A stretch of DNA of 64,000 bases, taken from Magnetococcales bacterium. Lineage in GTDB: Bacteria > Pseudomonadota > Magnetococcia > Magnetococcales > JADFZT01. The notes below the pieces were generated by a model. That model ran no database searches. It was given only the letters and a program-made list of their open reading frames with translations, and had not been told where the DNA came from. The first letter of the stretch is position 1. Each line of letters starts with the position of its first letter. The translations under genes were made by a program, and so were the position numbers. The DNA is taken from contig JADFZT010000004.1 of the NCBI GenBank assembly GCA_015232395.1, positions 3,030 to 67,029 of the forward strand, written 5' to 3'. Positions 1 to 64,000 of the stretch are shown here, piece after piece.

Positions 1-67
1 TTTTTTTTCTCACCAATTTTTTTTCAAGCAGACAGACCTATAACGGATTTTCCCGAAAGCAGTTGGA

Positions 68-445
68 TTACTCAATCGCCTCAGAAATACGATTTCGCAA
101 CTCCATCATCGGTGTATCCTTGGGAATATAGCGTTTGGCACCCAACAGCAAACACTCTTCATAGATATCCATGTTGTGGAGAGTGGTCAGCATCACCACC
201 CGGGCGTTGGGGTCAGCGGCCAAGATCTTTTTAAGCGCCTCTATGCCATCCATCACCGGCATGTGGATATCCAGCAACACCAAGTCCGGTGCTTTTTCCT
301 GAAACATCTGTAAACCTTCCTTACCATCCCGTGCTTCCCCCACCACCTCATAGCCCATGCCCTGGATCACCGTGGAAAAAAGGAGGTGCACGTTGGGGTC
401 GTCATCCACTAAAAGTACTGTTTTTTTTGATGTTTCCTCAGGCAT
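68..445 (-). CDS. Single-domain response regulator (CheY-like receiver)
   Basis: A 125-aa stand-alone receiver (REC) domain with no output domain. The acidic pocket (VDDD, residues 13-16), the phospho-acceptor Asp59 in LLDIHMPVMDG, the switch Thr87 and the conserved Lys109 (IPKD) are all present. Such proteins take phosphate from a histidine kinase and act by protein-protein contact, for example on motors or in phosphorelays. The start at 445 is preferred over an upstream in-frame ATG at 472 because GGAGG lies 8 bases before it. No kinase gene is adjacent, so the partner is unknown. Confidence 0.93.
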   Translation of the reverse strand: MPEETSKKTVLLVDDDPNVHLLFSTVIQGMGYEVVGEARDGKEGLQMFQEKAPDLVLLDIHMPVMDGIEALKKILAADPNARVVMLTTLHNMDIYEECLLLGAKRYIPKDTPMMELRNRISEAIE

Positions 446-472
446 GGATTTTTTCCTCCAACTTTGGCCCAT

Positions 473-997
473 AAAAATGTAGACTTATAGTATGGCATTT
501 ATTTCAGACGGATGCATGGCGTTCCCTTTCGGGAAGCCAAAATATCGGCCTGTATCAAGATCATATGCCAGATGGAGATCATATGCCACAAGAGTGGAGG
601 AGAGAAAGTCTGAAGGATGTGCCAATTGAGTGCTGTTGATTGACAGCCTGCGCAGATGTGCCCTCCGGCAAAATGGATTGCTGGATGGCGTGATACCACA
701 AAGGGAGCTTGCGTTGATGGCTTTGATAGCCGATGCTCCATCCTTCGTTTCAACCCAGGCAGGCTTAACAGACGCGGTTTATTCGTGTTTCCGAGAGTCC
801 GTTTACAGACGAATGAGAGCCCTCTGATCCTGATGGCAAGAGCCGTTATTTTTTGAAACATTAGCCCAGTTTGGAGAAGATTCCGCCTCCCCCCCGGATG
901 CACGGAAGATCCAAGGAGGGGAGACAGGCGGAAGTCTGGCATCCGAATTGCTAAGTTTTTTGCTCAACAACTCGGCTACGTGGTTGTTGACTTTGAG
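473..997. other. Non-coding stretch, possible structured RNA
   Basis: No open frame here has a convincing ribosome site or protein-like composition. A 13-base direct repeat (AGATCATATGCCA) lies at 558-570 and 576-588. Further on, CCGCCT (883-888) can pair with AGGCGG (926-931), and CGGATGC (895-901) with GCATCCG (939-945). The order a-b-a'-b' is that of an H-type pseudoknot. CAACAAC and GTTGTTG pair around 966-989, and a strong plus-strand terminator follows at 998-1035. A plus-strand non-coding transcript is possible. I recognise no known RNA family in it. Confidence 0.35.
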
Positions 998-1035
998 CCG
1001 CATGGAGTCTGAGCCACTCCATGCGGTCTTTTTTT
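998..1035 (+). terminator. Rho-independent terminator
   Basis: A perfect 10-bp stem (CCGCATGGAG at 998-1007 with CTCCATGCGG at 1017-1026) around a 9-base loop is followed directly by a T-rich tract (1027-1035). No plus-strand protein gene precedes it, so whatever it terminates is a non-coding or unrecognised transcript from the left. Confidence 0.85.
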
Positions 1036-1198
1036 CCCCTGATCATGGGGAATAAATTGCCGTCTCCGGCAATCATTTCCGTGCAGACATGTCTATGTCT
1101 CCCTCTTCGGCATCCCCCGATTTTTTCTGAAGCCTTTTTTTACCCAGCCTGCTTTTTTTCTCCGATTTCATTTTTTAAAGTCAGAAATACGCCCTCTC

Positions 1199-1243
1199 GG
1201 CACCATCGAATGAAATTCCCTCCCAAGGCACCATCGAATGAAA
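1199..1243. repeat. 17-bp direct repeat, two copies
   Basis: GGCACCATCGAATGAAA occurs at 1199-1215 and again at 1227-1243, a period of 28 bases, in an otherwise gene-free stretch (1036-1362) downstream of the CDGSH gene. Nothing else is seen there. Confidence 0.8.
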
Positions 1244-1362
1244 ATGAAGCAGATCCACCCTTTAGAAAACCACCTGAGCAGATCTCGCATGGGTTCTATT
1301 CACCCACCACCCTTTTGAATTGATCAACCTTTTGATAGAAGGATCGGATCATCCCCAGCCAA

Positions 1363-1629
1363 TCAACGCTTATGGGAGCCATCACACCAGGGCATGTTGG
1401 CGCTTCGACCACAACCACAGACATAGAGGGTATCATCGGCCTCGGCCACATGACGCAAAGGGCGTTTTTTCTCAGGACGCCCCTTATGGCTGCCATCACA
1501 AAAAGGGGCCTTTTTGGAGTGGCCACACTGACAGATAAAAAGCGACTCTCCCTTTTTGGCAGTCACGGCATGGGGAGAATTTTTTTGATACATGAGAGGA
1601 GCTTCAGCACTCTGGGAATTATCGGACAT
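1363..1629 (-). CDS. Tandem CDGSH iron-sulfur domain protein
   Basis: This 88-aa protein carries two CDGSH-type [2Fe-2S] motifs: C33-x-C35 with CDGSH (C44, H48), and C71-x-C73 with CDGSH (C82, H86). Each has the Cys3-His ligand set of the mitoNEET/Miner family. The short, two-domain architecture matches small bacterial zf-CDGSH proteins thought to work in redox or iron-sulfur handling. The start at 1629 has AAGGAGG 8 bases upstream. It stands alone, divergent from the RND adaptor gene. The specific partner cannot be read from sequence. Confidence 0.92.
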   Translation of the reverse strand: MSDNSQSAEAPLMYQKNSPHAVTAKKGESLFICQCGHSKKAPFCDGSHKGRPEKKRPLRHVAEADDTLYVCGCGRSANMPWCDGSHKR

Positions 1630-1812
1630 GGGATCGACCTCCTTGATGATGTTGGATTATCTTGCCTGTTACCACTATAAACTCCAGTTATGATAGGGGC
1701 AATGGCAGATGCGGGTGGGGATGAACAGAGGGTCTCTTGCCATGTGGGCGTCAGGGGAGGATAGTAAAAATCGGGCAAGGTGTGCTTTGGTTGATGGAAT
1801 GATGGTGAGCAT

Positions 1813-3282
1813 ATGACCAAGATGAAAGAAACATGGCGTAAACTGACCTTTTTTCCAGCACTCTTGCTGGGAGCGGCGCTGCTTTTTTCAGTGGTGAAGG
1901 GACGCACTCCCCCGGAACGGGTAGCCCCGGAAGAGCGCATTCGCCTGGCCCGGATCATTCCCACCCCAGAGCTGGCTTTTCTGCCACGGGCTACGGCTCA
2001 CGGCTTGGTACGCCCAGGTCGGGTATGGCGGGCTGTGGCCCAGGTAAGCGGTCAGGTACTGGAAATTCATCGGGATTTGAAGCAGGGGGCCATTCTTCCA
2101 AAAGGGGCGGAGCTGGTTCGTCTGGACCCGGTGGAATATCAGCTCACTGTGGCACGTCTCAGGGCCAATATCAGGGGAGTCGAAGCCCGAATGGCCGAAC
2201 TGGCCGTCAAAAAGGAGAACGCCCAGGCTTCTCTGACCATCGAACGTCAATCCTTGGCTCTGATCCAAAAAGAGCTGGAACGCAAGCGTGAGTTGGTCAA
2301 AAGCCGGACCACTTCCGGGGCGGCTTTGGATCAGGCCCAGAGGGAAGTGCTCGCCTCCCGCCAGGGGGTGCGTAACCTCCAAAACACCCTGGATCTGATT
2401 CCGACTGAAAAAAAAGCCCTGGAGGCTGAACGCACGGTCTATCAAGCGCAATTGGCCCAGGCCCAGCTGGATCTGGAGCACACCGTGATTACGGCGCCAT
2501 TCGATCTGCGGGTGGCTGAGGTCAACCTGGAAACTTCCCAGTTTGTCAGTCGTGGGGAGCTGCTGGCTGTTGGCGATGGGTTGGCAGTGGCTGAGGTGGT
2601 GGCCCAACTTTCCCTGGAACGACTCTCCGGACTATTGCTCCCAAACCGCCGGAAAAAAATAGACCCTACCACCATTATGGCGGAGCTGCCGGATCTTTTG
2701 GGAGTGGTGCCGGAGGTGCGTCTGCAGGTGGGGGAGAGGACCATGACCTGGCCTGCCCGTCTCGCCCGCATCAGCGACGCCATCGATCCCCAGACCCGCA
2801 CGGTCGGGGTCATCGTGGCGGTGGATCACCCCTATCGCCAGGCTCGCCCCGGCCTGCGCCCCCCTCTGTCGAAAAACATGTTTGTGGATGTCCATTTTCA
2901 GGGGCGTGCCCAAGCGAACAAAGTCGTTGCTCCCCGGAAAGCCCTCAGGGATGGCCATTTTTTGCATCTGGTGGGGAAGGATAATCGATTGGAAATCCGC
3001 CCTGTGGAGATTTTCTTGCGTCAGGATGATTTTATCGTCGTGGAAAAAGGCTTGTCTGCTGGTGAGCGGGTGGTGCTGACTGATTTGACGCCGGCGGTGG
3101 TCGGCATGAAAATCAAACCCACAGTGGATGAGGCGGCCTTGGCAGAGCTGGTTTTTCAGGCTTCAGGCAGCAGGGTAGGTGAAGCTGTAAACCCGGTTAC
3201 CTCTTATGGGACCGATTATCTTCCGCTAGCGGCGGACATCCCTGTTGTAAAGAGCCCGGCAGTGGAAACCTTGAAGCCATGA
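1813..3282 (+). CDS. RND efflux periplasmic adaptor (membrane fusion protein)
   Basis: A 489-aa HlyD/AcrA-type adaptor that would bridge the inner-membrane pump to an outer-membrane channel. The N-terminus has a basic start and a hydrophobic anchor (about residues 12-27). Next comes a biotinyl-lipoyl-like half (VSGQVLEIHRDLKQGAIL), then a long alpha-helical hairpin rich in Ala, Glu, Gln and Leu (about 110-220), the second lipoyl half (ITAPFDLRVAEVNLETSQFVSRGELL), and beta-barrel and membrane-proximal domains. It overlaps the permease gene by 4 bases (ATGA), implying coupled translation. No outer-membrane channel gene is in the window. Substrate unknown. Confidence 0.92.
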   Translation: MTKMKETWRKLTFFPALLLGAALLFSVVKGRTPPERVAPEERIRLARIIPTPELAFLPRATAHGLVRPGRVWRAVAQVSGQVLEIHRDLKQGAILPKGAELVRLDPVEYQLTVARLRANIRGVEARMAELAVKKENAQASLTIERQSLALIQKELERKRELVKSRTTSGAALDQAQREVLASRQGVRNLQNTLDLIPTEKKALEAERTVYQAQLAQAQLDLEHTVITAPFDLRVAEVNLETSQFVSRGELLAVGDGLAVAEVVAQLSLERLSGLLLPNRRKKIDPTTIMAELPDLLGVVPEVRLQVGERTMTWPARLARISDAIDPQTRTVGVIVAVDHPYRQARPGLRPPLSKNMFVDVHFQGRAQANKVVAPRKALRDGHFLHLVGKDNRLEIRPVEIFLRQDDFIVVEKGLSAGERVVLTDLTPAVVGMKIKPTVDEAALAELVFQASGSRVGEAVNPVTSYGTDYLPLAADIPVVKSPAVETLKP

Positions 3283-6200
3283 TCGGTTTTTTTGTTCGTC
3301 ATCCCAATGCCGCCAATCTGCTCATGGCAGGAATATTGATCCTGGGATTGGCAGCGCTCCCCACCTTTCGCCGGGAAACCTTTCCCGATATCCCACCGGA
3401 ACGGGTGGAGGTGCGGGTAGTCTATCCGGGGGCTTCGCCGGAATCCATGGAAGAAGCGGTCTGCCGTCGGGTGGAGGAGGTTCTGGAGGGCATCAACGAC
3501 CTGCATGAGGTGATCTGCCAAGCCCGGGAGGGGGTGGCCATCACCACCGTCAAGATGCGGGAAGGGGGACGGTTTGATCAGCTGTTGGAAGATGTCAAGA
3601 CCGAGGTAGAGGGCATCACCAGCTTTCCGGAGGAGGTGGAAAGGCCCCTGGTGCGTCCTTTGGACCGGGTCGATTTTGTCGCGTCCGTTGCGGTGACCGG
3701 TCCACTCTCCTCCCGGGATCTCAAGGCCTATGGGGAGGCTGTGCGCAAACGGTTGTTGAGTCATCGGGAGTTGACCCAAATTTCGGTACGGGGATTTTCC
3801 GACCATCAGATTCGCATTGAAATACCCACCGGCCTCCTGCGACGTTACAACCTGACCATTCCCCAAATCGCCGATAGAATCGCCAAACAGAGTGTGGATC
3901 TGCCTGCCGGAACCATTGAGGTCAAGAGCGGTGAGATCGGTATCCGCTTTGATGAGGAACGCTACACCCCCCAAGAATTTTGGGATCTGCTGGTGTTGGG
4001 GGGAGAGAGTGGCGCTGAAATCCGTCTGGGAGAGATTGCCCACATCAGCGAACGTTTTGAAAACGATGAAAACCGCGTGCTCTTCAATGGTCGTCGGGCC
4101 GCCATCCTGGATATCTCCAAAACCCGCAACCAAGACACCCTTCTGGTGATGGATGCCTTGAAAAAGGCCCTCAGCGACGAACGGGCCATGGCGCCCCCCG
4201 GGGTCACCTACACCATCACCAAGGATGTCTCCTCTCTGGTGCGGGATCGCCTGAACATGTTGATCGAAAATGGCCTGCTGGGGTTGATGTTGGTTTTTTT
4301 GGTGATGTGGATCTTTTTCAGTTTTCGCTATGCTTTTTGGGTCGCTGCGGGGTTTCCGGTGGCCTTTTTGGGAACGCTCTTTGTGATGAGTGCCCTCAAC
4401 TATGACCTCAACATGATCACCATGGTCGCCCTGCTGATCGCTGTGGGCTTGATTATGGACGATGCCATCGTCATTGCCGAAAACGTCGCTGCCAGGAGAG
4501 AGGCGGGTGCTGGGGCTTATCAGGCAGCCATCGAAGGGGTGAGCCGGGTGTTGCCGGGGGTGGTCTCCTCTTTTTTGACCACGGTGTTGGTCTTTGGCTC
4601 TCTGGCCTTTTTAAAGGGACACATCGGCATCGTACTCAAGGTATTGCCGGTGGTGCTGGTCATCACCCTGGCGGTGAGCTTGATAGAGGCCTTTTTGATC
4701 CTCCCCAACCATCTGGCCCACGCCATGGCAGGGAGCTCCCGCCAGCCCAATCCCCTACGGCTGTGGTTGAATCGTCTTTTTGAAAAAATGCGGAATCGCT
4801 TTACCGAAGGGATCGTGGCCCCTGCCGTAAACTGGCGTTATCTCACTTTGGGGTTGGTGATTTCCGGGCTTTTGACCTCCATCTCCCTGGTCTCTGGGGG
4901 AAGTCTGAAAAGCCGGGCCTTTCCCGATCTGGAAGGGGATGTCATGGAGGCCCGGCTGCTGTTACCTCCGGGAACCCCCTTTTCCCGCACCAGTGGTGTG
5001 GTGGATCATCTCATATCTGCTCTGAAACAGGTGGAGACAAACCTGAACCATGAGACGGCATTAATCAAAAATATCGCTGTCCACTTTAACCGCAATGCGG
5101 ACGCCAACGAAGAAGGCCCCCATCTGGCTACGGTGGTGGTAGATCTACTGGCGGCGGAGTCCCGGGGGATCCGGGTGGAGCGTTTTTTACGCCTGTGGCG
5201 GGAGGCTGTGGGGCAGGTGCCCGATGTGGTGAGTCTCAAGTTTACCGAACCCAAAATTGGCCCCGCTGGGCTGCCCATCGACATTCGCCTGTTGGGAGGG
5301 GATTTGGGAGAACTTAAAGCGGCCTCCCGGGAGATTCAGGATTGGTTGGCAGGTTATCGGGGAGTGCACGATCTGTTTGATGATCTCAGGCCAGGCAAAC
5401 CTGAAATACGCCTGCACCCGCGTTCCGGTGCTCTCTCCCTGGGTCTGACCACCTCCGAAATCGCCAGACAGCTCAGAGCCGCCTTTCAGGGAACCACCAT
5501 TCGGGAAATCCAGGTGGGAAGTGAGGCCTATGAAATCGACGTCCGCCTGACCGCCAACGACCGGGACAGCCTGATGGATCTGGACGATTTTTTTGTCACT
5601 ACTCCGGATGGGGGACAAGTGCCTCTGGGGGTGGTGGCCCGGTTGGAGCGCAGCCAGGGATATGCCCGCATCGCCCGGATCAACGGCCTGCGCAGTGTCA
5701 CGGTACGGGGGGATGTGGATACCGGTATTGCCAATGTGGCCGAGGTGATGGGAGATTTCAGAGAGCGCTTTTTGCCGGAGTTGAAAAAACGTCATCCGGG
5801 AGTGCGCATGGCTTTTGAGGGGGAGGTGAAGGAGGGGGCTGGGACCGGGGCTTCCATGCGGCGTAATTTTTTGATCGGCTTGCTGGGGGTCTATTTTTTG
5901 CTGGCTTTCCAGTTTCGCAGCTATCTACAGCCGGTGGTGGTTTTGGCCGTAATCCCCATGGGGCTGATCGGGGCTTTTTGGGGGCACTATTTTTTGGGTT
6001 TGGATCTCTCCATGCCGAGTTTTATGGGGCTGGCCTCCCTCTCCGGAGTGGTGGTGAACGACTCCATTTTGTTGGTTATCTTCATCAAGGACCGATTGGC
6101 CAAGGATAGGGAGATCCCGGTGGCAGATGCCGCCATCCAGGCCTCCAAAGAGCGGTTCCGGGCCATTTTTCTCACCTCCCTCACCACAGTGGCCGGTCTT

Positions 6201-6410
6201 TTGCCCCTGCTTCTGGAAACCAGCCTTCAGGCCCAGGTGTTGATCCCCCTGGCTGTCAGCCTCGCCTTTGGCCTCTTTTCCGCCACCATGCTGGCCCTGA
6301 TCATGGTGCCGGTGCTCTATACCATTCTCGATGATTGGGGGTTGGCGCGGCGGGTTGAATCATCTCCGGAGGAAGTTCACCCTGATCACGCTACGCTCGA
6401 TCCATCCTGA
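3279..6410 (+). CDS. RND-family efflux permease (AcrB/MMPL superfamily)
   Basis: This 1043-aa protein has the normal length of a proton-driven RND pump. An N-terminal membrane helix (IGFFVRHPNAANLLMAGILILG) is followed by a large periplasmic loop, a bundle of helices from about residue 328, a second loop and a second bundle near the C-terminus. Helix 4 carries the paired aspartates of the proton relay (GLIMDDAIVIAENV). The GASPESMEEAVCRRVEE segment after TM1 is typical of the family. It is the second gene of the adaptor-permease operon. The exact substrate class is not evident, and no heavy-metal signature was recognised. Confidence 0.95.
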   Translation: MIGFFVRHPNAANLLMAGILILGLAALPTFRRETFPDIPPERVEVRVVYPGASPESMEEAVCRRVEEVLEGINDLHEVICQAREGVAITTVKMREGGRFDQLLEDVKTEVEGITSFPEEVERPLVRPLDRVDFVASVAVTGPLSSRDLKAYGEAVRKRLLSHRELTQISVRGFSDHQIRIEIPTGLLRRYNLTIPQIADRIAKQSVDLPAGTIEVKSGEIGIRFDEERYTPQEFWDLLVLGGESGAEIRLGEIAHISERFENDENRVLFNGRRAAILDISKTRNQDTLLVMDALKKALSDERAMAPPGVTYTITKDVSSLVRDRLNMLIENGLLGLMLVFLVMWIFFSFRYAFWVAAGFPVAFLGTLFVMSALNYDLNMITMVALLIAVGLIMDDAIVIAENVAARREAGAGAYQAAIEGVSRVLPGVVSSFLTTVLVFGSLAFLKGHIGIVLKVLPVVLVITLAVSLIEAFLILPNHLAHAMAGSSRQPNPLRLWLNRLFEKMRNRFTEGIVAPAVNWRYLTLGLVISGLLTSISLVSGGSLKSRAFPDLEGDVMEARLLLPPGTPFSRTSGVVDHLISALKQVETNLNHETALIKNIAVHFNRNADANEEGPHLATVVVDLLAAESRGIRVERFLRLWREAVGQVPDVVSLKFTEPKIGPAGLPIDIRLLGGDLGELKAASREIQDWLAGYRGVHDLFDDLRPGKPEIRLHPRSGALSLGLTTSEIARQLRAAFQGTTIREIQVGSEAYEIDVRLTANDRDSLMDLDDFFVTTPDGGQVPLGVVARLERSQGYARIARINGLRSVTVRGDVDTGIANVAEVMGDFRERFLPELKKRHPGVRMAFEGEVKEGAGTGASMRRNFLIGLLGVYFLLAFQFRSYLQPVVVLAVIPMGLIGAFWGHYFLGLDLSMPSFMGLASLSGVVVNDSILLVIFIKDRLAKDREIPVADAAIQASKERFRAIFLTSLTTVAGLLPLLLETSLQAQVLIPLAVSLAFGLFSATMLALIMVPVLYTILDDWGLARRVESSPEEVHPDHATLDPS

Positions 6411-6469
6411 TCTCATCATAGGCATTTCCTTCTGAAAAAACAGTCGCCAATTCTGGTATGACGCCTCAC

Positions 6470-6523
6470 CCATCACCCTGGGCTAACGATGGGGCGTACC
6501 CCGGGCTAGCGATGGGGTGATGG
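6470..6523. repeat. Inverted and direct repeat between convergent genes
   Basis: CCATCACCC (6470-6478) and GGGTGATGG (6515-6523) are perfect inverted arms. Between them a 15-base unit, GGGCTAACGATGGGG (6480-6494), recurs with one change at 6503-6517. It lies between the ends of two convergent genes and may act as a bidirectional stem, but there is no T tract. Confidence 0.6.
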
Positions 6524-6536
6524 ATGGATGATGGCA

Positions 6537-6707
6537 TCAGGCGGCTGAGAACACTTCATCATTTTCCGCTTCCAGCTCTCCCTCCAACATTTCGTGGAGT
6601 TCACAGGCAACGGCATAGTCTTGAATGCCCTGAATCAGAGCCTGATGTTGTTGGTCGTCAAACACAGTATAACCGTTATCTTCTATGTCGATATGTAAGC
6701 GTTCCAT
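6537..6707 (-). CDS. Small acidic hypothetical protein
   Basis: A 56-aa protein, acidic throughout (EDNG, EMLEGELEAENDE), without Cys, membrane segment or a known motif. The start at 6707 is supported by a strong site, AAAGGAG, 7 bases before the ATG; an upstream in-frame ATG lacks one. The family is not recognised. It could be a small regulator or an antitoxin-like protein, but no partner toxin is adjacent. Confidence 0.6.
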   Translation of the reverse strand: MERLHIDIEDNGYTVFDDQQHQALIQGIQDYAVACELHEMLEGELEAENDEVFSAA

Positions 6708-6784
6708 AGTTTTCTCCTTTTCCAGTGTCGCAAAGCCTTTCAAAGGCTCTCTCCGGCTCCGGAATTTTGCTTCTCAGAGAGTTT

Positions 6785-7176
6785 TAGTTTCGGACAACAA
6801 CTGCCCTTAGGGTAATTCGACACGGGACTTTGAGGAAAGTTTCTTTGATTATGAGAAACCAACAGGGATAAACAGGGTGAATCCCGGATAAGTGCTTCAT
6901 TTTGTGTCTATAAATTATCAGACAAAAAAAATGGTTCGATGTTGGATAAGCCCCTTTTTCCACCGTGCTGGCACGCCCTAGAGAAGCCAATCAAAGTTGT
7001 CAAAGCCAAGGCTGAAATGATGGTTCCAAAAGCACCGAAACAGGGTGCTGAGTGAACCCGGAAAGTGAATGCAAAAAAAGGGCCGGGTAGGGTGTCAGGC
7101 TGGGCACAGAGAGGGGGATGGTTGAGGGGGATGGCTGGGTAGGAAAGGTGAATGGGCTGAAAGGAGGTTGGGGCGT
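6785..7176. other. Gene-free stretch
   Basis: Only short frames without ribosome sites occur here; the longest is a 68-aa minus-strand frame of random-looking composition. No hairpins or repeats stand out before the MITE begins. Confidence 0.6.
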
Positions 7177-7181
7177 TTTAA

Positions 7182-7344
7182 CCTAAATCCGGCAGTTGGG
7201 CGTGTGTGGCTGGTGCAGGATATTGGTTCGCATAGTGAATTGGGAGAAATCGCTGTCACCTTATTGGTCACAAGACTTTTTCCCGATTTGCTTGGTGGAT
7301 CAAGAGGCTGGGGCATGTACGTACGCCCAACTGCCGGATTTAGG
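7182..7344. mobile_element. MITE-like non-autonomous transposable element
   Basis: A 163-bp element bounded by perfect 22-bp terminal inverted repeats: 7182-7203, starting CCTAAATCC and ending GGGCGT, and its exact reverse complement at 7323-7344. The element is flanked on both sides by TTTAA (7177-7181 and 7345-7349), a 5-bp target duplication. The interior codes for nothing recognisable. The CC ends and 4-5-bp duplication are compatible with IS1380-type elements, but that assignment is tentative. No other copy and no matching transposase are in the window. Confidence 0.85.
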
Positions 7345-7354
7345 TTTAACAGTC

Positions 7355-7474
7355 GGAGACCAGGGCAGAGTGGATAAAGAGCGGGTAAAACACGTCGAGT
7401 TCAGTGCAACATGACCCCTCTGATGGGGGAAAAAGGGACTCTTTTTTTTGGAACTGTGCTTCGGTGACAGCCAT
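7355..7474 (-). pseudogene. Decayed transposase N-terminal fragment (IS5-like)
   Basis: The minus-strand translation begins MAVTEAQFQKKESLFP, and after a frameshift continues in another frame as FPHQRGHVALNS. Both parts resemble the N-terminus of IS5-type DDE transposases (TEAQFxKIExxFPxxRGxV). It then decays and abuts the right edge of the MITE. A second, diverged copy of the same segment is at 8785-8913. Family assignment is from memory of the motif. No catalytic DDE region remains. Confidence 0.5.
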
Positions 7475-7733
7475 AAGGACATCACATGTGGCGTGAACAC
7501 GAACCAAAGCAGTCGTTCCAGTCAAAAATGGGGCGTAGGCCATGGCTCTTTTTCTGTCATGCCTGGGGATGGGGAAACCCAGGGTATCTGGCACCAGATT
7601 GTCCAAACCTTGAGCCGCTTTCAATCAAAATATCAGCATCCTGAAGATTTGGTTTTTTCTTGAGGGCCGCCATGATCTCCCTGGGTTTCCGTTTTCAGAG
7701 TGAAGCTTGCAGACCAGGTTCTGATAGCGTGGG

Positions 7734-8516
7734 TTAATCGAGAGGCTCTGAAGGATCTATTGTGCCATCCTGAGGGACCTCCACCGGGGCCTGCTCCCGA
7801 ACCGGCTCCGTCTCACCATCGGTTGTGGAGCCGGAATCGGGCCCGCTGGGGGTGGTGGTTTCCTGTCCAGGGGTGACAATGCCCTCCTGTCCACCCGCTG
7901 ATGGGGCCATCTCACCACTCCCAGGTCCATGATAATCCACCGTGGTTTGGGGGGCGCTGCCATCGGTAATGACCACTTCCTCATCCTGATCAAGCTTGTC
8001 ATAGTCGATGGCTGCGGCGTCCTCTTCAATAGCGCTGGCTTCCAGGGCGGCCTTCTCCTCGGCAGAGCTGTTTTCCTCCCCACTCCCGCTGGGTTGCTGT
8101 CCGGTATGGGTCGCTTCGTGATCAAGCATCTGCGTTCCACCGGAGGAACTGCCACTGCCGACGAATTCACGCCCATCTTGAATGGATCCCTCACCACCAC
8201 CGTCATGGGCCAAACCGCCATCACCCAGAGGATCCATCCCTTGGCTCACATTGGCCCCCCCCCATTCTCCGGTCTCACCAATGCCTTCCCCGCTTCCATC
8301 CAGCCCACCCAAACCCTCTCCCTGGGATAAGGCGTCACCATCAGCAGAGCCCTCCATATCTCCTGGAGAGGAGGAAAAGGGTGATGAGCCATTGGTCGGA
8401 TCGGTTTCGACGCCCGCCAGTGCCGATCCCAAATCTCCTCCCAACATCCCCGGTGCAATCCGGTCTTCCAACTTAATGGCTTGTCCGCCTCCCACCTTCT
8501 TCTTTTTCTTGCCCAT
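7734..8516 (-). CDS. Acidic Gly/Ser-rich protein with N-terminal LEDRIAP motif
   Basis: A 260-aa low-complexity protein. It starts with a basic patch (MGKKKKK), then IKLEDRIAPGMLGGDLGSAL, then about 230 residues dominated by Gly, Ser, Asp, Glu, Thr and Pro with almost no hydrophobic stretches and no Cys. Start 8516 has GGGGAG 8 bases upstream. The short LEDRIAP-like motif resembles the LExR(I/M)-type segment near the N-terminus of some very large bacterial surface proteins and adhesins. Here no repeat domains follow, so it may be a stub or a stand-alone disordered protein. Function unknown. It lies between two transposase remnants. Confidence 0.65.
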   Translation of the reverse strand: MGKKKKKVGGGQAIKLEDRIAPGMLGGDLGSALAGVETDPTNGSSPFSSSPGDMEGSADGDALSQGEGLGGLDGSGEGIGETGEWGGANVSQGMDPLGDGGLAHDGGGEGSIQDGREFVGSGSSSGGTQMLDHEATHTGQQPSGSGEENSSAEEKAALEASAIEEDAAAIDYDKLDQDEEVVITDGSAPQTTVDYHGPGSGEMAPSAGGQEGIVTPGQETTTPSGPDSGSTTDGETEPVREQAPVEVPQDGTIDPSEPLD

Positions 8517-8784
8517 GGATAAACTCCCCACATGTTAATGATTGTTATCGAATATCGTAGATATTATTCAATATATCACATAGGGATGCCAGGATGTGGC
8601 GTTAATCAAAGCCGTGAGTGTGATGGCCAAATATCCTGCAAAAACGGTCATATATGGCTCTCATACCGCCCTCGTTGTGGATTGCCGTCATGGACACAAC
8701 GGCAGTTTCTTCCGTTGAATTGACCACATATTCATAAAATCGATCAGGGTGTGTTAACCCGGTTTGATGCATCGAAGAGCAGAG

Positions 8785-8913
8785 TAAAGTGGAAGAAAAA
8801 TGAACAAACCATGTCGAGCTTGTCAAATATAGGTTGGTCCGTAAAACATTATCCATATGGTGTAAAAAAAAGGATTCGATTTTACTGAACTGCGCTTCTG
8901 TGCATCCAAACAT
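8785..8913 (-). pseudogene. Second decayed transposase N-terminal fragment (IS5-like)
   Basis: The minus-strand frame reads MFGCTEAQFSKIESFFLHHMDNVLRTNL, aligning with the fragment at 7355-7474 (TEAQF, K-ES-F, T-L spacing), and the DNA of the two is also alignable. The rest of the frame does not look like a transposase, and no DDE residues remain. It is a diverged relic, not a working gene. Confidence 0.45.
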
Positions 8914-9150
8914 GCCGTATATTATGTTTTGCGATAACACACCCTGGATTGAACTCAGGCCAGAAAAAGAGAGGTTCGGCTAGAAAGGAAGGTGGGATTC
9001 AGGGGGACTAGGGTCACCGCCCAGGAATCCCCGGGTGAAGGTTACCCAGCGCAGGAATCGCCAGGATAAAGAGGAAAAAACGGTAGGGGCAGTGGAGGAG
9101 GGGGCTTGGATGCTGAAATAGCCACAACCAAGTCCCCTCTGAATCCAGAC

Positions 9151-9501
9151 TCAGGAGAGGGCGTCCAGCTCCAGCTGACGCAATACCGCTTCGATGATCA
9201 ACAAGATCACCGAGATCACATTGGCCACCAGCGCCCCCCAGGCCAGGGCGGTGGCAAATTCGGAATTATTCAAAATATAAAAGGATCCAAGGGCTGGCAC
9301 CAGATGGAAGTCGGCCACCAGGCTCGCCGCCATGGTCATGGCCCCGGTAGTGCGCCTGGCCCCAAGCTTCAGGGTGGTGGCGATGAGATTCATGGAAACC
9401 GCAATGATCAACTCATAGCCGTTACCATGAAACAGATAGCTGACCGTGGTCGTCAGAGCCATCAACAAAAAAAAGGTAGTCCACACCAATCGCCATTCCA
9501 T
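9151..9501 (-). CDS. Small four-helix membrane protein, unknown function
   Basis: A 116-aa protein with about four hydrophobic helices: residues 5-23, 29-48, 55-75 and 84-108. The C-terminus is polar (RQLELDALS). It resembles small membrane proteins of unknown function (possibly the family called DUF6394, from memory). It ends the minus-strand run DUF502 - K+ channel - this gene and starts 14 bases after the channel gene ends, suggesting co-transcription and perhaps a shared role in ion handling. Confidence 0.75.
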   Translation of the reverse strand: MEWRLVWTTFFLLMALTTTVSYLFHGNGYELIIAVSMNLIATTLKLGARRTTGAMTMAASLVADFHLVPALGSFYILNNSEFATALAWGALVANVISVILLIIEAVLRQLELDALS

Positions 9502-9515
9502 CGCTTGGGGTCTCC

Positions 9516-10715
9516 TTAGCTCTTGGGATCGGCAGAAGTGGCTTGTTGCGCCCGCACCATCTGCTCAGTTAACAAAAAATCAGGGAGTTGTTCCAGCTGC
9601 GCCAGGGTGCCCATGATCAGCACCTGATCGCCAGCATGGATGTGAATATCGGGATTAGGCAGTAGCATCAGCCGCCGCTGGCCTTTGCGTTGAATACCCA
9701 AAATATGCGCCCCGATCACCGAGCGCAGCATGGAATCCCGAATCGCCACTCCATCCAGGGAAGAATATTTTTCTACCGTGATATCCCGGATGTCCAGATT
9801 GACAAACTCTCCGAAGGCAACCCGATCCAAAAAGCTGGATTGCTTGCCCTCCGGGTCCGGGGGGTGGATGGCGATGGCGGAGATGCGTTGGCCGATCAAT
9901 TCGTTGGGCATGATCACAACGTCGGCCCCGATCTTGCGGAGTTTATCCCGGGACTCCTTGTGGTTGGCAATGGAGATCACCAAAAACCGTTCGGCGATAT
10001 CGGGTTTGAGCTCCTCTTCGAGAATCTTGCCGGTGACCACAGCGGTGATGTTGTCGGAATCTTCGGCAAAGGTGGCGATAATCCCCCGGGAATGCTCCAC
10101 CCCGGCCCTTCGGTAGCTATCGTTCAGAAAGGGATTCAAGGGCATGACATCAGCGACGTTATCTTCTCCAGCCTGGGCCAGGCGTTCGGCATCGTCGTCA
10201 ATCACCACGAAGGGAATATCCTGGCGGGCCAACCGGCGCACCACCTGGCGGGAAATTTCCGTATATCCGGCAATAATGAAGTGGTCCTTGAACTGTTTCA
10301 CCCAGTGCTCCGTTATGGCTTCACGAATTTTTCCGATCAGATCTTCATTGACCACCACGCTGATGGTGACGCCCAAGGCATAGGACCACACCATCACCCC
10401 CCCCAAAATCAACAGGATCACAAACAGCTTTCCTGGATTGGAGATGGGATGGGTCTCCTGATAACCGACGGTAGTCAGCGTAAAAACGGTCTGATAGACG
10501 GCATCCAGAAAGGGGTAATCATCGATGATCATGAACCCCAGGATGCCGATGGTATTGACCAGAATCAGCGCGACCAGCGGTGGCCTGAACCGCCCCAGGA
10601 TATCGTAGAGATCCCGGGGACGTTTGGTAAACCTGTTACGCAGGGTAAGTTCTCCCGGTTGATTTTGGCTCCAGTTTGCCCTCTGTATCTGGCTGGGGCC
10701 AGGGGGGAATGACAA
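9516..10715 (-). CDS. Potassium channel with RCK (TrkA-N and TrkA-C) domains
   Basis: A 399-aa two-helix channel subunit: TM1 about 46-64, pore loop 72-90, TM2 95-121. A Rossmann-type RCK domain (about 145-270) and a TrkA-C domain (about 310-385) follow. The filter reads T82-V-G-Y-Q86-E instead of TVGYG-D, and the usual GxGxxG nucleotide loop is replaced by GYTEIS (150-155), although the acidic VVIDDD strand end is kept. Ion specificity and ligand are therefore uncertain. The annotated start overlaps the DUF502 gene by 80 bases; a later non-ATG start within the first 25 residues is possible. Confidence 0.88.
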   Translation of the reverse strand: MSFPPGPSQIQRANWSQNQPGELTLRNRFTKRPRDLYDILGRFRPPLVALILVNTIGILGFMIIDDYPFLDAVYQTVFTLTTVGYQETHPISNPGKLFVILLILGGVMVWSYALGVTISVVVNEDLIGKIREAITEHWVKQFKDHFIIAGYTEISRQVVRRLARQDIPFVVIDDDAERLAQAGEDNVADVMPLNPFLNDSYRRAGVEHSRGIIATFAEDSDNITAVVTGKILEEELKPDIAERFLVISIANHKESRDKLRKIGADVVIMPNELIGQRISAIAIHPPDPEGKQSSFLDRVAFGEFVNLDIRDITVEKYSSLDGVAIRDSMLRSVIGAHILGIQRKGQRRLMLLPNPDIHIHAGDQVLIMGTLAQLEQLPDFLLTEQMVRAQQATSADPKS

Positions 10716-11319
10716 TCCCTCCGGAAATAACCAGTTTTAACCCCTCTTCCACACTCATTTCCAGAGGGATCACCTCTTTTTCCGGCACAAAAAGCAAAAA
10801 ACCACTGGTGGGATTGGGGGTCGTGGGGAGAAATACGTTCAACACATTTTGATTGGTTTTTTCCTGCACTTCACCACGGCCTGTGCCGGTGACAAAGCCA
10901 ATGGCATGCACCCCCCGGCGAGGATATTCCATCAGGATAACCCGATGGAATTGATCTTGAGTCCTGGAAAAAAGGGTCTCAAGGAGTTGTTTGATGGCTT
11001 TATGGAGATTGCGGACGAAAGGGATTCGGCCAATGATATCTTCACCAAACTCGACCACTCTTCGACCGACAAAATTGCTGGAAAAAAGGCCCACCAGAAA
11101 AATCACAAAAAGAGCCAGCAGCAATCCCACTCCAGGCAGATAAAAAGGGAGCAGGTTGTCAGGGTGGAGATCAGTGGGGAGGAAGTTCAGAGCCTGATCG
11201 GCAAAACGGATCAGAAGGGTCAGAATATAACCGGTCAAGCCCAGGGGGACGGCCACCAGCAGTCCAGTGATGAAATATTGGCGGAAACCGTGCTTGAAAG
11301 TGAGGCGAAAAGGCTGCAC
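10636..11319 (-). CDS. DUF502 family membrane protein
   Basis: A 227-aa protein matching the DUF502 pattern: two N-terminal membrane helices (about 17-38 and 60-80), then a conserved cytosolic part with GRRVVEFGEDIIGRIPFVRNLHKAIKQL, and FLPTTPNPTSGFLLFVPEKEVIPLEMSVEEGLK with the IVISGG-like VISGGIV. Members occur across bacteria and plants, and their biochemical role is unknown. It is the first gene of the cluster with the K+ channel. Confidence 0.9.
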   Translation of the reverse strand: MQPFRLTFKHGFRQYFITGLLVAVPLGLTGYILTLLIRFADQALNFLPTDLHPDNLLPFYLPGVGLLLALFVIFLVGLFSSNFVGRRVVEFGEDIIGRIPFVRNLHKAIKQLLETLFSRTQDQFHRVILMEYPRRGVHAIGFVTGTGRGEVQEKTNQNVLNVFLPTTPNPTSGFLLFVPEKEVIPLEMSVEEGLKLVISGGIVIPPWPQPDTEGKLEPKSTGRTYPA

Positions 11320-11703
11320 CCGTTCCCCCCTGATGATAGCTGGGCCTATGGTCCAAACCTTGGGAAGATCCTCCCCAAGGGAGATTTTCGAATCAGGACA
11401 TTAAAAAAAAGCCGGATCCGATCAAAAAAAACAGAGCCGGGAAGGGGCCGATTCCCGATTATTTCAGGTGGCGACAGGCGCACTCGAAATAGATCCCTGG
11501 GACCATTCACCCGGGTTTGCCCCTCTGCTCACCCGGGTTGGCCCTCTGCCAATTCCAAAGGACAAAGTGAACTGAGAGGGTTCGACATTTGGTCTGCTAT
11601 CCATCGCACCAAAGAGCTGTTTGGTAACCTGTTAGATGGGAGACGACAGAAAGCGCAGGTCGGCAGCCGAGGGACGAAGCCCTCTCACCAGCAGAGGAGA
11701 GAT
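11320..11703. other. Gene-free stretch with a tandem duplication
   Basis: No supported gene. A 22-base unit starting TCACCCGGGTT at 11507-11528 is followed immediately by a near-copy, one base shorter and with one further change, at 11529-11549. A short GAGGG/CCCTC stem lies near 11669-11684 downstream of the FmdB gene on the minus strand, without a T tract. Confidence 0.6.
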
Positions 11704-11940
11704 CTAGAAACCACACATTCCTCCACCGCAGCTACCACCCCCCATATTGGGTATACCGCAAGCGGGCCCCGGGGCATCTCCACCACTCTTCACCGAGCCG
11801 ACAATTCCACCCGTCGCAAAAATTTTCCGCACCTTTTCGGCCCCACACTCGGGGCAGTTTTTAGGTGGCGGATCGGACATGGGATGATTTTTTTCAAAAC
11901 GGATTTTGCAGCCGTCACAGGCATATTCATACAAGGGCAT
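11704..11940 (-). CDS. FmdB-family zinc ribbon protein
   Basis: A 78-aa protein that begins MPLYEYACDGC, the hallmark of the FmdB/CxxC zinc ribbon family, with C8-x2-C11 and CPEC completing the four metal ligands. A Gly/Cys-rich tail (GGGSCGGGMCGF) follows, also common in the family. The role is unclear, and links to regulation of amide-degrading enzymes are historical. The start has AAAGGAG upstream. It sits downstream of rplI on the same strand after a long hairpin. Confidence 0.92.
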   Translation of the reverse strand: MPLYEYACDGCKIRFEKNHPMSDPPPKNCPECGAEKVRKIFATGGIVGSVKSGGDAPGPACGIPNMGGGSCGGGMCGF

Positions 11941-12000
11941 GAGTCAAGCTCCTTTGCAAACGATAACGACCTCTCCCCAAACATTCCGAAGAGTGTACCA

Positions 12001-12038
12001 GAAGCCCTCCCGGGCCATGGCCATACCAGGAGGGCTTC
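12001..12038 (-). terminator. Terminator-like hairpin after rplI
   Basis: Perfect 10-bp arms GAAGCCCTCC (12001-12010) and GGAGGGCTTC (12029-12038) enclose an 18-base loop that itself contains GGCCATGGCC. There is no T tract on either side, so it could attenuate, terminate weakly, or protect the 3' end of the ribosomal operon mRNA. Confidence 0.5.
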
Positions 12039-12055
12039 GGATCAGGGAGAGGGTG

Positions 12056-12508
12056 TCATTTTTTCACTTGGCGTTCCACATGCACCATCACCTCGGGGAT
12101 CACGTCCGGGTGGAGGCGCAGGCGGATGGGATGTTCTCCCAGAGTACGAATGGGGTGGGGAACGTCAATCACCCCCTTGGGCAGTTCCAAACCCTTCTCT
12201 TCGAAAAAGGTGAAGATGTCGGAGTTGGTGACCGAACCGAAAAGTTTTTCGGTTGCCCCGGCAGGGCGCTCCAGAACCACCGTTACCTCGGCAATGGCAG
12301 CCGCCAGCTTTTCGGCGGTCTCCAACACCTGCCGCTGACGCTCCTCAAAAGCCTGCCGTTCTTTTTCGAAGCGGACCAGGTTTTTCTTGGTGGCTGGCAA
12401 GGCCTTGCCTTGGGGCACCAGATAGTTGCGACCATAACCGGCACGTACTTTAACGACCGATCCCAGGTCACCCAATTTACTGATTTTTTCAAGCAGTATC
12501 ACTTCCAT
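12056..12508 (-). CDS. rplI: 50S ribosomal protein bL9
   Basis: A 150-aa bL9 of normal length. The N-terminal domain begins MEVILLEKISKLGDLGSVVKV with the conserved RAGYGRNYLVPQGKA segment that binds 23S rRNA. A long connecting helix rich in Glu/Gln/Arg (about 48-75) leads to the C-terminal domain. It is the last gene of rpsF-priB-rpsR-DUF2232-rplI, 6 bases after the membrane protein. Confidence 0.98.
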   Translation of the reverse strand: MEVILLEKISKLGDLGSVVKVRAGYGRNYLVPQGKALPATKKNLVRFEKERQAFEERQRQVLETAEKLAAAIAEVTVVLERPAGATEKLFGSVTNSDIFTFFEEKGLELPKGVIDVPHPIRTLGEHPIRLRLHPDVIPEVMVHVERQVKK

Positions 12509-12514
12509 GGATCT

Positions 12515-13474
12515 TCACTCCTTGGAAATTCCGTCATCCTCTTCCGGTTTGGGAAGACGTTTGCGGAAATCCATCCAGGTATCAAACAGGCCCACGATCA
12601 TCACCAGGAGAAACAGTTCTCCCCATAAGATCAGGGCGGCATAGAAAACGCCCCGGACAAATCCGGAAACGCCATAAAGTCGAAAAGCGGTAAGCACCAC
12701 GGCCAGCCCCTGAAAAAAATAGGGAATGACCAAAAAAAAGACCAGATTGACGCCCAAATTTCCCAGGCTTCCAGAAGCAGTCAGAGCCAGTAGCCCCGAG
12801 CCGATGAAAGGCCAGATCAGAAAGAAGGGGAGTCGAATCCCCTGGGGCAATTCCGGGGTCAACCAATCCTCACCCCAACGCCCAAGCAGCGAGCGGGCCA
12901 AAGCCAGATTGCCCACCTGCACCAAAAACCAGCCCGTGGTAAAGAGCGCTGGAAAGAGCCTGGCCAAAATCTCGACGATCTGGTCAAGCCCGGTGCGTAA
13001 TTCCATCAGGGCAACGGCATCCATCCCCTGTTCGGCCCCATCCTTGAGAAACTGCCCCCGAGCCGCCTCCATGGCGGTGCGGGCCGACTCGGATGGATCG
13101 AAGCCGGAAAGAAATGCCAGGAGGAGTCCTCCAGCCAGCAGCAGCAGGCTGATGAAAAAAGCGACGCTGCCACACTGACTCATCCGCCAGCCGTTGCGCA
13201 ACATCCAGGCGGCCAGTAGTGGAAAGGCCCCGAACAGCAGGATCACCATTGCGGGAAAGTGCATCTCGCCGCTCAAAAAAAGCGCACCGGCTACCGGAAA
13301 CGCCAACGCCTGAAATCCAGCCTTCATCCCTTGACGTAGGGCCACCAAAAGCAAGGGCAGGGGGGCTACCAACTGCAAAGGAGCGAGCAGCACCGCGCCC
13401 AGAGGGATGATCAAAAGTGCCGTAGCGGTCACACCCGCCAGCACTGGATTGGCGACCAGCGCTCTCAGGAACAT
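12515..13474 (-). CDS. DUF2232 (YybS-like) membrane protein
   Basis: A 319-aa polytopic membrane protein with about eight hydrophobic helices. It matches the DUF2232 type found between rpsR and rplI in many proteobacteria. The ATG at 13474 is chosen over an upstream TTG at 13498 because GGATGGGG precedes it and the extra residues are not membrane-like. A soluble loop (about residues 120-160) is Glu/Asp rich. Function unknown. Conserved linkage with ribosomal genes is the main clue. Confidence 0.85.
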   Translation of the reverse strand: MFLRALVANPVLAGVTATALLIIPLGAVLLAPLQLVAPLPLLLVALRQGMKAGFQALAFPVAGALFLSGEMHFPAMVILLFGAFPLLAAWMLRNGWRMSQCGSVAFFISLLLLAGGLLLAFLSGFDPSESARTAMEAARGQFLKDGAEQGMDAVALMELRTGLDQIVEILARLFPALFTTGWFLVQVGNLALARSLLGRWGEDWLTPELPQGIRLPFFLIWPFIGSGLLALTASGSLGNLGVNLVFFLVIPYFFQGLAVVLTAFRLYGVSGFVRGVFYAALILWGELFLLVMIVGLFDTWMDFRKRLPKPEEDDGISKE

Positions 13475-13541
13475 GACCCCATCCAGGCATGATGACAACC
13501 ACAGCTTTCCGGTGGTAAACGAACATGGGATGAAGGACGAA

Positions 13542-13886
13542 TCACGAGACCAAAAACGGCAATAATGCGATATTGCGGGCCCGTTTAATGGCGATGCTCA
13601 AGCGGCGTTGATGGGGGGCACAGACGCCGGTGATGCGGCTTGGGACCATTTTGCCCCGCTCGGTGATGAAGCGCATGAGCAGTTTGGGGTCTTTGTAATC
13701 CATCACCACGGTTTTGTCGGCACAAAAGAGACACACCTTGCGCCGCCGATAGAAGGGACGACGGAAACCCACGCCACCTTTTTTGTCGCCCCGAGGGCCA
13801 CCACCGCCACCAAGTCCACCACGGGAACGGGAATCTCCACCTCCGGCGGGACTGCCGTCACCACTGCTTAGTTGATCATCCGACAT
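13542..13886 (-). CDS. rpsR: 30S ribosomal protein bS18 with Gly-rich N-terminal extension
   Basis: The C-terminal 75 residues are classic bS18: KVCLFCADK, then [49 protein letters not shown]. The first about 40 residues ([20 protein letters not shown]) form an unusual Gly/Ser/Arg extension, making it 114 aa instead of the usual 75-80. GAAGGA precedes the start. It is the third gene of the rpsF operon. Confidence 0.97.
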
Positions 13887-13915
13887 ATTATGATTCCTTC
13901 AAAGTTTGATTTGAG

Positions 13916-14383
13916 TCAGTTTGGTTGGCCTGATGCGGATTGATTCAGAAGTTCTTCGATCAGGCTCGGACCGGATTCGCTCTCTTCCCCATCCTGTGGC
14001 TGGGGAAGAATTTCCAGGGCCACCAATTCAGCACGCCCCCAACGAACCTGGCCTTCCCGAATCCAACGTTTCTGGTTGAGTTGTCCATGAACCAGAAGCC
14101 GGGTTCCGGCAGTGAGACGTCGGCACGCTTCTGCCAGGGAGCCGATGGCGACAACGGTCATGCGTAAGGCCATCCGTTCCCCGGTGGCGGCGTGTTGGGT
14201 GCGAGCGATGTGTTCCAGCTCGAACCGCGCCACCGGTCTGCCCGCAGGCGTGACCCGAATTTTAACGGCTTTGCATAACACCCCTTCCAGGGAAGCCTGG
14301 TTAAGTGGTTCCAAGGCTTCCGAGTGGACCGGCGTATCAGGTTTGACCGTCAGTGTGTCGGGTTTGACCGGGAGCTCCGACAT
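13916..14383 (-). CDS. priB: PriB-like primosomal / single-strand DNA-binding protein
   Basis: A 155-aa OB-fold protein located between rpsF and rpsR, where priB sits in many proteobacteria. Core residues 30-125 (SLEGVLCKAVKIRVTPAGRPVARFELEH, then TRLLVHGQLNQKRWIREGQVRWGRAELVALEI) resemble PriB/SSB. It is longer than enterobacterial PriB (about 104 aa), with an N-terminal Pro/Thr segment and an acidic tail (DGEESESGPSLIEELL) that recalls SSB-type protein-interaction tails. It ends 29 bases upstream of rpsR. Family fit is good; strict PriB function is inferred from context. Confidence 0.8.
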   Translation of the reverse strand: MSELPVKPDTLTVKPDTPVHSEALEPLNQASLEGVLCKAVKIRVTPAGRPVARFELEHIARTQHAATGERMALRMTVVAIGSLAEACRRLTAGTRLLVHGQLNQKRWIREGQVRWGRAELVALEILPQPQDGEESESGPSLIEELLNQSASGQPN

Positions 14384-14386
14384 TTT

Positions 14387-14848
14387 TTACACCTCAGCAG
14401 GCGCAGCCTCCTCTGCTGGGGGCGTGTCGCTGGCAGGTGTAGCAGCATCAGCAACCGGGACACTGGCAGCCGGGGCAGCACCATCAACATCCGGGGCCGC
14501 ATCCGCAGCGGGCACTTCCCGACGCTCTTCTGCAGGGGCCAGGGGACTTGAATCCATGGAGAGCTTTTGGATCCGGATGTTTTGATATTTCAGGACATCC
14601 TCATCAATGCGCAGGCGCTCTTCCAGCTCACGCATCAGGGGGCCTCTCCCTTCCACCATGTGGAAGACATAATAGCCCTTGGCATTCTTCTTGATAGGAT
14701 AAGCCAATTGCCGACGTCCCCAGAGTTCGGTCTTGAGGATTTTTCCGTCGTATTTTTCGATGATGGCGGTTACCCGGGTGTTGATCCGTTCCACCTGTTC
14801 GGTGGTCAGGTCGGGTCTTAGGATGTAGATGGACTCGTAATAGGGCAC
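14387..14848 (-). CDS. rpsF: 30S ribosomal protein bS6 with Ala/Pro-rich C-terminal tail
   Basis: Residues 1-100 are bS6: MPYYESIYILRPDLTTEQVERI, GRRQLAYPIKKNAKGYYVFH and RLRIDEDVLKYQNIRI. The final about 45 residues are Ala/Pro/Asp/Glu rich (VPVADAATPASDTPPAEEAAPAE in part), a low-complexity acidic tail. bS6 tails are variable and can carry post-translational glutamates in enterics. First gene of its operon, 3 bases before priB. Confidence 0.97.
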   Translation of the reverse strand: MPYYESIYILRPDLTTEQVERINTRVTAIIEKYDGKILKTELWGRRQLAYPIKKNAKGYYVFHMVEGRGPLMRELEERLRIDEDVLKYQNIRIQKLSMDSSPLAPAEERREVPAADAAPDVDGAAPAASVPVADAATPASDTPPAEEAAPAEV

Positions 14849-14973
14849 AGCGTCTCCTTTCGGGCTTTGATTGCGGATCTTTATGGCCCCGGTTCGAGGT
14901 TGAGCCGGAGCAAGGAAATCGCAAGGATTGGAAAAAACGCGCCATTATGACTTAACCAGTCAGGATTTTCAAA

Positions 14974-15789
14974 GTGAAACTTACACTTTTACCCAACCGG
15001 GAAATACCGGGTTTTGCTGGGACACAGCCTTTTTTTACCACCCGTCATGGGGGCGTGAGCCAGGGGGCTTTCGGCAGTCTCAATCTGGCTTCCCATGTGC
15101 CAGACCAACCGGCCCATATCCTTGAAAATCGCACCCGGCTCATGGCCACCCTCAATCGCCCTCTCAAGACTCTCTGTCTGGTCAACCAAATCCATGGCAC
15201 CAAAACCCTGATTGTCGGTAGCGAAGATCATACCGAAGTTGATGGGGATGCCCTGGTGACCGATCAGCCGGGAGTGGTCATTGGAGTCTTTACCGCCGAT
15301 TGCGCACCGGTCCTTTTTTGTGACCCCAAAGCCCGGGTCATCGGCGCAGCCCATGCTGGTTGGCGAGGGGCGTTTGGAGGCATTCTGGAAAGCTGCATCC
15401 AGGCTATGGAAAACCTCGGAGCAAAAAAAGCAGGCCTCTCCGCCCTGATCGGTCCCTGCATTTCGGCTGAGTCATACACGGTAGGTGCTGAATTTCGGGA
15501 ACATTTTATCCACTCTTCGACTCTGGAAGGAGGAATGGCCAACGAAGCATTTTTTAGGCCCATTACCAGAACCAGCTTTTCAGATGGCAGTAAAATAGGT
15601 AAGATCACGTTCGACTTGCCGGGTTATATCCAAGATCGGTTGGTCCGCAACGGGCTCAGTCCTGACGGAATTCACCATGACAATCAATGCACTTTTAAAC
15701 TGGAAACAGACTTTTTCAGCCATCGGCGTGCGACGGTACGGCGAAAAAGTCCCTGTGGCCGGCAAATGGGGGGAATTCTGCTTGTCTGA
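14974..15789 (+). CDS. pgeF: Polyphenol oxidase / purine nucleoside phosphorylase family (YfiH)
   Basis: A 271-aa member of the YfiH/PgeF (DUF152) family. It has the metal site and signature motifs VNQIHGTK (His), VFTADCAPVLFCD (Cys), AAHAGWRG (His) and GPCISAESYTVG. The family has been described as multicopper laccase-like, as zinc-dependent purine nucleoside phosphorylases, and as a peptidoglycan-editing factor. The C-terminal segment (RRATVRRKSPCGRQMGGI) varies from the usual FSYRRDG-TGRQ. Its end overlaps the start of the next gene by 8 bases. Confidence 0.92.
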   Translation: MKLTLLPNREIPGFAGTQPFFTTRHGGVSQGAFGSLNLASHVPDQPAHILENRTRLMATLNRPLKTLCLVNQIHGTKTLIVGSEDHTEVDGDALVTDQPGVVIGVFTADCAPVLFCDPKARVIGAAHAGWRGAFGGILESCIQAMENLGAKKAGLSALIGPCISAESYTVGAEFREHFIHSSTLEGGMANEAFFRPITRTSFSDGSKIGKITFDLPGYIQDRLVRNGLSPDGIHHDNQCTFKLETDFFSHRRATVRRKSPCGRQMGGILLV

Positions 15790-16981
15790 CTCTCACCGAA
15801 AAAAACAGCTCTTCTCTCTCCTGGCCATTCCCATGCTGATGGCCGGATGGCTCCTGCCCCTCTCCCTGGCAGAGGCCTCCTCACCAGGTCTCAGCTACCT
15901 GATCGAACGGGTAGCCCGGCAGGAAGGGGTGGATTCGGAACTGCTCCACGCCATGGTCGCTACGGAGTCAGGCTTCAATGCCCAATCGGTCTCCACCAAA
16001 GGCGCTGCGGGACTCCTGCAACTCATGCCGGCCACAGCCCGGGCCATGGGGGTGGTTAATCGTTTCAATCCGGAAGAAAACCTCCGGGGCGGAGCGCGCT
16101 ATATCCGTCATCTGCTGGAACGCTTCGATGATTTAAGCTTGGCCCTGGCCGCCTACAATGCAGGCCCCGGCAACGTCATTCGCTATCAGGGTGTTCCCCC
16201 TTTTGCGGAGACCAAGGATTATGTCTTTCGGGTACTCCGCCACTACCAAAAGCTGGAAACCCGCAAAACCGGAGCTCTCACCGCCAAACCCAAGCGGCGT
16301 CCCCCACAAGACAAGGAACTCCTGCGGACCATCTACCGCTTCCAAAGGGATGACGGTACCCTGGTGTTGACTGATCGTGTACCGGCAAGCGCTTCACCGG
16401 AAAGTCCTGCCAAGGTTCAGACCATCACCGTAAAGCAAAAAACAGCCACCCCCCCCCTCGCCAGAGAAAAAGTGGTACTGAGCGCCCCCACCAACCCTCA
16501 GCTGGGCCAGCAAGCCACGGCCCAGGCTACCATTCGACCCAACAGCGACCGATCTGGTACGATCTCAATAACACCTTCTGTCAGCCACACGGTCAAAAAA
16601 GACGCTGTGCCCCTTGCCAGAGCCAGCCAGAGCCAGGCAGCCACTCACACACGTCAAACCAACGCCATATCATCCCCGGAAGAAAACCGGCAGTCAGTCA
16701 AAATAACGGCCCTCCCACCGCTCCCTCCAGCTCCCACTGGGCTGGAAGTGACGACGATCACCGAGGAGCCAACCCGTCCAGAAAAAACCGCAACCGTCGA
16801 GCCCCCTCTACCTACGGACACCAAAAACGTCATTCGGCGGGTCTCCAACTCCGAACGTTCCGAAACCGTCCCCCTGCTTGCCAACCGGAAGCAGGCTCGA
16901 ACCATTCGTCTGGTTTCCAATCTGGGTCATGTCGAAGGGTTTGGGGATGCGGGCACGGGTACCCTGCGCACCAGTCGCTGA
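15782..16981 (+). CDS. Periplasmic lytic transglycosylase (SLT family)
   Basis: A TTG start at 15782, preceded by GGGGGAA, gives 399 aa and exposes a clear signal peptide (RKKQ, then a hydrophobic run, cleavage near AEA-S at about 32). Starts further up would bury it and overlap pgeF by more than 100 bases. The catalytic domain (about 35-165) has Glu62 in ATESGFN, GLLQLMPATARAMG and AYNAGPGNV. A short DUF4124-like segment (YRFQRDDGTLVLTDR) follows, then a long Pro/Thr/Ser-rich tail. It cleaves peptidoglycan glycan strands to anhydromuramyl products. Confidence 0.92.
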   Translation: MSDSHRKKQLFSLLAIPMLMAGWLLPLSLAEASSPGLSYLIERVARQEGVDSELLHAMVATESGFNAQSVSTKGAAGLLQLMPATARAMGVVNRFNPEENLRGGARYIRHLLERFDDLSLALAAYNAGPGNVIRYQGVPPFAETKDYVFRVLRHYQKLETRKTGALTAKPKRRPPQDKELLRTIYRFQRDDGTLVLTDRVPASASPESPAKVQTITVKQKTATPPLAREKVVLSAPTNPQLGQQATAQATIRPNSDRSGTISITPSVSHTVKKDAVPLARASQSQAATHTRQTNAISSPEENRQSVKITALPPLPPAPTGLEVTTITEEPTRPEKTATVEPPLPTDTKNVIRRVSNSERSETVPLLANRKQARTIRLVSNLGHVEGFGDAGTGTLRTSR

Positions 16982-17163
16982 CGGGGAAAAACACCACTTT
17001 CGGACGTTAGAGTTAGGCGGCTCACCATACCGCAAGAGATCAGGGGAGGTGTCCTCAAGGGCTGACGGGCTCTTAAAGTTTGTTGGTTGCAGAAAGAATG
17101 CGTTCCAGACGCTGTGTCGTTGCACCACTCCTTTCTTTATATAGATGCTGAAAAATTCTTTTC

Positions 17164-17388
17164 CTACTCTTCATACCCGTGCCGACCATCACAGACAGGC
17201 TGTTTGGCGCTTCGCCCACAGGTGCAAATGGCCACCGTCCGGGTTTTTTCAAGATGAAGCTTTTGGGCATCCCGGCAGCGCCCCTGGCCAGATTGGTCAC
17301 ACAAGGGGCTCTCAAGACTCTCCCCACAGTGGCAAATGGTGTGCTCCCCTGGGCCAAGTCGAATGACAATCGGGTGGAGACCATGCAC
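17164..17388 (-). CDS. CDGSH-type iron-sulfur protein, first motif degenerate
   Basis: A GTG start at 17388 with GGAG 7 bases upstream gives 74 aa. The second half has an intact motif (CTC then CDGRH, Cys3-His). The first half has CHC and then CDQSGQG, where the His ligand of CDGSH is lost, so only one cluster may bind with standard ligands. It is divergent from the Nudix gene with only 34 bases between starts, so both control regions must be compact. Related to the protein at 1363-1629. Confidence 0.82.
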   Translation of the reverse strand: MHGLHPIVIRLGPGEHTICHCGESLESPLCDQSGQGRCRDAQKLHLEKTRTVAICTCGRSAKQPVCDGRHGYEE

Positions 17389-17422
17389 AGGCCTTCTCCA
17401 TGAATCAATAGATGGGTTAAAA

Positions 17423-18007
17423 GTGAACGATATCCTCACAGCCGATCTCATCACCCGCTGCCTCGACCGGAATATTAGCGGTGGGGGGAGTGGCACTTCA
17501 AGCGATGAATGGGATCGTCTTGATCCCGCCGCTGTTTTGGTACCTCTCTATCAGGAAAAGGGCGCTTGGCGACTGCTTTTGATTCGACGCTCTGGTCAAG
17601 TAGCCACCCACAAGAGTCAGATTGCCTTTCCGGGAGGGCGACGGGATGATACGGACCAGGATGATCGGGCCACGGCTCTGCGAGAGACCCGGGAGGAGAT
17701 CGGGCTTGATCCGGAAAATATCCGGGTATTGGGTTTTCTCTCTCATCAGGCTACTTCGACCACCGGTTTTTTGATTGTCCCGGTCGTCGGTGTTTTGTCT
17801 TTTCCCTTTCAGCTCGCTCCTGCACCGGAGGAGGTGGCGGGGGTACTGTCAGTGCCTCTTGATTTTTTTCTGGCAGCTGAACCTTTGGTCCAAGGCGATC
17901 ACCGCCGTTACCAGTATGGCGAGGATCTCATCTGGGGCGCTACCGCAGCCATTATAGAACAGTTGATTCTACGTTTAAAATCCGGGATAAAATCGGCATC
18001 ATCATAA
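17423..18007 (+). CDS. Nudix hydrolase, probable CoA pyrophosphatase
   Basis: A GTG start at 17423 gives 194 aa. The Nudix box is complete (G72-x5-E-x7-REUxEExGU as GRRDDTDQDDRATALRETREEIGL, about residues 72-95). It is preceded by LLIRRS, then HKSQIAFPGG, the pattern of CoA diphosphatases (NudL/YeaB type), which cut CoA and acyl-CoA to phosphopantetheine and 3',5'-ADP. No strong ribosome site is seen. Followed 147 bases later by a small membrane protein. The CoA preference is inferred. Confidence 0.88.
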   Translation: MNDILTADLITRCLDRNISGGGSGTSSDEWDRLDPAAVLVPLYQEKGAWRLLLIRRSGQVATHKSQIAFPGGRRDDTDQDDRATALRETREEIGLDPENIRVLGFLSHQATSTTGFLIVPVVGVLSFPFQLAPAPEEVAGVLSVPLDFFLAAEPLVQGDHRRYQYGEDLIWGATAAIIEQLILRLKSGIKSASS

Positions 18008-18154
18008 AATTCCAAACGGCCCCTGTGCCGACAGAGTTGGATCGAAGTGCAAAGGGCTCAATCTTGGGCAGCACCGCTGAAACTGAACCAAATCAGCTGG
18101 ACGAAAAAAGGATAACAATCGTATGCATCTGATTGCCAACGGATTTTTCAAGCC

Positions 18155-18466
18155 ATGAGACTTATACTCCTACTGGCCCTTGGTTTGTTGATACTGGGTG
18201 CTGTTTTCTGGCTTCTCAAACAGTTTTGGAAAACAGCCCACACCCCGGAAGAGGGTACCGCCACCGGTGAAGCCGCCAACGATATAGAGCAGCCCCCTCC
18301 CTGGATCGAATCCCGACAGGCGCGCCTGCTGTTGATTTTGGTGATGGTGCTGTTTGGTTTGATGGGCCTGGAACATGTATTGCGGACCAACAAACAAGCC
18401 CCCCCCGAGACCTACATCCCTCCCCACATGGAGGAGGGGAAGCTGGTGCCCGGACAGTTTAAATAG
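18155..18466 (+). CDS. Small two-helix membrane protein
   Basis: A 103-aa protein with two hydrophobic helices (residues 2-24 and about 58-76) separated by a polar, acidic loop (TPEEGTATGEAAND), and a Pro-rich C-terminus (PPETYIPPHMEEG). No known motif. In related genomes such small proteins often sit near Nudix and CCA-transferase genes. Here only the Nudix gene is near. Function unknown. Confidence 0.7.
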   Translation: MRLILLLALGLLILGAVFWLLKQFWKTAHTPEEGTATGEAANDIEQPPPWIESRQARLLLILVMVLFGLMGLEHVLRTNKQAPPETYIPPHMEEGKLVPGQFK

Positions 18467-18492
18467 GCCAGGGCCTGATCCAAAGTCGTGCA

Positions 18493-18522
18493 GGAGGTCA
18501 TTTTCAGGAACAAATGGCCTCC
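18493..18522 (+). terminator. Terminator-like hairpin
   Basis: GGAGGTCATTT (18493-18503) pairs with AAATGGCCTCC (18512-18522): 11 bp with one G-T wobble and an 8-base loop. CGCCCTTTT follows. It lies 27 bases after the small membrane protein gene and would end the Nudix transcript; it could also serve the convergent gene at 18602. Confidence 0.6.
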
Positions 18523-18601
18523 CGCCCTTTTGGAGTCACCAAATGGCGTTCCTCAAGCCTTGCCTGACACCTTTGTTAACAGGCCCTGAAACCATGCGAA
18601 T

Positions 18602-18985
18602 TTATTCCTTTCCCGTTGCCCCTTGTCGCGCCTCTTGCCACTGCTGATAGCGCTTCGCAAAAAAGTGTTCCAGATCTGCCACCACCTCTTGATCACTGCT
18701 ACCGGTCACCTTACGCATCAAGATGGTGGAGGCTTCCTCCAGAAGGCGCAGGTCGTTTTCAATCATGGGGTAGCTCTTTTTGAGCCTTTTGAGCGCCTTG
18801 ACCGCAGACTCCCCTTCGGGCTTGGGAATATCCAGAGGTTCGGTGGGGGGTGGGGAGGGACTTGCCGTGCTGTGACTTGCCAAAAACTCGGCAAATTTAA
18901 GCAGGGCATGTCGATCTTCCGGCCCCATTTTCCGCCAAGCAGCCAGCAGCTTGCGTTGTGTGTCGTCCGGGCCCATCACCATCAT
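18602..18985 (-). CDS. Conserved-looking hypothetical protein, helical
   Basis: A 127-aa soluble, mostly helical protein. The N-terminal part (TQRKLLAAWRKMGPEDRHALLKFAEFLA) resembles a short helical domain. A Pro-rich linker (SPSPPPTEPLDIPKP) and a second helical part with ALKRLKKSYPMIE and a C-terminal FFAKRYQQWQEAR follow. GGGAG precedes the first of several closely spaced ATGs. No enzymatic motif is seen. Possibly a protein-interaction adaptor; family not recognised. Confidence 0.75.
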   Translation of the reverse strand: MMVMGPDDTQRKLLAAWRKMGPEDRHALLKFAEFLASHSTASPSPPPTEPLDIPKPEGESAVKALKRLKKSYPMIENDLRLLEEASTILMRKVTGSSDQEVVADLEHFFAKRYQQWQEARQGATGKE

Positions 18986-19241
18986 GGCGGCTTATCTCCC
19001 AACTCTCGGTGAATAAAGGAAAATGTTTGGATTTTGCCTAATAATCAGGCAGGTTGCCTGGAATTTAAGCAACCTTTTTGCCCTAAACAGAGTCAGGGTA
19101 ATAAAAAACCACTTAAAAACAAGGCTGTAAAATTGGTATGGAACTTGATAGACCATTACCATGACTAATCGTTAATAAGATAATTTCATGCAGCATCAGA
19201 TAGACCCCAATCAACCCATCGAATCAGTAGGAGATCAGGCC

Positions 19242-19415
19242 ATGCGGCCCCTCAGTAAAACCTCATCAAGACCATATACCACCCGGTTCAGGGACGCCAC
19301 CCGAGCCATTTTGACCAACACCATTGCCGTCACTCTGATGACTGCCTGTGTCACTGGCCTGATCCACCTGCCCAACGCCATTCAGTTTTTGACCCGCCAG
19401 CAACTCCCCCACTGA
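19242..19415 (+). CDS. Small single-helix membrane protein
   Basis: A 57-aa protein. Start 19242 is chosen because AGGAG stands 8 bases before it, unlike the upstream in-frame ATG. A basic N-terminus (RPYTTRFRDATR) leads into one hydrophobic segment (ILTNTIAVTLMTACVTGLIHL). No family recognised. Confidence 0.5.
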   Translation: MRPLSKTSSRPYTTRFRDATRAILTNTIAVTLMTACVTGLIHLPNAIQFLTRQQLPH

Positions 19416-19961
19416 TTCCAATATCCATAGGGCATTTCGGTTCCCTGTAGCAAGCATGAGCGCCCCGCCCCTTTGGGAACAGGGTAGACCCAAAAGCGAT
19501 CGCCACTCTTTTTTTTCTCTGGTGAAAACTTTTCAGCCAAACCATCCACCCAATCATCAAAGCATGGCCACGATGGATGGGGGGATCCCCCCCTGTCGGG
19601 AACTCGACGCTCTCCTGGCTGTCCATCTGACGTGGGGGCTGGTGGCTTGACAGAGTCACTGGATTGACAAGGGTGTGGCAGGTTAGCACACCTGTCAAAG
19701 CCACTTTCAGAGAAGCTTGTCCTGTTGTTTGGCGGTTTTTTAAAAAAAAGATCAAAAAACTGAAAAATCGTTTAAACAAAAAGAGTTGAGGCAATTCAAT
19801 CGAGGTATTCCCGTCTAAAAAACACCTTGATCGGCGTGTCTGCTTACAGTCTTGGTATGAAACTTGTAAAATCAGTGCCCCCAAGTACAGTTTTTCCCAC
19901 CTGCCTCAACCAAATTTTGACGGCTTGGGCTAACGAAGGGAACAAAAAGAGGAGATTGAAG
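19416..19961. other. Gene-free stretch
   Basis: No supported coding frame. AT-rich stretches near 19735-19800 could include a promoter for the Cys-rich gene at 19962, but no clean -35/-10 pair can be assigned. Confidence 0.5.
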
Positions 19962-20186
19962 ATGCACATTTCATCTCAAGTGGAAGATCTTATTTCAACA
20001 ATTGGCAAAATAGCGGATTGGGGACGCAAGGAGCAAACTTGCCCGGATGGAGAGTCCCATCACCCCTCTGTCTGCCTTAGGGGTTGGCGTGGAAGTCTCT
20101 GCCACAACTGCGAGAAGTGCGGTTTGTGGAGTGAAGGGGGAGATGAGATCAACCCCTACGCGTACAACAATTGCAACATGGTATAG
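19962..20186 (+). CDS. Small cysteine-rich protein, possible metal binder
   Basis: A 74-aa protein. Start 19962 is preceded by AGGAG at 7 bases; longer frames upstream lack a site. Cysteines cluster in CPDGESHHPSVC and CHNCEKCGLW, with His pairs close by, which suggests a zinc or iron site. The N-terminus is a short amphipathic helix (QVEDLISTIGKIADWG). No named family recognised and no operon partner. Confidence 0.55.
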   Translation: MHISSQVEDLISTIGKIADWGRKEQTCPDGESHHPSVCLRGWRGSLCHNCEKCGLWSEGGDEINPYAYNNCNMV

Positions 20187-20270
20187 CTTGAACAGGGTAT
20201 GGGGGGCACCAGCCTGAACCCATTGGGTGAATCAGGTCAAAAGGCTGAAGATAGTAGCTTTGGAGGCGCT

Positions 20271-21044
20271 TTAAGCTCCGGTATCGAATTCAGCGATTAC
20301 CGGGGCGTGGTCCGATGGCCGGGGCCACCCCCGGGGCGTGGCATCGATGACGCAACGGGATAACGTCAAAGCGAGCCCCTGGGACGCCAATATGTGGTCG
20401 ATGCGCACCCCACGGTTGCGGGGGAATGAACCGGCCCGATAGTCCCACCAGGAAAAATGGCCTCCCCGGGCCTCCTTTTCCCGGAAACAATCCACCAGTG
20501 GCAGGCCGATCAGCCTCTGATATCCCTCGCGTTCCGGGGGAGAGACCAAAATTCCCCCAGCCCAGAAAGCCGGATCATGGACATCCCGGTCGTCCGGGGC
20601 AATGTTGAAATCCCCTGTGACAATCAGCGGCTGGCCGGTTTTCAGTTCTTGGGCAACGTAACTCTCCAAGGCCTTGAGCCATTCCAATTTGAACCCATAC
20701 TTATCTGACCCGACACTGGCTCCGTTGGGGACATAGACGTTGATCACACGTGTATTCCCCACAGTCACTGCCAAAAAGCGTTTTTGAGCAGGATCCACCC
20801 CTGGCAGCTCCTTCAACACCTGGCTTGCCTCAAGCCGGCTCAATACCGCCACCCCATTGTAGGTTTTTTGTCCTGAAAACCAGGCCTGATAGCCCATATC
20901 AGCAAAGGCGGCCTCCGGAAACAGGTCATCGGTAAGCTTGGTTTCCTGGAGGCAGAGCAGATCCACGGGATATTCCTGCAACCAGGTCTGTACCTGCTCT
21001 TGACGGACTCTGAGGGAATTGACGTTCCAAGTGGCGATTTTCAT
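20271..21044 (-). CDS. xthA: Exodeoxyribonuclease III (AP endonuclease)
   Basis: A 257-aa endonuclease/exonuclease/phosphatase fold enzyme. Motifs: MKIATWNVNSLR with N7, LQETK with catalytic Glu34, YVPNG, TGDFNIAP (Asp/Asn), WWDYR, RIDHIL, and SDHAPV with the catalytic His. It cuts DNA 5' of abasic sites and degrades 3' ends in base excision repair. An upstream in-frame TTG is rejected in favour of ATG 21044, which gives the family's standard N-terminus. Confidence 0.96.
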   Translation of the reverse strand: MKIATWNVNSLRVRQEQVQTWLQEYPVDLLCLQETKLTDDLFPEAAFADMGYQAWFSGQKTYNGVAVLSRLEASQVLKELPGVDPAQKRFLAVTVGNTRVINVYVPNGASVGSDKYGFKLEWLKALESYVAQELKTGQPLIVTGDFNIAPDDRDVHDPAFWAGGILVSPPEREGYQRLIGLPLVDCFREKEARGGHFSWWDYRAGSFPRNRGVRIDHILASQGLALTLSRCVIDATPRGWPRPSDHAPVIAEFDTGA

Positions 21045-21152
21045 GTTTGGCAACACATTTTGCGCTCTGGACTCGTTATTCTCTCCAACCCCTGGCCAGG
21101 AGTGAGAGGGGGAAGTCAGCCGCGCATGAAGGAGGAGAGGGCTCGAATGGCG

Positions 21153-23024
21153 TCAAGCTTTCCAGCAGTAGGTCTGAATTTCCCGGACTGAATCCAGGTC
21201 AGCCAATTTTTTCAGCATATGGCTTAAGACTGAGGGCTCTTTTCCCCCCAACTCCATGCTGATGGCATAACACTCGGCAGAACGTCCCTGGCCCTGGATG
21301 GAGTGGCCGTTGATGCCCAGATTGGCCAACAGCTCCAACACCGGTAGCAAGGCACCGGTTTGATGGTTGATGGAAAAAGTGACGTGGAGATTTTCCCCCC
21401 GGCTTTGGATCGACCAGGAACCTGATTCCCAAACACCGCTCTGGGCATTGTCGCAATCGGCGTGATGGACAATCCAACGACCATCACCGGAGAGGCGCCC
21501 CCGGATGGGATCTTCCGGTGCGGCCAAGCAGCAGGCGGACCAAAAAATGTCCGGCCCGGTGAGGGAGGTGAGGGTAAAATGGCCGTTTAGATTTCGCCGT
21601 ACCCCTCTGACGGGAATATCCTGGCGTTTCAAGGCTTGCTTGACCAGGGTACGCGCCCGGGCGGTTTTGACCACATCCAGCCAAGCGCGCTGGGGGCGGG
21701 CATCCTTGGCAGTCACCACCTGCACCACATCCCCATCGTTGAGGGTGTGCTCCGGTGGGCGTTGAATGCCGTTGATCCGCCCCCCCGTACAGCGTTCCCC
21801 AAGCTCGGTGTGGACCAGATAGGCAAAATCCACCACCACCGAACCCACAGGAAAGGTGAGGCGATCTCCCTGAGGGGTATAAACATCGAGGAGGTCGGGC
21901 AAAACGTGGGCGTGCACCTCCGACATCCGCAAATCACTGTCGCCGAGGGTAGCCAATAGCCGCATATATTTTTGCGGATCGGGTCCACTTACCCCCCATT
22001 GGGCGAGAATACCCATGCGGTTGGCCTCTTCATCCCGGGTGCGAATCACATGGATGCTCAAAGGCTGCCCTTCCCAAAAGACCCGGCTGGAGAGGGCTCT
22101 GAAACCGTTGATGCGGGGCGCGTTGAGATAATCCCGAACGTGGCGGGGCAGGGGGCCGAAAAGGCTGTGCATTTTGCCCAACACCCGCCAGGCGGCATCA
22201 TCGTCAGCCACCAGCAACTTCAGACGATAGACCGGCCAGCCAATCCGCCGCAGGCGACCGGTACCCGGATTTTCGGTGAGATAAAAAAAATCAGCGATCT
22301 TTTTGGGCTCCAGGAGATAATCTTCCGCCAGATTATCATCCAGGAGTTTTTCCAGGTGGCCTGTCAGGCGATCCATGCTGGGGGCTGAGCGTTTTTGCAG
22401 ACTGAGCAGGGTGCTTTCCGCCCGTTTGCTCTGCACCGGCATCAGGTGATTTAAGATCCGGGCGATCAGGGCATCGGCCAGGGCCATCATTCCCAGACGT
22501 CTGGCCACCCCCACATAGATCAAACCGAGGCTGGCTTTGGTTTTGGCTTTGGCTGGTCCGTGAACATGGAGGGTTTCGGTGTTGTGTAAAACATCGAAAA
22601 TTTTGACGATCAAAACCCTCAGATCCTTGGCAGCGGCTCCGAGAATACGGCGATAGGTGGCGGGCAGGTCTCCAGCCCCTGTTTTGAGGCTGCGAATTTT
22701 GGAAAGCGCCTGAACGATACCCAGAACCTCTTCGCTAAATTCTCTGATCCGCTCCTCAGCTTGACGCTCTTCGGGGGCATCTTCGATGGCGTCGTGAAGC
22801 AGGGCTGCACACACCGCAGGCAGGTCGATCAAACCCCAGGTCAGGCAGTTGTGGCTTACTTCCAGACAGTGGGTCACATAGGGTGCACCATCCAGTTTGC
22901 GCACCTGACCGTCATGGAGTTCCACTGCCAGACGAGCGCAATAATCCACTTTCCGGGCCGCCTCTTCTCCGAGACGATCACGGCTTAGTTCTACCAACTC
23001 GGTGATATGCCTTTCCAGATCCAT
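21153..23024 (-). CDS. RelA/SpoT homologue with degenerate synthetase domain
   Basis: A 623-residue-scale protein ((p)ppGpp synthetase/hydrolase family, normally about 700 aa). The HD hydrolase domain looks intact: H52, H77-D78 and E81-D82 (LLHDAIED). The synthetase region (about 265-360) keeps the scaffold LPRHVRDYLNAPRINGF, but the family YQSLHT, EVQIRT and AExGxAAHW motifs read FRALSS, SIHVIRT and ANRMGILAQW. A TGS domain (VYTPQGDRLTFPVGSVVVDFAYLVH) and a C-terminal ACT-like part follow. I infer a hydrolase-biased or regulatory enzyme. Start 23024 has GGA 9 bases upstream. Confidence 0.85.
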   Translation of the reverse strand: MDLERHITELVELSRDRLGEEAARKVDYCARLAVELHDGQVRKLDGAPYVTHCLEVSHNCLTWGLIDLPAVCAALLHDAIEDAPEERQAEERIREFSEEVLGIVQALSKIRSLKTGAGDLPATYRRILGAAAKDLRVLIVKIFDVLHNTETLHVHGPAKAKTKASLGLIYVGVARRLGMMALADALIARILNHLMPVQSKRAESTLLSLQKRSAPSMDRLTGHLEKLLDDNLAEDYLLEPKKIADFFYLTENPGTGRLRRIGWPVYRLKLLVADDDAAWRVLGKMHSLFGPLPRHVRDYLNAPRINGFRALSSRVFWEGQPLSIHVIRTRDEEANRMGILAQWGVSGPDPQKYMRLLATLGDSDLRMSEVHAHVLPDLLDVYTPQGDRLTFPVGSVVVDFAYLVHTELGERCTGGRINGIQRPPEHTLNDGDVVQVVTAKDARPQRAWLDVVKTARARTLVKQALKRQDIPVRGVRRNLNGHFTLTSLTGPDIFWSACCLAAPEDPIRGRLSGDGRWIVHHADCDNAQSGVWESGSWSIQSRGENLHVTFSINHQTGALLPVLELLANLGINGHSIQGQGRSAECYAISMELGGKEPSVLSHMLKKLADLDSVREIQTYCWKA

Positions 23025-23401
23025 AACCATTCCAAATTGATGTTGAGCCAAGCCCAACGAAGATACCATCCACCCCGTTTCATGCCCACCCGGGACCACA
23101 ACCCGACAGAGAATAGCGAATCCAATGCCGTCATGGACAGGAATTATGGGCCGCTTTGCAGGTTGAGTAAAAAGGATTTTTTAAAAAAAATGCACAAAAC
23201 CCCACCGCAGGTGACTTCCAGACCTTGAAAAATTGTTGAAAGTCGTACAGCTTTTGCCGTTACGTGGGCATAATAAGCCGGATAGACTTAAATCCCAGGG
23301 TGGGCGTTTCCCCCCCCCATGGGAGCAATTCGGTACCGCGTCCTGGAAATGAGATCCAACAGGCCAGGTTGGAGATGCCTTATTCCGTTTGGGAGGAAGA
23401 T

Positions 23402-24205
23402 ATGATTGTAAGATTCATCAAGTGGCTGTTCAGAAACATCGGCCCCTACGTTTTGGGCATCTCCGTAGGAATCGGTTTTGCTTACCTGCTGATAATTTTC
23501 GTGGCCCAAACGGAAATTCCCATCAACATGGATAACCTGACCCGGTATATCCCTTCTTTGTCGGTGGAACCGGAAACCCTGATAACCCCTCCGGAGCCAC
23601 CCACCTCGGAGCCGCCGCCAGCGAAACACACCCCACCCCCCGTAGCTGCTGTCGAAGCCCCGGTAGAAACGCCGGTTGAAGCGCCCGTCGCACCCCCTTC
23701 ACCAGCTGAACCTGCTGAGACCGTTGGGGTGGCGGGTATGGGTGTGGACCCGGCATGGACGGCACAGGCTGCCGCTGAAAACCAGGCGACGACAACGCCA
23801 TCCACCGAGTTGCCGAATGAATTGAGCCTGCCCATTACCCCTGTCGTTACGCAGTCGTCCCAAGCCCAAAAAAGCACTCCGGCTGCCAAAGGGAGCGGGC
23901 TTGCCTACACTCCCGCAGTCAAATCTCCAGCCAAAAGCAAAAAGAGCACCGCCAAAAAGGTCTCCTGTGGTACTCCCCCCAGCCAACCCGGCTTTGCCAT
24001 GGATCGTTACCTCTCCTGCCAGTGGTATCGCCACTGCCTGGATCGTCTGGATCGCGCCCGGCGCATGATCTCCAGAGGGCGTGATCTTTGTCCCAAATCC
24101 GGGGCCAATGCCCAACAGTGTCGCAACTATTATCGCTCGCTGGAATCCCGCTATCAGCCGGAAATGTGCAATCAGTGGCGAGGTTATTCCGCCATTGGTG
24201 GATAG
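23402..24205 (+). CDS. Membrane-anchored Pro-rich protein with Cys-rich C-terminus
   Basis: A 267-aa protein. Start 23402 has GGGAGG 6 bases upstream, so the 46 residues before it are dropped. One N-terminal membrane helix (about 14-35) is followed by a long Pro/Val/Glu/Ala-rich linker, a Lys-rich spacer (KSPAKSKKSTAKK), and a compact end domain (about 195-267) with six Cys, including CQWYRHCLDR and CRNYYRSL. The layout suggests a periplasm-spanning anchor carrying a disulfide-stabilised module. No family recognised. Confidence 0.75.
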   Translation: MIVRFIKWLFRNIGPYVLGISVGIGFAYLLIIFVAQTEIPINMDNLTRYIPSLSVEPETLITPPEPPTSEPPPAKHTPPPVAAVEAPVETPVEAPVAPPSPAEPAETVGVAGMGVDPAWTAQAAAENQATTTPSTELPNELSLPITPVVTQSSQAQKSTPAAKGSGLAYTPAVKSPAKSKKSTAKKVSCGTPPSQPGFAMDRYLSCQWYRHCLDRLDRARRMISRGRDLCPKSGANAQQCRNYYRSLESRYQPEMCNQWRGYSAIGG

Positions 24206-24472
24206 TGGCTTGTTCTCCTGGGGTGGAGCAGCCGCTCTGCCTCAGGATGAGCACCAATGGGTGATGATTTCAGACGAAATTCACCCACCACCCACTCACT
24301 TTCCCGGCTTTGGATAAACCCGCCCTGGCTTGGTTCACCTGCCGGTCTACCTGCCCCGGCGGTAAGGGCCAATCTGTTTTTCCAGCATCCCCTCGGTCCA
24401 TACACCACGATAAATGAACCACCACCCCCTTTTTTCTGAAAATATTTTTGACACATATTTCCTGAAAAAAGG
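24206..24472. other. Gene-free stretch
   Basis: No supported gene. Frames on both strands lack ribosome sites. Low-complexity C-rich and T-rich runs occur near 24410-24460. Confidence 0.5.
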
Positions 24473-24500
24473 CAAAAAAAAAGGCCCTGTCCGGGGGCCT
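24473..24500 (-). terminator. Rho-independent terminator (minus strand)
   Basis: Read on the minus strand, AGGCCC (24500-24495) pairs with GGGCCT (24487-24482) around a 7-base loop and is followed by a run of nine or ten T. It terminates transcription coming from the gene at 24875-25246 and any small gene between. Confidence 0.85.
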
Positions 24501-24528
24501 CTTATCACTTCTTTTTCTTTGATTTATC

Positions 24529-24714
24529 TCATGATTCAGTCAAACATTCTTTAGTCTCCTTGTCTGATGGTGGCGGCACCCGGAGAACTCCTCCGAGAGG
24601 CTCCTCATCCAGTTGCCGAAATGTCGTTACCCCATTTACGATAACGAGTTGCCCAAAAAGTTTCAATGATCCATAAAAAAAACGATTCCGCCAACTTTCC
24701 CGTTCCGTGACCAC
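24529..24714 (-). CDS. Doubtful small ORF before a terminator
   Basis: A 61-aa frame whose ATG has no ribosome site and a stop 9 codons upstream. It ends in TGA, and the same frame then continues DKSKKKK before a second TGA, right before the terminator stem. The position suggests a transcribed region, but coding is unproven; it may be a decayed gene end. No similarity recognised. Confidence 0.25.
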   Translation of the reverse strand: MVTERESWRNRFFYGSLKLFGQLVIVNGVTTFRQLDEEPLGGVLRVPPPSDKETKECLTES

Positions 24715-24874
24715 CCATGGGAAAACCGAATACTTTGGCTTATTTGGCTAAACCAACCTTGGCTTGCATCCTGCCGTCCTGGCACGAAAATCCCGGTAAT
24801 TATTCGCTCATTACACGAAAGGGGAGTCGAACCCACCCGGTCATTCGTTCAGATCGTGATCGCGTGATCGAAAA

Positions 24875-25246
24875 TCAATGCACCCGGTTTAATTTTTTGG
24901 TTTCCATCACCCCGGAGGCATCGCCCCATTTTTCCCGCAACTCCATGGCATTGTCCGTCAGCTCTTCCTCATCCACACCGAGATGCTCGGCCATGACGGC
25001 TGTCCGCCAGTAGGGTTCCCCCTCATCGTCGTAACCGGTAGGAGGGGGCGGGGAGCCATAAATCTCTTCCAGAGCCATGCGCATGGCTTTACGGACCACC
25101 GGGTTGCGGCTCTTGGCCAAAAATTCCCAGGCATCATCATAGCCGGGGTGGTCCGGACCATCCTCAATCACCCTCAGAACCTCTTCAATTTCGATTTCGT
25201 CGCCGATCATACCGATTCCCAGGTTGCTGTCAGAAGGGTGCGTCAT
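24875..25246 (-). CDS. Acidic hypothetical protein
   Basis: A 123-aa soluble, acidic protein. Start 25246 has GGAG 9 bases upstream; an upstream extension to 25351 has none. Visible features are IGDEIEIEEVLRVIEDGPDHPGYDDAWEFLAKS and a C-terminal segment, VDEEELTDNAMELREKWGD. No catalytic motif, Cys or membrane helix. Family not recognised. Confidence 0.7.
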   Translation of the reverse strand: MTHPSDSNLGIGMIGDEIEIEEVLRVIEDGPDHPGYDDAWEFLAKSRNPVVRKAMRMALEEIYGSPPPPTGYDDEGEPYWRTAVMAEHLGVDEEELTDNAMELREKWGDASGVMETKKLNRVH

Positions 25247-26182
25247 TGCCGATGCTCCTTGGAGTTGAGTCTGGTGTTTAAATGATTTGACCCGTTTGCC
25301 CTTGTCCAGACGATCATCCGGTTGAGAGCTGTTGTGCTGGAGCTTTTGCAATAATCGTACCTGTTTGTATGCTTATGGTGCAACATTTTGATAAATTGGA
25401 ACTTATTGTGGTTCCAAAAAGAGTGTCCTGGAGCCTTGAAGCGCCTGACAATCTTTTTTCTCCCACTTTAAGTGGGACACTTTTGCCTTCAGATCCCCCC
25501 GGAGAGCCTGGGATAGGTATCATTTTCCTCCCAATCCATAAATCTCAAAATAGCAATGATGCAGAGGATGGCAGGACCGACGAGAAGGAAGGACGATTCG
25601 ATGGTCAACGTTGTTTCTCCATATTTTGTTTGTTTTGAGCTTCTTTGAGCTCCTTTGTAAACACACCTCCCTCGTAAGGGTACAGGTATACTAGCAAGAG
25701 CTTTGCCAAGAGAATTTTACGCCAAATTTCATCATGTTACATAAGATTTTCATTGTTTTTCGTTCTCAGCCATCGACAGTGGTTTGACTGGCCTGTGGGG
25801 TGGGGCAGGGGTTAAAAATGAGGGGATTGAATAAATTTTGGCAGGTAAAATCGACATGGGAATGGACGTGAAAAGGGATGGGCAATCGCTTGATTTGAGA
25901 TGGATTTTTTAACCAGGCAATTTTTGCCCCATCGCTCTGGGTACGCAAAGATGAAATGCCAAATCCAAGGGTGAAAAGGGGGCTGTCAGCTTTGTGGCAC
26001 AGAGGAGGCAAAGAGGTGGGGTCAATGGAAAAGAAGTGTCCGCAACAGGTCGTTCAGGGCTGAATCAAGAGGTTGGCAGCAACCCGGAATTTCTGGAACA
26101 CCACCCGGGCTGGAGAGATAAACCTTCCCCGCTTGGTGCGAATGTGACAATTCAACCTGCTGAAATTGCTTGAAATTTATCT
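25247..26182. other. Long gene-free stretch
   Basis: About 940 bases without a supported gene. An imperfect palindrome, TCCCACTT-T-AAGTGGGA (about 25462-25480), is the only clear symmetric site and could be an operator. Frames of 60-90 codons on both strands have no ribosome sites and random-looking composition. It may be decayed sequence. Confidence 0.6.
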
Positions 26183-26653
26183 TTATGGTGAAGTCAAAAG
26201 CATGGGTGGGAGCATCCAGAGGAGGCGAAAAGGATGCGCCTCTGTTCGTTCCAGACAGAGAATGGTACCCGGTTGGGACAAAATTTGGGCTGGCGCTTGT
26301 GCCCCTGCCAGCACGAGGGAAACAAATCGGGTGATGTGGGGGCCGTGGCCCGCTATCAGGGTATCTTTTTCCCAAGAGGTACACGCATACAACAAATAAT
26401 CAGCCGAATCCTTGGGGCGAATATGGGGGATGATTTCAAGGTTTTGATGATCGCTCAGGTAGCGGGCCAGAATATCGGCGGTTTGCCGGGCTCGGGTCTT
26501 GCCGCTATGGCAAATCCGCGCCACTCTTACCCCGCCATGGGCCAGAAACGCCCCGCTCCTCTCGATTTCTGAAATTCCCCGAGGGGTCAGGGGGCGATCC
26601 CGATCAACCTCCTTGGGTACCGCCTCGCCATGATGGGCCAGGAGCAGTTTCAT
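26183..26653 (-). CDS. sixA: SixA-like phosphohistidine phosphatase (histidine phosphatase superfamily)
   Basis: A 156-aa member of the histidine phosphatase clan with SixA length. The N-terminal RHG motif reads HHG (LLLAHHGEAV, H7-H8-G9), so the catalytic His is present but the paired Arg is His. DRPLTPRGISE, CHSGKTRARQTADIL and the late AGHGPHITRF (second His) fit SixA. It removes phosphate from phosphohistidine proteins. It follows a 61-aa gene by 5 bases. The altered motif leaves activity uncertain. Confidence 0.85.
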   Translation of the reverse strand: MKLLLAHHGEAVPKEVDRDRPLTPRGISEIERSGAFLAHGGVRVARICHSGKTRARQTADILARYLSDHQNLEIIPHIRPKDSADYLLYACTSWEKDTLIAGHGPHITRFVSLVLAGAQAPAQILSQPGTILCLERTEAHPFRLLWMLPPMLLTSP

Positions 26654-26658
26654 GGATT

Positions 26659-26844
26659 CTATTCCCGATCCTGTTTGTTGATCAGATTGGGATTGGCTGG
26701 ATCAATGATCTGATCTTCCAGGGGTTTGCCGGTCAAGAGCCTGGCAAAGAGGGTGGGCTGGGGTTTTTCCAGGGGAGAACGCTGGCTGGGCTTGGGGGAG
26801 TCGTTTTTATCGCTGCCGGGTTGTGGAAGCTTGGTTTTCGGCAT
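26659..26844 (-). CDS. Small basic Pro-rich hypothetical protein
   Basis: A 61-aa protein from ATG 26844 with GGAG 7-8 bases upstream. It is Lys/Pro/Ser rich and disordered in the first half, then has a short hydrophobic motif (TLFARLLTGKPLEDQIIDP). It ends 5 bases before sixA and is probably co-transcribed. Family not recognised. Confidence 0.55.
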   Translation of the reverse strand: MPKTKLPQPGSDKNDSPKPSQRSPLEKPQPTLFARLLTGKPLEDQIIDPANPNLINKQDRE

Positions 26845-27060
26845 GATGCTCTCCTTGGTTTTTTTTGGGTCGCTATCCAACGGTGGCCTCAGGCACTTTT
26901 ACAGCTCATGATACCAAATCCTGTTCAATCATCCAAAAAAACAATCCCAGGGGAGGGTGGGCATTCAATCACCATTCCCATGATTCAATCAGCGTTGTCG
27001 CTGGTCATCCCCATCGCAAAACATGGTGGCAGGGGGCTGGTTGTGGAAAAATAGTTGGTT

Positions 27061-30018
27061 ATGAACTCTCTCTCAGCCATCGATTCCCACCCAGATCAGA
27101 ACCAACCCGGGGTAGGTGCGTTTCCCTTCGACACTTTCATGGCTGCTCTTAATCGAGGAGATCTCTGCCTCACAGTCAATCGACGCCTGGCCCGTACCCT
27201 GGCCAAGGCCTACGACCAAGAGCAGATTCACAAGGGCAGGCAGGTGTGGTCCACCCCGGAAATTTTGCCTCTATCTGCCTGGCTGCAACGCCTTTGGGGG
27301 GAGTGGCTGGATCTTCAGGAAGAGAGTGTCCCCCCCCTGCTCCTCACCCCCTGGCAAGAACGCACGCTCTGGCAGGAGATCATCCAAAGCTCACCGGAAG
27401 GGGCGGGGTTGATGCAGGTGGCTGATGCCGCTGATCAGGCCATGGAAGCATCCAGACTCCTGAACTCCTGGGGGTTGGAGATGAGCTGGCAACCAGTGGA
27501 GGAAAACGAGGATGTCCGGGCCTTTCGTCACTGGCAGGAGCTGTTTAGCCAGCACTGCCAGGACAACCAGTGGCTGGTGGAGTCCCAACTGATCGATTTT
27601 TTCCAAGAACGCCTTGGGGAGATTCCCTGGCCCAGCGCCTTGTGGTTGGCCGGATTTGATCGGATCACCCCCCAGCAGGATCATTTTTTGACAAGATTGG
27701 GTGATCTGGGCACCACCGTGACTCGACTCCCACCCCTTTCAGATCCCTTGGCTCGTGGCGTACGGGTGGGATTTCCCGACCGCCGGGGGGAAATTTTGGC
27801 CGCAGCCGGGTGGGCTCGGGATTATCTGATCAAACAGACCCCCAACAGCCCGGACCAATCCTCTCAGATGCCTGTAAAAATGGGCGTGATCGTGCCGGAC
27901 CTGGACGCCCGCCGACAAGAGGTGGCCCGGATTTTTGCCACGGTTTTAGATCCCCAAGGGTGGCTGCCTCACCATCCCCCGGCGACACCGCTGTTCAATA
28001 TTTCCCTGGGCACTCCTCTGGATGAGGAGCCCCTGATCCGTGATGCCCTCCATCTGCTCACCTTGGGGGAAGGGTATCTCCCCTTGGCCCGTTATCGGGA
28101 ACTGCTCCACTCTCCTTTTTGGGCCGGGGGCATGGGTGAGTGGAGCGAGCGGGCTTTGATGGATGTGGCTCTGCAACGCCATGGTCACCTCACCATCTCT
28201 ATTGAAGGCTTGATTTCAGCTGGATTGGGGGAGGGGGGTGGAGGGGATTTTGAGACGCCCCGGGAGAGCGGGGAAAATAAGCCTGAAAATCCCAGCCAAA
28301 AACGCGCCCCATCTCCCCAATTGGTGCAGAGTCTGAACCGCTTCCGGGAAGGGTTTGCAGAGAGCCCGAAGGCTACCGCCCCTCCCCAGGAGTGGGCCAC
28401 CCGTTTTGCCGAATGGCTCACCCTTCTGGGCTGGCCAGGGGAGCGGGCCTTGGACTCCAGGGAATTTCAGAGCGTGGAAGCCTGGCGGGAACTCCTCACC
28501 ACCTTTGCCTCTCTGGAACGGGTGGTGTCCGACATGACTCTGGGAGAAGCCTTGACCCAGCTGCGCCTACTGGCCCGGGAAAGCACCTTCCAGACCGAAA
28601 CCCCTGAAGCACCCATCGAAATCATGGGGGTGCTGGAAGCGGGTGGGGAACGATTCGATGCCCTCTGGATCATGGGCTTTTCCGACGCCCTCTGGCCCCC
28701 CAACCCCGAACCCAACCCTTTTTTGCCCCACAACTGGCAGCGGGATCAGGGTCTGCCCAGGAGTTCCCGGGAAGCGGAACTGGTTTTTTCCCAACAGGTG
28801 ACCACACGCCTTTTGGCTTTGGGCAGAGAGGTGGTGGTCAGCTATCCGGAGGGAGAAGAGGATCTGGAGCGCCGTCCCAGCCCACTGATCATGACCCTGC
28901 CCCCGGTGGATCCTGAAATACTTCTCCCCACACCCCCACCCACCCCCGCCCAATGGATCGGTGTCGATGGCCGGATGGAAACCCTCCCCGATCACCAAGC
29001 TCCGCCCCTTTCTCTACAGCGGGAAAAGACCAGCGCTGGAGGCTCCGGAATACTCAAAGCCCAATCCCTCTGCCCCTTTCAGGCCTTTGCCCGTTATCGC
29101 CTGGGGGCGCGAGAGGTCGAGACACCTGAGCCCGGACTCTCCCCCCTGCAACGGGGCAACCTGACCCATTGGGCACTGGATCATCTCTGGGGAGAGATCG
29201 GCTCCCTGGCCCGGCTTCGCACCCTTTCCGGTGAGGCGATGCAAGAGGTGATACATCAAGGAGTCACCCAGGCCATCAACAAGGGCAAAAGCCGATTTCC
29301 CGAAGGGTTGCGGGGGGGCTTTCAGAAGTTGGAACAAAAACGTCTGGAAAGATTGCTGCATCGCTGGCTGATGTTGGAGACTGAGCGGATGGATCCCTTT
29401 GAGGTGACTGACAGGGAGAGGCAACAGGATCTGGAGATCGGCGGCTTGACCATCCATCTGCGCCTGGATCGGGAAGATCGGTTAACGGGACCGGGTGGGG
29501 GACAGATTCTTCTGGATTATAAAACCGGCAAGGTGGGGATGAAGGATTGGTTTGGGGAGCGCCCCAAGGATCCCCAGCTACCCCTCTATTATCTGGCTGG
29601 GGGCGAAAAAACCGTCGGGGTGGCCTTTGCCCAACTTTTACCTGGGGAGGTCGCTTTCAAGGGACTTTCCCGGGAGCCCGACCAGCTCCCAGGGGTCACC
29701 ACCCCGGAGGGAACCCGCCACCTCCCTCCGGATCTGGATTGGCAGGCGTTGGGGCCTTATTGGCAAAAAACACTTTCGGGGATTGCCGAAGAGTATCGGG
29801 ATGGCGTTGCCAGTCGCACCCCTCAAACCGGGGCCTGTGATTATTGCGACCTGACGATTTTTTGCCGAAAACATGAAAGCAGTCCCGAAATTCCAGATGG
29901 TATGAATGCCAAACCCTCGAATGAAATGGATGTCACCCGGATCAAGGAGGGTGGCGGGGAGGAGAGAGCCGGGGATCAACCAGGGAATCACAGCAGTTCC
30001 CCGGAAGAAATATCATGA
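27061..30018 (+). CDS. AddB-like nuclease subunit (PD-(D/E)XK, iron-sulfur)
   Basis: A 985-aa protein of the AddB/RecB-like DNA repair type. The N-terminal helicase-like half has no Walker A, consistent with a structural role. The C-terminal nuclease has ILLDYKTGK and four cysteines placed as in AddB iron-sulfur clusters (SLCPFQAFARYRLG early, then CDYCDLTIFC). It would process double-strand break ends with the helicase encoded next, overlapping it by 4 bases (ATGA). It fits the 'probable DNA repair protein' family I recall as TIGR03623. An in-frame TTG 6 bases upstream is an alternative start. Confidence 0.85.
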   Translation: MNSLSAIDSHPDQNQPGVGAFPFDTFMAALNRGDLCLTVNRRLARTLAKAYDQEQIHKGRQVWSTPEILPLSAWLQRLWGEWLDLQEESVPPLLLTPWQERTLWQEIIQSSPEGAGLMQVADAADQAMEASRLLNSWGLEMSWQPVEENEDVRAFRHWQELFSQHCQDNQWLVESQLIDFFQERLGEIPWPSALWLAGFDRITPQQDHFLTRLGDLGTTVTRLPPLSDPLARGVRVGFPDRRGEILAAAGWARDYLIKQTPNSPDQSSQMPVKMGVIVPDLDARRQEVARIFATVLDPQGWLPHHPPATPLFNISLGTPLDEEPLIRDALHLLTLGEGYLPLARYRELLHSPFWAGGMGEWSERALMDVALQRHGHLTISIEGLISAGLGEGGGGDFETPRESGENKPENPSQKRAPSPQLVQSLNRFREGFAESPKATAPPQEWATRFAEWLTLLGWPGERALDSREFQSVEAWRELLTTFASLERVVSDMTLGEALTQLRLLARESTFQTETPEAPIEIMGVLEAGGERFDALWIMGFSDALWPPNPEPNPFLPHNWQRDQGLPRSSREAELVFSQQVTTRLLALGREVVVSYPEGEEDLERRPSPLIMTLPPVDPEILLPTPPPTPAQWIGVDGRMETLPDHQAPPLSLQREKTSAGGSGILKAQSLCPFQAFARYRLGAREVETPEPGLSPLQRGNLTHWALDHLWGEIGSLARLRTLSGEAMQEVIHQGVTQAINKGKSRFPEGLRGGFQKLEQKRLERLLHRWLMLETERMDPFEVTDRERQQDLEIGGLTIHLRLDREDRLTGPGGGQILLDYKTGKVGMKDWFGERPKDPQLPLYYLAGGEKTVGVAFAQLLPGEVAFKGLSREPDQLPGVTTPEGTRHLPPDLDWQALGPYWQKTLSGIAEEYRDGVASRTPQTGACDYCDLTIFCRKHESSPEIPDGMNAKPSNEMDVTRIKEGGGEERAGDQPGNHSSSPEEIS

Positions 30019-33000
30019 ACCACACCCCGACCCTTGCCGATAGCCAAGCCCGAAAAGCTGCCCTGGATCCCGAGGCTTCGTTCATTGTTCAGGCCCCTGC
30101 CGGTTCCGGCAAAACCGGACTGTTGACCCAGCGGTTTCTCACCCTGCTCTCCCGGGTTAATCAGCCCGAAGAGATCATCGCCATCACCTTCACCCGCAAG
30201 GCGGCGGGGGAGATGAAAAACCGTATTCTGGAATCTTTGGAGATAGCCGGAAACACCCCTCCCGCCCCCCCCCTGCCAGAGGATCCCCACGAGCGCCTGA
30301 ATCGGCATTTGGCTGAAAAGGCCCTGGCTCGGGATCAAGTGGGGGGATGGCAGATTCTTCTCAACCCCAACCGACTGCGTATTCTCACCATCGATTCCCT
30401 CTGCGCCTCGCTCACCGCCCGCATGCCCCTGCTCTCCAGAATGGGGGGACGGGCCCGGGTGGTGGATCAAGGGGATCCTTTCTATCAGCAGGCGGCCCAA
30501 AACTGCCTGGCTCTGGTGGGGGGGGCCGACCCCTATGGCGCGGCCGCCGCCACGCTTCTGGATCACCTGGACAACAACCTGCCACGGGCCACCCGCCTGC
30601 TGGCCGAAATGCTCGCCACCCGGGATCAATGGTTGCGGCGTCTGGGCAGCTTGGGCGATGAGATGCGGGAGCCTCTGGAAGGGGTGCTTCAGGCGGTCCA
30701 GCAACGGGAGGTGGCCGGGGTTTTGGCGCAAATTTCCCCAGCCATCAAAGAAGCGCTGATCCAGGCGGCCACCTTTGCCGCGGCCAACCTCCAGGCGGCT
30801 GAAAAAATCTCACCTTTGAACATCTGGTTGGATGCCCTCGATTTTCCGGACACCTCCCCCGACTCCTTTCCCCTCTGGCAGGGGCTGGCCGAGCTGCTTT
30901 TGACCCAAAAGGGAGAGTGGCGTAAACAGGTCAATGCGGCGGTGGGGTTCCCTGCCCCCAGTGGTGTTAAAAACAAGACCGAAAAAATCAGCCTGACCGA
31001 GAAAAAAAAGCAGGTTACAGCTTTGCTCAAAACCCTGGCCCGGAATACCACCCTGGCCCGGGATCTCCACGGCTTGCGCAGCCTGCCTCCAAGCCGCTAC
31101 AGCGATCAACAATGGCGCATTCTTCAGGCCCTGCTCACCCTTCTGCCCATGGCCGCCGCTCAACTTCAAGTGCTGTTTATGGAGCGGGGGCAGGTGGATC
31201 ATACCGAGATCACCCTGCGGGCGTTGGCAGCGCTGGGAGAGCCGGACAATCCCACGGACCTGGCTTTGAGTCTCGACTATCGCCTGGGCCACATCCTGGT
31301 GGATGAATTTCAGGACACCTCCGTCACTCACCATCAACTTTTGGAGCGCCTCACCGCTGGCTGGAACCCGGAGGATGGCCGCACCCTTTTTCTGGTAGGA
31401 GATCCCATGCAGTCCATCTACCGGTTTCGGGAGGCGGATGTGGGAATCTTTTTAAAAACCCGCAGGGATGGTCTCGCAGGTCTACCCCTGATCCCCTTGA
31501 ATCTCACCGTCAATTTTCGCTCTCAACAAGGCTTGGTCCACTGGGCCAACGCCGCCTTTGCCCAGGTGCTGCCCCAAAAGGAAGATCCCTTCTACGGCGC
31601 CGTCTCCCATACCCGTTCCGACAGCTTCCGGCCTACACTTGAAGGCAGCCCGGTCACCTGCCACCCTTTTGCCGAAGAGGATCGGGTGGCGGAAGGGGAG
31701 CGGGTGGTGGCACTGGTTCGGGAAGCGTTTGAAGGGTCTGTTTCGGAGGGTAACAAAGGCCAGGTGGCCATCCTCGCCCGCTCCCGATCCCACCTGGTGG
31801 AAATTGTGCCAGCACTCACCCGGGCGGGCATTCCCTTTCAGGCGGTGGAAATTCGCAAACTGGCGGATCAAACCGTCGTGCAGGATCTGCTCGCATTGAC
31901 CAGAGCCATCACCCATCCGGCTGATCGGGTGAGCTGGCTGGCCATTTTGCGCGCCCCCTGGTGTGGCCTGACCCTGGCTGACCTGGATGTTTTGGCAGGG
32001 GGGCATCACACGGCCACCCTTTGGGATCTTCTGAACGATCCAGCTCATCTCTCCAGGCTTTCCAGGAGTGGCAGAGAGCGGCTGGAGCCGGTGCGCGCTC
32101 TCCTCACCACAACTCTAGCCCAGCGCCGCCGCACCGCCCAAGGCCCCCTGACCGGTTTTTTGCGCCGTCGGGTGGAAGGGGTCTGGCTGGCCCTGGGGGG
32201 ACCGGCCTGTTTAAATTCCCCCGGAGAAATTTTGGACGCTGAACGCTTTTTTGATCTTCTGGAAGAGATGGAGCGGGGGGGGGTGATTGCTGATTTCAAG
32301 GAATTGGGGGAGCGGGTGGAGGCTCTTTTTGCCGGTCTTGATCCCGAGGCCGGCCCTCAAGTGCAGGTGATGACCATTCACAAGGCCAAGGGGCTGGAGT
32401 TTGACACGGTGATCCTACCGGGACTGGGTCGTCGTTCCCGGGGAGAGCAAGGACGCCTGCTGGCCTGGATGGAGCCCTCGGGAGAGTCCCTGCTCCTGGC
32501 CCCCATCAAGCGGAGCGATCAGGGAGCGGGGGATCCCATCCACGACTATCTGATGGGGGTGGAACGACAAAAGGGGCTTCTGGAAGCCGGACGCCTGCTC
32601 TATGTGGCGGCGACCCGAGCCAAAAAAAAATTACATCTGCTGGGCCATTTGAACCCGCCCAAAAAAGGCTCGGATCTGCCCTATCCCCCCTCCGGCTCCC
32701 TGCTTGCCCTGCTGTGGCCTGCTGTTGAGCGGGATTTTACCAGCCATCCCGAAGCCATCCCCCAGGGTGCAAACACCCTCGATCCGGCTCTACCAACCAC
32801 CGATCCTGCCAGCCAAGTGGGTGATTCAGCCAACCAAGTCACAGACCCTGCCTTTTCAGCCAAGCCCCCACCCCCCTTGCACCGCTTGGCCGCTGGTTGG
32901 CGACTGCCAAAATGGCCTCCCCCGGTGGGTCGCCCCGGGAGCCCGGAACAGATCGAGGGGGAGCCGGTTCCCTTCGAATGGGCTGGGGAAACCATCCGTC

Positions 33001-33554
33001 TGGTAGGCGTCGTGGTCCATCGCTATCTGTGCCGCATCGCCCGTGACGGGATTGATCGTTGGTCTCCCCAGCGGGTGACCGCCAGCGCCCCGACCATCGC
33101 TGCGCATTTGATCAGACAGGGCCTACCCGAAGGGGAGGGGCTGGACCAAGCTTGTGTTCGGGTTCAAACCGCACTCCGCTCCACCCTGATCGACCCCAGA
33201 GGGCAGTGGCTCCTTTCTGATCAACATACCGAAGCCCACTCGGAACTGGCTTTAACCGGGCTTTTCAAGGGTAACCGACTGGCCATCGTCATGGATCGGA
33301 CCTTTATCGATGGGGAAGGGGTTTGCTGGATCGTTGATTATAAGGTGAGCGTTCATCGGGGAGGGGATGACGAAGCTTTTTTGGATAACGAGCAGACGCG
33401 CTATCGGGATCAATTACAACGCTATGGCGCTTTCATGCAGGCGGCTCACCCCCATAGAGAGATCCGTCTAGGACTCTATTTTCCCATGCTGGGTGGCTGG
33501 CGCAGCTGGATCTTCCAAGGAATCGATAACCAATTTACCTCTCAGAATAAATAG
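30015..33554 (+). CDS. AddA-like helicase-nuclease (UvrD/RecB type)
   Basis: A 1179-aa SF1A helicase with a C-terminal nuclease. Motifs in order: Walker A (APAGSGKT, 27-34), TFTRKAAGEMKNR, DEFQDTS, LVGDPMQSIYRFREAD, NFRSQ, TIHKAKGLEFD and YVAATRAKKKL. The end domain has SELALTG, VMDRTF and WIVDYKVS with downstream QL-Y, the RecB-type PD-(D/E)XK set. Together with the upstream gene it forms an AddAB-like complex for homologous recombination. A Pro/Ser/Asp-rich spacer (about 915-960) separates helicase and nuclease. Confidence 0.93.
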   Translation: MNHTPTLADSQARKAALDPEASFIVQAPAGSGKTGLLTQRFLTLLSRVNQPEEIIAITFTRKAAGEMKNRILESLEIAGNTPPAPPLPEDPHERLNRHLAEKALARDQVGGWQILLNPNRLRILTIDSLCASLTARMPLLSRMGGRARVVDQGDPFYQQAAQNCLALVGGADPYGAAAATLLDHLDNNLPRATRLLAEMLATRDQWLRRLGSLGDEMREPLEGVLQAVQQREVAGVLAQISPAIKEALIQAATFAAANLQAAEKISPLNIWLDALDFPDTSPDSFPLWQGLAELLLTQKGEWRKQVNAAVGFPAPSGVKNKTEKISLTEKKKQVTALLKTLARNTTLARDLHGLRSLPPSRYSDQQWRILQALLTLLPMAAAQLQVLFMERGQVDHTEITLRALAALGEPDNPTDLALSLDYRLGHILVDEFQDTSVTHHQLLERLTAGWNPEDGRTLFLVGDPMQSIYRFREADVGIFLKTRRDGLAGLPLIPLNLTVNFRSQQGLVHWANAAFAQVLPQKEDPFYGAVSHTRSDSFRPTLEGSPVTCHPFAEEDRVAEGERVVALVREAFEGSVSEGNKGQVAILARSRSHLVEIVPALTRAGIPFQAVEIRKLADQTVVQDLLALTRAITHPADRVSWLAILRAPWCGLTLADLDVLAGGHHTATLWDLLNDPAHLSRLSRSGRERLEPVRALLTTTLAQRRRTAQGPLTGFLRRRVEGVWLALGGPACLNSPGEILDAERFFDLLEEMERGGVIADFKELGERVEALFAGLDPEAGPQVQVMTIHKAKGLEFDTVILPGLGRRSRGEQGRLLAWMEPSGESLLLAPIKRSDQGAGDPIHDYLMGVERQKGLLEAGRLLYVAATRAKKKLHLLGHLNPPKKGSDLPYPPSGSLLALLWPAVERDFTSHPEAIPQGANTLDPALPTTDPASQVGDSANQVTDPAFSAKPPPPLHRLAAGWRLPKWPPPVGRPGSPEQIEGEPVPFEWAGETIRLVGVVVHRYLCRIARDGIDRWSPQRVTASAPTIAAHLIRQGLPEGEGLDQACVRVQTALRSTLIDPRGQWLLSDQHTEAHSELALTGLFKGNRLAIVMDRTFIDGEGVCWIVDYKVSVHRGGDDEAFLDNEQTRYRDQLQRYGAFMQAAHPHREIRLGLYFPMLGGWRSWIFQGIDNQFTSQNK

Positions 33555-33760
33555 CGATTTATTTATCGGTCATCCAACTCCAGATACTTTTGAAACCGGG
33601 CTGAATGTTTTTCATTTCAAAAAAAACAGCAAAAAATCGATATAAATACGCTTTCTCCAATGCCATGGATGTAATACCTCCTGTTACACTACTGATTATT
33701 GTGGTAAATTGCTTTTCTAGATTGTAATTCCTACCCATCTTCCAAACCGACCCGACGCAC

Positions 33761-36013
33761 ATGGATGAACGGCACATCAAGGCACTGACTGCCCGTCTGG
33801 TCATTATCGTGGCGGTGCTATCGCTTTTTTCCATCGCCTCGTTCCTGATTCTGGAAATGAGCATCAGCGGTAATTCCCATTCTGGTGCTCTCATCAACGT
33901 TAGTGGCCGACAGCGCATGTTTTCCCAACGGATTTCCCATCTGGCCGTCAACCTGGGGAGCATCCGGGATCCCATCCTATGGCAATCCACCCGCACTCGG
34001 TTGTTAAAAGCCATCAAAGCCATGGAGAAAGCCCATCAGGCCCTGCTTTATGGAAACCCCGACTTAAACATTACGGGACGGATGTCTCCGGAAACCAAAG
34101 CCTTCTATTTTGGACCGAACAGTTACGTCCACTGGGAGGTTAAACGTTTTTTGCATGCGGCCAAGATCATTGCCGACCAAACGGTAGAGAGCCCCGAGCT
34201 GCAAAATCGCCTGCATTTTTTCCTGGGGAATGAACCAACTGAACTTCTCAACAATCTCGACCAGATTGTCTCACAATATTTAATTGAGAATGACCGGGAA
34301 GTGGCCCGGCTCCAAGGGGTTCAGGTGGGGGTGTTGTTGCTCACCCTCTCTCTTTTGCTGCTGGCTGCCTTATGGGGGGTGCATCCCATATTCACTCGCA
34401 TTCGCAAGGATATGGAGGAGCGCCACAAACACGAAGCCAACCTGCGCAAGCTTTCCCAAGCAGTGGAGGCCAGCCCCGCCTCCGTGATTATCACCGACCG
34501 GAATGGATTGATCCAATACGTCAATCCGCAATTTTCCCAAACAAGCGGATTTTCCAGCGAAGAAGTGCTGGGTCAAAAAACCAGCATCCTCAGATCAGAA
34601 CATACCTCTCCCATCACCCACTCCCGACTCTGGGGAACCATCCTTTCAGGGAATCCGTGGCGAGGGGTGCTGCGCAACAAAAAAAAGCAGGGGGAGGTCT
34701 ATTGGGAGAGCATGCACATCTCCCCCATCCGGGATATGGGCAGTGGGGAGATCACCCATTTTGTGGCGGTCAAAGAGGATATCACCGAGCGCCGACACAA
34801 CGAAGAAGCTCTGAAAAAGGCCAAGCAGCAGGCTGAGCAGGCCAACCGGGCCAAATCGGAATTTCTCTCCAGCATGAGCCACGAGTTGCGTACCCCCATG
34901 AACGCTGTATTGGGATTTGCCGAGTTGTTGGAGAGCGATCCCATGGAACCTCTGACAGAGTCCCAACTCGACAGCGTCCGGGAAATTTCCAAGGCGGGGC
35001 GCTATCTACTCACCCTGATCGATGAAATTTTGGATCTGGCCAAAATCGAAGCCGGGAAGGTGGCCATATCCCTGGAGGAGGTCTCCCCCAAAGAGGTGCT
35101 CCACGACTGCCTCGCCCTGATCCAGGCCCTGACCGAAAAACGCCAGGTGGAACTGGAGGATGGCCTGACCGGCTGCAATGTCCCGCTGATCCATGTGGAT
35201 CGCATGCGCTTTAAGCAAATTTTGCTCAACCTTCTCTCCAATGCGGTCAAATACAACCGCTCCGGGGGGCGGGTGCGCATCGAATATGAAATACACAATA
35301 AATATCTGCGCCTGCGCATCACCGATACCGGATTGGGTATTCCCGAGGCCCAGCAGCATGAGGTATTCAAACCCTTCCAACGTTTGGGCGCAGAAGAGTC
35401 CACCGTCAAGGGCACTGGAATCGGCCTGACCATCACCAAGCGATTGGTGGAGCAGATGGATGGACAGATCGATTTTACCAGCGAAACGGGCAAGGGATCG
35501 ATCTTCTGGGTGGATTTTCCCTTGGCCCAGGGGGGGGCAAAATCCCAACAAAAAGCCCATATCGACTCTGGAGCCCACCGGATACGCCCTTTCGAACCCA
35601 CTTCACAAGCCATCACCGTGCTCTATATCGAAGACAACCCGGCCAACCTGTTACTGATGCAGCGGATTCTAAAGCGTTTTTCCAACCTGACGCTGATTTC
35701 CGCTCCAGATGCCGAATTGGGACTGGGGCATGCGGAAAAACGCCCCCCGGATGTGATTTTTATGGACATCAATCTGCCGGGAATGGACGGATTTGAGGCC
35801 TTTTTACAATTGCAGGCCACTCCCAGGTTAAGTGACATTCCGGTGGTAGCAGTCTCGGCCGATGCCATGCCATCCTCCATCGAAAAAGGCCGGGCTGCCG
35901 GTTTTTTTCGCTATCTGACCAAACCTTTGGCCATTGAAGAGGTGTGCGAAGCCCTGAACGACGCCTTGGAAAAAAATCTTCTCCCCACAAACTCCGGGGA
36001 GGGGCAGAGTTGA
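33761..36013 (+). CDS. Hybrid sensor histidine kinase with PilJ-type sensor and PAS
   Basis: A 750-aa membrane kinase. TM1 (about 12-32) and TM2 (about 188-210) flank a periplasmic domain opening with the PilJ/NarX-like SGRQRMFSQRIS. A PAS domain (about 235-350; SPASVIITDRNGLIQYVNPQF), HisKA with His374 (MSHELRTPMNAV), HATPase (NLLSNAVKYN, DTGLGIP, GTGIGLTITKRLV) and a C-terminal receiver with Asp669 (FMDINLPGMDG) and a KP motif follow. It likely feeds a phosphorelay. A diguanylate cyclase lies 126 bases downstream, the natural candidate for joint output. Confidence 0.94.
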   Translation: MDERHIKALTARLVIIVAVLSLFSIASFLILEMSISGNSHSGALINVSGRQRMFSQRISHLAVNLGSIRDPILWQSTRTRLLKAIKAMEKAHQALLYGNPDLNITGRMSPETKAFYFGPNSYVHWEVKRFLHAAKIIADQTVESPELQNRLHFFLGNEPTELLNNLDQIVSQYLIENDREVARLQGVQVGVLLLTLSLLLLAALWGVHPIFTRIRKDMEERHKHEANLRKLSQAVEASPASVIITDRNGLIQYVNPQFSQTSGFSSEEVLGQKTSILRSEHTSPITHSRLWGTILSGNPWRGVLRNKKKQGEVYWESMHISPIRDMGSGEITHFVAVKEDITERRHNEEALKKAKQQAEQANRAKSEFLSSMSHELRTPMNAVLGFAELLESDPMEPLTESQLDSVREISKAGRYLLTLIDEILDLAKIEAGKVAISLEEVSPKEVLHDCLALIQALTEKRQVELEDGLTGCNVPLIHVDRMRFKQILLNLLSNAVKYNRSGGRVRIEYEIHNKYLRLRITDTGLGIPEAQQHEVFKPFQRLGAEESTVKGTGIGLTITKRLVEQMDGQIDFTSETGKGSIFWVDFPLAQGGAKSQQKAHIDSGAHRIRPFEPTSQAITVLYIEDNPANLLLMQRILKRFSNLTLISAPDAELGLGHAEKRPPDVIFMDINLPGMDGFEAFLQLQATPRLSDIPVVAVSADAMPSSIEKGRAAGFFRYLTKPLAIEEVCEALNDALEKNLLPTNSGEGQS

Positions 36014-36139
36014 AGCGAATCTTGAGTACCAGGCTGGTTTTTCAGCTATCGCTCTTAAAGGTGTACCTTTTGTTTCAATACGCGCTCTTCTCTTCTGGCG
36101 CATCCAAAACGATCTTTTTTTTCCTGTCGTGAGAACGTC

Positions 36140-37372
36140 ATGAATATCAAACCTTTCAAACGTTTACTACGCAGACTCCTGGACAACCTGTTGGGGGGGG
36201 AACAAGGAAATTTTCAGGGGCTGCTTTTTCCATGGAAGCAACCAGAATTGGTCTCAGCTCAGCGGGTGATGCTGATTCTTTCCCGGGTTCGACTCACTGC
36301 CATCGCCTTTGCTATTTTGACACCCCTCTGGATTATTTTGGATATTGCGGTATTTCCAGATGATATCTGGACGCGCTTGGCTATTGGCAGACTGCTCGCC
36401 AGCGCGGCATTTGCCATGGTGCCCTTTCTGTTTCGGGACTCCGACCGGGTTCGGGATGCCTATCTGGCGATCATACTGCTCTTCAGCATCCCCACCCTGC
36501 TGTTTCTCTACTCCCATCACCTGTTCGCCACAATCCAGATGACCATCACCGGCATCGGTGCCAGCTTTATTGCCGGGTATGCCTTTTTGCCTTTTGTTTT
36601 GGTGTCGGGTTTGAGCGTTTTTCCCTTAACCGCCTTGGAAGGGGGGGCTTTTGTCGCTCCAGCCATCCTGGTGGAGTTGGCTACGGGCGCTTTTGGCCAA
36701 AGCCTGATCTCACCCGATGCCCGTTTGGGCCTGATCTGGCTGCTCATTCTGATCGGTGCGGTGGCGGTTATTTCCGGCATGAGCCAGCTACACTATCTTT
36801 CGGAAATCATCGTCAAATCAGCCCATGATCCCCTGACAAAAGTGTACAACCGGGCTACCGGCAGTGAGCTACTGGAAAAATATTTTCTTCTGGCCAGGCG
36901 TAACGGTACTCCCTTGAGCCTGCTTTTTTTCGATCTCGATCACTTTAAATCGATCAACGATCATTTTGGTCACGATGCCGGGGATCAGGTATTGCAAAAT
37001 GCAGCCCTCGCCTTGAAAAAAGCGATTCGCAAAGAAGATCTGGTGGTGCGTTGGGGAGGGGAGGAGTTTTTGGTGGTGCTGCCCCATATCACCCGGATGG
37101 AGCCCAGCTTTTTGATCGAACGTTTGGGCAGGGAAGGGCTGGGTATGCGACCGGAAGGCACCCCCTTGACCGCCAGTATGGGGCTTGGGGAGTTTACCAC
37201 CGACCAACCGATCCATCTCAACGCTTTCATTGAGCTTGCCGATCAGCGGATGTACCGGGCCAAACAATCAGGCCGCAACCGTCTCTGCTTTGGAGATGAA
37301 GAAGGGGAATGTTTCAGCCCTGTTTTCAAACCCCTGCCCGGCTCCCAACATCCAGCCACCGCCAAAGGGTAG
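36140..37372 (+). CDS. Membrane diguanylate cyclase (GGDEF)
   Basis: A 410-aa protein with about six membrane helices (roughly 55-220) followed by a GGDEF domain. The active site GGEEF is at 306-310, and the inhibitory I-site RxxD (RKED, 297-300) is exactly five residues before it, so c-di-GMP feedback is expected. HDPLTKVYNR opens the domain, and LSLLFFDLDHFKSINDHFGH gives the metal-binding Asp. It makes c-di-GMP from two GTP. The upstream hybrid kinase may be functionally tied. Confidence 0.95.
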   Translation: MNIKPFKRLLRRLLDNLLGGEQGNFQGLLFPWKQPELVSAQRVMLILSRVRLTAIAFAILTPLWIILDIAVFPDDIWTRLAIGRLLASAAFAMVPFLFRDSDRVRDAYLAIILLFSIPTLLFLYSHHLFATIQMTITGIGASFIAGYAFLPFVLVSGLSVFPLTALEGGAFVAPAILVELATGAFGQSLISPDARLGLIWLLILIGAVAVISGMSQLHYLSEIIVKSAHDPLTKVYNRATGSELLEKYFLLARRNGTPLSLLFFDLDHFKSINDHFGHDAGDQVLQNAALALKKAIRKEDLVVRWGGEEFLVVLPHITRMEPSFLIERLGREGLGMRPEGTPLTASMGLGEFTTDQPIHLNAFIELADQRMYRAKQSGRNRLCFGDEEGECFSPVFKPLPGSQHPATAKG

Positions 37373-37422
37373 ATTTATACCAATTCCGGTGCAACAGATG
37401 AGCCGAACAAAAAAAACGTTTA

Positions 37423-37544
37423 GCCACAGAGGGCACAGAGAACACAGAGAAAACCACAATCGAACCAAACTCATGCCTGGTAGTGGTCGGAACATTCAGC
37501 TGTTTTTCATGCTTTTTCTCTGTGATCTCTGCGTTCTCTGTGGC
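37423..37544. repeat. REP-like interspersed inverted repeat
   Basis: A left arm at 37423-37453 (GCCACAGAGGGCACAGAG...) and a right arm at 37513-37544 (ending TTCTCTGTGGC) are inverted and match at most positions. The CACAGAG-rich motif is known from repeats scattered in many Gram-negative genomes. It lies after the diguanylate cyclase gene in a non-coding gap and could act as a bidirectional mRNA end. Confidence 0.75.
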
Positions 37545-37568
37545 AGATTTTTTCGGTTTTGAATGAAG

Positions 37569-37600
37569 TTCAAACGATGGCCTCAAGCTTATCGTTTGAA
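37569..37600. repeat. Perfect 10-bp inverted repeat
   Basis: TTCAAACGAT (37569-37578) and ATCGTTTGAA (37591-37600) are exact inverted arms with a 12-base spacer. No T tract follows; it may be an operator or a weak hairpin between convergent genes. Confidence 0.6.
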
Positions 37601-37776
37601 CCAGAATTCGTATTAGACTGACTCTCCCACCAGCCACACCCCTCCACCCAGGGATCAGACAACCTGGAGAGGGAAGTATGGCCGTTATTTTCAAGAAGAC
37701 TTCCCAGGAAGGAGATTCCCCAGGCAGGAATGGTTGTGGTGTGAGGCTTCAGTGGGGCTTGGTGGGGATTAAATCT

Positions 37777-38337
37777 TTAAAGTTCTTCGTCTTTCCACTT
37801 GATGCTGCACCCCATGGCAGAATGTTGGGGTTCAGGAATTTCCTTCCCGGCCAGGAGTGCCAGCAAGGCTTCACGCATCTCTTCTTTTTTAACCGCTGCC
37901 GGATTTCTGGGGCTATCGTCCAGCCGTCCCCGATAGCGGAGTTTGCGCTCGCTGTCGAAGATGAAAAAATCGGGGGTACAGATCGCGCCATAGGTGCGAG
38001 CGATTTCCTGGCTCTCATCCATGAGATAATCGAAGGGATAGCCCTTTTCAGCCGCCCGTTTTTTCATGTTTTCAAAGCTGTCAGCGGGATAATTGATGGG
38101 ATCGTTGCTATTGATCCCCACAAAACGGACCCCTTTCGAAGCCATCTCTCCCGCCAGAGCGATGAGTCGTTTTTCAATGGCTTGAACGTAGGGACAGTGG
38201 TTGCAGATAAACATGATGACCAACACCCGGGCATCCTGATAGTCAGCCAGGGTGTGGGTGCGACCATCTATGCCGGGCAGGGAAAAATCAGCAGCCGAAG
38301 CCCCGATCTCCCCCGGAGGGGTATGTAGCAAAACCAT
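37777..38337 (-). CDS. Thioredoxin-fold redox protein (AhpC/TSA-like)
   Basis: A 186-aa thioredoxin-like protein with the redox pair C45-N-H-C48 (FICNHCPYVQAI). The family includes peroxiredoxin-like and thiol:disulfide proteins; the later FVGINSNDP, CTPDFFIFD and RYRGRLDDSP segments match. AAGGAGATATCCC precedes the ATG. No signal peptide, so cytosolic. Physiological substrate unknown. Confidence 0.9.
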   Translation of the reverse strand: MVLLHTPPGEIGASAADFSLPGIDGRTHTLADYQDARVLVIMFICNHCPYVQAIEKRLIALAGEMASKGVRFVGINSNDPINYPADSFENMKKRAAEKGYPFDYLMDESQEIARTYGAICTPDFFIFDSERKLRYRGRLDDSPRNPAAVKKEEMREALLALLAGKEIPEPQHSAMGCSIKWKDEEL

Positions 38338-38549
38338 GGGATATCTCCTTGTTTTGACTCATTGTAACGCATCCGAATTTTATTTGAAAGCGTCCCATCG
38401 GGATATAAATTATCGGAAGTGAATAGAAAAGGATCTCCAGGGGGATGATGGGGCAGCTGGAAACTGGGCGTTCCAGGCAAAAACAGGGCTTAAGAGCCTG
38501 GAGATGTCTGATGGCTTGGAAGAATAATGAACCGAAACGATGGGCTCAA

Positions 38550-39530
38550 TCAGGTCCGATCCCAGGGGAAGGGAATAACCTCCTCGATGTGCTGTTTTCC
38601 CAGGGCCACCATTACCAGCCGATCCAAACCCAAGGCTACCCCGGCTGACAGGGGCAGGCCAGCATTCAGAGCGTCCAAAAACAGTCGATCCAGGGGGAGG
38701 GGGGCCAAGCCGTTTCGGACTCTTTCAGCATTGGCCTGCTCCAGGCGCTGCTCCTGCTCCCAGGGATCGGTCAGCTCCTGATAGCCGTTGGCCAGCTCGA
38801 TTCCATAAAGATAAAGCTCAAACCGACGGGCTACCGGTGGCGGACCGGGATCCACCTCCGCCATGGCCGCCTGGCTGGGGGGATAGTCTGTCAGCAAAAC
38901 AGGGGCCTCCAGCTGAGCAAAACCGGGCTCCACCCGCTCCAGCAACAATAGATCCAACATCCCGTCCCGATCCAATTCCGAAGGCGGATGGAGGGAAGTG
39001 ATATGGGCTGCCAGTTCGGCTTCGGATGCCTGAAAAGGATCTATCCCGGCAAAACGGAGGAAGGCTTCCCGGTAGGTGAAGGTCATGGGGGAGGGGGCTT
39101 GGGTGATTTCCCGGACCAGATCAACCACTTCCCCCATCAACTGACCCAGACTCCAACCCGGCCGATACCACTCCAGGATGGTAAATTCCGGGTTATGACG
39201 GGGGCCGGATTCCCCGCTGCGAAAGGCCCGGCAAATCTGAAAAACAGGCCCACTCCCCGCTGCCAACAGCCGCTTCATGGGGGTTTCCGGGGAACTACGG
39301 AGAAAAAAATTTCCACACGAAATTGGCTCCATATGGGGCTCAGGAGCGATGGCAGGGGCCAGCAGCGGTGTTTCCACCTCCAGTACCCCCCGGCTTTCAA
39401 AAAACCGCCGCACCTGGCCGATTATTTTGGCCCGCTCCCGAAGGGTTTCCAGAGTGGTGCTGGGAGACCAGAGGGGTGTGTCGGAAATCATGGGGGGGTC
39501 GAGGAGCCTCTCCCAGGATAGAGATGCCAT
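38550..39530 (-). CDS. epmA: EF-P (R)-beta-lysine ligase EpmA
   Basis: A class II lysyl-tRNA-synthetase-like enzyme without the anticodon-binding domain (326 aa from ATG 39530), as in EpmA/GenX/PoxA. Motifs: RRFFESRGVLEVETPLL, FFLRSSPETPMKRLLAAG, FQICRAFRSGESG with HNPEFTILEWYRPGW, and a C-terminal GVALGLDRLVMVALG. It attaches (R)-beta-lysine to EF-P. The start is uncertain: 39530 and 39491 are both possible with weak sites, and 39629 would overlap efp. It follows efp on the same strand. Confidence 0.93.
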   Translation of the reverse strand: MASLSWERLLDPPMISDTPLWSPSTTLETLRERAKIIGQVRRFFESRGVLEVETPLLAPAIAPEPHMEPISCGNFFLRSSPETPMKRLLAAGSGPVFQICRAFRSGESGPRHNPEFTILEWYRPGWSLGQLMGEVVDLVREITQAPSPMTFTYREAFLRFAGIDPFQASEAELAAHITSLHPPSELDRDGMLDLLLLERVEPGFAQLEAPVLLTDYPPSQAAMAEVDPGPPPVARRFELYLYGIELANGYQELTDPWEQEQRLEQANAERVRNGLAPLPLDRLFLDALNAGLPLSAGVALGLDRLVMVALGKQHIEEVIPFPWDRT

Positions 39531-39606
39531 GCTGCATCCGGGAGGGTGGCAGCCCAGCCCAGGTGCAGCACTTCCAGGCTGGATATCATTCCATGGTGGG
39601 GAGTGG

Positions 39607-40170
39607 TCAGGATTTGGCCCGCTCCACATAGAGCCCGGTTCGGGTATCCACCCGGATCATCTCCCCTTCGTTGACGAAGAGGGGCACTTTGACCACGGCG
39701 TTGGTTTCCATGGTGGCGGGTTTGGTGGCACCAGAGACGGTATCCCCTTTGACGCCGGGCTCACAAACGGTAATTTTCAGCACGACGAACGGGGGAGGGG
39801 TGACGGCAATGGGCTTTCCCCGCCAGAGGGTAACCTGATAGGTTTCCTCTTCCTTGAGCCAATTGATCACATTGGCGATCTGCTTTTCCGTCACAGCCAC
39901 CTGCTCGTAGTTGCTTGGGTCCATAAAGTGCCAGAAGGAGCCATCGCTGTAGAGAAATTGCATGTTTTTGTCCATGACGTCCGCTTTGGAAACGGATTCA
40001 CTGGACTTGTAGGTGCGGTCGATTACCCGACCATCGATCAGATTTTTGATTTTGATCTTGGTGAAGGCTTGGCCCTTACCAGGTTTGACAAACTGGGCGG
40101 AGATGATGATCCAGGGTAGGCCGTCAATTTCGACCCGGGTTCCGTTACGCAACTGATTGTGATTCAGCAT
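39607..40170 (-). CDS. efp: Elongation factor P
   Basis: A 187-aa EF-P with the KOW-like N-terminal domain and two OB domains. The modification loop reads PGKGQAF with Lys32 at the tip, the residue that EpmA and EpmB beta-lysylate. The C-terminal signature GDTVSGATKPATMETNAVVKVPLFVNEGEMIRVDTRTG is complete. It rescues ribosomes stalled at polyproline. It is divergent from epmB with 45 bases between the starts. Confidence 0.98.
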   Translation of the reverse strand: MLNHNQLRNGTRVEIDGLPWIIISAQFVKPGKGQAFTKIKIKNLIDGRVIDRTYKSSESVSKADVMDKNMQFLYSDGSFWHFMDPSNYEQVAVTEKQIANVINWLKEEETYQVTLWRGKPIAVTPPPFVVLKITVCEPGVKGDTVSGATKPATMETNAVVKVPLFVNEGEMIRVDTRTGLYVERAKS

Positions 40171-40215
40171 GATGGTCTCGTGGGTTTTGGCAGTTGGTTT
40201 TCAAGGTGGGAAAAC

Positions 40216-41187
40216 GTGAATTCAAAAAAAGAGCACTATAACCCAAATGAACCCGATGATCATCCCCTGAACTTGGCAAGCCCGGGAAAACGGGCCGATC
40301 CAGGGGCGGATGAGGCCGCTCGGCTCTATAGCTATCGGGCTCCCGGCTCTTTTACCGATCGCATCGACTGGAGCAATCCGGACGATCCTCTCCTACGCCA
40401 GGTGATGCCCAGTGGGGAGGAGTTGCAGCGGGTTGTGGGGTTTACCACCGATCCCCTCCAGGAGGCCGAATGCGTCCCAGTGCCAGGATTAATTCAAAAA
40501 TATCCAGGCCGGGTGCTTCTGCGGGTGACCCGTGACTGTGCCATTCACTGCCGCTACTGCTTTCGCCGCCACGACAAAAATAGAGGTGGGGAGGAGCTGG
40601 CTGAGGATTGGGCAGCCTCACTGCGTCATATCCGGCAAGATTGGCAAATCAGAGAGGTGATTTTATCCGGGGGGGATCCTTTGATGGTGAGCGATCAGCG
40701 CCTGGCAGGGCTGGCGGGAAAGCTCGCTGCCATCCCTCACCTCACCCGTCTGAGAATCCACAGCCGCATGCCGGTAGCCAGCCCCGAGCGGGTGGGGGAT
40801 AAACTTTTGGGCTGGCTCAACGGCACGCGCCTGACTCCGATGATGGTGATTCACTGCAACCATCCGGCGGAACTCAGCAAAGAGGTGGTGGCGGCTTTGG
40901 GAAGGCTGGCAGAGGGGGGGGTGCCACTCTTCAACCAGTCGGTGCTGCTCAAAGGGGTAAACGACCGGGTGGATATCCTGGCAGAACTGAGTGAACGCCT
41001 ACTGGATGCCCGCTGTACCCCTTATTACCTACACCTGCTCGATCCGGTAGCGGGAGCGGCGCACTTTCAGGTAGGCGAAAACCGCGCCAAAAAACTCACC
41101 GCCGACCTCCGCCTGAAACTCCCCGGTCTGGGTGTCCCCACCCTGGTGAGGGAAATTCCAGGGGAGGGAGCCAAGACAGTTTTGTAG
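40216..41187 (+). CDS. epmB: EF-P beta-lysylation protein EpmB (lysine 2,3-aminomutase-like)
   Basis: A radical SAM enzyme of the KamA/EpmB family, 323 aa from a GTG at 40216 (AAGGTGG upstream). The cluster motif is C108-x3-C112-x2-C115 (CAIHCRYCFRRH). ILSGGDPL, RIHSRMPV, NQSVLLKGVND and PYYLHLLDPVAGAAHF are the usual family blocks. It converts (S)-lysine to (R)-beta-lysine for EpmA. With efp and epmA adjacent, the whole pathway is in one locus. It ends 19 bases from ilvD, convergently. Confidence 0.95.
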   Translation: MNSKKEHYNPNEPDDHPLNLASPGKRADPGADEAARLYSYRAPGSFTDRIDWSNPDDPLLRQVMPSGEELQRVVGFTTDPLQEAECVPVPGLIQKYPGRVLLRVTRDCAIHCRYCFRRHDKNRGGEELAEDWAASLRHIRQDWQIREVILSGGDPLMVSDQRLAGLAGKLAAIPHLTRLRIHSRMPVASPERVGDKLLGWLNGTRLTPMMVIHCNHPAELSKEVVAALGRLAEGGVPLFNQSVLLKGVNDRVDILAELSERLLDARCTPYYLHLLDPVAGAAHFQVGENRAKKLTADLRLKLPGLGVPTLVREIPGEGAKTVL

Positions 41188-41206
41188 GCCAAACAATCCA
41201 TTCCAT

Positions 41207-43063
41207 CTATTTTTCCAACTGCCCCAAATCCCGCACCGCCCCCTTGGCCGCCGAGGTGGTCATGGCGGCGTAGGCGAGGAGGGCTTGGGAGACTTTGCGC
41301 TCCCGGTGTTCGGGTTTGTAGGCTTTATTGCCCTTTTTAGCCATCCGTTCACGCCGCGCCTCAAGTTCCTTTTTTGAGACGTCAAAATTGATCGTGCGGT
41401 TGGGGATGTCGATTTTGATGATGTCCCCTTCCTCTACCAGGGCAATATTACCCCCTTCAGCGGCTTCCGGGGAGACGTGGCCGATGGAGAGCCCGGAGGT
41501 TCCCCCTGAAAAACGGCCATCGGTGATCAACGCACACGCTTTGCCGAGATTTTTTGATTTGATATAACTCGTCGGATAGAGCATCTCCTGCATCCCCGGC
41601 CCCCCCTTGGGCCCCTCATAGCGGATAATCACCACATCCCCCGCCTGGATGCGATCCCCCAGAATGGCGTCACAAGCGGCTTCCTGGCTGGCAAAAATCC
41701 GTGCAGGCCCGGAAAATGTCCAGATCGATTCATCCACCCCGGCGGTTTTGACGATGCAGCCATCCTGAGCCAGATTGCCAAAGAGCACCGCCAACCCCCC
41801 ATCCTGGGAATAGGCCTGCTCCATGGAGCGAATACAGCCATTGGCCCGGTCGAGGTCGAGGCTCTCCCACAGCGCTGACTGGCTGAATGCCTCCAGAGTC
41901 GGTTTTCCCCCCGGGGCGGCCAGATGGCGGCGTTTGGCTTCCTTTTCCACCGTAGGGGAGGCGATATCGTCCCGGGCCAACGATTCCGCCATGGTCTGGG
42001 AATGGACGGTGGGCAGGTGGCTATGGAGCAGACCCGCTCGATCCAGTTCCCCCAATATCGCCGGAATACCGCCAGCCCGGTGGACATCTTCCATATGATA
42101 TTGCTCCGTGGAGGGAGCCACCTTGCACAGGCACGGCACCTTGCGGGAGAGCCGGTCGATATCGCTCATGGTAAAGGAGACCTGGGCTTCAGCTGCTGCA
42201 GCCAAAAGGTGCAATACCGTGTTGGTGGAGCCTCCCATGGCGATATCCAGGCTCATGGCGTTTTCAAAGGCTTCGAAGGTGGCGATGGAGCGGGGCAGCA
42301 CCTGCTCGTTATCGGCCTCATAATATTGCCGGGTCAGCTCAACAATCGTGCGGCCCGCCTCAATGAAAAGAGATTTCCGCGCCGCATGGGTCGCTACCAG
42401 CGTGCCGTTGCCAGGCAGCGCCAACCCCAATCCTTCTATCAGGCAGTTCATGGAGTTGGCGGTAAAAAGCCCCGAGCAGGAGCCACAAGTGGGGCAGGCG
42501 GAACGCTCCATGGTCGATAGATCGGCATCGGAGACACTTTTATCCCCCGCCGCAATCATGGGATCGATCAAATCCAGTTTGCGCATACGGCCATTTTCCA
42601 GGATGGCCTTGCCCGCCTCCATGGGACCGCCGGAGACAAAAATGGTCGGAATATTGAGGCGCAACGCCGCCATCAGCATCCCCGGGGTGATTTTGTCGCA
42701 GTTGGAGATGCACACCAGGGCGTCGGCGGTGTGGGCATTGACCATAAATTCAACACTATCGGCAATGAGATCCCGGGAGGGGAGGGAGTAGAGCATCCCC
42801 CCGTGGCCCATGGCGATGCCGTCGTCGATGGCGATGGTGTTGAACTCCTTGGCCACCCCCCCCACCGCTTCGATTTCACCAGCCACCAACTTGCCCATAT
42901 CCCGCAGATGAACATGCCCCGGGACAAACTGGGTAAAAGAGTTGGCCACCGCGATAATGGGTTTGCCAAAATCCTGTTCCTTCATACCAGTAGCCCGCCA
43001 AAGGGAGCGGGCACCGGCCATGTTGCGGCCATGGGTAGACATGCGGGAACGATGGGCAGGCAT
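41207..43063 (-). CDS. ilvD: Dihydroxy-acid dehydratase
   Basis: A 618-aa IlvD/Edd enzyme of full length for valine, isoleucine and pantothenate synthesis; it dehydrates 2,3-dihydroxy-isovalerate. Iron-sulfur ligands appear in [12 protein letters not shown] and [10 protein letters not shown]. Other signatures are [10 protein letters not shown]-like VPGHVHL, FDKGP-equivalent [13 protein letters not shown], and [26 protein letters not shown] precedes ATG 43063. Confidence 0.98.
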
Positions 43064-43187
43064 CTAAAATACTCCTCACGATTGACCAGGGGCTGGATTG
43101 TTTGCGACTATGCAGCCGCTTTCGTTTTTATATCGACCCGTAGGTTAAACAGCCTCACGGGAATTGTTGGGTGCCAAGGATACGACA

Positions 43188-43805
43188 ATGGGACAGTTTT
43201 TTTCAATTCATCCGGACAACCCCCAGCCCCGCCTGCTGAAACAGGCCGTGGCCATTCTGGAGAAGGATGGGCTCATCGTCTACCCCACAGGTACCAATTA
43301 TGGCCTGGGATGTGCCATGAACAACCGAAAAGGGGTGGAGAGGATTATCCGAATCAAAAATCTTCCGGCTTCCCACCGTTTTTCCATTCTCTGTGCCGAT
43401 CTCTCCGATATTTCCCGTTTTGCCCGGGTGGATAACCAGACCTATCGGCTGCTGAAGCGTTTTTTGCCCGGCTCCTATACGTTCGTTCTGCCCGCCACCC
43501 GGGAAGTCCCCAAGACCATTTTGCCCAAGCGCAAGACCATCGGTCTGCGCATTCCGGACAATCCCATCTGTCTGGGGCTACTGAAAGCCTTTGGAGAACC
43601 CCTGATCACCTCCTCCCTCAGTCTTCCCGACGAACAACTTTCCGGTGGCGATCCCGAAGAGATTCGGGATACTCTGGGCAAGCAGGTGGATCTGATCGTC
43701 GATGGTGGCATCCTGCCGGATATCCCCTCCACGGTAGTGGATCTCACCGACGGCGCCCCCCAGGTGATCCGGGAGGGTGCAGGGAAGATTGATTATTTTA
43801 CCTGA
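43188..43805 (+). CDS. Sua5/YciO/YrdC-family protein
   Basis: A 205-aa YrdC-fold protein. Start 43188 (ATG, AAGGA upstream) fits better than an upstream TTG. Visible family blocks: GGLIVYPTGTNYGLGC (usual YPTDTVYGLG, with the Asp replaced by Gly), RIIRIKNLPASHRFSILC, PGSYTFVLPAT, TIGLRIPDNPI and the STVVDLT motif. YrdC proteins make threonylcarbamoyl-AMP for tRNA t6A; YciO relatives are less defined. The composition resembles YciO more than TsaC. Confidence 0.88.
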   Translation: MGQFFSIHPDNPQPRLLKQAVAILEKDGLIVYPTGTNYGLGCAMNNRKGVERIIRIKNLPASHRFSILCADLSDISRFARVDNQTYRLLKRFLPGSYTFVLPATREVPKTILPKRKTIGLRIPDNPICLGLLKAFGEPLITSSLSLPDEQLSGGDPEEIRDTLGKQVDLIVDGGILPDIPSTVVDLTDGAPQVIREGAGKIDYFT

Positions 43806-44008
43806 GGCTGCTTTTTCAGAGATGAAAGGGGCTGTTTCCCTCTGGAAGGCGGGTTTGGGAAGTTATTTTCAAACAAGCCTCAAGCCTCCCTTGAAACTGG
43901 CTGTCCGTGATGATAAAACTCGCATGTTATCCAAATGTTTGGATAGCGTGAGCATTTCTAAAACCCCCAACCACAAAAAACGCACGCCGAAATCCTGCGG
44001 CTCCGGTG

Positions 44009-44023
44009 CCCGGTGAAACCGGG
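44009..44023 (+). promoter_or_regulatory. Hairpin in the rpsB leader
   Basis: CCCGGT (44009-44014) and ACCGGG (44018-44023) form a perfect 6-bp stem with a GAA loop, 55 bases before the rpsB ATG. Ribosomal protein operons often carry such leaders for feedback control; binding by S2 is inferred, not shown. Confidence 0.4.
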
Positions 44024-44078
44024 TTGGGCTGCAATCAGGAACGGCGGAGGCACAACCGAACGCCTTAAGGAGGCAAAG

Positions 44079-44843
44079 ATGGCCAAATTCACGATTCGTG
44101 AACTGATGGAGGCTGGGTTGCACTTTGGTCACCAGACCAAACGCTGGAACCCGAAGATGAACCCCTACATCCACTCCCCCCGCAACGGGGTCCACATCAT
44201 CAACCTGCAAAAAACCGTCTATTTTCTCCGTGACGCCTATAATTTTGTCCGGGAAACCGTCAAAGGTGGCGGTCGGGTGCTTTTTGTCGGCACCAAGCGT
44301 CAGGCTGTGGATATGATCGCCGAAGAAGCGACACGCTCTCGGCAATATTTTGTCAATCATCGCTGGCTGGGGGGAACCCTCACCAACTGGAAAACCATCC
44401 AGGGTTCCATTCGGCGACTGAAAAATATCGATAAAATGAGAACCGACGGCACCTTTGAGGCCATCACCAAGAAAGAGGCCCTGGGTTACCAACGGGAGTG
44501 GGAAAAGATCAACCGCTCCCTGGGTGGCATCAAGGATATGGATCGCCTGCCGGACGTGATCGTGGTGGTGGATACCAACAAGGAATCCATCGCAGTCCAA
44601 GAGGCCAACAAGCTGGGTATTCCGGTGGTAGCCCTGGTGGATACCAACTGCAACCCTGACCCGGTGGACTGGCTGGTACCAGGTAACGACGACGCCATCC
44701 GCTCCCTGAAGCTCTTTTTGGGCAAAATGGGCGACGCCGCTCTGGAAGGTATGCAGTTGCGCAAGGATGGCTCTGGAGAACTGGTCGGTGGCGGGGACCC
44801 CTCCCAAGACGGTTCCGAAGAGATGGTAGCGATTGAAAGCTAG
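44079..44843 (+). CDS. rpsB: 30S ribosomal protein uS2
   Basis: A 254-aa uS2 with [59 protein letters not shown] and [30 protein letters not shown] strong AAGGAGG precedes ATG 44079; the upstream in-frame extension is leader. First gene of rpsB-tsf-pyrH-frr-uppS-cdsA, the classic order. Confidence 0.98.
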
Positions 44844-44888
44844 GTTGAACAAGAATTCGAACAATCAGGATCCAAGGGAAAGCGAACA

Positions 44889-45800
44889 ATGGCGGTAAGC
44901 GCAAAAATGGTAAAAAGTCTCCGGCAACAGACCGGAGCAGGTATGATGGACTGCAAAAAAGCCCTCACTGAAACGGACGGCAATCTGGAAGAAGCCGTTG
45001 ACTGGCTGCGCAAAAAGGGGCTCTCCACAGCCTCTAAAAAAGCGGGCCGGGTGGCAGCCGAAGGCAAGGTGATTGCGATCTCCAACGGCAGCCGTGGGGT
45101 GCTTCTGGAAGCCAATCTGGAAACCGACTTTGCTTCCAAAAACGAAAAATTCATCGCCTTTGCCAATACCACGGCACAGGTGATTCTGGATAACACCCCG
45201 GCAGACGTTGAAGCCTTGAAGGCTCTGGACTATCCCGGATCGGGACACAATGTCGGCGAGGAACTGACCCAACAGATCGCTTCCATCGGCGAAAACATGA
45301 ACCTTCGTCGCTTTGCCATCGAAGAGGTCCCCCAGGGGGTGGTCTCCACCTATATTCACATGGGTGGCAAGATTGGCGTGATGGTCGGTGTGGAGTCAGC
45401 GGTGAGTGATGAAGCGGCACTGACCGAAATAGGCAAAAAAATCGCCATGCACGTAGCCGCCTCCGCCCCTCCCTATCTGGATCGGGCTTCGGTGCCTGAA
45501 GCAGATCTGGAACGGGAAAAATCGGTCCTCACCGAACAGGCCAAATCATCCGGCAAGCCGGATAACATCATCGAAAAGATGGTGATCGGCAGGATCAACA
45601 AGTTTTACGGCGAAAACTGCCTCCTGGAGCAGCCCTTTGTGATGGATCCAGACCAAAAGGTGGGTAAATTCCTCACTGCCGAAGCCAAAAAACTAGGAGC
45701 CGATGCCAAACTCACAGGCTATGTCCGTTTTGCCCTGGGTGAAGGAATCGACAAAGGCAACAAAGACTTCGCCGAAGAGGTCGCCCAACAGCTGGGATAA
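44889..45800 (+). CDS. tsf: Elongation factor Ts
   Basis: A 303-aa nucleotide exchange factor for EF-Tu. The UBA-like N-terminal part has [38 protein letters not shown]; the core has [16 protein letters not shown], the EF-Tu-contacting TDF loop. The C-terminal module ends in [14 protein letters not shown]. 45 bases after rpsB. Confidence 0.98.
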
Positions 45801-45813
45801 GGATATCCTTCAG

Positions 45814-46539
45814 GTGGAGACATCTACCAAGCGCAAAAAAAGGGTTTTGCTGAAACTTTCCGGTGAATCCCTGATGGGTGAGCGGGGGTTTAATATCGAC
45901 CCCCAAATTTTGGCAAGGTTGGCCGAGGATCTGTTGACCATCCACCAAATGGGGATAGAGTTGGCCCTGGTAGTCGGTGGAGGCAATATTTTTCGAGGTG
46001 TTTCAGGATCGGCGGCGGGTATGGAACGTACCAGCGCCGATCACATGGGCATGTTGGCTACCACCATCAATGCCCTGGCCCTACAAAATGCCATTGAGCA
46101 AAAGGGGGTTCCCGTTCGGGTGCAGTCTGCCATCTCCATGCCCCAGGTGGCTGAACCCTTTATTCGGCGAAAAGCCGTGCGTCACCTGGAAAAAGGCCGC
46201 ATGGTGATTTTTGCAGCGGGAACCGGCAACCCCTTTTTCAGTACCGACACAGCCGCCAGCTTACGGGCAGCTGAGATCAATGCCGATCTCCTGATCAAGG
46301 CTACCAAAGTGGATGGGGTCTTCAGCGCTGATCCAGTGACCCATCCAGATGCTGAACACTTTAAACGGCTCTCCTATTCTGAGGTCATTGCACGAGATCT
46401 CAAGGTGATGGACATGACTGCCGTCTCCCTTTGCCGGGAAAACCGGATTCCCATCCAGGTCTTTTCAGTTCTGGAACCGGGGGCTCTGGTGGAGGTCATG
46501 CAAGGAGAGTCGCGGGGAACGCTGATAGAGGAGGATTGA
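45814..46539 (+). CDS. pyrH: UMP kinase
   Basis: A 241-aa uridylate kinase from a GTG at 45814, 13 bases after tsf, with AAGGA about 8 bases upstream of the start region. Motifs: [58 protein letters not shown] and the UMP-loop [13 protein letters not shown]. It makes UDP from UMP and is UTP-inhibited in the family. Its stop overlaps the frr start. Confidence 0.97.
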
Positions 46540-47096
46540 TGGTGGAAGCTACCTTGAAAGATTGTCGCATCCGGATGAAGAAAGCCCTGGTATCCCTCCA
46601 CGAGGAAGTGGGTTCACTGCGTGCGGGGCGTGCCACCACTTCCTTCCTGGATAATGTCCAGGTCAATGCCTACGGCTCCAAGATGCCCCTTAACCAAGTG
46701 GCTACGCTGAATGTGCCGGAACCACGCCTGGTGACGGTGCAGCCCTGGGACAAGGGTCTGATGAAGGCGATTGAAAAATCCCTTCGGGAGTCGGACTTGG
46801 GAATCAACCCCATCAGCGACGGTGCCCTGATCCGGGTCCCCATGCCGGAGCTGACCGAGGACCGCCGTAAAGAGTTGGTAAAGCTGGTCCATAAATATGG
46901 TGAACAGGCCAAGATAGCGATACGCAATATCCGTCGGGATGTGATCGAAAAACTAAGAAAGGCTGAAAAAAACAAAGAGATCTCCCAGGACGATATGCAC
47001 CAATATGAAAAGCAGGCCCAAGACCTGACCAACACCCACACCAAGGAAGTGGATGAAGTCGTGGCCAAAAAGGAAGCGGACGTCATGCAGGTTTGA
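46539..47096 (+). CDS. frr: Ribosome recycling factor
   Basis: A 185-aa RRF with a three-helix bundle and a central domain. [47 protein letters not shown] in part, and [26 protein letters not shown], are diagnostic. Start ATG 46539 overlaps the pyrH TGA, with GAGGAG upstream. It splits post-termination ribosomes with EF-G. Confidence 0.98.
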
Positions 47097-47114
47097 CGTC
47101 TTTCCCGACCTCTT

Positions 47115-47837
47115 ATGACTGACACAATTGATCCGGAACGCATGCCCCGCCACATTGCCATCGTTATGGATGGCAATCGGCGCTGGGCCAAATCAAAATC
47201 TCTGCCCAGGCTAGAAGGTCATCGCCAGGGAGTGAAGGCGGTACGCCGTACGGTCAAGGCGTGTATCTCCCTCAAGGTTCCCACCCTGACCCTTTACACC
47301 TTTTCTTCCGAAAACTGGAACCGTCCTCCCGATGAAGTATCCGCCTTGATGGATCTTCTGGCCTATCATCTGCGCAAGGAGATGGAGGAGCTGGCCGAGG
47401 AGGGGGTACGGTTTCGGGCACTGGGCCGTATCCACGAGCTTTCCAGCGGCATTCGCAACCTCATTGCCGATATGGAAGAAAAAACCCGTTACAACGATAC
47501 CCTCAACTTTAACCTTGCCATCAACTATGGCGGTCGCCAGGAGATGTCCGATGCGACACGCGGGCTTGTTCAGGATGCTTTGGCAGGGCGTATCAAGGAG
47601 GAGGATATTACCGAGTCCACCATCAGCGCACGCTTGACCACTGCGGGCCAGCCAGATCCGGATTTGCTGATCCGCACCGGGGGAGAGCAGCGCATCAGCA
47701 ACTTTCTCCTGTGGCAACTGGCCTATACCGAGCTGGTTTTCCTGCCGATCTTTTGGCCGGCCTTCAGCAAACGGGACCTGGAAGAGGCTATCTGGGAATA
47801 CAGTCAACGGGACCGCCGTTTCGGCGCGACCAACTGA
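47115..47837 (+). CDS. uppS: Undecaprenyl diphosphate synthase
   Basis: A 240-aa cis-prenyltransferase. MPRHIAIVMDGNRRWAK carries the catalytic Asp and diphosphate-binding Arg; LYTFSSENWNRP and LLIRTGGEQRISNFLLWQLAYTEL with FWPAF complete the family set. It makes the C55 carrier lipid for peptidoglycan and O-antigen. 18 bases after frr. Confidence 0.98.
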   Translation: MTDTIDPERMPRHIAIVMDGNRRWAKSKSLPRLEGHRQGVKAVRRTVKACISLKVPTLTLYTFSSENWNRPPDEVSALMDLLAYHLRKEMEELAEEGVRFRALGRIHELSSGIRNLIADMEEKTRYNDTLNFNLAINYGGRQEMSDATRGLVQDALAGRIKEEDITESTISARLTTAGQPDPDLLIRTGGEQRISNFLLWQLAYTELVFLPIFWPAFSKRDLEEAIWEYSQRDRRFGATN

Positions 47838-47855
47838 CCGGCCTCCCCAGATTTC

Positions 47856-48656
47856 ATGCTCCTAAGAACCCTCTCCGCCCTTGTTCTTATACCCCTGGTT
47901 CTAGCCCTGCTGCTTCAGGGTGAGACACTGCATCTTTTCCTTCTGTTCCTTCCCCTTTCCGCCGGTCTTATCCATGAATGGCTGGGATTTGACGGCCCGG
48001 TTGACCGACGCCTCCACCTTCTGATGGCAGCTGCGGCTTGGTTATTGCTGACCACGGGTTTTATGGGAGGAGTGGGCTGGATTTTGGTGGAGGTGATGCT
48101 GCTCTACTGGGGGCTTCTGCTGATGGCCATCTATCGCTATCAGCCGGGTCGGATGGAGTCGGAGGTGGCTGGTTTTCACTTTCGGGGGCTGATCTATACC
48201 GTCATCCCTCTGCTGATGGCCCTGGAAATTCGCGCCTTACCGGCGGGGGGAGATCTGCTCTGTTATCTGCTCTTTGTCATCTGGGCGACCGATTCCGGGG
48301 CTTATCTGGTGGGGCGCGCCATCGGCAAACGGAAAATGGCCCCCCGTCTTAGCCCCAACAAGAGTTGGGAGGGATTGATCGGTGGGATTCTACTGGGTGT
48401 GGTCGTAGGCTTTGGGACCATCCGGGGCTTTTCCCTGGCAATTGACCCTTTATGGGCTGTTTTGTTGAGTTTTTCCGTCGCCTTGGTGGGGGAGTTGGGG
48501 GATTTGGTGGAGTCGCTGTTTAAACGGGAGTATGGGGTCAAGGATTCCGGCACCCTGATTCCCGGTCACGGCGGATTATTGGATCGTCTGGACAGCCTGC
48601 TGTTTGCATTACCCCTGTTTTATTTTTTTCTTTACTGGCAAAATTGGTTTGTGTGA
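47856..48656 (+). CDS. cdsA: Phosphatidate cytidylyltransferase
   Basis: A 266-aa membrane enzyme with about seven to eight helices. The C-terminal CDP-signature VKDSGTLIPGHGGLLDRLDSLLFALP is intact, as is ATDSGAYLVGRAIGKRKMAPRLSPNKSWEGLIGG. It forms CDP-diacylglycerol, the precursor of phospholipids. Directly after uppS, 18 bases apart. A 211-base gap then separates it from dxr, the likely site of a second promoter. Confidence 0.97.
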   Translation: MLLRTLSALVLIPLVLALLLQGETLHLFLLFLPLSAGLIHEWLGFDGPVDRRLHLLMAAAAWLLLTTGFMGGVGWILVEVMLLYWGLLLMAIYRYQPGRMESEVAGFHFRGLIYTVIPLLMALEIRALPAGGDLLCYLLFVIWATDSGAYLVGRAIGKRKMAPRLSPNKSWEGLIGGILLGVVVGFGTIRGFSLAIDPLWAVLLSFSVALVGELGDLVESLFKREYGVKDSGTLIPGHGGLLDRLDSLLFALPLFYFFLYWQNWFV

Positions 48657-48867
48657 CACATTCAGATGTGACAGGTGAAAACGGACAAAATGGTCGGGGT
48701 GAGTTTTGTCACAAGGTCCGAAGATGTCTGTCAGGATGGGATGGAGTCGTATCTTGAGCGCGTTCGGTCTCAACCTGATCAGGTTGCGTGATTTTTATGA
48801 CGGAGCCATTTTCTGCCACTGATCACTCTCTTGGGAACCACGGCCCTCTGAAAAGGAGCTGACACCT

Positions 48868-50103
48868 TTGGCTGTCAAGCGCATCGCGATTCTGGGATCC
48901 ACTGGATCCATTGGGGTGAATACCCTGGATGTGATTTCCGCTCATCCGGATCGATTTCGCGTGGTGTCCCTTTCAGCTGGATCCAATCACGAAAAATTGA
49001 TTGCCCAGGCGCATCGGTTTCAACCTGAAGCCGTTGCCATTCGGAATCCGGAAGGGGCGGCCAAGGTACGGGAAGCCTTGGCGAACACAGCTATTCAGGT
49101 GTTGGAGGGGGAGGCTGGGGTGTGTGAAGCCGCCGCCTGGGACTCCGGGGATGTAGCCGTATCAGCCATTGTTGGTGCCGACGGACTACAACCGACCCTG
49201 GCAGCCATTCGCTCCGGCAAGGATATTGCTTTGGCCAACAAGGAGTGCCTGGTGATGGCCGGGGCACTCTTCCATGAAGAGGTGGCCCGTTATAAAGTGG
49301 ATCTGATTCCGGTGGATTCGGAACACAACGCCATCTTTCAGGTCCTCTATAATGGGGCTTGGCTGGGTGTGGATCGAAAGGAAAGGGCCAACACCTCTCC
49401 TGCACTGGTCGATGTGGTTCGCTCCCTGGTCTTGACCGCTTCGGGCGGGCCCTTGCGTAGCTGGTCCAAGGAACGCCTGGCAACGGTGACCCCTGAGGAG
49501 GCTCTGGCTCATCCCAATTGGAAAATGGGTCGCAAAATTTCCATCGATTCGGCCACCTGCATGAATAAGGGCCTGGAGGTGATTGAGGCCCACTGGCTGT
49601 TTGGCATCCCTCCAGAACATATTTCGGTGGTAGTACATCCGGAAAGCATTGTACATTCGATGGTCACTTACCGGGATGGTTCGGTCCTTGCACAGATGGG
49701 CATGCCGGACATGCGCACCCCTATTGCGGTGGCACTGGCTTGGCCGGAACGCATTTCAACACCGGTTCCGGCACTGGACCTGCCAACTTTGGGTCGATTA
49801 ACCTTTTTTGAAGCGCCGGAAAAAGAGCGGTTTCCGTGTCTGGATCTGGCTTATCAGGCGTTGAGCCATGGGGGGAGTGCTCCTGCCATACTCAATGCCG
49901 CGAATGAAGTGGCCGTGGCTGCGTTTCTGGATGGTAAAATGGGTTTTCAAGGAATAGCAGCCGTGATTGATTGGACTCTGAGCGAACTCTCCCTGCCCCC
50001 ACCGGACTCCATTGAATCCGTATTGGATGTGGATCGATTGGCCCGGGAGCGGGCATGGCAATGGGTAGCTCAGCATGGAAGCGGGCTGGGTGGTACATCA
50101 TGA
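48868..50103 (+). CDS. dxr: 1-deoxy-D-xylulose 5-phosphate reductoisomerase
   Basis: A 411-aa MEP-pathway enzyme. IAILGSTGSIGVNTLDVI is the NADPH site; ANKECLVMAG, PVDSEHNAIFQ, LTASGGPLR, HPNWKMGRKISIDSATCMNKGLEVIEA are present. TTG start at 48868 with AAGGAG upstream. It converts DXP to MEP, feeding uppS with isoprenoid units. It overlaps rseP by 4 bases. Confidence 0.98.
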   Translation: MAVKRIAILGSTGSIGVNTLDVISAHPDRFRVVSLSAGSNHEKLIAQAHRFQPEAVAIRNPEGAAKVREALANTAIQVLEGEAGVCEAAAWDSGDVAVSAIVGADGLQPTLAAIRSGKDIALANKECLVMAGALFHEEVARYKVDLIPVDSEHNAIFQVLYNGAWLGVDRKERANTSPALVDVVRSLVLTASGGPLRSWSKERLATVTPEEALAHPNWKMGRKISIDSATCMNKGLEVIEAHWLFGIPPEHISVVVHPESIVHSMVTYRDGSVLAQMGMPDMRTPIAVALAWPERISTPVPALDLPTLGRLTFFEAPEKERFPCLDLAYQALSHGGSAPAILNAANEVAVAAFLDGKMGFQGIAAVIDWTLSELSLPPPDSIESVLDVDRLARERAWQWVAQHGSGLGGTS

Positions 50104-51200
50104 ATACCGTTTTTTGGGCCTTATTGGTCCTGGGCATACTCATTTTTGTCCATGAATTGGGCCATTTTCTGGCGGCACGCCTTTTCGGGGTGCGGGTGCT
50201 GATCTTTTCCCTGGGATTTGGTCCGCGTCTGTGGAGTTGGAAAAGCGGCGACGGCGAGACCGAATATCAACTTTCTGCCATTCCCCTGGGAGGTTACGTT
50301 AAAATGTTGGGGGAAGGGGAGGAGGAGGGTGAGGGCGAGGGTGAGGAGGAGAATAGGCCCCTCACCGAGGAGGAGCTGCCCCACGCCTTCAGCTCCCAAT
50401 CAGTGGGACGTCGTATCGGGATCGTTTTTGCGGGACCTGCCTTTAATTTTATCTTTGCCTTTCTTTTTTTGGTTGTAGCCTACATGGTCGGGGTGGGAGA
50501 AGCCCTGCCGGTAGTGGGCAAGGTCAGTCCGGAGATGCCTGCCTTGGAGGCGGGACTGCAACCGGGAGATCGCATCACCCATATTGATGACCAACCGGTG
50601 GAACGTTGGCGCACGCTGAGCCAGATTGTACGGGCCTCGGATGGCAACCCCCTACAGTTTGATGTTTTGCGAGGGGAATCCTCTTTTCGGGTTGAAATTG
50701 CCCCCCGAATCCAGGAAGTTCCCAACCTGTTTGGCGAACCGGAGCGTACGGCGTTGATCGGTATTTCTCCGGGGGATGCGGAGGTGGTTGTACAATATGG
50801 CCCCCTGGAATCCATCGGCAAAGGGCTGGAACAGACCTGGCGGATGACCGATCTGACCTTGACCTCTATCTGGAAGTTGGTTACCCGGGTCATTTCAGCA
50901 GATCAAATTGGCGGCCCTTTATTGATCGCCGAGTTGGCTGGCAAAACCGCATCCCAGGGAGCCACCAACCTGCTTTTCTTTATGGCGCTCATCTCAATCA
51001 ACCTGGGAATACTGAACTTATTGCCCATTCCCGTACTGGATGGCGGGCATCTTCTTTTCTTCTCCATTGAAGGGCTCAAAGGCAGTCCGGTGAGTGAAAA
51101 AGCACAAATGTTCGCCAATCGGGTGGGCATGGTTTTTTTGATCATGGTGATGGTGTGGGCTATGAAAAACGATCTGGTGCGTCTCTTTTCCTCTGGGTGA
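50100..51200 (+). CDS. rseP: Site-2 protease RseP
   Basis: A 366-aa membrane zinc metalloprotease. The HELGH motif (H18-E-x2-H22) sits in TM1; a PDZ domain (about 135-210; EAGLQPGDRITHIDDQPV) and a C-terminal NLLPIPVLDGGHLLF (second active-site segment) follow. It cuts membrane anti-sigma factors and remnant signal peptides. An unusual Glu/Gly run (GEEEGEGEGEEEN, about 78-95) is inserted in the loop before the second helix. Overlaps dxr (ATGA). Confidence 0.97.
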   Translation: MNTVFWALLVLGILIFVHELGHFLAARLFGVRVLIFSLGFGPRLWSWKSGDGETEYQLSAIPLGGYVKMLGEGEEEGEGEGEEENRPLTEEELPHAFSSQSVGRRIGIVFAGPAFNFIFAFLFLVVAYMVGVGEALPVVGKVSPEMPALEAGLQPGDRITHIDDQPVERWRTLSQIVRASDGNPLQFDVLRGESSFRVEIAPRIQEVPNLFGEPERTALIGISPGDAEVVVQYGPLESIGKGLEQTWRMTDLTLTSIWKLVTRVISADQIGGPLLIAELAGKTASQGATNLLFFMALISINLGILNLLPIPVLDGGHLLFFSIEGLKGSPVSEKAQMFANRVGMVFLIMVMVWAMKNDLVRLFSSG

Positions 51201-51326
51201 AAACCCGCGAGACCCTGGTCGATTATCGATTTCCCAACCTGAAATCTTGCCGTGGCGGCTCAAAACCCGTATGTTTTGGTGGTTTGGTTGCCTGGTAAAT
51301 AACGTCATCGATTGGGGTCCTACCCA

Positions 51327-53618
51327 ATGAATTTTTTGCGAACTCTCATTCTCGCCCTTTTTCTGGGATGTGTGCCACTTGTGGCGCTTCTCTCTGTGGA
51401 ACCTGCCTGGGGTGCTGTTTTCATTGATGATATCCGCGTGGAAGGGAGCCGACGTATCGAACCCGATACCGTTAAGAGCCACCTTCTGCTGGATGTAGGA
51501 GACCGCCTGGATTCCACCAAGATTCGCAAGAGTATCAAGGCTCTCCACGACACCGGTTTTTTCCAGGATGTCCTGATGGAACGGGATGGGAACGTTCTGG
51601 TGGTACGGGTGAAGGAAAACCCGATGGTCAATGAGGTCACCTTCGAGGGCAACGATGCCTACACCGAGGATGACCTGCTGGAGGTGATCACCCTCAAGTC
51701 AGGGGCGCTGTTCAATCAGGCCAAAGTGGATCGGGATCTGGCCACCCTGCGTCAGGGATACCGCATCAAAGGGCTCTTTCTGGCCCAGGTAGAGATGGTC
51801 TCCGAAGAGCTGGACCAAAACCGGATCAACCTGACCTATCGTATCCAGGAAGGGGAAAAATCCAAGGTTCGGGAGGTGCGCATTATCGGTAACAGCGACC
51901 TGACGGACAAGGAGCTGATCAAGGATCTCCTCATCAAACCCACCAACTGGCTCTCCTGGTGGCGGGAAGATGATACCTATGATCGGGAAAAACTGCTGTT
52001 TGATCAGGCCCAGCTGCGTAACATCTATCTGGATCGGGGATATGCCCGGGTTCGAGTGGACTCTTCGGTGGCAGAATTAACTCCTGATCGCAGCGCCTTC
52101 ATGATCACCCACACCGTTAATGAAGGCAGTCGCTATAAATTGGCTGAAATTCGGGTCATCGGAGATTTTGATGAGATGCCCCGTTCTGAAATTTATCAGC
52201 ACATCCGCCTGAAGCAGGGGGAGTGGTATTCCCGCAAGGAGGTTCGCTCCGCCATCGAAGTCCTCACCGACAAGATCGGCGATTATGGCTACGCCTTTTT
52301 ACAGATCCAGCCGGAAACCTCCATCAACGACGACGATCTGACCGTCAACCTGATCATGAAAATCGACAAAGGGCAGCGGGTTTATGTCAACCGGGTGGAG
52401 GTGGCGGGCAATACCCGGACCCGGGACAACGTGATTCGTCGGGAAATCAAGCTGCTGGAAGGGGATCGCTTCTCAGCCTCCAAAATGCGCTCTTCCAAGA
52501 AAAAACTCCAATCCTTGGACTATTTCGAGACGGTAGAGGTGACCACCGTACCAGCTGGTGAGGATGACAAGGTTGACGTCAAGGTGAAGGTGGAAGAAAA
52601 ACCCACAGGGACTTTTTCTGTCGGTGCGGGTTATTCCAGTGTGGAATCCTTCATGGGAACCGCCTCCGTCACCCAGAACAACTTTTTGGGCAAGGGACAG
52701 CGCCTGGTTCTCTCGTTTGCCTTTTCAGGCACCACCAACGAGTTTGAACTCTCCTTCACCGAACCCTATTTTATGGAGAAAAACGTCTCAGCCGGGTTTG
52801 ACCTGTTCAACCGTACCACTGACTGGGACTCCATCTCCTCCTACGAGCAGCAACTCTCTGGTGGCGGCCTGCGCCTGGGTTTTCCCCTCTCCAACCATCT
52901 CTGGGATACAGTCAGCTATCAGCTGGCCTATGTGGAGATCGAAGATGTGGATGAGGATGCTTCCAATATTATCAAGGATATGGAACAGAGAAGCCCCTAC
53001 CTGCAGTCGATGGTCTCCAACACCCTGCAGTGGGATAGCCTGAACAACCGGATTTTGCCCTCCAAAGGGCGTCGTCATCGCCTCACCACTGACTTTTCCG
53101 GCCTGGGCGGGGATGTCTATTTTGCCCGAATGCTGACGGATCACAGCTACTACCATCCCATTTCAGAGGATGAAATGTGGGTGGGTCACATCCGAGGTCG
53201 CTTTGGGGTGGTGGAAGGGATCGACGAAGAAGTACCCATCTTTGAACGTTTCTTTCTGGGTGGCAACAGCTCCATTCGCGGCTTTAAACCCGGTGGTGTC
53301 GGTCCACGTACCCCTGAAGGGGATGCCTACGGCGGCAACCATTTCGAACAGATCAACGCCGAACTCTATTTCCCCATCATCGGTCTGAAGGAATATGGCG
53401 TTCGGGGTCTGACCTTCTTCGATGCGGGTTACATCGGGGATTGGGATGACTATTACGGCAACATGAACGACGACGGCTCCATACGTCTCTCCGGTGGTGT
53501 CGGGGTTCACTGGAACTCCCCATTTGGCCCCCTTCGCGTGACGCTGGGCATACCCATCCAGAAAGAAGATTACGACGAAACCCGGACGTTTGATTTTACC
53601 TTCGGCGCGGCCATGTAG
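51327..53618 (+). CDS. bamA: Outer membrane protein assembly factor BamA
   Basis: A 763-aa Omp85 protein. A signal peptide (LILALFLGCVPLVALLSVEPAWGA) is followed by five POTRA domains (about 25-425), and the C-terminal beta-barrel with the conserved FFLGGNSSIRGF (usual RGF/RGY loop motif). It folds barrel proteins into the outer membrane. ATG 51327 is chosen over an upstream TTG; the ribosome site is weak. Preceded by rseP and followed by skp, a typical order. Confidence 0.98.
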   Translation: MNFLRTLILALFLGCVPLVALLSVEPAWGAVFIDDIRVEGSRRIEPDTVKSHLLLDVGDRLDSTKIRKSIKALHDTGFFQDVLMERDGNVLVVRVKENPMVNEVTFEGNDAYTEDDLLEVITLKSGALFNQAKVDRDLATLRQGYRIKGLFLAQVEMVSEELDQNRINLTYRIQEGEKSKVREVRIIGNSDLTDKELIKDLLIKPTNWLSWWREDDTYDREKLLFDQAQLRNIYLDRGYARVRVDSSVAELTPDRSAFMITHTVNEGSRYKLAEIRVIGDFDEMPRSEIYQHIRLKQGEWYSRKEVRSAIEVLTDKIGDYGYAFLQIQPETSINDDDLTVNLIMKIDKGQRVYVNRVEVAGNTRTRDNVIRREIKLLEGDRFSASKMRSSKKKLQSLDYFETVEVTTVPAGEDDKVDVKVKVEEKPTGTFSVGAGYSSVESFMGTASVTQNNFLGKGQRLVLSFAFSGTTNEFELSFTEPYFMEKNVSAGFDLFNRTTDWDSISSYEQQLSGGGLRLGFPLSNHLWDTVSYQLAYVEIEDVDEDASNIIKDMEQRSPYLQSMVSNTLQWDSLNNRILPSKGRRHRLTTDFSGLGGDVYFARMLTDHSYYHPISEDEMWVGHIRGRFGVVEGIDEEVPIFERFFLGGNSSIRGFKPGGVGPRTPEGDAYGGNHFEQINAELYFPIIGLKEYGVRGLTFFDAGYIGDWDDYYGNMNDDGSIRLSGGVGVHWNSPFGPLRVTLGIPIQKEDYDETRTFDFTFGAAM

Positions 53619-53645
53619 GCCAGATTTTTAGGAAGGATGATCGTT

Positions 53646-54212
53646 ATGGGCAGGTGGTACGTTTCAAGTAGATGGTACGTTTCAAGCAGATGGCTCGTTG
53701 CGTTGTTTTTTGTGCTGGCTGGGCTGATTACAGGTTCAAGTAGTGCACTGGCTCAATCCAAGGGCACTTTTGCCTATGTGGATGTCCCCCGAGCCATCGC
53801 CTCTTCGGTAGCAGGTGAAAAAGCACGGGATCTTCTGAAAAACAACATTGCCTCCAAGCAAAAAGAGATCGCTGACATGGAGGCCGAAATCAAACGAATG
53901 AAGGAAAACACCGACAAAAAGAAAAGCCTGATGAAACCCGAGGCTCTCTCGGAAATGCGCAACACCATCCAGCGCAAGTTTCGGGAGTACCAACGCATGG
54001 TGGAAGACAACCAAGCCGCCTTGGATCGGGAAAACCGTCGGTGGACCAAAAAAATCACCAAAACACTCCACGAAATCATTCAGGAAATTGGCCGTGAGAA
54101 AAACTATACGGCCATTTTCAGCCGGGGCCAGGTACTCTATGCCGACCCGTCGATCAACATCACGGATGAAGTCTTGAAGCGTTTGAACTCCCGCACCAAG
54201 GATTGGTTTTAA
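53646..54212 (+). CDS. skp: OmpH/Skp periplasmic chaperone
   Basis: A 188-aa protein with signal peptide (LVALFFVLAGLITGSSSALAQ, cleavage near ALA-Q) and a long coiled-coil (about 50-140) typical of Skp tentacles. It begins with an exact tandem repeat at protein level, WYVSSRWYVSSR, from an 18-base DNA repeat. ATG 53646 is favoured (AGGAAGG 7-9 bases upstream) over 53637. It carries unfolded outer-membrane proteins to BamA. Confidence 0.93.
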   Translation: MGRWYVSSRWYVSSRWLVALFFVLAGLITGSSSALAQSKGTFAYVDVPRAIASSVAGEKARDLLKNNIASKQKEIADMEAEIKRMKENTDKKKSLMKPEALSEMRNTIQRKFREYQRMVEDNQAALDRENRRWTKKITKTLHEIIQEIGREKNYTAIFSRGQVLYADPSINITDEVLKRLNSRTKDWF

Positions 54213-54215
54213 ATC

Positions 54216-54683
54216 ATGGTTTTGGATAATCCCCAGGACATTCTGAAAAATCTGCCCCACCGCTACCCCTTCCTGCTCATTGACCGTGTGCTTGAAGCGG
54301 AGGCGGGCAAGCGCATCGTGGCGATCAAAAACGTCACCTTCAACGAGCCCCAGTTTATGGGTCACTTTCCAGAAAACCCGGTCATGCCGGGAGTCTTGAT
54401 TCTGGAGGCGATGGCCCAGGCGGGTGCCCTGCTGGCTGGTCACACCGATCCAGCTTCGGTTCAGGGTCGCCTGGTTTATTTCATGTCCATCGACAAAGCC
54501 CGTTTTCGACGTCCGGTGATTCCGGGAGACCAGCTTCGAATCGAAATGGTGCTCGATAAACGGCGGCGGGAAGTGTGGCGTTTTACCGGCAAGGCCTATG
54601 TGGGTGACCAGGTAGCAGCCGAAGCCCAGGTGATGGCCATGACCCGTGATATCGAAAAGGCCTCCGGGGATTCTCAGGCATGA
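54216..54683 (+). CDS. fabZ: 3-hydroxyacyl-ACP dehydratase FabZ
   Basis: A 155-aa hot-dog fold enzyme with catalytic His50 (FMGHFPENPVMPGVLILEAMAQAG) and Glu64. It dehydrates 3-hydroxyacyl-ACP in fatty-acid synthesis and competes with lipid A synthesis for 3-hydroxymyristoyl-ACP. It starts 3 bases after skp and overlaps lpxA (ATGA). lpxD, usually between skp and fabZ, is not here. Confidence 0.98.
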   Translation: MVLDNPQDILKNLPHRYPFLLIDRVLEAEAGKRIVAIKNVTFNEPQFMGHFPENPVMPGVLILEAMAQAGALLAGHTDPASVQGRLVYFMSIDKARFRRPVIPGDQLRIEMVLDKRRREVWRFTGKAYVGDQVAAEAQVMAMTRDIEKASGDSQA

Positions 54684-55450
54684 TTCATCCCACAGCCGTG
54701 GTGGAATCCGGAGCCACTCTGGACCCTGAAGTGCGGGTGGGGCCCTATTCCGTCATTGGTCCCAACGTCCATTTGAAAAAAGGGGTTCAGGTGGGGGCTC
54801 ACGTGGTGATCGCCGGGCATACCACCATTGGCGATGAGAGCCGAGTATTCAATTTTGCCTCTATCGGCGAAGCCCCCCAGGATGTCAACTATGCCGGGGA
54901 AAAGACCCGGGTTAAAATCGGCAAGAAGTGCCAGATTCGGGAATATGTCTCTATCCACCGAGGGACGGAAAATGGTGGTGGGCTCACCCGGGTGGGGGAT
55001 GGCTGCATGATCATGGCCTACTCCCATGTCGCCCACGACTGCCGAGTGGCTGACAGCGTGGTGATGGCCAATGGCGCCACCCTGGCTGGGCATGTGGAGA
55101 TTCAGGAAAATGCCGTCATCGGCGGGCTTACGGCCATTCACCAATTCGCCCGGGTTGGTCGCAACGCCTTTATCGGTGGGGCTTCAGCCATCTCCATGGA
55201 TGTGATGCCGTTTGCCTCGGCTGCTGGCAACCGCGCCCGGATTACCGGGGTGAATGTCGTCGGCATGCGCCGCACCGGTTTTTCTGAGGAAGTCATCAAG
55301 GCGGTGCGTCAAGCCCACCGACTGATTTTTCGAGCCAATTTGCGCCTGGAAGAAGCCATTGCCGAGGTGGAGCGTCTCTATCCCGCCATTCCCGAGGTTC
55401 AGTGCGTTCTGGAATTTCTACAAACCGGTCAGAGGGGCATTTGCCGTTGA
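54680..55450 (+). CDS. lpxA: UDP-N-acetylglucosamine acyltransferase LpxA
   Basis: A 256-aa left-handed beta-helix enzyme. Hexapeptide repeats run from residue 1 to about 190; the catalytic His is in AYSHVAHDC, and the C-terminal helical domain follows. First committed step of lipid A synthesis. It starts within the fabZ stop (ATGA) and its stop overlaps the TTG start of lpxI. Confidence 0.98.
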   Translation: MIHPTAVVESGATLDPEVRVGPYSVIGPNVHLKKGVQVGAHVVIAGHTTIGDESRVFNFASIGEAPQDVNYAGEKTRVKIGKKCQIREYVSIHRGTENGGGLTRVGDGCMIMAYSHVAHDCRVADSVVMANGATLAGHVEIQENAVIGGLTAIHQFARVGRNAFIGGASAISMDVMPFASAAGNRARITGVNVVGMRRTGFSEEVIKAVRQAHRLIFRANLRLEEAIAEVERLYPAIPEVQCVLEFLQTGQRGICR

Positions 55451-56349
55451 CCTCATCCCCCCCTCTCCCCAGATTGGGTTTGATAACGGGGAGTGGTCAA
55501 TTGCCGCTGATCATCGCTCACTCCCTCAAGGGACGACGGCAGCTGGTGGCAGTGGCTCATCAAGGCGAAACCGACCCTGCCCTTGGGGAGTTGGTGGAAA
55601 GCCTCCAGTGGGTGCGGTTAGGGCAGTTTAAAAAAATCCTCAAGTTTTTGGCCCGTGAGGGGGTTGAAGAGGTCATGTTGGCCGGGGGGATCACCAAGGC
55701 CAAAATTTGGCACATTCGCCCCGACACCTTAGCCTTGAAGCTGGCTACCCGTCTGCGTCATCTCCACGATGACATGCTCCTGAGGGGGGTGGCTGAAGAG
55801 TTGGAGAGTCAGGGATTCAAGCTTCGGGGGGTGGCGGAATTTTTGCCGGAGCTTTTGGCACCAAATGGTATTTTAAGCTCCCGCCGTCCCACCCGGGAGC
55901 AGTGGCAGGAACTCCAGTTCGGTTGGAACTCTGCCAAGGCGTTGGGGCAATTGGATATCGGGCAAGGGGTCGTGGTGAGACAGAAGGTGGTGGTGGCTGT
56001 GGAGGCCATGGAAGGAACGGACGCCATGCTTGAGCGGGCAGGTAAACTGATCTCAGGCAGACGGGTCAAAGGGGATGCGGTTTTCGTCAAGGTGGCCAAA
56101 CCCCAACAGGATCGCCGTCTGGACCTGCCGGCCGTTGGGCCCAAAACCATCGAAAATCTCCATGCTGCAGGGATTCCCATTCTGGCGATAGAAGCGGGAT
56201 CTGCCATGATTCTGGATCCGGACGCCACTCTGGCAGCAGTGGAAAAATATGGTTTGGTGATGGTCGGTTGCAGCGAAGAGGAAATGGCGGCTGTCGATCG
56301 CACTGATGGAGTGGATTTTGACCGTTGGATGATGCGCCATGACCACTAA
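55447..56349 (+). CDS. lpxI: UDP-2,3-diacylglucosamine diphosphatase LpxI
   Basis: A 300-aa DUF1009/LpxI enzyme. LGLITGSGQLPL opens the N-terminal domain; GQGVVVRQKVVVAVEAMEGTDAML and KPQQDRRLDLPAVGPKTIENLHAAGI are the family's C-terminal blocks (the GTD Asp is catalytic). TTG start at 55447 (TTGA with lpxA stop), with GAGGGG upstream. It replaces LpxH, common in Alphaproteobacteria. It makes lipid X. Confidence 0.93.
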   Translation: MTSSPPLPRLGLITGSGQLPLIIAHSLKGRRQLVAVAHQGETDPALGELVESLQWVRLGQFKKILKFLAREGVEEVMLAGGITKAKIWHIRPDTLALKLATRLRHLHDDMLLRGVAEELESQGFKLRGVAEFLPELLAPNGILSSRRPTREQWQELQFGWNSAKALGQLDIGQGVVVRQKVVVAVEAMEGTDAMLERAGKLISGRRVKGDAVFVKVAKPQQDRRLDLPAVGPKTIENLHAAGIPILAIEAGSAMILDPDATLAAVEKYGLVMVGCSEEEMAAVDRTDGVDFDRWMMRHDH

Positions 56350-57358
56350 TCAGACAGATTTGGCCGGGCGTCCTCTCCGGGCTGCAGTAGTCGGTGTTGG
56401 CTATCTGGGACGCTTTCATGCCCAAAAATATAAAGCCATCGAAGGTGTCGATCTGGTAGGGGTCGTGGATGCCGACAGCGAACGCTCCCGGCGGGTGGCC
56501 CAGGAACTGGAGGTCGATTTTTACTCCGACCTGAAGGATCTGACTGGCAAGGTGGATCTGGTTTCCGTGGTAACTCCCACCCAGAGCCACTTCGAAATAG
56601 CCGGGGCTTGTCTGAAGGCTGGTTGGCATGTGTTGGTGGAAAAACCCATCACCGTCACCATTCCCGAAGCGGATGGGCTGATTGCACTGGCGGATCAAAA
56701 AAAACTGGTTTTGCAGGTAGGTCACCTCAAAAGGTTTCATCCGGCGGTGGTGGCTTTGAATGAAAGCGGCGTACTGGAAACGCCCCGTTTTATCGAATCC
56801 CTTCGATTTGCCCCTTTCAAAAGCCGCGCTTTGGATGTGGACGTGGTTTTAGACCTGATGATTCACGATGTGGATCTCATTTTGAACTTTGTCGGATCTG
56901 AAATGGTCCAAGTGGATGCAGTGGGAACCCGAGTGGTGACCAATCAGGTGGATATCGCCAATGCCCGGCTCAAGTTTGCCAACGGCTGTACCGCCAATGT
57001 GACCGCCTCCCGGGTGGCACGGGATTCAACCAGGCGCATTCGTCTGTTTCAGGATAACGCTTTTCTCTCCCTCGATTTTATCCGCAACGACATCATGGTT
57101 TTGCAGCGGGGTCGAGGCGTGCAAGAGCTGGACGGCATTGAAGTACCGGCCATTGAGGAAACCACTATTCCCATCCAAAAATATGACACCCTTGAGGCGG
57201 AAATTCGTTCTTTTTGCGAGGTGGTTCGGGATAACAAGCCTCCTCTGGTGAGTGGTCGGGATGGTCGCAAGGCCTTGGAAGTGGTCAACGCCATCCAAGA
57301 ATCCATCGAAGCCAATACCCGTAACATCGGTTTGGAGGGGATGCCCGGCCTGACATGA
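56339..57358 (+). CDS. Gfo/Idh/MocA-family oxidoreductase
   Basis: A 339-aa NAD(P)-dependent dehydrogenase. The N-terminal Rossmann fold has VVGVGYLGRFHAQKY; VVTPTQSHFEIA and VEKPITVTIPEAD follow, with Lys in EKP as the usual catalytic/cofactor lysine. Placed between lpxI and lpxB, it may act on UDP-GlcNAc derivatives, as GnnA does in UDP-GlcNAc3N synthesis, but no partner aminotransferase is here. The start overlaps lpxI by 11 bases. Confidence 0.92.
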   Translation: MTTNQTDLAGRPLRAAVVGVGYLGRFHAQKYKAIEGVDLVGVVDADSERSRRVAQELEVDFYSDLKDLTGKVDLVSVVTPTQSHFEIAGACLKAGWHVLVEKPITVTIPEADGLIALADQKKLVLQVGHLKRFHPAVVALNESGVLETPRFIESLRFAPFKSRALDVDVVLDLMIHDVDLILNFVGSEMVQVDAVGTRVVTNQVDIANARLKFANGCTANVTASRVARDSTRRIRLFQDNAFLSLDFIRNDIMVLQRGRGVQELDGIEVPAIEETTIPIQKYDTLEAEIRSFCEVVRDNKPPLVSGRDGRKALEVVNAIQESIEANTRNIGLEGMPGLT

Positions 57359-58518
57359 GCGATTCCCCACCGGTTCGGCTGATGATGGTCGCGGGGGAGG
57401 CTTCCGGAGACCTGCTGGGAGGTACTTTACTGACCACTCTGCGCTCAGCCATTCCGGACTTCGAGGTGGTTGGTGTCGGTGGGTCACGTATGCGGCAGGC
57501 TGGGTTGACCACCCCCTATGACGTCAACGACCTCTCTGTGATCGGTTTGGTAGAGGTGGTGCGCAGGCTGCCCCGGCTGATCGAGGTCTTTCGCTATCTG
57601 AACCGACTTTTGGAAGAAAATCGGCCCGATCTTTTAATCACCATTGATCTTCCGGACTTTAATTTTTTACTGGCCCGCCGTGCCCGGGCTTTGGGAATTC
57701 CGGTGGTTCATTATGTAGGCCCCCAGGTGTGGGCTTGGCGGCGGGGCCGGGTCAAACGGATCGCCCCTCTTTTGAAACATCTGATGGTGCTGTTTCCCTT
57801 TGAGCCTGCTTATTGGCAAAAAACAGACCTACCGGTCACCTTTGTGGGCCATCCCCTGGTGCAGCAGGCGGTCCCAAAAACACCCCGGGATGAAACCCGT
57901 CGGAAACTGGGGGTGGCAGAGGATGAAAAGCTGGTGGTGGTTCTACCCGGCAGTCGAAAGGGAGAAATTCAACGACTCCTGGGCGTGATGACCGAGGCCT
58001 GCCAGGAACTTCAGCAACGGCAGCCCAAAACCCGGTTTGTCCTGGCCCTGGCAGATACGTTGACACCGGAAGAAGCACCGTGGCCCTGGCAGGTAATCCA
58101 AGGAGGCACCTACGACCTTCTGGCTGCAGCAGATGCCGCTATGGTAGCCTCGGGTACGGCCACCTTGGAAACGGCACTCCTGGGAACACCCATGGTGGTC
58201 GTATACCAGGTGAATCGGATAACCTATGAAATAGGTCGGCGGGTGATTCGGGTTCCGTTCATCTCTCTGGCCAACCTGGTCTGGGAGGGGGGCCTGGTGA
58301 CAGAACGCATACAAGACCAAGCCCGCCCGCAGATCCTGGCTGGGGATCTGGAAACCTTGTTGACCGACTCTGAAGAGAGACAACGCTTGCAGAGAGGCTA
58401 TCATCAAATCCGGGAAAGACTATCCAACCCGGATCGGCAGGCAGTCGATGTTATTTTGGAAATTTTGCAAAAACTACGACCCAAATTGGAGATTCAAGCA
58501 TGGCAAGCGTTGAGATGA
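57355..58518 (+). CDS. lpxB: Lipid-A-disaccharide synthase
   Basis: A 387-aa GT19 glycosyltransferase: MMVAGEASGDLLGG at the N-terminus, SVIGLVEVVRRLP, DLLITIDLPDFNF, YVGPQVWAWRRGRVKRI and VASGTATLETALLGTPMVVVYQVN. It condenses lipid X and UDP-diacylglucosamine. It overlaps the upstream gene (ATGA) and the downstream thioredoxin gene by 19 bases. Confidence 0.98.
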   Translation: MSDSPPVRLMMVAGEASGDLLGGTLLTTLRSAIPDFEVVGVGGSRMRQAGLTTPYDVNDLSVIGLVEVVRRLPRLIEVFRYLNRLLEENRPDLLITIDLPDFNFLLARRARALGIPVVHYVGPQVWAWRRGRVKRIAPLLKHLMVLFPFEPAYWQKTDLPVTFVGHPLVQQAVPKTPRDETRRKLGVAEDEKLVVVLPGSRKGEIQRLLGVMTEACQELQQRQPKTRFVLALADTLTPEEAPWPWQVIQGGTYDLLAAADAAMVASGTATLETALLGTPMVVVYQVNRITYEIGRRVIRVPFISLANLVWEGGLVTERIQDQARPQILAGDLETLLTDSEERQRLQRGYHQIRERLSNPDRQAVDVILEILQKLRPKLEIQAWQALR

Positions 58519-58877
58519 CCAAAGAAAATTTTGAGGAGATCGTCACCAAAAACGACATGGTGATTGTCGATTTTTGGGCCGAATGGTGCGGTCCCTGCAA
58601 AGCCTTTGGACCAATATTCGAAAAGGTTTCGGAACAACACGAGGATGTGGTGTTCGCCAAGGTGGATACGGACAATCAGCGTGAGCTGGCCATGAGCTTC
58701 CAAATTCAGTCCATCCCCACCCTGATGATCTTTCGGGAAAAAATCGTTATTTTTTCCCAGCCTGGCATGCTACCTGAAAAAGCCTTTGCTGAAATTGTCG
58801 ACAAAGCCAAGGCACTCGACATGGAAGAGGTCAAAAAAGAGGTCGCCAAACAGCAGGAAACCCAGCAGGAGGGATAG
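58500..58877 (+). CDS. Thioredoxin
   Basis: A 125-aa thioredoxin with active site W29-C30-G-P-C33-K and the cis-Pro loop (QSIPTLMIF). A Glu/Gln/Lys-rich tail (KKEVAKQQETQQEG) extends beyond the usual about 108 residues. GGAG precedes the ATG at 8 bases, inside the end of lpxB. Cytosolic protein-disulfide reduction. Last gene of the lpx block, followed by a hairpin. Confidence 0.96.
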   Translation: MASVEMTKENFEEIVTKNDMVIVDFWAEWCGPCKAFGPIFEKVSEQHEDVVFAKVDTDNQRELAMSFQIQSIPTLMIFREKIVIFSQPGMLPEKAFAEIVDKAKALDMEEVKKEVAKQQETQQEG

Positions 58878-58896
58878 AATAGTCCCCCTCTGTTGT

Positions 58897-58932
58897 GCAT
58901 CTCCCACCACCCTCTTGGATGGTGGGAGATGC
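58897..58932 (+). terminator. Strong hairpin after the thioredoxin gene
   Basis: GCATCTCCCACCA (58897-58909) and TGGTGGGAGATGC (58920-58932) form a perfect 13-bp stem with a 10-base loop. The following bases are not T-rich, so it is either a Rho-assisted end or an mRNA-stabilising structure for the lpx operon. Confidence 0.6.
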
Positions 58933-59210
58933 TGCCATACATTGTCATTCCCTCTGAAACTAAGGAGGGTCGGTCTGGTTTTTTCACCTTTCATCTGGAT
59001 TTTTCATGCTGGATAAAAGGCCTTCGGCTGAATTCTGAAATGCCCCTTCAGGAGGAAATATCGCTCCTGGGTTTCAGATTTCTTTCCGATAAACACCCTG
59101 TTGTTAGTGACAAACATCCCCCTTTGATTCGCTAATTCAGGAACGCAAAACAATTTGAGCTATTTTCCCAAGCTCAAACCTTTCTCGAAACGCACCAAAA
59201 GTCCTTCGAC
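58933..59210. other. Gene-free stretch
   Basis: Frames here lack ribosome sites and look random. A short direct repeat (GATAAACACCC / GACAAACATCC with GTTAGT between) near 59088-59120 is the only oddity. Confidence 0.5.
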
Positions 59211-60044
59211 TTAGTTTATCGTTTGATCCAAAAATTTCATAATTTCGCGCCAATAGTCCGGGTGGTGGACGATGGTGTTGTGGTCCACCCTCCGAAGGGT
59301 TCGGTGGCGATGGTCACCTCCCCAGGCTGCGATCAATCTCAGGGAATGTTTTTCTGGAATGATATCGTCATCCGAAGCGGTGAGAGCGAGGAGAGGTGTG
59401 GTGATATGAGGAGCCCGAATGTAAGAATCGAAGGGGTGTTTCAAGAGAAAAGCGACTGGGGCATAAGGATAAATTTCCTGAGCCACCTCTCGGATGGCAT
59501 CGTAAGGGGAAATCAGCACCACTCCCTTGAGAGTACGTTTGGCAGCCAGATGGACAGCTACACCACTACCCAGGCTGCGCCCCATGACCACGATGCGGCT
59601 CGGATCGATGGCGGGCTCTTTGGAAAGGCGGTCATAGAGTGTCAAAGCATCTGCAAACAGGACGCTCTCTCCGGGTTTACCACCACTTAGCCCATAGCCA
59701 CGATAATTAATGGCGGCAACAGCCCACTTTTTTAATATGCGTGCTTCCAATAAAAAGCCCGACACCTCTTCGGCATTGCCCCCAAAATAGATCAATAAGG
59801 GGCGTTGCCGATCAGTTTCGATATTTATCAGCCATCCGTGCAGTAAAACGCCATCGTCCATTTTGATATGGACTTCGCTGTCTGAGAAGGCACTTTCAAG
59901 GATATTTCTGTTTCCCAGATCGATGGGTCTTGGAAAAAAAAGCAGTTTTTCTTGAAAAAAATACAGGAATGGATAAAGTATTAGCGGAATAGCGATGAGA
60001 ATGCCGATAAAAAGGTGTACCATGGATTGGAATAGCGTATTCAT
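59211..60044 (-). CDS. Membrane-anchored alpha/beta hydrolase (BEM46-like)
   Basis: A 277-aa protein with one N-terminal membrane helix (about 9-30) and an alpha/beta hydrolase domain. The nucleophile elbow is GRSLGSG with Ser157; candidate triad partners are an Asp in TASDDDIIP (about 225-227) and His255 in RRVDHN. The oxyanion region IYFGGNAEEV and NYRGYGLSGG fit the BEM46/ABHD13 type. Substrate unknown. The ribosome site is weak. Confidence 0.9.
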   Translation of the reverse strand: MNTLFQSMVHLFIGILIAIPLILYPFLYFFQEKLLFFPRPIDLGNRNILESAFSDSEVHIKMDDGVLLHGWLINIETDRQRPLLIYFGGNAEEVSGFLLEARILKKWAVAAINYRGYGLSGGKPGESVLFADALTLYDRLSKEPAIDPSRIVVMGRSLGSGVAVHLAAKRTLKGVVLISPYDAIREVAQEIYPYAPVAFLLKHPFDSYIRAPHITTPLLALTASDDDIIPEKHSLRLIAAWGGDHRHRTLRRVDHNTIVHHPDYWREIMKFLDQTIN

Positions 60045-60301
60045 TGATTGATTGTGTAAATAAAACTGATCTCTTGGTTGTTAAGGTTTGTAGGCCTGGG
60101 TTGTTGAAGCAAAAACCCTTTGGTACCGACTGGGTTGGCTCCACCGATCCACTGGCTGGAAACTTTATCCTAACCGATTGTGTTTCTTGATGAAATAAAC
60201 ATTCAACCCGTTTCTTGTCGAGTTGATGTTTGTTCGGACTGTTACCCTTGTTTTGTTAAACTGTTAATCAACTTACCGGGCTGTTCCAAGCAGGAGGAGA
60301 A

Positions 60302-60784
60302 ATGTCCCTCATTCGTTATACGACCCAAATTGTCACTTCTTATCTGAGTAGACAGGAGATGCCAGTTCATGAAATTTCCCCCTTCATGCGGGAGATTCAT
60401 CAGGCACTGGCCAGCCTTTCCGAGCCTGAAGGGACCGCTTTGCCTTCAGATTCCACTGTGTCGGTCGATCACCAGGAAAATCCTACCAGTGAATTATCCA
60501 CGCAGGCACCTCAGAAAAAAAGCGAAAATTCCCATAAAACCATCACACCGGCTGTTTCCATTGAGGATGCAGTGCGGTCAAATGCTGTCGTCTGCCTGGT
60601 GTGTGGCCGAACCATGAAAACCTTGCGAATGCACCTGACCCGGAGTCACAATCTGACGGTGGAAAGCTATCGCAATCGCTTTGGCCTGGATCCGGATTTT
60701 CCCCTGGTCTCACCAGACTATTCCGCCAAACGCCGCCAATTGGCCATTGATGCGGGGCTGGGAGAAAAAACCAAAAAAAAATAG
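60302..60784 (+). CDS. mucR: MucR/Ros-family transcriptional regulator
   Basis: A 160-aa regulator. The zinc finger is C98-x2-C101-x9-H111-x4-H116 (CLVCGRTMKTLRMHLTRSH), followed by the conserved NLTVESYRNRFGLDPDFPLVSPDY. MucR proteins control exopolysaccharide, motility and cell-cycle genes and act as H-NS-like silencers on AT-rich DNA. The linker (about 40-85) is longer and more polar than usual. GGAGGAG precedes the ATG. The AT-rich upstream region (60235-60280) may include an autoregulatory site. Confidence 0.95.
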   Translation: MSLIRYTTQIVTSYLSRQEMPVHEISPFMREIHQALASLSEPEGTALPSDSTVSVDHQENPTSELSTQAPQKKSENSHKTITPAVSIEDAVRSNAVVCLVCGRTMKTLRMHLTRSHNLTVESYRNRFGLDPDFPLVSPDYSAKRRQLAIDAGLGEKTKKK

Positions 60785-60907
60785 CGAGTTGATTCCGGTG
60801 CAAGAAGGTAAAAAGAGTCGATTCGCAGGCTATTCATCCGGATTGGGATCTTTTCCCGGTTTGGAGAATCCGGGTTTCGCTCTCTTTCTGGAAAATGGAC
60901 GCGCCAA

Positions 60908-61372
60908 ATGTTTTCCAACCGTTTTTATGCACTGAAGCTCTCTCTCCCTCTTCTGGGACTCCTCACTTTCGGCTTTTTTTCACACGATCGTCTCACCCCT
61001 TTGCGAATGACTCCAGAAATCTGTCTGACCCATCCCCAAGCCTGTCATGGTCGACAAATCGCCATGCAAGGTTATTTTGAAAGGGTTACCCCTTTTGGAA
61101 TGGCACTGAGAATTCCCAAGCGCACCCAACCTGGTCGGATCATTGACCTACGGGGCCGGATACCAATCTATCCAAAAACCACACAGCTTCGCGTTTTGGC
61201 TCGGTTTGATCGCAGTGGTTTTTTTGTCCTCATCAAACATGAAGTCAACCAACCGTGGATAAGACCGGCAAAGCTGGGAGTATCCTTGCTGGGGCTCTTA
61301 TTGGGCGGGATGCTCTTTTTGCGCTCCTTTGATATCAGGCCCAATGTCGGCACTTTTTTTATCCACAGATAA
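60908..61372 (+). CDS. Hypothetical protein with two membrane helices
   Basis: A 154-aa protein. An N-terminal helix (about 9-24) and a C-terminal helix (about 121-140) flank a periplasmic-looking middle part (MQGYFERVTPFGMALRIP, then a beta-rich IIDLRGRIPIYPKTTQLRVLARF), which could be an OB-like fold. No name recognised. The next gene starts 9 bases later, so the two are probably one operon. Confidence 0.7.
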   Translation: MFSNRFYALKLSLPLLGLLTFGFFSHDRLTPLRMTPEICLTHPQACHGRQIAMQGYFERVTPFGMALRIPKRTQPGRIIDLRGRIPIYPKTTQLRVLARFDRSGFFVLIKHEVNQPWIRPAKLGVSLLGLLLGGMLFLRSFDIRPNVGTFFIHR

Positions 61373-61381
61373 AGTGTCTTG

Positions 61382-61888
61382 ATGCCAGATCTCTTTGTCC
61401 ATTTTGCCTCCGGATATCTGGTGGCCCCCAAACTGGGGCTTCAGGGGCGACGGGAGGCGGTATTTGTGGTGGGAGCACTCCTTCCCGATTTTTTGGCACG
61501 CATTCCCATTGTCGTGCTCGATGAATTTTTCCAGCTGAATACCCTTTGGTTTTTCCTTTCTTTTCACACACCTGCCGCACTTTTAGTCAGCTGTTATTTT
61601 TTGGCGATGCTCTTTCCACAAGCACAACGCCGGGACTATTTTGGCTGGCTTTTCTCGGGAGCGCTCCTGCATCAATGCCTGGATTTGATGCAGGGACAGT
61701 TCCACGAAGGGACCTATATGCTTTTTTTCCCTTTTTCTTTCAAAACAACTGAACTAAGACTCTTCCACAACGATGCCGGCATCTATCTCTTTCCGTTACT
61801 GATGATGGCCGTGGTTTGGAGCCATAGGCAGCGCAAGAGGCTTTCGCATTTTAACCAGGAAAGGTGGGAGAACGACATTGATCGATGA
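61382..61888 (+). CDS. Membrane protein, possible YdjM-like metal-dependent hydrolase
   Basis: A 168-aa protein with about four hydrophobic helices. It has scattered His/Asp residues near the membrane (VHFASGYL, LLPDFLARIP, FHTPAALL, GALLHQCLDLMQGQFHE) in the manner of YdjM/DUF457-type membrane hydrolases. ATG 61382 or a TTG three bases earlier. Its end overlaps the next gene by 11 bases. Function inferred only from pattern. Confidence 0.65.
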   Translation: MPDLFVHFASGYLVAPKLGLQGRREAVFVVGALLPDFLARIPIVVLDEFFQLNTLWFFLSFHTPAALLVSCYFLAMLFPQAQRRDYFGWLFSGALLHQCLDLMQGQFHEGTYMLFFPFSFKTTELRLFHNDAGIYLFPLLMMAVVWSHRQRKRLSHFNQERWENDIDR

Positions 61889-62660
61889 TTTTAAAACGAC
61901 CGAGGCCTGGCGCGTTTTTCGTATTCAGGCGGAGTTGATCGACGGCATTGAAACCCTACGAGGCATGGGGCCTGCAGTAACCATCTTTGGCAGTGCCCGA
62001 ACCCCCGATGATGACGCATCCTATCTGGCTGCCAAAGAGACGGCAGAGCTTTTTTCGAAACATGGCGTTGGCGTGATCACCGGTGGTGGGCCTGGAATCA
62101 TGGAAGCAGCCAACAAAGGCGCATTTTCTGAGGGAGCCGTATCGGTGGGATTGAACATTGCCCTGCCCTTCGAGCAGCAAGCCAATCACTTTCAGGATGT
62201 CAGTATTTCATTCCGCTATTTTTTCGTTCGTAAATTGATGTTCGCCAAATATGCCGATGCCTTCATCATTTTTCCTGGAGGGTTCGGTACTCTGGACGAG
62301 TTGTTCGAAGCTTTGACCCTGGTTCAAACGGGTAAAATGCGGCATCTGCCGATTATTCTTTATGGCTCCGATTATTGGCAGGGTCTTTTGCAGTGGTTAC
62401 GCAGCAAGGTGCTTTCGGAAGGGTGTATCAGCAAAAAAGATTTGAATATTTTCCATGTGGTGGACAATCCTCGTCAAGCCCTGAGCATTGTCTCGGCTGC
62501 CCTCAAGAGCAATCTTAAAAAGCAGAAAAAATTGAAAAAACTGAAAAAGCGGAAAAAGCGGGAAGAGTTGGAAAAACGGGAAGGATTGGAAAAACAGGGA
62601 AGTACAAAAAAAACAGAAAAAAATAACAGCAAAACCGGAAAGCAAATAAAGCTGAAATAA
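61878..62660 (+). CDS. LOG-family protein (TIGR00730-like) with Lys-rich tail
   Basis: A 260-aa Rossmann-like protein: TIFGSARTPDDDASYLAAKETAEL, GVITGGGPGIMEAANKGA and FPGGFGTLDELFEALTLVQTGK, where PGGxGTxxE is the LOG motif (phosphoribohydrolase of cytokinin-type nucleotides; many bacterial members have unknown roles). After about residue 213 comes a roughly 47-residue Lys/Glu/Leu run (KKLKKLKKRKKREELEKREG). TTG start at 61878 with GGGAG upstream. Confidence 0.92.
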   Translation: MIDDFKTTEAWRVFRIQAELIDGIETLRGMGPAVTIFGSARTPDDDASYLAAKETAELFSKHGVGVITGGGPGIMEAANKGAFSEGAVSVGLNIALPFEQQANHFQDVSISFRYFFVRKLMFAKYADAFIIFPGGFGTLDELFEALTLVQTGKMRHLPIILYGSDYWQGLLQWLRSKVLSEGCISKKDLNIFHVVDNPRQALSIVSAALKSNLKKQKKLKKLKKRKKREELEKREGLEKQGSTKKTEKNNSKTGKQIKLK

Positions 62661-62784
62661 GCTGAAAAACAATAAAAGGCTCAAAAAAACAGCCTGCTGC
62701 TGGCATTATTCAGTCGTGCAGAAAGGACTCACCAGGGCATGTGGCCGTTTTCTCCAGCAGGCAGGTAGCCTCCATCATAATCAA

Positions 62785-64000
62785 TCAGGAGGGAAGACCG
62801 TGTTGGGCGATCCACTCCCGGATCAGCTTTTCCAAGACTTCCCGCCGGTTATTCTGGGGGTTTTCGGTCACCTGATCCACCAGCCATTCTTGTAGCTGGC
62901 CGATCCAGGCACCGGGTTTTTGTCGAACCAGATCCAAAAGTTCACCGCCGGAAATGGCCAGATCATCGGGGCTTAAACGGTTTTGTGCTTCTGAGATGGC
63001 TTGGCAACGCCGCAGGGTCCGATGACACTCAGCCGCCATCCGCTCAAGCTCCGCTGATACCAGGTTAGGTTGGGTTTCCCGCTTGGCCTTGATCAGCCGA
63101 AAAAGTCCCTCAATGGGAATGTCGTTTTCAATAAGTCGTTTAAGCGCCCGATCAGAAGGGGAGTCGTCAAATTCCAGGTGAGCAATCAGGCGGTGAAGAC
63201 GCTGTTGACGGCGTTTGGAAAAATGAAGGCGCTCCAGGATCGTGTCGACCAGACGCAGAGTTTCTTCCATCTGACCGGGTAGGAGGGGTGCTGGTGTGAC
63301 GGAATCTTCAGGGGCGATCACGCAAGCGGTTTTACCCACCAGATGGAGGAGGGCGGCCCAACGGAGATCCAGGAGGGAAACCTTTTCCCCCTCCCGGGGT
63401 CGGGAGACCGCAAACATCATATCCAGGCTTTTTTCCCAGGCACTGCGGGTATCACCGTTGGTATCGCGGACCTCCTTCAAGGTAGCCAGCTCCGGCAATA
63501 TCTGCTCCCCCAAAGGAGAGTTGAAGAAACGCCGCATCAAGGCCACACTGTTTTTTTTCGTGAGGGGCAGGGATAAAAATCGATCCATCTCCGCTCGGAG
63601 GCGCTCCTGGGAAACCCGACCAAGATGGGTCTGTTCGGTCAGTTCCAAATCCCTAGGGTCGGACTCGGCGGCAAACTGCATGATGAAACGATAAAAACGC
63701 AGGGCTTTAAGGGGTTCCTCCCGCAGAGTATCGCTACCATTGACCAGACGCACCCGGTTTTCCTGCAAATCCTGCTGCCCGCCAAAGGGATCGATAAGCT
63801 TTCCGTCAGGCCAGGGAAAAGCCATGGCGTTAAAGGTGATATCCCGATGGAGAAGATCCTCTTCCACTGTTGCCTGATGGCCGGGTCGGTGGCGCAGGGT
63901 GGAAATGTGGATGATTTTAAGGGGAGTGTCTCCCTTGAGAGGTAGCAGCAGGCTGTTGTGCCGTTTGCCCATCACCACCTGGGGAAACCCTCCTTCAAGG
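62785..64000 (-). CDS. CCA tRNA nucleotidyltransferase / poly(A) polymerase family (partial)
   Basis: The reading frame is open to the right edge, so the N-terminus (with the GGxVRD and DxD catalytic motifs) is outside the window. Present are EEDLLHRDITFNAMAF, IDPFGGQQDLQENRVRLV and EPLKALRFYRFIMQF, class II nucleotidyltransferase head and neck motifs. The later HD-like segment reads LLHLVGK (His kept, Asp lost), so phosphohydrolase activity is unlikely. It adds or repairs tRNA CCA ends, or polyadenylates; which cannot be decided here. Confidence 0.9.
   Translation of the reverse strand, partial: LEGGFPQVVMGKRHNSLLLPLKGDTPLKIIHISTLRHRPGHQATVEEDLLHRDITFNAMAFPWPDGKLIDPFGGQQDLQENRVRLVNGSDTLREEPLKALRFYRFIMQFAAESDPRDLELTEQTHLGRVSQERLRAEMDRFLSLPLTKKNSVALMRRFFNSPLGEQILPELATLKEVRDTNGDTRSAWEKSLDMMFAVSRPREGEKVSLLDLRWAALLHLVGKTACVIAPEDSVTPAPLLPGQMEETLRLVDTILERLHFSKRRQQRLHRLIAHLEFDDSPSDRALKRLIENDIPIEGLFRLIKAKRETQPNLVSAELERMAAECHRTLRRCQAISEAQNRLSPDDLAISGGELLDLVRQKPGAWIGQLQEWLVDQVTENPQNNRREVLEKLIREWIAQHGLPS

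Follow-up and report, generated by a model that had tools for sequence, protein, structure and literature searches.

Palindromic elements that proteins can accommodate were initially presented as a speciality of Rickettsia, and were later also described from Wolbachia and among some enterobacterial miniature inverted-repeat transposable elements (MITEs). In the portions of the literature cited here, Rickettsia palindromic elements (RPEs) and Wolbachia palindromic elements are mobile palindromes of approximately 100–150 bp that form a long stem-loop and contain a conserved open frame, and RPEs insert in-frame into unrelated conserved genes (PMC10969869, PMC2229807, PMC4224334). YPAL/RU-2 of Yersinia and ERIC/RU-1 of enterobacteria are described, in the part of the source drawn on, as small palindromic MITEs with target duplications, stem-loop transcripts, and in-frame gene fusions, and a length of 168 bp and a 56-amino-acid frame are given for YPAL (PMC2229807). 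The same part describes the Correia/NEMIS elements of Neisseria as 107–155 bp in length, with inverted ends of more than 20 bp and hairpin transcripts that are cut by RNase III (PMC2229807). The MITE-like bcr1 element of the Bacillus cereus group is present in high copy number with a TTTAT motif at the element, and occurs in mRNAs (PMC3446304, PMC6542083).

The element described here resides in a window (the whole stretch of DNA analysed, 64,000 nucleotides) from the genome of a magnetotactic-type bacterium placed in the Magnetococcales. In the open-access literature, no paper was found on Magnetococcales miniature inverted-repeat transposable elements, and none, by title, on Magnetococcales palindromic elements or magnetotactic-bacterial inverted-repeat MITEs; judged from the open-access literature alone, the family is unreported in print, while elements of its kind are already known.

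The window copy and its family

The perfect 22-bp inverted ends and the TTTAA at both flanks, which had been proposed in a first-pass annotation of the window, are confirmed (Table 1). The length of 163 bp given there is also correct, but it is that of the whole element including its ends and not of a core bounded by them, as the stretch between the 22-bp ends measures 119 bp. The description of this DNA as non-coding holds in that the element has no visible gene of its own, but one minus-strand frame is open throughout. The earlier account contained neither the full-length RNA hairpin and its conservation from one family to another nor the open frame and the copies placed in-frame within genes. 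The window copy, three bases away from the own-genome consensus, lies 772 bp downstream of a gene encoding an AcrB-type transporter. A scan around the copy found no promoter- or terminator-like sites, the hairpin is not followed by a T-run, and a search of Rfam with window positions 6700–7900 gave no match above the gathering score, the sole hit elsewhere in that region being at chance level (E 0.2). A 265-amino-acid open frame on the minus strand (window 7734–8531), rich in G, S, D, and E and with no Pfam match, adjoins the element.

Table 1. Features of the window copy, short derivatives, and copies inside genes (window positions unless a locus is named)
Feature	Position or locus	Strand	Basis or remark
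Whole element, 163 bp	7182–7344	+	+ strand predicted as one hairpin end to end; fold and other copies
Left terminal inverted repeat, 22 bp, CCTAAATCCGGCAGTTGGGCGT	7182–7203	+	read in the sequence
Right terminal inverted repeat, 22 bp	7323–7344	-	exact reverse complement of the left; read in the sequence
Target duplication, left copy, 5 bp, TTTAA	7177–7181	.	read in the sequence; commonest in the family
Target duplication, right copy, 5 bp, TTTAA	7345–7349	.	read in the sequence
Apical part of the hairpin, best conserved, AAATCGCTGTCACCTTATTGGTCACAAGACTTT	7247–7279	+	near-invariant alignment columns 66–98
Open frame, 54 codons	7182–7343	-	frame used by the in-gene copies
Short end-only derivatives	L109 248–299; L054 3469–3518; L147 7373–7429; L061 3477–3518; L141 1641–1688
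GluQ-type tRNA synthetase	L131		in-frame insert; relatives in G027, G022, and G008 lack exactly these 56 residues
Ser/Thr kinase, G017	L193 1611–2594		in-frame insert; uninterrupted in G030, G008, and G000
Ser/Thr kinase, G027	L236 989–2017		in-frame insert at a site other than that of L193; uninterrupted in G030, G008, and G000
TPR-GT41 protein	L237		element of 139 bp, TTTAA at each side
Nitrite/sulphite reductase	L196		TTAAA at each side; frame and Pfam
Hsp20 protein with N-terminal hydrophobic segment	L198		frame and Pfam

The own genome (4.94 Mb, 170 contigs) contains approximately 40 full or partial copies with 75–100% identity, namely the window copy and 39 further places at 75–98% identity, which are listed in the same strand sense and some of which are truncated by contig ends. 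The first 18 bases of the end match 81 times in this genome with at most two mismatches, and the reversed control pattern does not match at all; the copy number and this control thus argue that the inverted repeat of the window is not due to chance. A one-strand profile yielded 148 places, from which 98 distinct full-length copies were obtained (36 from the own genome and 62 from others). Exact 5-bp target duplications flank 69 of these 98 copies, 29 of the 36 in the own genome and 40 of the 62 elsewhere. The second base is T and the fourth is A in every one of the 69 duplications, of which 68 conform to WTNAW, with TTTAA (25), TTAAA (12), and ATTAT (9) among them. Two copies in the own genome are identical in sequence at different sites, which, together with the duplications and the near-consensus window copy, points to a MITE family with fairly recent activity; transposition with target duplication, and its recency, had both been asserted in the first-pass annotation. 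The absence of other copies and of empty sites had been named there as grounds for rejecting this view; instead, copies are many, and uninterrupted orthologues are found in related genomes for two of the gene families with in-gene copies, the GluQ-type synthetase and the kinase. The element, which is short and multicopy, lacks a transposase, and has inverted repeats, target duplications, and empty sites for in-gene copies, is a MITE.

The comparison genomes were taken from the host's order, but from families other than that of the window. A DNA search matched 8 of 41 genomes, including the own genome, and a profile of the open frame found the family in 10 of 48 genomes of the order, with 445 matches in total. 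When the named genome collection was searched with a 25-base core pattern, 55 stretches matched, and 53 of these belong to Magnetococcales MAGs. The remaining two comprise a full copy on a short contig of a Nitrospinota MAG (L114 78–240), which is near-identical to a Magnetococcales subfamily, and a full copy with TTTAA at each side in a Zetaproteobacteria MAG (L139 2708–2869); these represent either horizontal spread or mis-binned contigs, and the Nitrospinota contig is possibly mis-binned. The inverted ends are conserved across copies, and short derivatives of 42–57 bp retain only the two ends and have 5-bp duplications (Table 1). At one place in the own genome (L027 2006–2200, contig C93), a further fragment of the end lies after a copy, between two TTTAA, an arrangement that suggests tandem copies and a deletion. 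At another (L051 1466–1645, contig C64), the remnant of an IS1380 transposase stops at TTGAA, and 14 bases of element end come next, which would fit a copy that entered the insertion sequence and was later deleted.

Hairpin and open frame

The + strand of the window element is predicted to fold over its full length with −96.7 kcal/mol (z −12.4, equalled by none of 200 shuffles), against −64.7 for the minus strand. The + strand is the more stable in all 98 full-length copies, with means of −91.7 and −58.6. Covariation was assessed on an alignment of 94 copies (A1), from which four of the 98 rows had been left out as truncated or very weak (L036, L039, one of L144, and L096); 92 of its rows were distinct, and 72 pairs were considered under a rule that treats G-U and A-C equally. 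In the consensus hairpin, 90.7% of cells are paired, and 41 of the 72 pairs show changes on both sides. The cells changed on both sides number 593, compared with 226 (sd 15) in 500 shuffles, none of which reached 593, and with at most 140 in slid versions; such counts are inflated by kinship, and the same sequences served to derive the structure, but the slid control still differs by a factor of four. RNAalifold alone gives 41 pairs, 27 of them with changes on both sides. As judged from this alignment, the hairpin is conserved between families through heavy compensatory change, and the centre of the element, not the ends alone, is best conserved across families.

The two strands can be distinguished by their non-Watson–Crick pairs. 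In 31 representatives with less than 90% identity, under a pairing rule that again treats G-U and A-C equally, the + strand contains 363 G-U and 77 A-C pairs, some of the G-U pairs being shared by ancestry, and G-U is in excess in 30 of the 31; only in L066, an almost perfect palindrome, are A-C and G-U about equal (3 and 4). Among the singleton mutations of 27 young own-genome copies, changes from Watson–Crick to G-U and to A-C each occur ten times, indicating an even mutational input. In pair columns that are mostly Watson–Crick, the minority cells comprise 183 G-U and 67 A-C, and nine pair columns are mostly G-U, with none mostly A-C. Given symmetric mutations, the simplest reading of the G-U excess is that selection acts on the folded + strand RNA in the element lineages that keep moving. 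Copies are mostly intergenic, and the gene 5′ of the element runs in the same direction as the + strand in 50 of the 80 copies with usable neighbours (simple ORF calls), which weakly favours read-through into the + strand.

The element and one 5-bp duplication together amount to 168 bp, a multiple of three corresponding to 56 codons. A single minus-strand frame lacks stops in 69 of the 94 copies (28 of 34 in the own genome and 41 of 60 in others), and the other five frames mostly contain stops. Among the matches listed, a stop interrupts this frame in the G045 copies and in most G008 copies. A comparison of variability between codon positions gave no significant periodicity (permutation p 0.27), and a random frame of such composition is open with a probability of about 0.13, so that an ancestor with one of its six frames open would be unremarkable. 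The present data do not allow conservation of the peptide to be told apart from that of the hairpin.

Copies inside genes

In a survey of 25 loci chosen for long open frames or genes, the element frame was found in-frame within a Pfam-recognised gene at six loci, representing five kinds of gene (Table 1). The six do not include L194, L195, L197, L199, and L238, which are N-terminal or adjacent frames, or L192, L239, and short frames, which were set aside; the open frame at L035 was likewise not counted, as it has no Pfam match. In-gene copies are few, six against 445 matches in ten genomes. The two kinases belong to two species of one genus and are interrupted at two sites, one of which adjoins the catalytic loop. 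In the G017 kinase, the insert lies between HRDIKPGNII and KISDFG, and 58 residues separate the aligned segments, compared with 2 in PknB (3f61). A search of six genomes for the reductase yielded no close relative.

The coding strand is the weaker-folding strand in every in-gene copy. Young-looking in-gene copies retain both hairpin and frame, while the insert in the G027 kinase, the oldest-looking of these copies, no longer has a hairpin (coding strand z −0.4), with its 54 codons still open. These gene pairs suggest that a DNA parasite can end up within a protein, with some 56 in-frame residues contributed to genes of related species.

Mobilisation, alternative explanations, and related systems

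An active partner elsewhere in the genome, as predicted in the first-pass annotation, did not emerge from the transposase families and loci searched: no autonomous element with the MITE ends (CCTRRATYCGGCAGTTG) was found near the 4 PF13701, 5 IS1380 (NF033539), and 9 PF01609 places of the own genome, and inverted end pairs 0.5–4 kb apart with duplications, in the loci scanned, were only those of neighbouring copies. Where a contig matched a single end, the place turned out to hold a partial copy, a short copy, or a lone end; no transposase gene was recognised there, the proteins being judged without Pfam. Many MITEs have no known autonomous partner, and its absence therefore limits the claim of mechanism and not that of kind. 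Mobilisation of the element, as an IS1380-family derivative, by an IS1380 transposase of the type encoded on contig C92 appears doubtful. This contig encodes a fragment of such a transposase with an end, CCTGAATCCG, just upstream, whose first ten bases are common to variant MITE ends (CCTGAATCCGGCAG), and the target duplications of 4–5 bp made by IS1380 elements are compatible with those seen here. However, the two ends differ from base 11 onward (TGACT against GCAGT), other IS1380 genes here have different ends, and four of the eight genomes searched have no IS1380 match, including G027 with its 86 element matches; the resemblance of the C92 end is only a lead.

The window feature is most probably a copy of a Magnetococcales MITE family, the + strand of which is selected as a hairpin RNA and the 168-bp stop-free footprint of which is tolerable in genes. 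Such an element would move by cut-and-paste or copy-out through a DDE transposase acting in trans, and its + strand would be transcribed mostly by read-through from neighbouring genes, yielding an RNA selected to fold as a long hairpin that probably serves as a processing or stability signal, by analogy with NEMIS and ERIC. Given a frame without stops and a footprint of 168 bp, a gene entered in the right orientation and phase would gain 56 amino acids and not be destroyed, as with the Rickettsia elements. It is unlikely that the palindrome is simply a DNA-level by-product of a plain MITE, formed by internal deletion of an insertion sequence or by arm-to-arm conversion, with RNA and frame irrelevant. 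Inverted ends, duplications, and copy number would fit such an origin, and the terminal-only derivatives imply that the centre may be dispensable for movement or easily lost, but DNA pairing or conversion predicts perfect arms with equal G-U and A-C, against the asymmetry observed under symmetric mutational input, and it is the centre that is best conserved across families. Neither a cruciform nor conversion of the arms at the DNA level predicts the G-U/A-C asymmetry.

A primary role for the minus-strand 54-amino-acid peptide, as in an RPE-like segment, with the hairpin following from it, seems improbable. The frequency of the open frame in own and other copies, the in-frame copies in six genes, and the oldest-looking kinase insert, where the codons outlast the hairpin, are what such a role would lead one to expect; the lack of codon periodicity, the stops in the G008 and G045 subfamilies, the intergenic location of most copies, and the unremarkable odds of one open frame in six all speak against it. 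Highly improbable is a host-beneficial regulatory RNA (a terminator, a riboswitch-like RNA, or an RNase III site) spread by duplication and not as a transposon: the conserved RNA structure and the mostly intergenic location agree with it, but it is largely refuted by the target duplications and empty sites, the interrupted genes are unrelated and uninterrupted in relatives, no conserved gene neighbourhood was noted, and both an Rfam match and a T-run after the hairpin are missing. The MITE with a selected + strand RNA is retained, and may tentatively be extended to a two-sided element, in which the + strand would be selected as an RNA hairpin and the minus strand with the duplication would be kept as a less-folding 56-codon cassette. 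The host might then survive insertions between genes as well as, for one orientation and phase out of six, insertions within them, and the in-gene copies would form a series from young to domesticated, ending with the G027 kinase.

What is unusual here is the measured RNA constraint on one strand, together with pairs of genes with and without the insert in related species. An unrelated host order, many copies, and the same gene in both states open two long-standing questions to testing: why the MITEs of bacteria form hairpins over their entire length, for which the wobble asymmetry points to selection on the RNA of one strand, and whether proteins can acquire new internal segments from mobile DNA, as in the kinase insert at two sites in two species.

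Among known systems, the RPEs are closest in behaviour, a likeness drawn from published descriptions: both are full-length palindromes with a stem-loop, and both insert in-frame into unrelated conserved genes. The hosts belong to different orders, Magnetococcales here and Rickettsiales for the RPEs. The present element has clear 5-bp WTNAW duplications, whereas the table in the portion of the source cited gives the RPE target duplication as “?” (PMC2229807), and it is mostly intergenic, whereas nearly half of the first-reported RPEs lie in genes, according to the part of the report cited (PMC10969869). With YPAL and ERIC it shares, again by description, the form of a small palindromic MITE with target duplications and an in-gene open frame, but its inverted ends are 22 bp, compared with 7 bp in the cited part of the account of YPAL/RU-2 and ERIC/RU-1 (PMC2229807), and its core pattern occurs only in Magnetococcales, one Nitrospinota record, and one Zetaproteobacteria record (genome_contigs). 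Long inverted ends and a hairpin, known for the present element from predicted folds, are shared with Correia/NEMIS, which in the portion cited has a terminal TA in place of the WTNAW duplication (PMC2229807). The bcr1 element is confined to the B. cereus group, and a mechanism resembling site-specific recombination has been suggested for it.
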